Assembly: GCA_004210715.1 (NCBI GenBank)
Contig: SEDB01000004.1
Location: 1-33,239, forward strand
DNA: 33,239 bases
Direction: 5' to 3'
DNA from: Pedobacter sp.
GTDB taxonomy: Bacteria > Bacteroidota > Bacteroidia > Sphingobacteriales > Sphingobacteriaceae
Position numbers and translations under genes: made by a program. The stretch's first letter is position 1. The number at the start of each line of letters is the position of its first letter. The notes under the pieces are model-generated. The model was not told the DNA's origin. It made no database searches and saw only the letters and a program-made list of their open reading frames with translations. Below are positions 1-33,239 of this stretch, piece after piece.

Positions 1-1952
1 ATCAATTTCTTTAGTACCGTCTTTGTAAGTGAATTCTACAATAATTGGCATCACTAAACCGCCTCTGTTACTAAAGCTTAACTCGTAAAGAAATTTATTT
101 GCGTACTTACCCTGATCAGTTTCCGGCACCACTTCGTACGGCATAGACATTTCGGTTTTTGTTGTTTTTGTGGTATCAACAGTTACTAATCCTCTGTCGT
201 ATTTGTAATAGAAATCCTGAGCCGCCGTGTTCTTATCAACATAGAAGCTGATTTTTTTGTCTTCACGGTTTCTGATTTTGGAAATATCATCAAAAGCGTT
301 CAACGAAGGTTTTTCAACTTTCACCATTCTTGATCTCGCCGCTGGTACATCTTTAGGGAAATCAGCTTTGGCAAACTTTACGCTATCCAATGCAATATCA
401 CAAGGATCAGTTCCATAAAACCAGCCTCTCCAAAACCAGTCTAAATCCTCGCCACTGGCATCTTCCATGGTACGGAAAAGATCTGCTGGTTCAGGATGTT
501 TGAAAGCCCATCTTCTTGAATATTCTTTGAATGCATAATCAAAAAGCTCTCTTCCCATAATGGTTTCACGGAGAATATTTAAACCTGTTGCTGGTTTAGA
601 ATAAGCATTCGGACCAAAACGAGCGATATTTTCCGAGTTAGTCATAATAGGTTCTAACTCATCTTTTGGCAATTTCATGTAATCAACAATGGTGTAAGCC
701 GGGCCTTTTTTGCTTGGGAATTTATTATCCCAAAGTTCCTCCGTTAAATATTCTACAAAAGAATTTAAACCTTCGTCCATCCAGGTCCACTGGCGCTCAT
801 CGCTGTTCACAATCATTGGGAAAAAGTTGTGTCCAACTTCGTGGATAATCACGCCCAGCATTCCGTTTTTAGTGCTTTCGCTATAAGTTCCATCAGCATC
901 TGTACGGCCATAGTTGAAACAAATCATCGGGTATTCCATTCCATTTGCCGCTTCGATACTTTGCGCTACCGGATATGGATAAGGAATGGTAAAATCTGAA
1001 TAAGTTTTGATGGTATGCGCTACAGCACGTGTAGAGAATTTGCTGTATAAATGATAAGCTTCTTTACCATAAAAACTCATACACATTACGGTATTATTAT
1101 TGGCTTGAATTTTCTGAGGCATGGCATCCCAAATAAATTTACGGGAAGAAGTCCAGGCGAAATCACGCACATTATTTGCATTAAAAACCCAGGTTTTTTT
1201 AGCTGTTGATTTTTTACCTTCCGCAGCAGTTGCTTCAGCAAGCGTTTGAATTTCTACAGGTGCAGTTGCTGTTTTTGCAATATTGTATCGGCTCAGTTGC
1301 GTTGGTGTTAACACAGCGCTGTAATTGATACACTCTCCTGTTGAACCCACCAAGTGATCAGCAGGAACAGTCATTTGCACTTTGAAATCGCCAAAAGTTA
1401 AAGCAAACTCTCCCCTACCGGTAAACTGATGATTTTGCCAGCCCTGAAAATCGCTATACACGCATAAGCGAGGGTACCATTGTGTCATCGTAAATAAGTA
1501 GTTTCCGTCTGCAGGGAAAAACTCATAACCACCACGACCGCCAACACTCATACGGTCAGAAATTTTATAATTCCAGTTAATATTAAATATATATTTTTGA
1601 CCTGTTCTTAAAGCTACCGGCAAATCTACCCGCATCATGGTTTTATTTACGGTATATTTATATAAGTGAGTGGATCTGGAGAATTATTGGTATAGGTAAT
1701 CGTTTCAGAACCTGTTAATAATAAATTTTTCTCATCCAGTTCGCATTTGATATTGTAATCAGCACGTTGTTGCCAGTATTTTACACCTGGCGCACCGCTT
1801 GCCGTACGTTGCTCGTTTGGCGTGGGTAAAATGGTGCCCAATTGTTCAAACTTGTTTCCGTGGTTGCTTCCAGGATTATTCTGAATGTTTTGTGCCATGG
1901 CTAAACCACCTGAAAAAAGTAGCAATCCGGTTAATGTAAACAGTTTATTCAT
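1..1952 (-). pseudogene. M1 family metallopeptidase, frame-disrupted near 1655-1670; C-terminus runs off the window start
   Basis: Reverse-strand reading gives GVIIHEVGHNFF (HExxH, about 813-850) with downstream WMDEGLNSFVEY, typical of M1 peptidases. The N-terminal 101-aa ORF (1647-1952) stops after ...SPDPLTYINIP*. The rest (KYTVNKTMMRVDLPVALRTGQKY...) is in another frame. Confidence 0.8.
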
Positions 1953-1969
1953 GATTCTTAGTTAGTTTC

Positions 1970-2554
1970 TTAAAAAGGTATTCTCTCTAAAGCCATTTTT
2001 AAAGCCAGGCTAAATACGGCTGCCGAAATAAACAACACCCAACTTAGGCGTTTGATTCGGGTATAGTTAAAAATAATAAAAGTGATGATCAAAATAATTA
2101 AAACCATAAAAACCTGTCCGGCTTCCAAGCCAACATTAAAGCCAAACAAACCCCAGCCAATGTTCTGATCTTTTGCCAGCATCATCCTAATGGAATTTGC
2201 GAAACCCATTCCGTGGATTAATCCAAAACCTAAAGCCAAAAAGTAGTTTATTTTGACCGATTTCATCGAGAAATTCCTTCTAAATAAATTACTCACCGCG
2301 GTAATTACAATGGTACAGGGAATTAAAAATTCCACCCATTTACTATCAAAACGAATCACATCCATCACGCTTAAAAGCAAAGTTAATGAATGGCCGATGG
2401 TAAAAGCCGTTACCAAAATTAATACCTGTTTTAAATTGGTGTAACTGTATATAGCTACCAGGGCCAAAATAAAGAGTTGATGATCTAAAGCATCTGTACT
2501 GATAATATGCTCCCAACCTAACTTAAAGTAGAAAATAAAATCCTGTAAAGGCAT
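1970..2554 (-). CDS. HupE/UreJ-like integral membrane protein
   Basis: 194-aa ORF, multi-TM, with HIISTDALDHQLFILALVAIYS, TIGHSLTLLLS and GLIHGMGFA motifs of the HupE/UreJ family. Confidence 0.8.
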   Translation of the reverse strand: MPLQDFIFYFKLGWEHIISTDALDHQLFILALVAIYSYTNLKQVLILVTAFTIGHSLTLLLSVMDVIRFDSKWVEFLIPCTIVITAVSNLFRRNFSMKSVKINYFLALGFGLIHGMGFANSIRMMLAKDQNIGWGLFGFNVGLEAGQVFMVLIILIITFIIFNYTRIKRLSWVLFISAAVFSLALKMALERIPF

Positions 2555-2773
2555 GAATAATGTTAAAATAAAACGGGATGTGATTTTTTAAAGCTTAAAA
2601 TTAAATTAATAATTCTAAAAACTGATAATTTAACATGAATATCAGTCAATTTACTGAAAATGTTACTGTTGTAGCAATAAGACTTGACGTTAAATTTCAC
2701 ATTATTCCATTTTGCTGTCTAAAATCTTAGCTAGAAGATAAAATCCGCGAAAAATTTGCAAAAATTTTAATTG

Positions 2774-2781
2774 TAACTTTG
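2774..2781 (+). promoter_or_regulatory. Candidate Bacteroidetes -7 element TAACTTTG upstream of the DUF6702-like gene
   Basis: Matches TAnnTTTG about 38 nt upstream of the ATG at 2819; TTTG at 2755-2758 could be a -33 element but the spacing is short. Confidence 0.35.
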
Positions 2782-2818
2782 GGCATTATTGTTTTCAGAT
2801 TCAATCAAAATATCGATA

Positions 2819-3325
2819 ATGAAAAAGGTGAAATTCTTAATGTGGTTATTTTTATGTATCTGTTTTACTGTTTCAGCAGGAACAAAACATCCCTTGCATG
2901 TGAGCACTACCGAGGTAAATTTCAATCAGAAGGACAAAACTTTAGAAATCAGTTGCAGAATTTTCTCAGATGACTTTGAATCTATTTTAGCAAAAACATA
3001 CAAGCAAAAAACAGACCTTTCCAATCCAGGGATGAAAGCTGCGATGGACGAAATCGTTAAAAAATATATTGTTTCTCATTTACAAATTAAGGCGAATGGC
3101 AAACCTGTTGCAATGAAATACATTGGCTTTGAAATAGATCACGAAGCCACAAATATTTACCTGGAAGTTGAAAAAATTTCAAGCTTCAAGGCGGTAGAAA
3201 TTACGAATACCATTCTCTACGATCTGTTTGATGATCAGATGAGTATTGTACATGTGGTTAAAGCCCAAGCACGTAAAAGCACGAAAATTCTTTTTCCAGA
3301 TAAGAAGTTCGCTACAAACTTTTAA
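2819..3325 (+). CDS. DUF6702-like secreted/periplasmic protein
   Basis: ORF with signal peptide starting MKKVKFLMWLFLCICFTVSAG (internal ATG at 2819). Contains HPLHVSTTEVNFN and LEISCRIFSDDFE, typical of this family. Adjacent to HupE-like and M1 peptidase genes. Confidence 0.65.
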   Translation: MKKVKFLMWLFLCICFTVSAGTKHPLHVSTTEVNFNQKDKTLEISCRIFSDDFESILAKTYKQKTDLSNPGMKAAMDEIVKKYIVSHLQIKANGKPVAMKYIGFEIDHEATNIYLEVEKISSFKAVEITNTILYDLFDDQMSIVHVVKAQARKSTKILFPDKKFATNF

Positions 3326-3459
3326 TTGTAATTTTTGTATTAGATATTAAATTGATGTTAAAATACCGCTAGTTTTAATATCCCGTTAATAAAGAGTTCA
3401 CTCTGCTGGGAAATTGTAAATAATCTTAGTTATACATTGCCCTATTGTTTAAATAAGTT

Positions 3460-4725
3460 ATGCATTTAATCATATTCTCCTCTGTTTTAACACCAAGAAT
3501 AAAATATATCTTCAATTTTATTTTTAAGGATATACTCAAAACCGAAGTTGAGTTTACCGGGAATGCCCAATACTTTTTGCAAAGCGAGCAGGTTAAAATC
3601 AGTTATGGCGAAAAACCACTTGATGATGAGATTTTCTTTAAAAGTAGTTCGATTCTTTTTTCCAACAAACTTGATGAGATTACCTTTAAAACCACCTTAT
3701 TCGGCGAATACGATGTTCCTTTTCCTGTAGAAAAATCGCCTTTACCTTTTGATGTTTTTGCAGCTTCTTTTTTCATCGTAACCCGTTACGAGGAATACCT
3801 CCATCAGAAAAAGGATGAGGATTTCAAAGCAAATAAAAGTTATCAATACAAATGGAAGATATTAGAAAGACCAATTATTGATGAGTGGGCGCTGCTGATC
3901 AAAAACATGATCCACAAAAAATATCCAAAATTTAAATTTCACGATAAACGGTTTGTTAATCAGCCAGGCATTAATTTTAGCATTACCCCAAATGTGCCAG
4001 ATGGTTTTTTAAGCAAAACAAAATTCCTTTTCAGCTCGGTTTTTAACAAAGAGAATAACTTTTTAAGTTCAAAATTCGATCTGTTGACTGGAATGGGAGT
4101 CAGTAATGAAACGGTATTAGCAGATTTGAACGGCAATTTCGAGAAAAGACAAATCAATCCCTTATTCTTTATCAATTTCCCAAATGTTCCTGACAACTAT
4201 ATTAAAGTGAATGGCGTTTCCAGAACTTTAGCGAGCAAAAATGTTGGTTTACTGCGGCCATGTGCGAGTGACAAGGAGAAGATAAAGGAGATTAAAACAG
4301 GCTTATCAAAACTGAAAAAGATATTGCCAGAACAAATAAATGTGAGCAGTCAGCAACTGGATGTACTAAAATTCCCGATTTGTTACCTCAACTTATTGAA
4401 CTCAGGTATTACAACCGATTATTCGATGGGCTATCCTGATCACCCTGGTTTTAGGGCCGGTACTTGTACGCCATTTAACTGGTACGATTTGCAGCTTGAA
4501 AAAGTAACGCCTTTATTGGTTTATTCCTACTGCCAAAACGATGGTACGCTTCAGCACCTCACAGCTGAAACCATTCATCATTCATTAAAAGATTATATAG
4601 ACGCTGTTAAATTTGTAAACGGATATTTCCTGAGCAATTGGCAGCTCCGTAGCCTTTCAAGTCATCTAAAATACAAAAAGCTAAAACTTGCTTTTGATGA
4701 AATGAACCGCTACGCAGGGAATTAA
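3460..4725 (+). CDS. Polysaccharide deacetylase-family (DUF7033-like) protein, apparently catalytically degenerate
   Basis: 421-aa ORF. N-terminal FVITRYEEYL-like segment and C-terminal TTDYSMGYPDHPGFRAGTCTPFNWYDL signature. Expected catalytic Asp/His motifs are not apparent. Confidence 0.65.
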   Translation: MHLIIFSSVLTPRIKYIFNFIFKDILKTEVEFTGNAQYFLQSEQVKISYGEKPLDDEIFFKSSSILFSNKLDEITFKTTLFGEYDVPFPVEKSPLPFDVFAASFFIVTRYEEYLHQKKDEDFKANKSYQYKWKILERPIIDEWALLIKNMIHKKYPKFKFHDKRFVNQPGINFSITPNVPDGFLSKTKFLFSSVFNKENNFLSSKFDLLTGMGVSNETVLADLNGNFEKRQINPLFFINFPNVPDNYIKVNGVSRTLASKNVGLLRPCASDKEKIKEIKTGLSKLKKILPEQINVSSQQLDVLKFPICYLNLLNSGITTDYSMGYPDHPGFRAGTCTPFNWYDLQLEKVTPLLVYSYCQNDGTLQHLTAETIHHSLKDYIDAVKFVNGYFLSNWQLRSLSSHLKYKKLKLAFDEMNRYAGN

Positions 4726-6659
4726 AGTGTATTTTTTACCAATATCAATCGGCCAATATTTACACGATTTTTGTCTTTATTATTCTTAAAATGCATCGTA
4801 ATGGTATTTCTAAATTCATTAATATCCACATCACATAGAAACATTTTCTTTTTAGCTTCCTTTTGTGCGCTGTAAAATGAGATGGGTTCACTGATTTTGG
4901 TTTGTCGTTGCCAGAAGGTAATTTCAGCTCCGTCAGATGCTGTTTCCAAATCTGCATACAGCTTATATTTCCCGTTCGGAATGTCCTGTAAATCGATGCG
5001 GATTTGCGCACCATTTTTCCCAATGAAGTTATTCCCGTCAATAGTAGCCTGACCATTGAAACTCAAACTCATTAATTGCGGATAAATCATCATGGTATCC
5101 GGAACAAAAACAGTTGTATTTTTATCATCAGGCAATTGCGATGTAGAAATCAATTTATCCGCATAATAAAAGGCAACAGAAGTGTAATCGGCAGGTTTAT
5201 TATTTTGCTCTGGCCCATATTCAATGGTATGTAAAATACTATTTAGAAAAGGCATTTTATCGTTCAAAAACAGTCTATACCCGCCAGTTCGGCTAAAAGG
5301 GAGCGAATAATCCAATGAGCCGTGGAGTGGTAAACTCATTTTGCGGTCCCAACGATCGAGCAATGCATACCAGCCTCCGTTAAAATAATCTTCAGATCCG
5401 GTTCCATGTATGGTCATTTTGCCATCAATTGCGGTGTAATCATCGCCTTCAAAAAACAAAGTCATGCCTGGATTTAATCCCTGAGCCTGCAAAATTGTAC
5501 CCACATAATGTCCTCTACCTTCTCCTTGCAAAAAAACGTGTGGTTTACCCAAGGCGGCATTTTTATCGCTATTCCAGAAAGTATAAAACTTTCCTTCCGT
5601 TTTTGGATTGCGTGGTAATGGTGCAAAAAACCATCTTGCTTTAATTTTTAACGGTTCTGCATGCCTATTGGGGATTCCTTTTCGATAAATCAATTCTACT
5701 TTGGCACTTTTTTCAAACGGCATCGGAAAGTAGTTATAATTGATGTTGTTTGCGGTGCCGCTTAACAAACTTTGCATAGAAACTTTACCGAAAGCATAAC
5801 CAAAAAAATCAGCCAATGGCAGGTAAACTGCTGGCTGGCTTTCGTCATCCCAGGTTATTTTAATATCAATCAACTTTTCTAATCCCTCAAACTGTTTAGC
5901 ATTTTCGATTTCAAAACCCAAAAACCGGCCAGGTTTTGTAACGCTGACTAAAGCTAAATTTTCTCCTGGCACTATACTTTTTTCAACAGCAATAGTTTCT
6001 ATTCCTGAAGCAGAAAGAATATTTTTTTTGATGTCTATCCATGATGAACTTACCTGTGATAATGCTGCTTTTTCTTCCTCAGATAAATTGTTGTTAAAGG
6101 TTTTTACGCTGGCATTTTTACCGAAATTACGATACTGAATTTGATAAAATTCTAATTTCTTCCCCCTGAAAACAACTTTGCATCCATTTTTAAATGGGAT
6201 AGGGAAATAACAAAAATATCCACCTACCTGGTTGCCACAAAGCGGCAAATTGAAGGGATAAACCTTACCCGAAAATAAATCGGAGAAATTTATAGAATAG
6301 GATGGCTTTTTACTCCCATCAAAATAGAAATCGATAATATCATTTGTGGGCGTGGGTGTCCATATTCGATTAATCACTCCTGCGCCTTTATCTTCGAAAA
6401 TAACTAAGCTGCTATCTGGATTTTTTCTGATAAAAGAATACTTTCCGCTAAAACCATCATCGTTATTTCCTGTTGTATCATAAGAAGAAAACTGCTTTAA
6501 AACAGCATCAGTATACTTTGGAAGATTTGAAATGGTTGTCATCGATTCCAATTCTGATTTTATACTTACAGGATTTTTTTGCCCAAAAGCAATACTGGAA
6601 ATCGCAACCATTGCAAAGCAATTAAGGGATACAGCTTTGATAAACTTAATGTAGCTCAT
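4722..6659 (-). CDS. DUF2961 domain protein (glycoside hydrolase family 172-like)
   Basis: 645-aa ORF with signal peptide. GAGVINRIWTPTPTNDIIDFYFDG, GTGSEDYFNGGWY and YRLFLNDKMPF match DUF2961/GH172. Confidence 0.85.
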   Translation of the reverse strand: MSYIKFIKAVSLNCFAMVAISSIAFGQKNPVSIKSELESMTTISNLPKYTDAVLKQFSSYDTTGNNDDGFSGKYSFIRKNPDSSLVIFEDKGAGVINRIWTPTPTNDIIDFYFDGSKKPSYSINFSDLFSGKVYPFNLPLCGNQVGGYFCYFPIPFKNGCKVVFRGKKLEFYQIQYRNFGKNASVKTFNNNLSEEEKAALSQVSSSWIDIKKNILSASGIETIAVEKSIVPGENLALVSVTKPGRFLGFEIENAKQFEGLEKLIDIKITWDDESQPAVYLPLADFFGYAFGKVSMQSLLSGTANNINYNYFPMPFEKSAKVELIYRKGIPNRHAEPLKIKARWFFAPLPRNPKTEGKFYTFWNSDKNAALGKPHVFLQGEGRGHYVGTILQAQGLNPGMTLFFEGDDYTAIDGKMTIHGTGSEDYFNGGWYALLDRWDRKMSLPLHGSLDYSLPFSRTGGYRLFLNDKMPFLNSILHTIEYGPEQNNKPADYTSVAFYYADKLISTSQLPDDKNTTVFVPDTMMIYPQLMSLSFNGQATIDGNNFIGKNGAQIRIDLQDIPNGKYKLYADLETASDGAEITFWQRQTKISEPISFYSAQKEAKKKMFLCDVDINEFRNTITMHFKNNKDKNRVNIGRLILVKNTL

Positions 6660-6836
6660 AATAGGTATTAAGGATTTATATTTGGTTAGGAAGGCAACTA
6701 ATACGATTTAGCTGAGCCAAAACTAAAGTAAATATTATTTTTAAGCTACCATAAATATCTATAAAGTTGTTACTTACTCTCAACCCAAAACAGTAATTTA
6801 GACCTCATGGGCCTGGCCTTTATAAAACAATAAAAC

Positions 6837-7484
6837 ATGATGATTTTCGACCTGAGCAAAATTAAATCCATTGCCAATACTTTTATCTCCGAAATGAGGG
6901 ATGAGAACATCCAAAAGGATTCCATGCGTTTTAGAAAAAATCTGGAACGTGTAGGAGAGTTTTTTGCGTATGAGATCAGTAAATCCCTCGCTTATGTAAG
7001 CCGTGAAGTAACTACCCCGCTAGGCGTTTCGCAATGTGAAGTTCTGGAACAACAGCCAGTTTTAGCTACCATTTTAAGAGCAGGATTGCCTTTACAGCAG
7101 GGCTTATTGAACATATTCGATAAATCTGAGTGCTGTTTTATTTCGGCTTACCGTAAAGTTAAAAAAAGCGGCGACTTTGTGATTCAGATGGATTACATTT
7201 CTTCGCCGGATTTAGACGGAAAAGTTTTGATTATGGCCGACCCCATGCTGGCTACAGGCCAAAGCATGGTAATGTGTTGCAAAGAGTTGATGAACAGATA
7301 TAAAATAGCCGAACTGCATATTGTAGCAGCCATTGCAAGCACAGAAGGTATAGCACATGTAAAGGCAAACCTGCCTAAAGCAAAGCTATGGCTTGGTGCT
7401 ATCGATGAAGAAATGACCAGCAAATCATACATCGTTCCGGGTTTAGGCGATGCCGGTGATTTAGCGTATGGTGAAAAAGTGTAA
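6837..7484 (+). CDS. upp: Uracil phosphoribosyltransferase
   Basis: 215-aa ORF with ILRAGLPLQQGLL, VLIMADPMLATGQSM (PRPP loop) and YIVPGLGDAGDLAYG. Confidence 0.93.
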   Translation: MMIFDLSKIKSIANTFISEMRDENIQKDSMRFRKNLERVGEFFAYEISKSLAYVSREVTTPLGVSQCEVLEQQPVLATILRAGLPLQQGLLNIFDKSECCFISAYRKVKKSGDFVIQMDYISSPDLDGKVLIMADPMLATGQSMVMCCKELMNRYKIAELHIVAAIASTEGIAHVKANLPKAKLWLGAIDEEMTSKSYIVPGLGDAGDLAYGEKV

Positions 7485-7499
7485 ATAGCTAAAATCTTA

Positions 7500-7817
7500 A
7501 TGAATATTCTTTTCGTTTGCAGTAGAAATAAATGGAGAAGTGCTACTGCTGAAACCATCTATAAAAACCATCCCGAACATCAGGTTCGTTCGGCAGGCAC
7601 CGAACCCTCTGCAAGAATTAAACTAAATTCAAAATATATTATCTGGGCCGATCTTATTTTTGTGATGGAGAAAAAACACAAGCAAAGGATGGCTGAAAAA
7701 TTTAGTGAAGAAATTACAGATAAGGAAATTGTTATCCTCGATATTCCAGATGATTATCAATACATGGACAAAGAGCTCATTGAAGAATTAAATTCCAAAA
7801 CCTCTGATTACTTATAA
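7500..7817 (+). CDS. Low molecular weight protein tyrosine phosphatase-like protein (short form)
   Basis: 105-aa ORF. N-terminal FVCSRNKWRSAT fits CX5R(S/T); C-terminal DIPDDYQYMDKELIEEL. Confidence 0.82.
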   Translation: MNILFVCSRNKWRSATAETIYKNHPEHQVRSAGTEPSARIKLNSKYIIWADLIFVMEKKHKQRMAEKFSEEITDKEIVILDIPDDYQYMDKELIEELNSKTSDYL

Positions 7818-7833
7818 ATCTGGAACATTAGCC

Positions 7834-7841
7834 TACATTTG
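7834..7841 (+). promoter_or_regulatory. Candidate -7 element TACATTTG upstream of the HAD gene
   Basis: Exact TAnnTTTG match 16 nt upstream of the ATG at 7857; no clear -33 element. Confidence 0.3.
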
Positions 7842-7856
7842 TAAAAATCATTACCA

Positions 7857-8546
7857 ATGAAAAAACACATCTTTTTCGACCTCGATCATACCATTTGGGA
7901 TTTCGATCGCAATGCCGAAGAAACACTTAATGAACTTTATCACACCTATAAATTAAATGAGCTTGGCTTAAATTCTTGTGCCGATTTCATTTTGAAATAC
8001 ACGGAGAACAACCATCAACTTTGGGCAGATTACCATTTGGGAAAAATCACAAAAGATTTTTTGAGGGCAGAACGTTTCAGTAAAACATTTATTCAATTGG
8101 GTATCCATCCAGATTCGGTACCAAACCAGTTTGAAGATGATTACGTAAGTATTTCGCCAACAAAAACAAATCTTTTTGAAGCTGCAGAAGATGTGTTAAC
8201 TTACCTTCAACAAAAATATACCCTGCACATTATTTCTAACGGATTTAAGGAAACTACATTAACCAAAATGAATTTATCGAACTTAAATCCATATTTTGAA
8301 AATGTAATTATCTCTGAAGATGTTGGCGTGAACAAGCCAAACCCTATTATTTTCGAATATGCACTGGATAAAGCACAAGCATCAAAAGAAGAAAGTATTA
8401 TGATTGGCGATAGTTTGGAAGCTGATATTTATGGCGCATTAAACTTTGGTATGGAAGCCATTTTCTTCAATCCACTGGAGAAAGAAAAACCTGCAGATGT
8501 GAAAAATCAAATCACACACCTGAAAGAACTTTTACAACTATTCTAA
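7857..8546 (+). CDS. YjjG-type HAD hydrolase (noncanonical pyrimidine nucleotidase)
   Basis: 229-aa ORF with FFDLDHTIWDFDRNAEETL, IISNGF, KPNPIIFEYAL and MIGDSLEADIYGA HAD motifs. Confidence 0.88.
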   Translation: MKKHIFFDLDHTIWDFDRNAEETLNELYHTYKLNELGLNSCADFILKYTENNHQLWADYHLGKITKDFLRAERFSKTFIQLGIHPDSVPNQFEDDYVSISPTKTNLFEAAEDVLTYLQQKYTLHIISNGFKETTLTKMNLSNLNPYFENVIISEDVGVNKPNPIIFEYALDKAQASKEESIMIGDSLEADIYGALNFGMEAIFFNPLEKEKPADVKNQITHLKELLQLF

Positions 8547-8567
8547 TTGTTATTCTATCTTTATAAA

Positions 8568-9086
8568 ATGACTCCTGCCAAAGTAAAAGCTTCTATACAT
8601 AAAATTGTTGATGCCTACAAAGCCAAACTTTCTCAATACAATGAAGAAACTTTTCAGGTTACGCCACCAATTGATGGCTGGAGTTATAGCGAGGTTTATT
8701 CGCATATTTTTGATGCAAGTTTACTCTCATTAATTGCGATGCAAAATTGCATTAATGGCAAAGGCGAAGATCAGCCTACTCATTTTATGGTTAAAGTGAT
8801 ACTGTTTCTTGGCGCATTTCCGCCAGCACAAAAATATAAAGTGCCAAAACGAATGGTAGACCGCGTAAAAAAAATAACCAAAGCCGAAGCCCTTGATTTT
8901 ATTCTAGAATTTGAGCAATCTTTAGCAGATATCTTTCCATCTATCTCTGGAGCTGATAAAAAAATTAAGACTAAACACCCTCGCCTGGGTTATCTAAATG
9001 CTAAACAATGGCTTCGTTTTATTGAAATCCACCTTAAACATCATCTAAAACAATTAATCAGGATAGAAGACAGTTTTCAGCGTTAA
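8568..9086 (+). CDS. DinB family protein
   Basis: ORF (ATG at 8568 more likely than upstream start) with GWSYSEVYSHIFDASL, and HLKHHLKQLIRIE near the C-terminus. Confidence 0.75.
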   Translation: MTPAKVKASIHKIVDAYKAKLSQYNEETFQVTPPIDGWSYSEVYSHIFDASLLSLIAMQNCINGKGEDQPTHFMVKVILFLGAFPPAQKYKVPKRMVDRVKKITKAEALDFILEFEQSLADIFPSISGADKKIKTKHPRLGYLNAKQWLRFIEIHLKHHLKQLIRIEDSFQR

Positions 9087-9122
9087 AATTATTTTCTCAT
9101 CTTTGAATAAACGACACGCTTT

Positions 9123-9815
9123 ATGAAGAATTTCATCTATCTCTTGGCAATATTTATTTTCTGTTCATGCAAAGGCGAGAAAAAAGATGCTAGCCAAACG
9201 GTTATCTCAACGCCTGCAGGATTAGAAGGACTTCAAAAAAGTAATACAACAGTTGTTCCCGCAACGCAAGCTTCCGCTAAAACATTAATTTTCAATCCGA
9301 AACATGGTCAACCTGGTCATACTTGTGCTTTGGCAGAGGGAGCGCCTCTAAATCAAACTACAGTACCTCAGCCACAACAAAACATTACTCCAACACAACC
9401 GGCCGCCACAACTATACCAGCATCTGCAAGTATCGGTGCCAAAAAGTTAAACCCTAAACATGGCGAACCTGGACACAGGTGTGATATTGCTGTAGGTGCA
9501 CCACTAGATTCAAAACCTTTGCAAGCCGCTCAAACCAGTTCATCACAGCCAGTGGTTGCGCAAACGGTAAATACAAAAGTTGCAAAAGGAATGAATCCGC
9601 CACATGGCGAACCCAATCACAGGTGTGATATTGCCGTAGGTGCGCCTTTAAATTCAAAACCTGTGCAAACTACAAACGCAACCGATACCAAAACACCTTT
9701 AATTTTTCCAACTGAAGCAAAAACTCCTGAAATTCAAACTGGCGCCAAACTGAATCCAAAACATGGCGAACCTGGCCACAGATGCGATATTGCCGTAGGT
9801 GCGCCGCTCACATAA
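9123..9815 (+). CDS. Repeat-containing lipoprotein with four NPKHGEPGHRCDIAVGAPL motifs
   Basis: 230-aa ORF, lipoprotein-type signal MKNFIYLLAIFIFCSCKGEKK, four 19-aa repeats separated by low-complexity Thr/Gln/Pro/Ala linkers. Confidence 0.85.
   Translation: MKNFIYLLAIFIFCSCKGEKKDASQTVISTPAGLEGLQKSNTTVVPATQASAKTLIFNPKHGQPGHTCALAEGAPLNQTTVPQPQQNITPTQPAATTIPASASIGAKKLNPKHGEPGHRCDIAVGAPLDSKPLQAAQTSSSQPVVAQTVNTKVAKGMNPPHGEPNHRCDIAVGAPLNSKPVQTTNATDTKTPLIFPTEAKTPEIQTGAKLNPKHGEPGHRCDIAVGAPLT
9294..9809 (+). repeat. Four spaced 57-nt coding repeat units (9294-9350, 9450-9506, 9594-9650, 9753-9809)
   Basis: NPKHGQPGHTCALAEGAPL / NPKHGEPGHRCDIAVGAPL / NPPHGEPNHRCDIAVGAPL / NPKHGEPGHRCDIAVGAPL. Confidence 0.92.
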
Positions 9816-9846
9816 TTAACGCACATTTTTTTACATCTTTGCGCTA

Positions 9847-11166
9847 ATGAAATTACCAACCATAAAAGGTTTTGATGAGGAGGCATTTAACAAGTATTTA
9901 AAAAATACAGGTTGGTTAATGTTTGGAAAGATATTGAGCTTGGTTGTTGGCTTATTTATCGCCCGGTATTTAGGCCCTGATTTATTCGGCGACCTTAACT
10001 TTGGTCTTTCATTAGTTGCAATTTTAGCTGCAATTGGTGCTTTGGGACTAGACACCTTTATCATCAGAGAGATTATAAAAGAACCTGCTAAAAAAGATGA
10101 AATCCTGGGAACTTCTCTGTGGTTAAGAATAATAACAAATGCCGCAGCTATTCCCATTGCGATGGCTATCTATTATATCAGCCATAAAATATCTAAAAAT
10201 CCAGGTGAGCCTTTAACGATCATGGTGGGCTTACTTGCACTAGCCTCATTTTTCAAATCCTTTAATGTAATCGATGCATATTTCCAATCTCAAGTCCAAT
10301 CCAAATATGTCGTTCAGGTTCAAAATATTTGCTTAATAATCTCAGCTATTGTTAAGTTGATTTTAATTTATCTGGGATTCCCATTGATTTACATTGTTCT
10401 TGCTTTAGTATTCGATGGATTTATTTTAGCGCTGGGTTTAGTCATAGTATATCAAAAACGGGGTTTTAATATTTTCCGTTGGAATTTTAACTCAAGCAGA
10501 GCGAGATCATTATTAAAACAATCTTCTCCACTTATTCTGTCTGCCGTAATGGTTTCCATTTACATGAAGATAGATGTAGTTATGCTTAAGGAAGTTGGCA
10601 GCAAAGCAGTAGGTATTTATAGTGCTGCTGCGAATTTAAGCGAGGCCTGGTATTTCATTCCTGTTGCTATTGTGACCTCTGTTTTCCCGGCACTTATTAA
10701 TGCAAGAAAAACCGATCTGGAGCGTTACCATAAAAGATTAGGAAACTTATACGATTTGCTCGTGTACATTTGTTTACCGGTTGGAATTTTCATCAGTTTC
10801 ACTGCAGACTTCATTATCCATTTATTGTATTCAAATAAATTTGATGGAGCTGGAGCAATGCTTTCAATTCATATTTGGTCTGGCATATTCGTGTTTCTTG
10901 GAAGCGCAAGCTCACAATACCTGATTGCAGAAGGTTATACAAAAATTGCTTTTTACCGAACTGCGGCTGGAGCCATTGTAAATATCTTACTTAATCTCTG
11001 GCTGATTCCAAAATACGCAGGCATAGGTGCTTCTATTGCGACGCTTATCGCATGTTTTATTTCTACATTTTTCATCTTACTCATCCCTAAAACTCATCAA
11101 CAAGGAATAATGATGTTAAAATCGTTATTTTTGATCACAACATTTCAAAAAATATTTAAACGTTGA
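9847..11166 (+). CDS. Oligosaccharide flippase / polysaccharide biosynthesis protein (Wzx-like)
   Basis: 439-aa multi-TM ORF; GWLMFGKILSLVVGLFIARYLGPDLFGDLNFGLS is a typical Wzx/MATE-like N-terminus. Confidence 0.88.
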   Translation: MKLPTIKGFDEEAFNKYLKNTGWLMFGKILSLVVGLFIARYLGPDLFGDLNFGLSLVAILAAIGALGLDTFIIREIIKEPAKKDEILGTSLWLRIITNAAAIPIAMAIYYISHKISKNPGEPLTIMVGLLALASFFKSFNVIDAYFQSQVQSKYVVQVQNICLIISAIVKLILIYLGFPLIYIVLALVFDGFILALGLVIVYQKRGFNIFRWNFNSSRARSLLKQSSPLILSAVMVSIYMKIDVVMLKEVGSKAVGIYSAAANLSEAWYFIPVAIVTSVFPALINARKTDLERYHKRLGNLYDLLVYICLPVGIFISFTADFIIHLLYSNKFDGAGAMLSIHIWSGIFVFLGSASSQYLIAEGYTKIAFYRTAAGAIVNILLNLWLIPKYAGIGASIATLIACFISTFFILLIPKTHQQGIMMLKSLFLITTFQKIFKR

Positions 11167-11810
11167 GCACACTTAAAGCATTAGCTACATTACTTGCCAA
11201 GCCTAACAGGTTAAAGGCGCTATTATCATACGGACACAAGGGTTATCTAAACAGCATTGGATGGTTTACGGCTTTCGATAAAAAGCAAGCTGTAGATGGA
11301 AACGGCAAAGCGTTGCCTTGGGTTACTTATTCTTTTATCGATTTTATTAAAGATAGGATTAACAAATCACAACATATCTTTGAATATGGCTCAGGTAACT
11401 CAACCATTTTTTATGCTGAAAAAGCAGGTTCGGTAACTTCTGTAGAACACGATAAAAGTTGGTATGACAAGGTTAAAGGCACAAGCCCTGCAAATGCAGA
11501 AATGATTTTTTGTGAGTTACAACGTGATGGGGAATATGCTAAAAAGGCAATCCTATTAGGCAAAAAATTCGACATCATTATTGTTGATGGTCGTGATCGG
11601 GTTCGCTGCTGCAAGTACTGTCTTGATGCATTAACTGCAAATGGTGTAATTGTTCTTGATGATAGCGAGCGTGAAGTTTATGACCCTGCCCGAATTTTAT
11701 TGAAAGAGCAAGGTTTTAAAGAAATTAGTTTCAGTGGTATTTCTCCAGGTTTATTCTATGAAAAAGCAACTTCTGTTTTCTACAAGGCAGATAATTGTTT
11801 AGGCATTTAA
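11163..11810 (+). CDS. Class I SAM-dependent methyltransferase-like protein
   Basis: 215-aa ORF with HIFEYGSGNSTIFYAEKAGSVTSVEHD and FDIIIVDGRDRVRCC. TTG start overlaps the flippase stop by 4 nt. Confidence 0.7.
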   Translation: MSTLKALATLLAKPNRLKALLSYGHKGYLNSIGWFTAFDKKQAVDGNGKALPWVTYSFIDFIKDRINKSQHIFEYGSGNSTIFYAEKAGSVTSVEHDKSWYDKVKGTSPANAEMIFCELQRDGEYAKKAILLGKKFDIIIVDGRDRVRCCKYCLDALTANGVIVLDDSEREVYDPARILLKEQGFKEISFSGISPGLFYEKATSVFYKADNCLGI

Positions 11811-11828
11811 CCGCAAATAAATCTATTT

Positions 11829-12590
11829 ATGTTAAGCGAAGAAGTCAAAACTGCCTACGATAATTTTTATACCAATAGTGATGTGGCCTGGCGAATGCTT
11901 GGTGCTAAATACAAGGCTCAAAACATCGTAGACGTTTGTAAAGGTATTAAACCTGCTAAAGTTTTAGAGGTTGGTGCTGGCGATGGCAGCATATTACATT
12001 TTTTAAATGACTGGAATTTTGCACCAGAGCTTTATGCTTTAGAAATTGCGCAAAGTGGTGTTGACATTATTAACGATAGAAAGCTTACCAGACTTAAAGA
12101 AGCACAAACTTTTGACGGCTATAAAATTCCATACGCAGACAACAGCTTTGATTTAATTATTCTTGCACACGTTTTGGAACATGTAGAACACGAACGCATT
12201 TTACTCCGCGAATTGAAAAGGGTAGCTAAATATATTGTGGTCGAAGTACCAAAAGATTACCGTTTCGGGGTAGACAACAGGATGAAACATTTTCTGGATT
12301 ATGGTCACATCAATATGTACACACCTACATCGTTAAGGTTTTTGTTGCAAAGCGAAGGCTTGGAAATTCTGGAAGACAAGGTTTCTATGACCGCTCCTGA
12401 AACCGTCAAGTTCAATGAATTTGTAAATAGAAAAGCGCCTAAAACCTTTGCGAAAAACTTGAAGATAGAACTGGAATTCAAAATCAAAAAAACATTAGGC
12501 AACTTGTTGGGCAGAAAGAAACAAGAGCAATTTGCAAATGCTTACACGGTTTTAACCAAGAAATCAGATCAAAATCTTCATATATTTTAA
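11829..12590 (+). CDS. Class I SAM-dependent methyltransferase
   Basis: 253-aa ORF with VLEVGAGDGSILHFL and NSFDLIILAHVLEHVEHERILLRELKRV. Confidence 0.85.
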   Translation: MLSEEVKTAYDNFYTNSDVAWRMLGAKYKAQNIVDVCKGIKPAKVLEVGAGDGSILHFLNDWNFAPELYALEIAQSGVDIINDRKLTRLKEAQTFDGYKIPYADNSFDLIILAHVLEHVEHERILLRELKRVAKYIVVEVPKDYRFGVDNRMKHFLDYGHINMYTPTSLRFLLQSEGLEILEDKVSMTAPETVKFNEFVNRKAPKTFAKNLKIELEFKIKKTLGNLLGRKKQEQFANAYTVLTKKSDQNLHIF

Positions 12591-12612
12591 TAGGAAATAA
12601 TTTATTAAAGCC

Positions 12613-12672
12613 GTCATCCTGAATTTATTTCAGGATCTTCCTCAACTGATCTTGAAATAAATTCAGGATGAC
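12613..12672. repeat. REP-like inverted repeat A (25-bp arms, 10-nt loop)
   Basis: Left arm gtcatcctgaatttatttcaggatc (12613-12637); right arm gatcttgaaataaattcaggatgac (12648-12672), one mismatch. Confidence 0.9.
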
Positions 12673-12702
12673 TTGTCGGAAAAATGCGAAAAAACAACAA
12701 CA

Positions 12703-13617
12703 ATGCAAAACCTTGCCCCTATAGCACTTTTCGTTTACAACCGTCCGCAACATACGGAGCGGACAATTAAGTTTTTGCAACAAAACAATCTTGCTAGTGA
12801 GAGCAGGCTGTTTATTTTCTCTGATGGCGCAAAATCATCTACGGATGAAGATAAAGTTGCAGAGGTTAGGGCCATTATTAATAAAGTTGATGGCTTCAAA
12901 TCAGTTAAGGTTGTAGAGCGAAAAGCGAATGCAGGATTGGCCAATTCGGTGATAGAGGGCGTAACAAAGTTGATTAATGACTATGATCAGGTTATCGTTT
13001 TTGAAGATGATTTAGTCACTTCTCCACATACCTTAACTTATTTCAACGACGCACTTCATCTTTATCGCAACGAAGAAAAAGTGATGCATGTTGGCGCCTA
13101 CATGTACCCATTAAAAGATGAGAATTTACCGCAATCTTTCTTCTACAGAGCAGCCACGAGCTGGGGATGGGCAACATGGGGACGTGCCTGGAAAAACTTC
13201 GAACCTAATATTGAGACCTTAATTAAACAGTTCGATAAAAAGAAAAAATCGGCATTTTCAATTGAGAACAAGATGAATTTTTGGAAACAAATGCAGGAGT
13301 TTAAAAAAGGTAAAAATAACAGTTGGGCAATCCGTTGGTATGCGTCTATTTTTTTAAAAGGTGGCTTAACTTTAAACCCTGCACAATCATTAGTAAATAA
13401 TATTGGCCATGACGGAACAGGTGTACACTCTGGCATTAACGACATCTATAATGTCATCATCAACCCTAAACCGATTACAGAATTCCCTGAAATAATCGAG
13501 GAAAACAAGAAAGCTTATCAAACTATTAAAAGCTTTTTAACCACTAGAAAAGGTAATATGGTTTCGAGAATCAAACGTTTTGTGAGGGAAAAATTAACTC
13601 AATATTTCTCGAAGTAA
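12703..13617 (+). CDS. Glycosyltransferase (GT2/GNT-I-like)
   Basis: LAPIALFVYNRPQHTERTIKFL, VIVFEDDLVTSPHTLTYFNDAL (DxD-like EDD) and SWGWATWGRAW. ATG at 12703 preferred over TTG at 12673. Confidence 0.85.
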   Translation: MQNLAPIALFVYNRPQHTERTIKFLQQNNLASESRLFIFSDGAKSSTDEDKVAEVRAIINKVDGFKSVKVVERKANAGLANSVIEGVTKLINDYDQVIVFEDDLVTSPHTLTYFNDALHLYRNEEKVMHVGAYMYPLKDENLPQSFFYRAATSWGWATWGRAWKNFEPNIETLIKQFDKKKKSAFSIENKMNFWKQMQEFKKGKNNSWAIRWYASIFLKGGLTLNPAQSLVNNIGHDGTGVHSGINDIYNVIINPKPITEFPEIIEENKKAYQTIKSFLTTRKGNMVSRIKRFVREKLTQYFSK

Positions 13618-13644
13618 TCCTTTAAATTCCTTAGGAATTTTTCT

Positions 13645-14397
13645 TTACAGTGATTTTTTTGCTTGCAAAATAATGTAAGGAGATAATGCCTGACTTTCGA
13701 AAGGGATAATTTTTGTGAATATTTTGCCCGTTAACCAAACTGCTTTCTTAAATAAACGAACACCAGCTGATTTTTGATCTTCATTTTCCAACCAGACACT
13801 GAAACGACCGAAATATCCTGATTTCACTTCTTTTAAACCAGCTTGCTCACAAATTGATTTTAACAACGCTGGGTTCATGCTATCGATGTTGTGCTTATCA
13901 TAGTTTTCTTTATCGAAGTTTTTTTGGAACCAGCCATTTACAGCCTTAAAATTTGGCAAGGTAATAAACAATGTTCCGCCAGGTTTTACAAAAGCAATGT
14001 GGCGATTTATAATATCAGCAGTATCGTTAAAGTGTTCGATTAAACCACAACTCAACACTAAATCGTATTGTTTTTCAGGTTGATAACTAAATAAATCTGT
14101 CTCAATGATATGAATATCCTGTTCTTTCAATCCATTCTTTTCGAGCAGCTCGTTTACTACCGGAGGGTGAACGAAATAATCCAGAAGCGTAACATCCAGA
14201 TTAAGGTATTTTTTCAAAAACACAGCATAGTAACCAGGAAAGCCACCTAATTCTATCGCAGTCTTTACATCGTTCTGCGCCACAATTTCTCCCAATTGAC
14301 CATGAAAAGTATAGTCTGATGGAAGTTGAACCGCAAGTCCTTTTTTACTTTCCCAATAATTTACCCAAAAAGCTCTGTCGGTTAATAAATTTGCCAT
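13645..14397 (-). CDS. Class I SAM-dependent methyltransferase
   Basis: 250-aa ORF with VKTAIELGGFPGYYAVFL and YDLVLSCGLIEHFNDTADIINRHIAFVKPGGTLFITLPN. Confidence 0.85.
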   Translation of the reverse strand: MANLLTDRAFWVNYWESKKGLAVQLPSDYTFHGQLGEIVAQNDVKTAIELGGFPGYYAVFLKKYLNLDVTLLDYFVHPPVVNELLEKNGLKEQDIHIIETDLFSYQPEKQYDLVLSCGLIEHFNDTADIINRHIAFVKPGGTLFITLPNFKAVNGWFQKNFDKENYDKHNIDSMNPALLKSICEQAGLKEVKSGYFGRFSVWLENEDQKSAGVRLFKKAVWLTGKIFTKIIPFESQALSPYIILQAKKSL

Positions 14398-14455
14398 GTT
14401 TTAAAATAATTCCAGCGCCAAAGAAACGGAAATTCAGTGTATTATTTATAAAAAT

Positions 14456-14510
14456 TGTCATGTTGAGCCTGTCGAAACACATTAACTTCTTCGACAAGCT
14501 CAGAATGACA
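14456..14510. repeat. REP-like inverted repeat B (21-bp arms)
   Basis: tgtcatgttgagcctgtcgaa (14456-14476) pairs with ttcgacaagctcagaatgaca (14490-14510), 3 mismatches. Confidence 0.85.
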
Positions 14511-14533
14511 AATGGTATAGTCTTCAATAAACC

Positions 14534-17500
14534 TTACTTCAAATCTTTCAATATCTCTGCAACAGCTTTTTCCAATTGAGGGTCTTTATCTTCCAGGCGA
14601 TCCTCAAAAGTATTTTTCACAAAAATATCTGGCTTAACACCCTCGCTTTCGAGATTTTTACCGTCCATGGTATAACAACCCCAAGATGGTAATCTATAGG
14701 AGGAACCATCAACTAAACCTTTTGCTGAAGTAAAAATGATCCAGCGGTAAGTTTCAGTTCCAATGATTTTACCGAGTTTTAATTGCTTAAAACCTGCGGC
14801 AGTCATTTCTGCATCACTTAACGATTGCTCATTAATTAACAATACAATAGGTTTTACAGCGGGTCCAAAGTTACTTTGTGGTGCTAACTTACCTCCACGG
14901 TATTTCCATTGCAAGTACGGACGCTGCGATAAGAATTTCAATACCTCATCATGAACATTTCCGCCAGTGTTGTAACGTAAATCAAGAATGATGGCATCTT
15001 TGTTTTCCTCTTGCGCAACCATATCCAATAAGAAAACTTCCAATTCGCTACCCCCCATGTTCTTCATGTATGAGTACGCGATGCGGTTATTCCCCCATTT
15101 ATCTACATTTTTACGGTTATTGGCAACCCATTCATCATAAAGGTTTCCACGTAACACACCCGAACTTTCTGGATGAATATTCACAAAAATCTCCTTGCCT
15201 TTTCTATCAAAAGTTAAAGTCATTTCCTTATCCAATGATGGTTTGCTGAAGTAATAATCGCGATCAATTTTTTCCTCAACCTTAACTCCATTAACTGCTG
15301 TTAAAATATCGCCCGGCAAGATATTGGTCCCCGTACGGGCAGCATTGCTTTTGGCCGCGATACGGTCAACCTTTAAAGGATTCTCATTATCGAAAATAAT
15401 TCCAGTTTCATTTGTAGTATAAGTTAGGCTTTTCTTTTCTTCTGCTCCCGAACTATTAAAGCCCATGTGCGATGAATTCAGCTCGCCCAACATATCATTC
15501 AATAAAATTCTTAAATCACTACGGTTATTTACATAGGGCAAATAAGCAGCGTAACGTGTTCTCATCTTATCCCAATCCACACCGTGAAACTTTTCATCAT
15601 AAAAATTTTCATCTAAGCCTACCCAGGTTTCGTAAAACATCTGGTTAAATTCTGCGTTGAGGTTTCTGGTAAATTTATAACCATGATCAATTTTATCAAA
15701 CTTGTTCCCCTCTAAAGTATATTTATTGATCACTCCACGAGATAGCACAAAGAATTTATCACCAGCCTGAACAATATTATAATCGCCGCCATCAGCAACC
15801 TTTTCAGTTTTATTGGCCTCAAATGGTTCTAAAGTAGTACGGTATAATCCTGGTGCACCGCCCTCGTGATTCGAAGCATAAAAAACATAAGTTTTATCGC
15901 CCTTTGCGAAAACATCAGTTCCATATTGCCCACCAAACGCAGGACCAACCAACTCAATTCTATCCAAAATATCCTGTGTGTTGATGGTAATTACATTGGC
16001 AGGTTTTGGCGTAGGTTTTATCTCCATTTTCTTTTTAGTAGTATCTGCTTTACCATTTTTATCTTTTGTAATGACCACAACTGGCTTTACTTCCGCAGGT
16101 TTAGTTTCCTTAAATAAATCATCGAACTTATCAGAGCGATAAGGTTCATCATAATTATTTAAAGCCATGCGATAAATGTGTGCACTTGACATTCCTGTTG
16201 GATAAGATGGTTTTGTACGGGCACTGGTAAAGAAAATATACTTTCCATCTGGCGACCAAGAGGGACCAGTTTCCGTTACACCTGTATTGGTTAAATTGAT
16301 GGTTTTATTGCCTTTAATATTATGCACCACCAAATCTTGCTCGAAGTTTCTGTAAACTGTGAACAGCACATATTCGTCATTTGGAGAAAAACTTGGTGCA
16401 GAATTTTGAAAAGCCCAAAACTCATCAGTTACTAATGTTTTACTTTCAAGGGTTTTTAAATCCATTAATTTTAACTCATTTCTACCACTTAAATAAACGG
16501 CCATCGTTTTGGATTTATTTAAGGTGATATCACGGTTGTTGGCCTTATCTTTTGTAAGTTGCTTAACCGTTCCTTTTCCGTCGCCGGTAATGGTAAACCA
16601 GTTTTGAAAACCATTTGCAGTTTGACTAAACAGTATGGTTTTATTATCGGCAAGCCATTTACATTCCATAGCACGTTCGCCACTATTGGTAATCTTGCGG
16701 ATGAATTTTCCATCGGCATCGCTTACAAAAACTTCTCCACGAGAAATAAAAGCAATCTTTTTACCATCAGTTGAGGCGTCAAAAGCAGAGATATTAGCAC
16801 GAACATCATACTCTTGTTCTTTACTCAAAACTTGATTTCTAGAAGTACTGATATTTACTTTTTCAGTTTTTTTCGAAGTTACATCGTAAGTATATAATTG
16901 ATAGTCTTTTTCAAAAACTACAGTTGTTCCGTTTGCCGAAACAAATGGACGTTTAATAGAAGTTTCGAAATTTGTTAAGCCTGTTTTCTTTCCGCCAGTG
17001 AAAGTGTAAAGGTTATATTCATCATTTCCCTCATCCGAAACAAAAAACACATTACCTTTTTGATCAACACTTGTCCAAAAATCCTTGCCAATATAATCTG
17101 TATAACGTTTGTAAGCTTTCGTTTTAGGATTGTAAGATTGAATATCCGGATTGTATGCACCTTTATAATGTTTACGATTAGTAAAACGGTAGCTTTCCCA
17201 GGTATCGTTAAAAAATAATTCGCCTGTTGGCGATTCAGCAATGTGATGGGTGGTGTTAAAATAATTGTTGAATAAACGAGTTGCCGTTCCACCGTTTATG
17301 CCAACTTTATAGCTCGAAAAAGAATTGTATCTGCCTGAGGTAAAATAAATGGTTTTAGAATCCCATCCCCAATTATCTATTTCATCAGATGCATCATTAA
17401 AAGTAAGCTGCTTAATATCTCCTCCATTGATTGGCATCACATAAACATCGTTATTTCCAAACTGATTAGATGAAAATGCTAACCATTTACCATCAGGAGA

Positions 17501-17722
17501 CACTTTGGGATTAATTTCTTCTCCTTGCATGGCCGTAATCCGCGATGCAACACCTCCTTTTACCGGAACTTTCCAGATATCGCCATCATAACTGAATACT
17601 ATTGTTTGTGCATCTGGCGTTAAAGCTGGATATGAGGCAAAATAAGTCTGATTTTGAGCAAATGAGTGGCAAGGCAAAAAAAACGCCATTGCTACAAGCG
17701 ATTTTAGCAGGATTTTGATCAT
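14534..17722 (-). CDS. Tricorn protease homolog / S41 family peptidase with WD40-like propeller and PDZ domains
   Basis: 1062-aa ORF. Repeated WD40/TolB-like motifs (SPDGKWLAFSSN, SWSPDGKYIFFTSAR), PDZ-like ILPGDILTAVNGVKV, S41 DLRYNTGGNVHDEVLKFL and NEQSLSDAEMTAAGFKQLKLGKIIGTET. Confidence 0.92.
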   Translation of the reverse strand: MIKILLKSLVAMAFFLPCHSFAQNQTYFASYPALTPDAQTIVFSYDGDIWKVPVKGGVASRITAMQGEEINPKVSPDGKWLAFSSNQFGNNDVYVMPINGGDIKQLTFNDASDEIDNWGWDSKTIYFTSGRYNSFSSYKVGINGGTATRLFNNYFNTTHHIAESPTGELFFNDTWESYRFTNRKHYKGAYNPDIQSYNPKTKAYKRYTDYIGKDFWTSVDQKGNVFFVSDEGNDEYNLYTFTGGKKTGLTNFETSIKRPFVSANGTTVVFEKDYQLYTYDVTSKKTEKVNISTSRNQVLSKEQEYDVRANISAFDASTDGKKIAFISRGEVFVSDADGKFIRKITNSGERAMECKWLADNKTILFSQTANGFQNWFTITGDGKGTVKQLTKDKANNRDITLNKSKTMAVYLSGRNELKLMDLKTLESKTLVTDEFWAFQNSAPSFSPNDEYVLFTVYRNFEQDLVVHNIKGNKTINLTNTGVTETGPSWSPDGKYIFFTSARTKPSYPTGMSSAHIYRMALNNYDEPYRSDKFDDLFKETKPAEVKPVVVITKDKNGKADTTKKKMEIKPTPKPANVITINTQDILDRIELVGPAFGGQYGTDVFAKGDKTYVFYASNHEGGAPGLYRTTLEPFEANKTEKVADGGDYNIVQAGDKFFVLSRGVINKYTLEGNKFDKIDHGYKFTRNLNAEFNQMFYETWVGLDENFYDEKFHGVDWDKMRTRYAAYLPYVNNRSDLRILLNDMLGELNSSHMGFNSSGAEEKKSLTYTTNETGIIFDNENPLKVDRIAAKSNAARTGTNILPGDILTAVNGVKVEEKIDRDYYFSKPSLDKEMTLTFDRKGKEIFVNIHPESSGVLRGNLYDEWVANNRKNVDKWGNNRIAYSYMKNMGGSELEVFLLDMVAQEENKDAIILDLRYNTGGNVHDEVLKFLSQRPYLQWKYRGGKLAPQSNFGPAVKPIVLLINEQSLSDAEMTAAGFKQLKLGKIIGTETYRWIIFTSAKGLVDGSSYRLPSWGCYTMDGKNLESEGVKPDIFVKNTFEDRLEDKDPQLEKAVAEILKDLK

Positions 17723-17795
17723 GATTTTTGGTTGTTTGGGCTTTCGAAGCTGAATTTACGCAACAGATTTTATATTCTTAACAATAAATGTATTT

Positions 17796-19076
17796 TTGAT
17801 TGATTTGAAAGTAATACACCTAAATACCTATGATGGAAATGGCGGAGCAGGAAGAGCCTGTTTGCGCTTGAGCGATGCCCTAAAAGCAAGTGGCATCGAT
17901 TCAAAAGTTTTGGTGTATTATAAATTTGGGCAAAACCCAACTATTGATACTTTTAGCAAGTCGCCGATTCAAAAAGGTAAAGCTGTTTTTAGTATTCTTT
18001 CAGAGCGATATTACGCTAAGTGGCTAAGCAAATCGGTTAAAACGCCTTTCAGTTTGCAATGGTTTGGCCGATCAATTAAAAACCATCCTGAAGTTAAAAG
18101 TGCCGATATCATCCATCTTCACTGGGTTAATCATGGTTTTCTTACGCCCAAATTTTTAGCAGAGCTTGATGAATTGGAAAAACCAATTGTGTGGACTTTC
18201 CACGATAGCAATGCGTTTACTGGTGGCTGCCATGTACGCTACGGTTGCGAGAATTTTCATCAGCAATGCGGCAACTGCCCAATTTTAAAATTCAGTGGCG
18301 ATAACGACATCTCTCATAAAACCTGGTTACGCAAACAGAAAGCCTATGGCGAATTAAACTTTCACATTGTGGCGCCAAGCAATTGGATGGCAAAATCGGT
18401 TAAATTTAGCAGCTTGTTGGGCACACGAAAAACATCAGTGATTCCAAATACTATTGAAACCAATATTTTTAAACCTTATGTAAAAGCCGAGGCCAAGAAA
18501 ATATTGAAGATCAATCCTGATCATTTCGTGTTGATGAGTGGTTTTATGCCGTCAAAAAATGATAAACATAAAGGAACACCTTATTTAATTGAGGCTTTGG
18601 AAATTTTATCTCGTAGAACAGGAGTTAAAAAAGAGAATATCGAACTGGTTATTTTTGGCAATAAAGAAAATGCCGAAATGCCAGCGTTCCCTTTCAAAAC
18701 CACATTCCTTGGTACAATTAATAAAGATGATCATTTGGCAAAATGTTATTCAGCTGCAGATGCTTTTATCACGCCATCATTAGAAGATAATTTACCCAAT
18801 ACAGTAATGGAAAGTTTAGCCTGCGCTACGCCTGTTATTGCATTTACTACAGGCGGCATTCCCGATATGGTGAAGCACATGCAAAATGGTTATTTGGCTG
18901 AATATGAAAATGCTGAAGATTTAGCCAATGGAATTGAGTGGTTGTATCATCGTCCAAATAAAGAGGAGGTACAAAAAGCAGCCAGATTAAGTATTTTAAC
19001 CGATTTCTCGGAAGAAGTAATTGCGGCGGAGCATATTCATTTGTATGAAACCTTGATTGATTTGCAGCCGAAATAA
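17796..19076 (+). CDS. Glycosyltransferase family 4 protein
   Basis: 426-aa ORF with HLNTYDGNGGAGRACLRLSDAL, WTFHDSNAFTGGCHVRYGCENFHQQCGNCP and EDNLPNTVMESLACATPVIAFTTGGIPDMV. Confidence 0.93.
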   Translation: MIDLKVIHLNTYDGNGGAGRACLRLSDALKASGIDSKVLVYYKFGQNPTIDTFSKSPIQKGKAVFSILSERYYAKWLSKSVKTPFSLQWFGRSIKNHPEVKSADIIHLHWVNHGFLTPKFLAELDELEKPIVWTFHDSNAFTGGCHVRYGCENFHQQCGNCPILKFSGDNDISHKTWLRKQKAYGELNFHIVAPSNWMAKSVKFSSLLGTRKTSVIPNTIETNIFKPYVKAEAKKILKINPDHFVLMSGFMPSKNDKHKGTPYLIEALEILSRRTGVKKENIELVIFGNKENAEMPAFPFKTTFLGTINKDDHLAKCYSAADAFITPSLEDNLPNTVMESLACATPVIAFTTGGIPDMVKHMQNGYLAEYENAEDLANGIEWLYHRPNKEEVQKAARLSILTDFSEEVIAAEHIHLYETLIDLQPK

Positions 19077-19077
19077 C

Positions 19078-20169
19078 ATGGAACTATCTAAAAGCCATCT
19101 CGATAATATCAAAGCCTTAAAATCGGCAATTTTACAGAGCCGTTATCGGGCCGCTGCTCTGGTTAATAAAGAACTTTTAACCCTTTATTTTGCTGTAGGG
19201 AAATTCATTTCACACAAAATTGAAGAGGAAAAATGGGGTGCAAAAGTCATTGAAAATCTTTCAGCCGATTTACAAGTTGAGCTTCCAGGTTTAAGAGGTT
19301 TTTCGGCAACCAATATGAAACGGATGAGACTCTTTTTTGAGTCTTGGAAAGAACATTCTCTAATTGGGCCAACAGTGTCGGTCCAATTACAAGTAATTGA
19401 CTTAGAAGACATTACATTTGGACCGACACTGTCGGTCCAATTGGAAAAAATCTTTTTTGGCTTGAGCTTTTCACATCATTTAGAAATTATACAAGGAACT
19501 CAAAAGATAGAAGAAAGGATTTTTTATATTCAAAAAACCGCTACAGAATTTTGGAGTTTAAGCACTCTTAAAAATCATTTGAACAATCAAACTTTTCAAA
19601 AAACAGGCAGCCTACCCAATAATTTTTCAAAAACAATTACCAATGATGAAATAAGGCAAAAAGCCTTACAATCATTTAAAGATGAATACCTGTTAGATTT
19701 TATCAATATCGAAGATGTTGATGATAAAGATGAACGGGTTTTAGAAAGTGAAATCGTTCAGAACATTAAGAAATTCTTAATGTCTTTAGGATCTGATTTT
19801 GCCTTTATTGGCAATCAATTTAGGTTAATTGTAGAAGATGAAGAATACTTTTTAGACCTCTTGTTTTTTAATCGTCGCTTACAATGCTTGGTAGTTTTCG
19901 AGCTCAAAACTGGTAAATTTAAGCCCGAATATATGGGCAAAATGAATTTTTATTTATCAGCTTTAGATGAATATGTAAAGCAACCACATGAACAACCATC
20001 AATTGGCATTATTCTTTGTAAGGAAAAGAAAAACAAAGTAGTTGAATTTTCATTTAGAGATTTTAATAAAGCAATGGGCGTTTCGACTTATAAAACAAGC
20101 AGTGTTTTACCGGCAGCATACAAAGGTGTTTTACCCGATGTAGAAACCTTAAAAAAACTAATGGATTAG
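19078..20169 (+). CDS. DUF1016/YhcG-type PDDEXK nuclease domain protein
   Basis: ORF (ATG at 19078) with DUF1016 N-terminus (YFAVGKFISHKIEEEKWGAKVIENLSADLQ...PGLRGFSATNMKRMRLF) and PDDEXK core (FLDLLFFNRRLQCLVVFELKTGKFKPEYMGKMNFYLSALDE). Confidence 0.9.
   Translation: MELSKSHLDNIKALKSAILQSRYRAAALVNKELLTLYFAVGKFISHKIEEEKWGAKVIENLSADLQVELPGLRGFSATNMKRMRLFFESWKEHSLIGPTVSVQLQVIDLEDITFGPTLSVQLEKIFFGLSFSHHLEIIQGTQKIEERIFYIQKTATEFWSLSTLKNHLNNQTFQKTGSLPNNFSKTITNDEIRQKALQSFKDEYLLDFINIEDVDDKDERVLESEIVQNIKKFLMSLGSDFAFIGNQFRLIVEDEEYFLDLLFFNRRLQCLVVFELKTGKFKPEYMGKMNFYLSALDEYVKQPHEQPSIGIILCKEKKNKVVEFSFRDFNKAMGVSTYKTSSVLPAAYKGVLPDVETLKKLMD
19364..19440 (+). repeat. Two 23-nt palindromic units 54 nt apart (19364-19386 imperfect, 19418-19440 perfect)
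   Basis: ttgggccaacagtgtcggtccaa and ttggaccgacactgtcggtccaa. Second unit has 11-bp arms around one central nt. They encode GPTVSVQL and GPTLSVQL in frame. Confidence 0.9.
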
Positions 20170-20170
20170 C

Positions 20171-20917
20171 ATGCCTAAACTAACCGTCATTACCATCGTA
20201 TACAATAACGTTCGAGATATTGAGCGAACGATTAACTCTGTGCTCAAACAAACCTATAAAAAAATCGAATACATTATTATCGATGGAAAATCAACTGATG
20301 GCACTTTAGAAGTTATCGAAAAGCATAAAAGTAGCATTTCTAAAATTGTATCAGAACCTGATAATGGCATTTATGATGCCATGAACAAAGGTTTAGCTTT
20401 GGCTACCGGCGATTATGTTTTGTTTATGAATTCGGGCGATGAAATCTACGATGAAACAACCGTTGAAGATATTTTCGAATCTGTTCCAGGAGCCGACATT
20501 TACTATGGCGAAACAGAGATGTATAATGACAATTGGGAAAGTCTGGGGCGTAGAAGACACGAAGCGCCCGATGAATTCGACTGGAAAAGTTTTAAGTATG
20601 GCATGAGCATTAGCCATCAGGCGATTTATATCCGCAGGAGTATTATTACACCTTATGATTTGAGTTACAAATACAGTTCAGATATAGATTGGATTATCAA
20701 GGCCGCTAAAAAAGCTTCGAGCATTGTTAACGTTCGGCGTTATGTGGCCAAGTATTTGGTTGGTGGAATGAGCAAGAAAAAACATCGCGAAAGCTTAAAA
20801 GAGAGGTTTAAGATCTTCACTAAATATTACGGTTTAATTCCAAATATCTTCAACCATGTGATTATTGCAGGTAATTTGGCTTTTTATTTTGTTAAGCATA
20901 AAAGGACGAATGATTAG
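20171..20917 (+). CDS. Glycosyltransferase family 2 protein
   Basis: 248-aa ORF with TVITIVYNNVRDIERTINSVLKQTYKKIEYIIIDGKSTDGT, SEPDNGIYDAMNKGLALATGDYVLFMNSGDE. Confidence 0.93.
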   Translation: MPKLTVITIVYNNVRDIERTINSVLKQTYKKIEYIIIDGKSTDGTLEVIEKHKSSISKIVSEPDNGIYDAMNKGLALATGDYVLFMNSGDEIYDETTVEDIFESVPGADIYYGETEMYNDNWESLGRRRHEAPDEFDWKSFKYGMSISHQAIYIRRSIITPYDLSYKYSSDIDWIIKAAKKASSIVNVRRYVAKYLVGGMSKKKHRESLKERFKIFTKYYGLIPNIFNHVIIAGNLAFYFVKHKRTND

Positions 20918-20967
20918 AAAATTCTAATCTGTCTCTTTCGACTAAAACGCATTGTAAAAGGATTTGT

Positions 20968-21034
20968 CCGTCATCCTGAACTCATTTCAGGATCTCTATC
21001 GCATTAAGATGCTGAACTAAATTCAGCATGACGG
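20968..21034. repeat. REP-like inverted repeat C (28-nt arms, each itself a small hairpin)
   Basis: ccgtcatcctgaactcatttcaggatct (20968-20995) and agatgctgaactaaattcagcatgacgg (21007-21034); same family as 12613-12672. Confidence 0.88.
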
Positions 21035-21127
21035 TAGGATGAAGTAATTCGATAATCAATTTTCTAAAAACAAATTTTCCATAAACGCTGTCTTTAATCA
21101 TATACTTATTAAAAACAGAAAAAGATT

Positions 21128-21688
21128 ATGGGACAATTAAGTAACCGCACTATTGCTGTTCTTTCAGAAAGCGGATTTGAAGAGGTAGAATTAACTGAAC
21201 CAGTAAAAAGGTTAAAAGAAGAGGGCGCAACCGTTCACATCATCTCCTCGAAAAGTGGAAAAATTAAAGCTTGGGATCACGACCATTGGTCGATAGAAGT
21301 TGATGTAGATAAAACAATTTCTGAAGCTAATGCCGACGATTATAATGGCTTACTTTTACCAGGAGGCGTAATTAATCCAGATCAGTTGCGTGTAAATGAG
21401 GATGCCATTGCATTTGTAAAATCCTTTTTCGCGGATGGAAAACCTGTTGCAGCCATTTGCCACGGACCACAAACTTTAATTAACGCTGACGTTGTGCAAG
21501 GCAGAAAATTAACTTCAGTTAAAAATATTTCCAAAGATTTAATTAATGCAGGCGCCATTTGGAGTGATGAAGAAGTAGTGGTAGATCAAGGTTTGGTAAC
21601 CAGCAGAACACCAAAAGATTTACCTGCCTTTAATGATAAAATTGTGGAGGAATTTGCAGAGGGAGTACATGAGGGACAACACGCTTAA
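21128..21688 (+). CDS. PfpI/DJ-1 family type 1 glutamine amidotransferase-like protein
   Basis: 186-aa ORF with VLSESGFEEVELTEPVKRLKEEGATVHIIS, LLLPGGVINPDQLR and VAAICHGPQTLINADVV (nucleophile elbow ICHG). Confidence 0.92.
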   Translation: MGQLSNRTIAVLSESGFEEVELTEPVKRLKEEGATVHIISSKSGKIKAWDHDHWSIEVDVDKTISEANADDYNGLLLPGGVINPDQLRVNEDAIAFVKSFFADGKPVAAICHGPQTLINADVVQGRKLTSVKNISKDLINAGAIWSDEEVVVDQGLVTSRTPKDLPAFNDKIVEEFAEGVHEGQHA

Positions 21689-21721
21689 ACGTTTTGGACG
21701 CTCTTTCTAGATTCACTCAAT

Positions 21722-21755
21722 AAGCGGCTGGTATCTACTAGCCGCTTTAGTTTTA
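21722..21755. terminator. Bidirectional intrinsic terminator between convergent genes
   Basis: aagcggct (21722-21729) and agccgctt (21740-21747) followed by tagtttt. Confidence 0.7.
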
Positions 21756-22796
21756 TAACTTAACCTGCCGGATGATATTCTTGATATTCAGTTCAATAAT
21801 ATCAGTCATGTTTTTGCACCTTAAATAGTTCGTATCCTTAAAATATTCGCTCATACTTTGTTTTAAAATGGCAATATTTTCTGGAGTGGTTAATTCTTCT
21901 TTATTGGAAACATCTCGAAGATCAGTTAAACGATGGCGTTCGCTCCGAACACGATGAACAATTGACGAACGTTCTTCCTGCTGATATTGAAGAACTGTTT
22001 TTTCGGTTAATTGCTCCATGCTCATTTTCACATAAGGCAAATTCTCTTTAAAAAACTGAGGTAAATAAACTTTTAAGTTCCCCTCATAAAACTGCTGATC
22101 AAAATCTATCGCCCGGATTCGGAACTGAATATCGTCAAAATCTGGCGTAATCTGCACTACGAAATTATAAGCTCTCATATCGCCTAAAAGCATAATTAGG
22201 CAGCGTTCATTAAACTTGACAAATTCTTTTGCAATACGAGTTGGATTAAACTCTGGCGTATAAAGTTGCCCCTTTGTGAAAACATCTCCTGGTATTCCTG
22301 CAATGTGTTCTTCCACTAAAGTATCGCCATCAACCAAATAATTCACCTGATTTGGAGAGAGAATTTCTTCCATTTCCAGGCCATAAATTCGGGAAGCATC
22401 TGCTTTTTTAATGTAGAAATAATCGTAAACATCATTTAAGCGATTGACAATTCTAATCCGAAAAGGATGTGTATTTCCGAAGGTGCAATATTCAATTTTA
22501 TCAATGTATTTATGTTCCACAATGCGAAGATTCCCCGATGCTTTCAAGTTGGCATATATTTCCTTTAAACCGTTATGTAAGGTTTCAATCAGATCTTGGG
22601 CATAAATCGGCCCCTCCCAAAGTGAATCTTTACCAAACTTATCCATTAAAGGGAAGGCCTCATTAAATTGCATCAAATCATTGTAGCCAATTGGCAATTT
22701 AGCCTCACGCTGATAAGTTCGCAAGTACTTTTGCAAAGCTGGTGTTACCGGAAAAATTGGTTTCTTTTTAAGAATTTTTACGTCTTCGTTTTCCAT
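21753..22796 (-). CDS. Conserved hypothetical protein with possible kinase/phosphotransferase-like motifs
   Basis: 347-aa ORF. LVEEHIAGIPGDVF, RCLIMLLGDMRAYNFVV (GDxxxxN) and FRIRAIDFDQQFYEG (DFD). Confidence 0.6.
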   Translation of the reverse strand: MENEDVKILKKKPIFPVTPALQKYLRTYQREAKLPIGYNDLMQFNEAFPLMDKFGKDSLWEGPIYAQDLIETLHNGLKEIYANLKASGNLRIVEHKYIDKIEYCTFGNTHPFRIRIVNRLNDVYDYFYIKKADASRIYGLEMEEILSPNQVNYLVDGDTLVEEHIAGIPGDVFTKGQLYTPEFNPTRIAKEFVKFNERCLIMLLGDMRAYNFVVQITPDFDDIQFRIRAIDFDQQFYEGNLKVYLPQFFKENLPYVKMSMEQLTEKTVLQYQQEERSSIVHRVRSERHRLTDLRDVSNKEELTTPENIAILKQSMSEYFKDTNYLRCKNMTDIIELNIKNIIRQVKL

Positions 22797-22914
22797 TGAT
22801 AGGCAATGTAGTATTTAAAAATTTACCTGCAAAGAATTTAAGGCAAGCGCAAAGAACTCCAAGCTTATCTTTTAGATTTGTGTGCGTTGCAAATATTCTT
22901 CACGTACTTTGCGG

Positions 22915-24108
22915 TTAATTACCTTTCGGATAACTAAAAGGCAATCCAGCTAAGTACCTACTTATTTTGCGATACGGGTAATCGCCTGCGCCATGATCAG
23001 CGAATTGAACAATAATAGTATTAGTTTTAGGATTTATATAAAGCCTTTGACCTAACATTCCCTCCGCAGCGTAATCTCCGTTATCGCCAGCTTGAGGAAT
23101 CCACCAGAGATAATGATGAGCGGATTTTTGCCAACCCTTTGCTGATGCTGGCTTTTCATTGCCGATACCGATAGATTGTTTTACCCAATTTTCCGGAACA
23201 ACTTGATTGTTATTATAACTTCCATTATTTAGATATAACCGGCCAATTTTAGCTAAATCTATGGCAGTAACCTGAAATCTGCTGGCAGTGTTTGCCAAGC
23301 CATCAGCATGATCCAATCCAAACGAGGCATTATATTCTGCCCCGATTTTACGCCAAGTATTTTCTTCAAAAAACTGAGCAACTGACTTACCTGTGGCCTT
23401 TTCCACTACCCAACCCAATAATATAGGGTCTATGCTTTTGTATTTCCACACGGTGCCAGGTTGATTAACCAGCTTAACTTTCATAAGCTCGGCTTTCATA
23501 TCATGCGTGTAATAGTACTTAGCTTCGTCTGATAAAAACGCTTTCAAAATTCCACCCAATGCATCCTGAAATTCCAATCCAGATTTCATTTCGAGAAGAT
23601 TTTTCAGGGTGATATTTTCAAAAGCAGGGTTAGATTTTAATTCCGGGATATAATCAGTTATTTTATCGTTTAAGCTTCTCATATTTCCAGCTGCTAAAGC
23701 CTGGCCAATCATTATCGAAACCATACTTTTTGCACCTGAAAATATAGTGGTTAATGTACTATCTGCATAACCACCTTTATACTTTTCGTACAAAACAGTA
23801 TCATTTCGAATTACAATGAAAGCATTTAACTTCCCGTTTTTAAAATATTCAGAAAAAGTAATGTATTGATTAAGTCCATCACGAACTTTTAATGTATCAA
23901 GATCATTTCTCATTTTCCCCGATCGAATAAAATGAAAAGCAGAATCGCTTTTATATATTACAGCTTGCGGAAAAGCCTTGTATGTAACTGCATCTGGAGT
24001 GCGATACCATAAAACCCGCTTGAGGTAAGGCTGCCAAACAAATAAGCCTGCAAAAAATAAAACGATAAAAATGAAAAGATAGCGCAGTATTGTTTTTACA
24101 ACTTTCAT
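22915..24108 (-). CDS. Serine hydrolase, class C beta-lactamase-related
   Basis: 397-aa ORF with N-terminal TM, IFSGAKSMVSIMIGQAL (SxxK), VWKYKSIDPILLGWVVEKATGKSV and C-terminal FADHGAGDYPY. Confidence 0.85.
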   Translation of the reverse strand: MKVVKTILRYLFIFIVLFFAGLFVWQPYLKRVLWYRTPDAVTYKAFPQAVIYKSDSAFHFIRSGKMRNDLDTLKVRDGLNQYITFSEYFKNGKLNAFIVIRNDTVLYEKYKGGYADSTLTTIFSGAKSMVSIMIGQALAAGNMRSLNDKITDYIPELKSNPAFENITLKNLLEMKSGLEFQDALGGILKAFLSDEAKYYYTHDMKAELMKVKLVNQPGTVWKYKSIDPILLGWVVEKATGKSVAQFFEENTWRKIGAEYNASFGLDHADGLANTASRFQVTAIDLAKIGRLYLNNGSYNNNQVVPENWVKQSIGIGNEKPASAKGWQKSAHHYLWWIPQAGDNGDYAAEGMLGQRLYINPKTNTIIVQFADHGAGDYPYRKISRYLAGLPFSYPKGN

Positions 24109-24126
24109 TGGGGTTAATTACTACGG

Positions 24127-24134
24127 CAAATATA
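24127..24134 (-). promoter_or_regulatory. Candidate -7 element TATATTTG upstream of the serine hydrolase gene
   Basis: Reverse-strand exact TAnnTTTG match about 18 nt upstream of the ATG; no clear -33 element. Confidence 0.3.
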
Positions 24135-24197
24135 AAATTTTTAGCTTGGCGTAGTATTTAAAAAAACAAGAAATGAAATCCTAATGCAACCGAAAAA

Positions 24198-25124
24198 CTA
24201 AGCGCAATTAGCCGGAACACCACTGTTGTTTTCAGTAGTTTTGTTCGCCTTATTGCCAGGTTTATATTTCCACCTACGATGACTCCATAACCAATAAGCT
24301 GGTTTATCTTCAATCATTTCCTCCAGAAAATGGGTATGCGCCTCTGTAATTTCAAATTCCTGAGTTTGATCGGGATGTAAGCAAATCGGAACACAATCAA
24401 CTTCGTAATATCCTCTCTTCAAGTAGTTAATTTTTAAGTAAAAAACCGGACGGTTTGTTTTCTTTGCAATTTTCTCTATCCCTAATTGAACGGAGGTTTC
24501 CTGATTTAAAAAGTTAGTCCAATAAATTGATTCTTCTTTTGAGGGAGCTTGATCACTTCCAAAAGTGAACATGCTTGCCGAGTTTTTGCTGGCCTGAATG
24601 GCACGTAAGGTTTGGCGCATGGCCACCATATTATTACCAAATTTGCTCCTCATTTTAAAAAACCAATGATCGAAAGCTTCGCTGCTTAACGGTTTATAAA
24701 TTGGATAATGCTGACCAGAAAAATTAAGGCCAATGGCCATGCAAACCCACTCGTAATTACCGTAATGCGATGCGCAGAAAAGCACACTTTCTTTGTTTTG
24801 CAGATAAGCTTCGACTAAATCAGCATTCTTAAATTTTACTCTTTTATTAAGTTCTTTTTTCGAGATGCTTTTCATTTTAATGATCTCGACAAATAAGGAT
24901 GAAAGAAACTTATAATATTCTTTCTCGATGGTATTAAGCTCCGCAGCACTTTTATTAGGAAAGGCATTGTATAAATTCTCCTTCACCACTTTCCTACGAT
25001 ATTTAACAACGTAAAAGATTAATAAATAAAAAGCATCAGCTAATCTATAAAGTAGAAATAGTGGCAAAAGAGAAAGTGCGTTTAATAAAAATATCCCTAA
25101 AAAGGATAGGCTCTTATTAATCAT
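24198..25124 (-). CDS. Lysophospholipid/lipid A acyltransferase family protein (HtrB/LpxL-like)
   Basis: 308-aa ORF with VLFCASHYGNYEWVCMAIGL (H(x4)E motif), ADAFYLLIFYVVKYRRKVVKENL and AYWLWSHRRWKYKP. Confidence 0.88.
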   Translation of the reverse strand: MINKSLSFLGIFLLNALSLLPLFLLYRLADAFYLLIFYVVKYRRKVVKENLYNAFPNKSAAELNTIEKEYYKFLSSLFVEIIKMKSISKKELNKRVKFKNADLVEAYLQNKESVLFCASHYGNYEWVCMAIGLNFSGQHYPIYKPLSSEAFDHWFFKMRSKFGNNMVAMRQTLRAIQASKNSASMFTFGSDQAPSKEESIYWTNFLNQETSVQLGIEKIAKKTNRPVFYLKINYLKRGYYEVDCVPICLHPDQTQEFEITEAHTHFLEEMIEDKPAYWLWSHRRWKYKPGNKANKTTENNSGVPANCA

Positions 25125-25183
25125 AATATGGGCTTGATTAGTTTATTTCTGACAAAATTAGTGTCGAATCAAAAATCAACTGC

Positions 25184-25211
25184 CACGGAATTGTTTGTTT
25201 TTTATTCCGTG
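25184..25211. other. Intergenic hairpin 1
   Basis: cacggaat (25184-25191) pairs with attccgtg (25204-25211), 12-nt loop. Confidence 0.6.
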
Positions 25212-25236
25212 AGGTTGTTTGAAAATTGTATGACAG

Positions 25237-25262
25237 AAAATCAATCGAGCGATTGATTTTTT
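25237..25262. terminator. Intergenic hairpin 2, terminator-like
   Basis: Perfect 11-bp stem aaaatcaatcg/cgattgatttt (25237-25247/25250-25260) with T-run. Confidence 0.5.
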
Positions 25263-25552
25263 ACTCTATTTGGTAAGGAAGCTTTGTTAATAGCACAATT
25301 TTATTTTATTAAACCTTATTGCAGCGATATCCTTTTTGTGATCCAAACTTTCGAATTTCGGTAATGTAACAAAAAGATTAAGCGGAAAAAAGGCCTTTCT
25401 TTAAAAAGAACAAAAGGCAATGCTTTCGAAAAAAAAAGCCTCACCCTGTTAATGTTTCTACGGTGTCCAAATCAATAACGATCTCTCTCCGGAAGAGAGG
25501 AAAATAATAGACAGAATAAATAAGCGATATAATTTAAAGTTTTCAATGCTGA

Positions 25553-25676
25553 GAGGATTTAGATGGGGCTAATAATTAAAAAGCCCATCTCAATTAAGAA
25601 ATGGGCTTTGATATTTTAATCTCCTTGTGGGGATTTATGACAAAGTCCTCCTTCTGGGGAGGATTTTGGTGGGGCT
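25553..25676. repeat. Near-identical 18-nt copies gaggattt(a/t)g(a/g)tggggct at 25553-25570 and 25659-25676
   Basis: Two mismatches in 18 nt. Flanked by ctctctccggaagagagg (hairpin) and ctccttctggggagg, suggesting degraded dispersed elements. Confidence 0.65.
25580..25609 (-). terminator. Intrinsic terminator downstream of typA
   Basis: aaagcccat (25580-25588)/atgggcttt (25601-25609). On the minus strand the stem is followed by TTTTTAATTATT. Confidence 0.75.
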
Positions 25677-25677
25677 A

Positions 25678-27474
25678 TTATCTACCGTTATTTTTACGTT
25701 GTTGCTCTGTTAAAAGAATTTTACGTAAACGCATGCTTTGCGGTGTAACCTCGATATATTCATCAGCCTGGATATATTCCATAGATTCCTCTAAAGAAAA
25801 TTTAATTGCAGGTGCAATACGAGCATTATCATCTGTACCAGAAGCACGCATGTTGGTTAATGCTTTTCCTTTAACGATATTGATTACTAAATCGTTATCG
25901 CGAATGTGCTCTCCTAAAATCTGTCCTTCATAAATATCAGTTCCTGGATCTACAAAGAAACGACCTCTATCCTGTAATTTATCAATAGAATATGCGGTAG
26001 TTGTACCCTTATCCATAGAAATTAATACACCATTTAAACGACCAGGAATTGTACCTTTCCAAGGCTCATAAGCTTTGAAACGGTGTGCCATAATCGCCTC
26101 ACCAGCAGTAGCAGTTAGTACATTGTTACGTAAACCGATAATACCACGAGATGGGATTTCGAATTCTAAATGCTGTAAATCGCCTTTTGGCTCCATAATT
26201 AACAACTCACCTTTGCGCTGAGTTACCAATTCGATTACTTTACCAGAAACTTCTGCAGGAACATCAACAATTAAAGTTTCAACTGGCTCATGTTTTTTAC
26301 CATCGATTTCTTTAACGATAACCTGCGGCTGACCAACCTGTAACTCATAACCTTCACGACGCATGGTTTCGATCAATACTGATAAATGGAGAATACCACG
26401 ACCGTAAACCAACCATGAATCTGCACCTTGAGTTTCAACAACTTTAAGGGCAAGATTTTTTTCCATTTCTTTCATCAAACGATCTTTGATACGTTGAGAA
26501 GTAACTAATTTACCTTCTTTACCGAAGAATGGAGAGTTGTTAATGGTAAACAACATGTTCATTGTTGGCTCATCGATGCTGATTACTGGCAATTGCTCTG
26601 GTGCATCAAAATCAGCGATTGTATCGCCAATGTCAAAACCATCAATACCTACAACTGCACAAATATCACCAGAACTTACTTCTTGAGTACGAATTTTTCC
26701 TAAACCTTCGAATGTATAAAGTTCTTTTACTCTTGTTTTAACGATTTTGCCATCACGTTTGATTAAAGTCACCGGTTGGTTTTCTTTAATAGTACCACGG
26801 TGAACACGACCGATTGCAATACGACCTACGAAAGACGAATAATCTAACGAAGTAATTTGCATTTGTAGCGTACCGTCGTTAATTGGTGCAGGTGGAATGT
26901 TAGCCACAACAGCATCTAATAATGCGAAAATATCTGTAGTTGGTTTTTGCCAATCAGTACTCATCCATCCTTGTTTAGATGAACCGTAAATTACTGGGAA
27001 ATCCAATTGATCTTCAGTTGCCTCAAGGTTAAAGAACAATTCGAAAATTTGCTCGTAAACCTCTTCCGGGCGACAGTTTTCTTTATCCACTTTGTTTACA
27101 ACCACAATTGGTTTTAAACCTAATGCCAAAGCTTTTTGCGTTACGAAACGTGTTTGAGGCATTGCACCTTCAAAAGCATCGCAAAGTAAAAGTACACCAT
27201 CAGCCATTTTTAATACACGCTCTACCTCACCGCCGAAATCCGCGTGACCAGGTGTATCGATAATGTTGATTTTTACGTCTTTGTATTGTACCGATACATT
27301 TTTAGAAACGATTGTGATCCCACGTTCACGCTCTAAATCATTATTGTCTAATATCAACTCTCCTTTTTGTTCGTTATCACGAAAAACAGAACAAGAGTGT
27401 AAAATTTTATCAACCAATGTGGTTTTACCGTGGTCAACGTGTGCTATAATAGCTATATTTCTAATCTTTTGCAT
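25678..27474 (-). CDS. typA: Translational GTPase TypA/BipA
   Basis: 598-aa ORF with NIAIIAHVDHGKTTLVDKIL, DTPGHADFGGEVERVL, NKVDKENCRPEEV and the BipA C-terminus (MANGVLISMDKG-like segment). Confidence 0.96.
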   Translation of the reverse strand: MQKIRNIAIIAHVDHGKTTLVDKILHSCSVFRDNEQKGELILDNNDLERERGITIVSKNVSVQYKDVKINIIDTPGHADFGGEVERVLKMADGVLLLCDAFEGAMPQTRFVTQKALALGLKPIVVVNKVDKENCRPEEVYEQIFELFFNLEATEDQLDFPVIYGSSKQGWMSTDWQKPTTDIFALLDAVVANIPPAPINDGTLQMQITSLDYSSFVGRIAIGRVHRGTIKENQPVTLIKRDGKIVKTRVKELYTFEGLGKIRTQEVSSGDICAVVGIDGFDIGDTIADFDAPEQLPVISIDEPTMNMLFTINNSPFFGKEGKLVTSQRIKDRLMKEMEKNLALKVVETQGADSWLVYGRGILHLSVLIETMRREGYELQVGQPQVIVKEIDGKKHEPVETLIVDVPAEVSGKVIELVTQRKGELLIMEPKGDLQHLEFEIPSRGIIGLRNNVLTATAGEAIMAHRFKAYEPWKGTIPGRLNGVLISMDKGTTTAYSIDKLQDRGRFFVDPGTDIYEGQILGEHIRDNDLVINIVKGKALTNMRASGTDDNARIAPAIKFSLEESMEYIQADEYIEVTPQSMRLRKILLTEQQRKNNGR

Positions 27475-27497
27475 AAAATGCGCCTATAAATTTGGCG

Positions 27498-27505
27498 CAA
27501 AGATA
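27498..27505 (-). promoter_or_regulatory. Candidate -7 element TATCTTTG upstream of typA
   Basis: Reverse-strand exact TAnnTTTG match about 24 nt upstream of the typA ATG. Confidence 0.4.
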
Positions 27506-27524
27506 GTATACTTAGATCAGGTTC

Positions 27525-27600
27525 CGTCCCGCTGTTCACTTTAGCCCGCATAGCCCGATATAATATCGGGACCGGGCTGCCGTTGCCATCGGGTTTAGCT
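27525..27600. repeat. Putative dispersed palindromic element upstream of typA
   Basis: GC-rich island with perfect palindrome cccgatat-a-atatcggg (27554-27570) nested in agcccg...cgggct (27552-27577). Confidence 0.6.
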
Positions 27601-27780
27601 CAAAAAGGCTTGTGTAAGCAACATCCTTTGCCGTACAAACTGCAGATTCTCTTGAAAAATAATGTGGTAATTATCTGTCGACCGAAAACTATTGAGCGTT
27701 AAAATAAATATTTAACAAAATGAATTTCAACACCTTATAAAATTAATTTGTAACTTCAATTTAAATCAAACTTAAACAAC

Positions 27781-28008
27781 ATGAAAAAAATCCTTTTAAC
27801 CGGCACCTTCATGGTTGCCCTGCTTGGTGGCATTTCGCTACAAAGCTGCAATAGCGAGAAAAAAGCAGAAACTGCTGATACCACAGCATCCGATACCATT
27901 GTAACAGATACCTTATCCACTGACACATCAAAAGTGATTACCTCTAAAATGACGGACACTACCGATACCGGAGGAAAAGGAACACTTGCTCCACCACCAA
28001 AACATTAG
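27781..28008 (+). CDS. Small Thr/Asp-rich putative lipoprotein
   Basis: 75-aa ORF with MKKILLTGTFMVALLGGISLQSCNS (LQSC lipobox). Confidence 0.75.
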   Translation: MKKILLTGTFMVALLGGISLQSCNSEKKAETADTTASDTIVTDTLSTDTSKVITSKMTDTTDTGGKGTLAPPPKH

Positions 28009-28019
28009 CCGACCATCAG

Positions 28020-29408
28020 TTATTCATCCTTTTCTAGCTCATCAATCTCTTTTTGCCGCATTTGTAAATGATGTTCGCGGATTTTGCTTAGTTTATTAAT
28101 CAGCCAATGTTCCACTTTGTGGTGTGTTGGGGTGAGTAGCGCCGCAATAATCACAAAAACAACAATCTCTATAAATGGCGAATGATGTGATTTTTCAGCA
28201 ACAAAAGGATGAATAAATAACGTGAGGTATTCAAACAGCATCAACAGTGAAATAATTCCAGAAAACTCGATCACTCTTTTGCTTACTTTTCGGCGGCTTA
28301 AAAAAACACTCACCAAAAAGAAAATCGGGATCATAATGCCAATAGCAAGCAACTGGAGTTTCTGCCTCCTGTCTTCAGCTTCCTTAGCTTTGGCTTCAAT
28401 AATTTCCTTTTGCCGAAGTTCTTCCGCAATGGTAATACTTTGCACCTCTTTTGCTCTTTCCTTATTATCAATAGAATCCGTGAGTTTTAGCATTACTTCC
28501 TGGTAAGCAAAGGCACTATCAATATTAAACTGGCTTTTGTAAACCCTTGATAAAAGCGCACTGGCATCAACCGCTTTGGCAAAAAACTCGTTGTCGTTGG
28601 CTAGTTTATAAGCCTGTTTTGCATAAAAAATGGCCGAATCTGGTTTGGATTGCGCCTTAAAAACTTTTGCAATGCCCACATAACATTCAGCCAGGTTATT
28701 AAAATCTTCTGTTCCTTTCAGGTATGGAATACTTTTTTTGTAGTAGTCGTAAGCCTTCAAATAGTCAACCTGTTTCAGGTAAATATTGCCCAGGTTATTT
28801 AAAGCTACACCAGTAATCTGATCGTTCTTTTGAAGCAGCGAAAGTTCGTAGGCGTTGTGCGTATAAACCATTGCCGAACTCAGTTGATTTGCCTTTTCAT
28901 AAATATCGCCAATATTTAGTTTAGCAAACAAAGCCAGTTCAGGAAGTTTGTTTGCTTTAGCAATTGAATCGGCCCTAAAAGCATAACCTAAAGCTTTTTT
29001 AACATCTTTTTCACTGTTGTAAACCAATGCCATACTTAAATAAGTGCTCCCAATATTTTCCGGAATACCCCTTTTCTCCTCAATTTTTAACTGCTCAATA
29101 TAATATTCAATCGCTTTCGGATAATTATGCAAAGCATGGAAAGCATTTGCCATGTTGCTCAGTGCCCACGATTCTCCCCTTAAAAACTTCCTTTTTTTCG
29201 ATAAATCATACGCTTCTTTAGCCAGAAACATGGCCGAATCTGGCTTGAAATTGATGTAATAGTAGCTCAGGTTATAAAGCGTGATGGCTTTATCAGTATC
29301 GGTTTTTTTGTAGGATAAATCCTTATATAAACTATCGATTACTTTTTTCTGAGCAGATGCTGTGAATGTTGTAAATAACACGACACAGATGAGCGCTAAA
29401 AATTTCAT
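28020..29408 (-). CDS. Tetratricopeptide repeat protein with C-terminal membrane segments
   Basis: Signal peptide MKFLALICVVLFTTFTASA (ATG at 29408). TPR-like repeats, then two or three TM segments; no kinase or DNA-binding output domain seen. Confidence 0.8.
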   Translation of the reverse strand: MKFLALICVVLFTTFTASAQKKVIDSLYKDLSYKKTDTDKAITLYNLSYYYINFKPDSAMFLAKEAYDLSKKRKFLRGESWALSNMANAFHALHNYPKAIEYYIEQLKIEEKRGIPENIGSTYLSMALVYNSEKDVKKALGYAFRADSIAKANKLPELALFAKLNIGDIYEKANQLSSAMVYTHNAYELSLLQKNDQITGVALNNLGNIYLKQVDYLKAYDYYKKSIPYLKGTEDFNNLAECYVGIAKVFKAQSKPDSAIFYAKQAYKLANDNEFFAKAVDASALLSRVYKSQFNIDSAFAYQEVMLKLTDSIDNKERAKEVQSITIAEELRQKEIIEAKAKEAEDRRQKLQLLAIGIMIPIFFLVSVFLSRRKVSKRVIEFSGIISLLMLFEYLTLFIHPFVAEKSHHSPFIEIVVFVIIAALLTPTHHKVEHWLINKLSKIREHHLQMRQKEIDELEKDE

Positions 29409-29452
29409 TATGAGGGATTTAAAGTTTAAATTTAACATAAAATCGCATTCAG

Positions 29453-31225
29453 ATGCACAAATCATCCACAATAATATTTTTTTGTCTGTTTTTACTTTTG
29501 TCGCTTAACATTTTTGGGCAAAATAAATACGCGGTTTTGGTGGGCATCAATGATTATTACAGCTCTCCAACGGAGAAAAGTCCTCAATCTTTAAAGGGAT
29601 GTGTAAATGATGCTTTGAGTATGAAATCATTGCTCAGAAACCGATTTGGTTTCGATCAGAAAAACATCAATATTTTGCTCAATGAAAAGGCGAGTCAAAC
29701 TCCATTAATGAATACGCTGCTGGAGGTGTTAGCTAAAAGTAAAGCCGGAGACGCGGTGTTTTTTTACTTTAGCGGACATGGAATTTATGTGGACAATGTG
29801 GCGTTGATCAATGATCCTGTAAAAAAAGGCTATAATCAATCTCTCGTCATGAGCGATTTATATGCTGCTGATTTTAATTGTTTGGTTAAAGACAATACCC
29901 TGAAAAAAATTTTCAATCAATTTGTTGCTAAAAAAGTGATCCTTACCGCCATATTTGATTGCTGCTACAGCGGGAAAATGTCTATGACACTTAACTCAGA
30001 ATTGCTGCAGCAAAACCCCTATATCGATGATGCGGTGAGCGATACTTCAACTTTAAAATCGTTGGACATCAATGATCTTAACAACATAGACCGGGCTGTA
30101 AATTTAAACGTGATGCCTGTAATTGTTGACAAAGAAGTTATTCCTCGTCCATCGGAAACTAAAAACTCAAATTTCGCAGCCATTTCAGCTTGTATGGACG
30201 ATGAAAAAGCAAGTGAAATATGGGACGAATCCGGTGTTCCGCATGGCGCATTAACCAAGGCAATTTTAAGCAGCTATGAAAAAAGTGCCACAGATATTCC
30301 GCTAACAAAGCTTTTGGAAAACATCAGCAGCGAGATTGGCAATTACCAAAAGTTTAAACAAAAACCCACCTATCATTATGATGAGAATAGAAATGTAACC
30401 AACCTGATCGGTTTGCCATTACAAGCCGCAGCAAAACCAATTGCGGCAAACTGTATTCGTGTGAAAAACAATTCCATTACGCTTGATGGTGGCTATTGTG
30501 ATGGGTTTGCAAACGGAAATATTTTAGCTAACTCAAATACCAAAATTATCATCATTAGAATTTACAGAGATAGCGCCATTGCAACATTCGCACCGGCAGC
30601 AAAAATTAAAATTGGAGATACCTTTTTACTTTCTGATGCTTACAAAACCTCTAACCCGATTTTGAAAGTTTATATTGAAACTGTAAATGTAACCACGCCC
30701 GTTTTTTTAAACCATTTCAATAAAGAAATTTTGCCCCTCAGCAAGAAGAAAACGTATGTCGACTATTTTAATTGGCTTAATGATTTAAAAAGCCCAACAT
30801 TTTTATCGTTCGGAATAGATGGAGAAGGAAACAAAATTTCTAGTTACATCACCAATCAGCGGTTTGCTGTATTGCTTAAAGTACCAAAAGATATCGCGTT
30901 AAGCATTAAGCAATCTTTCAAAAATGATCAAAGTATACAATTTGTAAATGCTATTCAAGAAGCCGATCGGGTTTTATACCTAAACTATGCGGCTAAATCT
31001 CCTTTTAATCCATCGCCTTGCTTTGTGCTCACTTACCGCAATGCATTAAATGGCGCTTTTGATGCAGCAGATCTTTACAAATTTTCTAAACTCTTCGTAA
31101 GGCTAAATCAGCTCACTTTAAATCCGGCAGCAATGACTGTAGTAAAAAAATCAATAAGATCAATTACTTATGATTTAGCCCGGTCAAGGGGAAGCAATTG
31201 GTTTAATTCTTATCCAAAAAGATAA
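29453..31225 (+). CDS. Caspase-family (peptidase C14-like) protein with signal peptide
   Basis: 590-aa ORF with YAVLVGINDYYSSP, FFYFSGHGIYV (catalytic His) and ILTAIFDCCYSGKMS (catalytic Cys). Confidence 0.9.
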   Translation: MHKSSTIIFFCLFLLLSLNIFGQNKYAVLVGINDYYSSPTEKSPQSLKGCVNDALSMKSLLRNRFGFDQKNINILLNEKASQTPLMNTLLEVLAKSKAGDAVFFYFSGHGIYVDNVALINDPVKKGYNQSLVMSDLYAADFNCLVKDNTLKKIFNQFVAKKVILTAIFDCCYSGKMSMTLNSELLQQNPYIDDAVSDTSTLKSLDINDLNNIDRAVNLNVMPVIVDKEVIPRPSETKNSNFAAISACMDDEKASEIWDESGVPHGALTKAILSSYEKSATDIPLTKLLENISSEIGNYQKFKQKPTYHYDENRNVTNLIGLPLQAAAKPIAANCIRVKNNSITLDGGYCDGFANGNILANSNTKIIIIRIYRDSAIATFAPAAKIKIGDTFLLSDAYKTSNPILKVYIETVNVTTPVFLNHFNKEILPLSKKKTYVDYFNWLNDLKSPTFLSFGIDGEGNKISSYITNQRFAVLLKVPKDIALSIKQSFKNDQSIQFVNAIQEADRVLYLNYAAKSPFNPSPCFVLTYRNALNGAFDAADLYKFSKLFVRLNQLTLNPAAMTVVKKSIRSITYDLARSRGSNWFNSYPKR

Positions 31226-31226
31226 A

Positions 31227-31679
31227 TTAATTCACTTTATTCAACCATTCTGGGTACGCAATTACGCCTAACTCTGGTTTTGCCTCCCCCTCCAAAATGG
31301 CAATAAATTCTAAAACATGTCCATCAGGATCGTGAAAGTAAACAGCCAATGCGGGCATCCATGCAAAAACCATCGGCTGATCGCTGCCATCTTTCAGAAA
31401 ATTATAAGGTTTTAATCCTTTCGATTTAAGAAAGCCGACTGATTGATCAAGAATATCCTCCAACTCACACCTAAAGGCAAAATGCCTGATGTCAACCTCC
31501 TCTTTGGGTTTCTCCCAAATGCCCAGCATATATTCTTTTGGTTTACCTACCCAGAAAAATGCAGCCCCTCGGCCTTCATCATAATAACATTGTGTTAAGC
31601 CAAGCGTGTTTGTATAAAAATCTATAGATCTTTCTAAATCTACTACATATAAATGCGTTTCAAACAATCCTTTAATCAT
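31227..31679 (-). CDS. VOC (glyoxalase/bleomycin resistance) family protein
   Basis: 150-aa ORF with LFETHLYVVDLERSIDFYTNTLGL and VYFHDPDGHVLEFIAIL. Confidence 0.92.
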   Translation of the reverse strand: MIKGLFETHLYVVDLERSIDFYTNTLGLTQCYYDEGRGAAFFWVGKPKEYMLGIWEKPKEEVDIRHFAFRCELEDILDQSVGFLKSKGLKPYNFLKDGSDQPMVFAWMPALAVYFHDPDGHVLEFIAILEGEAKPELGVIAYPEWLNKVN

Positions 31680-31793
31680 GCCGTGAAGTTATCACATTAC
31701 AACAGCTTCAAAAAATCATCTTTCTCAATGTGGGCATCAAAAAAATCGATTAAATTATGGGTTACCCTGACTGGTGTTTCCGTATTAATATTG

Positions 31794-32471
31794 ATGAGCA
31801 AAAGGTTTCTAAAATATGCGGCGAGGTTTACAGTGTTGTTTCTATCGTTAATTGCTTTATACTTTTTGGCTGCTTTTTGCTTATCAAAAATCTCAGTAAA
31901 CCATAATACTTCTCATACAAAAGAAATTGCCATTTACATCATGACAAATGGGATTCACACCGATATTGTGGTGCCAGCAAATAACCCTTTGCAAAATTGG
32001 ACCAAGGAAATAAAGCACAACCATACTTTAGCAGCAGATAGCAGCTACAACTACTTGGCCTTTGGTTGGGGAGACAAAAAATTCTATCTGGAGACGCCAG
32101 AGTTTTCAGATCTAAAAATTAGCACTGGCTTGAGAGCGATTTCGGGCTTAAATACTTCTGCCATGCATACCACATATTATAAAAACATGGCCGAAGATGA
32201 AAATTGCAAGAAAATATACGTCAGTGTTGCGCAATACAAAAACCTCATCAAATACATTTCCGATAGCTTTACTACAAATCCTGATGGACATTTTATAAGC
32301 ATAAAAACAGGTATCCGCTATGATATAGCCGATGCATTTTATGAAGCAAAAGGAAGTTACAGTATTTTTAAAACCTGCAACACTTGGGCCAACGGTGCAT
32401 TAAAAGCAAGTGATCAAAAAGCGTGTTTATGGACAATTTTCGATACACCCATTTTTCAAAAATACAAATAG
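31794..32471 (+). CDS. DUF2459/TIGR02117-like protein
   Basis: ORF starting at ATG 31794 (MSKRFLKYAARFTVLFLSLIALYFLAAF) with IYIMTNGIHTDIVVPA, YLAFGWGDKKFYLETPEF and FKTCNTWANGALKAS. Confidence 0.85.
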   Translation: MSKRFLKYAARFTVLFLSLIALYFLAAFCLSKISVNHNTSHTKEIAIYIMTNGIHTDIVVPANNPLQNWTKEIKHNHTLAADSSYNYLAFGWGDKKFYLETPEFSDLKISTGLRAISGLNTSAMHTTYYKNMAEDENCKKIYVSVAQYKNLIKYISDSFTTNPDGHFISIKTGIRYDIADAFYEAKGSYSIFKTCNTWANGALKASDQKACLWTIFDTPIFQKYK

Positions 32472-33239
32472 TTATACCTCAAAAGCCCAATCCAGAAATG
32501 CTGGCATTACACTTTCCCAAGTCGGCACATCATGTTTGCCTCCAACTTTCTCATAATAAAAAATATTTTCTGGTCGTTTGTAACCTTTGTTCATCAAGCC
32601 CTTTATCACATCAATAGTATCATCTATTGAATCGATAATTAAATTTTTATTCCGATCGGCCTTCTCATCATCTGTTCCGGTCATCAACCAGAATTTCATA
32701 TCTGGTTTTGTCGAAGTGGAATCGATAAGGGCATGCATAATTCTATCCGCGTCGGTATAACCATCAGCTAAATCTTTTTTACGCCACCAAAAAGCACCGG
32801 AGAAAACTCCAATAGCATCAAAAACAGAAGGATTATTCCAGGCGATATCAAAGGCAGATAAACCGCCCAACGAAAAACCTGCAAAAGCAACCTTGCCTGT
32901 GATCGGCATCGCGATTTTCTTTTTCACAAAGGGCAAAAGCTCTTTGATCACGAAATCAGCATACAAATCAGCTTTCGCTCCACGGCCTTTAAAATCAGGA
33001 ACACCGGCTACACCATATTCCATTAACCGATCTTCAGACGCTTTAATGGCAATAACAATTAGACGGTGGTTCCTTTTATTATGATGCGCATCCTGCAGAA
33101 TTTTAGCGAAATCCATCTTCGCCACATCCTGACCATCATTTAATAAAAGAAGTTCTATTTTTTCATTACCCAAAATACCTTCAGGTGCATAAATATCTAT
33201 TTCAACCTCACGCTTTAAATAAGCAGAAGGTATTTTAAA
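32472..33239 (-). CDS. Alpha/beta-hydrolase putative esterase, N-terminus beyond the window
   Basis: Open frame continues to 33239 (FKIPSAYLKREVEIDIYAPEGILGNEKIELLLLNDGQDV). GFSLGG nucleophile motif. Confidence 0.88.
   Translation of the reverse strand, partial: FKIPSAYLKREVEIDIYAPEGILGNEKIELLLLNDGQDVAKMDFAKILQDAHHNKRNHRLIVIAIKASEDRLMEYGVAGVPDFKGRGAKADLYADFVIKELLPFVKKKIAMPITGKVAFAGFSLGGLSAFDIAWNNPSVFDAIGVFSGAFWWRKKDLADGYTDADRIMHALIDSTSTKPDMKFWLMTGTDDEKADRNKNLIIDSIDDTIDVIKGLMNKGYKRPENIFYYEKVGGKHDVPTWESVMPAFLDWAFEV

Follow-up and report, generated by a model that had tools for sequence, protein, structure and literature searches.

A small envelope lipoprotein of Bacteroidota is probably an undescribed, putative metal-binding 'bead string'

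What might a small lipoprotein do whose histidines all lie within a short segment repeated four times? The question is raised by an open reading frame at 9123-9815 in the 33,239-nt stretch of Pedobacter sp. DNA analysed here (the window), for which a preliminary description, made from the letters alone, had claimed four His/Cys repeats behind a lipoprotein-type signal and a plausible metal, haem or redox ligand set. We propose that the protein is probably an undescribed, putative metal-binding 'bead string' of the Bacteroidota envelope. The gene, its parts and its neighbours are laid out as follows.

8547..9086, + strand: upstream neighbour, DinB-like, in a genus-conserved slot and outside the proposed function
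9123..9815, + strand: repeat lipoprotein gene, 230 aa, from the open reading frame and relatives
9123..9170, + strand: signal peptide up to the lipobox Cys16
9294..9350, + strand: repeat 1, divergent, NPKHGQPGHTCALAEGAPL, residues 58-76
9450..9506, + strand: repeat 2, NPKHGEPGHRCDIAVGAPL, residues 110-128
9594..9650, + strand: repeat 3, NPPHGEPNHRCDIAVGAPL, residues 158-176
9753..9809, + strand: repeat 4, NPKHGEPGHRCDIAVGAPL, residues 211-229, followed by one Thr and the stop codon
9847..11166, + strand: downstream neighbour, flippase (Polysacc_synt), in a genus-conserved slot

The four repeats are real, as the pattern NPxHGxxxHxCxxxxGxPL did not arise even once in 20,000 protein shuffles versus four copies observed, each of 19 aa and conforming to NPxHGxPxHxCxxxxGAPL. 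Copies 2 and 4 are identical at the protein level, copy 3 departs from them in two residues and copy 1 is the divergent one, so that the consensus given earlier fits only three copies, and the ligand spacing, described before as H-x3-4-H-x-C, is exactly H-x4-H-x-C throughout. The last repeat is indeed C-terminal, but one Thr separates it from the stop codon at which it had been said to end. All eight His residues of the protein fall inside the repeats, and its only other Cys residues are two in the signal and lipobox. Because repeats 2 and 4 encode the same protein segment with 11 synonymous-codon changes in the compared 63-nt stretches, their likeness has been kept by selection and not by recent DNA duplication.

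The N-terminus, MKNFIYLLAIFIFCSC, carries a signal peptide and a lipobox Cys at residue 16, as expected of a bacterial lipoprotein, and the lipobox pattern recurs in 142 of 149 full-length relatives with the Cys nearly invariant, in agreement with the initial lipoprotein assignment. Export of Bacteroidota lipoproteins to the surface is signalled by K-(D/E)2 or S-D-D-D-D near positions +2 to +6 (PMC5080379); the corresponding residues are K-G-E-K-K in the window protein, and across the family the most frequent residues at these successive positions are K, K, E, E and E.

Whether the repeats fold or stay disordered, a prediction proposed in the preliminary description, was addressed with AF2. 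The full-length model was poor overall (pTM 0.27), with linkers near pLDDT 50 and a low repeat 3, but repeats 1, 2 and 4 reached pLDDT 72-86 with a bridge between their first and last residues, and the isolated motif, modelled with 59 copies in the alignment, scored 93 and 89 over residues 11-30. The motif is thus confidently predicted, in metal-free models, to form a closed loop carried on disordered linkers.

The His and Cys residues of this loop are almost invariant. Relatives lacking them while keeping the rest of the motif, named at the outset as the finding that would count against a ligand role, were sought by scoring windows on non-ligand residues alone, which yielded 393 windows, or 392 after one off-register match was set aside. 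H/H/C was kept in 391 of the 392, the exception being H/H/H in a Myroides relative (L106); because the loci had been found by the motif, independence holds for all copies but one in each protein. Of the 826 His residues in the mature proteins of the family, 794 fall inside the motif, as do 394 of the 410 Cys residues. Among 12 Pedobacter-type orthologues, pN/pS was 0.097 in the motif versus 0.47 in the linkers, with pS equal in both (0.68 and 0.66), so the repeats are under strong purifying selection, as their conservation against divergent linkers had implied.

An alternative is a metal-free docking peptide, a loop that engages a protein partner and whose His and Cys serve to shape it or to make disulfides. 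The N, P, G, P and L of the motif are conserved as strongly as the ligand residues, and the loop forms in AF2 models with no metal present, both of which would suit such a peptide. We nevertheless regard it as unlikely, because it leaves unexplained both the near-total confinement of His and Cys to the motif and the metal-gene neighbourhoods described below, and because a single Cys per loop precludes a disulfide within the loop.

By sequence and literature searches, the family appears to be undescribed: a Pfam scan of the window protein gave nothing significant, the PDB held no match by sequence or by fold, a search of one literature collection for the motif, CCGSCS and HYC_CC_PP found no paper, and the NCBIfam match was spurious. 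This match, to TIGR04101 (CCGSCS motif protein), reached 36.2 bits for the whole window protein against a cut-off of 28, but the conserved region does not account for it: repeat 2 scored 13 bits on its own and 17.7 bits together with its linker, neither reaching the cut-off. Four relatives tested (L086, L108, L161 and L048) did not match, and a genome search with the model returned no matches, the window included. With a repeat or linker alone falling below cut-off or giving no match, and with the four relatives negative, we rejected membership as a composition artefact.

The family is spread patchily across Bacteroidota. The motif was present in 19 of 60 relatives, in 33 of 396 genomes sampled across the phylum and in 4 of 247 genomes from the order of a Prolixibacteraceae genome, while a named-genome scan gave at least 120 stretches with the motif, all but one of the matches listed being Bacteroidota; plasmids, phages and viral contigs searched for the motif gave no match. 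The survey of copy number suggested in the preliminary description showed a constant architecture over 160 distinct proteins, namely a small lipoprotein with mostly two or three copies, the last usually C-terminal. A Paenimyroides member (L097) has an extra His-rich stretch, HEGHDHSSHAGHDHG. The sole case outside the phylum, a Bdellovibrio metagenome-assembled contig (L161), was judged to be probably a misbinned Bacteroidota contig, from a neighbouring gene and from the Flavobacterium-like N-terminus of its repeat lipoprotein.

Gene context, the other part of that survey, favours soft metals of the copper/arsenic type in the relatives. In Chryseobacterium, Kaistella and Epilithonimonas, the repeat gene adjoins a small Cys-rich gene and a gene for an HMA-domain TonB receptor, arranged either as repeat, Cys-rich, HMA/TonB or as Cys-rich, HMA/TonB, repeat (gaps 20-170 bp), and this direct adjacency suggests a pathway shared with the receptor. 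The repeat is far shorter than HMA, a folded domain of the CxxC type, and unrelated to it in sequence. The Weeksellaceae Cys-rich protein (L073:7328-7744 and L177:5745-6113) is unnamed, has 120-138 aa and ends in W[QE]PPK[IL][GA]; Pfam gave no match, nor did NCBIfam for the one tested.

At three loci of Bacteroidales type (L225, L223 and L228) the repeat gene is held in an ars operon, with ArsR called by Pfam (L225, L228), ArsM and ACR3 by NCBIfam (L225, L223), ACR3 identified for L228 at the level of its genome, and the remainder read from sequence. In each of these genomes the only over-cut-off ACR3 sits 2-3 kb from the repeat gene, and a crude estimate, allowing 6 kb in each of 10 genomes of ~3.5 Mb, puts three such hits by chance at ~1e-6, assuming an independence that is not assured; the three loci may go back to one ancestral event. 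At other Bacteroidales loci, the repeat gene lies within an efflux island of RND and outer-membrane type that includes HMA, HMBD-CusB and CusA/CzcA genes (L221), near a copper P-type ATPase in a CopA island (L222), and next to genes for ArsP and DsbD (L224), where a multicopper oxidase of CopA-like kind, below cut-off, is ~6 kb away. As CusA/CzcA-type pumps were matched in all 60 relatives' genomes, a lone Cus neighbour carries little weight and co-occurrence with such pumps is uninformative. No copper/arsenic-type genes were in view at L089, L196 and L226, and L112 was too short to tell.

The loops might instead bind Zn(II), Fe or haem, or serve as redox thiols. His2Cys sets suit Zn(II) too, and two-component genes flank some repeat-gene loci, but the neighbours found are of the copper/arsenic type, and CxxCH, CxxC and haem or zinc-uptake neighbours were unseen in the annotated loci, which makes this alternative slightly less likely even than a docking peptide. 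The ligand-like character of the His/His/Cys set is supported; nothing was found to favour the haem or redox roles first suggested for it.

Taking these observations together, we consider it fairly probable that the protein is a lipid-anchored string of His2Cys loops that buffers or hands over a soft metal for envelope copper/arsenic systems. Two to four copies of a 19-residue NPxHGxPxHxCxxxVGxPL loop, strung on disordered Pro/Thr/Ala/Gln linkers and each closed by pairing of its ends, would each offer two His and one Cys to one soft metal ion, most likely Cu(I) and possibly As(III) through the Cys of several loops, and the tethered beads would buffer or relay this metal at the envelope. More tentatively, and with somewhat less than even confidence, we suggest that the loop is a new Bacteroidota-specific metal-binding mini-domain of ~19 residues, with His2Cys round one soft ion, whose lipid-anchored beads feed copper import via HMA-TonB receptors or protect the envelope beside arsenite/copper export. 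If true, an unnamed family of lipoproteins found across Bacteroidota would gain a function, the known metal sites would be joined by a very small one of the His2Cys kind, and copper/arsenic handling at the Bacteroidota envelope could be approached directly.

This arrangement is reminiscent of SilE/PcoE, a small exported periplasmic metal 'sponge' from silver/copper resistance clusters that is mostly disordered without metal and has repeated His motifs, those of SilE being His/Met motifs (MxxHxxxxxHxxM, HxxMxxxHxxM) that fold into helices (PMC5008109). The repeat lipoprotein is likewise small, exported, predicted to be mostly disordered and furnished with repeated His motifs; as to setting, two relatives (L221, L222) lie in a copper/silver-type cluster and the window locus does not. 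By contrast, it is unrelated in sequence, its loops are His2Cys and non-helical, it is lipid-anchored and it belongs to another phylum; the His/Met motifs were not found, the core in the window and family being HGxPxHxC, and Pfam and PDB gave no match to any SilE/PcoE-like family. The simplest account is an analogy with SilE in working principle and not family membership.

Within Pedobacter, the window included, DinB and the flippase flank the repeat gene. Of 13 congeners that lack it, 12 have DinB directly adjoining the flippase with a gap of ≤62 bp, and the gene is thus an accessory one in the genus. The thirteenth (L237, G004) retains a relic between the two, at ~885-1132 on the DinB strand, with an intact signal peptide and lipoprotein N-terminus and zero repeats. 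No metal genes were seen beside the repeat gene in the window, Pedobacter, Flavobacterium, Pontibacter and Chitinophagaceae loci, whose neighbours were family-scanned in part. The HMA-TonB receptor was found in 0 of 37 genomes of the genus at the cut-off used, so its co-occurrence with the repeat gene is uninformative there.

That most lineages, the window's included, are without a metal neighbour, and that the gene is gained and lost within its slot, would fit a repeat lipoprotein of general surface or adhesive function brought near metal genes in some lineages by chance or hitch-hiking. The finding of two unrelated types of metal cluster in different orders, a Weeksellaceae association kept through rearrangement and strongly constrained ligands all speak against it, and we hold it to be highly improbable. 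Favouring the soft-metal string, we infer that the window's copy would act likewise despite having no metal neighbour.

The window protein has a fourth repeat, and most gene-carrying congeners have only three. One congener (L012, G024) shows a decayed fourth repeat just past the stop codon of its repeat gene, which suggests that the window's fourth copy predates the split from that congener. The sequence CATCTTTG, which we take to resemble the Bacteroidota -7 promoter element, precedes both the repeat gene (upstream of 9123) and the flippase (upstream of 9847), so each may have its own promoter. Elsewhere in the window, at 1-1952 on the - strand, an M1-type peptidase gene is split in two open reading frames with intervening sequence apparently missing, and is apparently a pseudogene or an assembly error.
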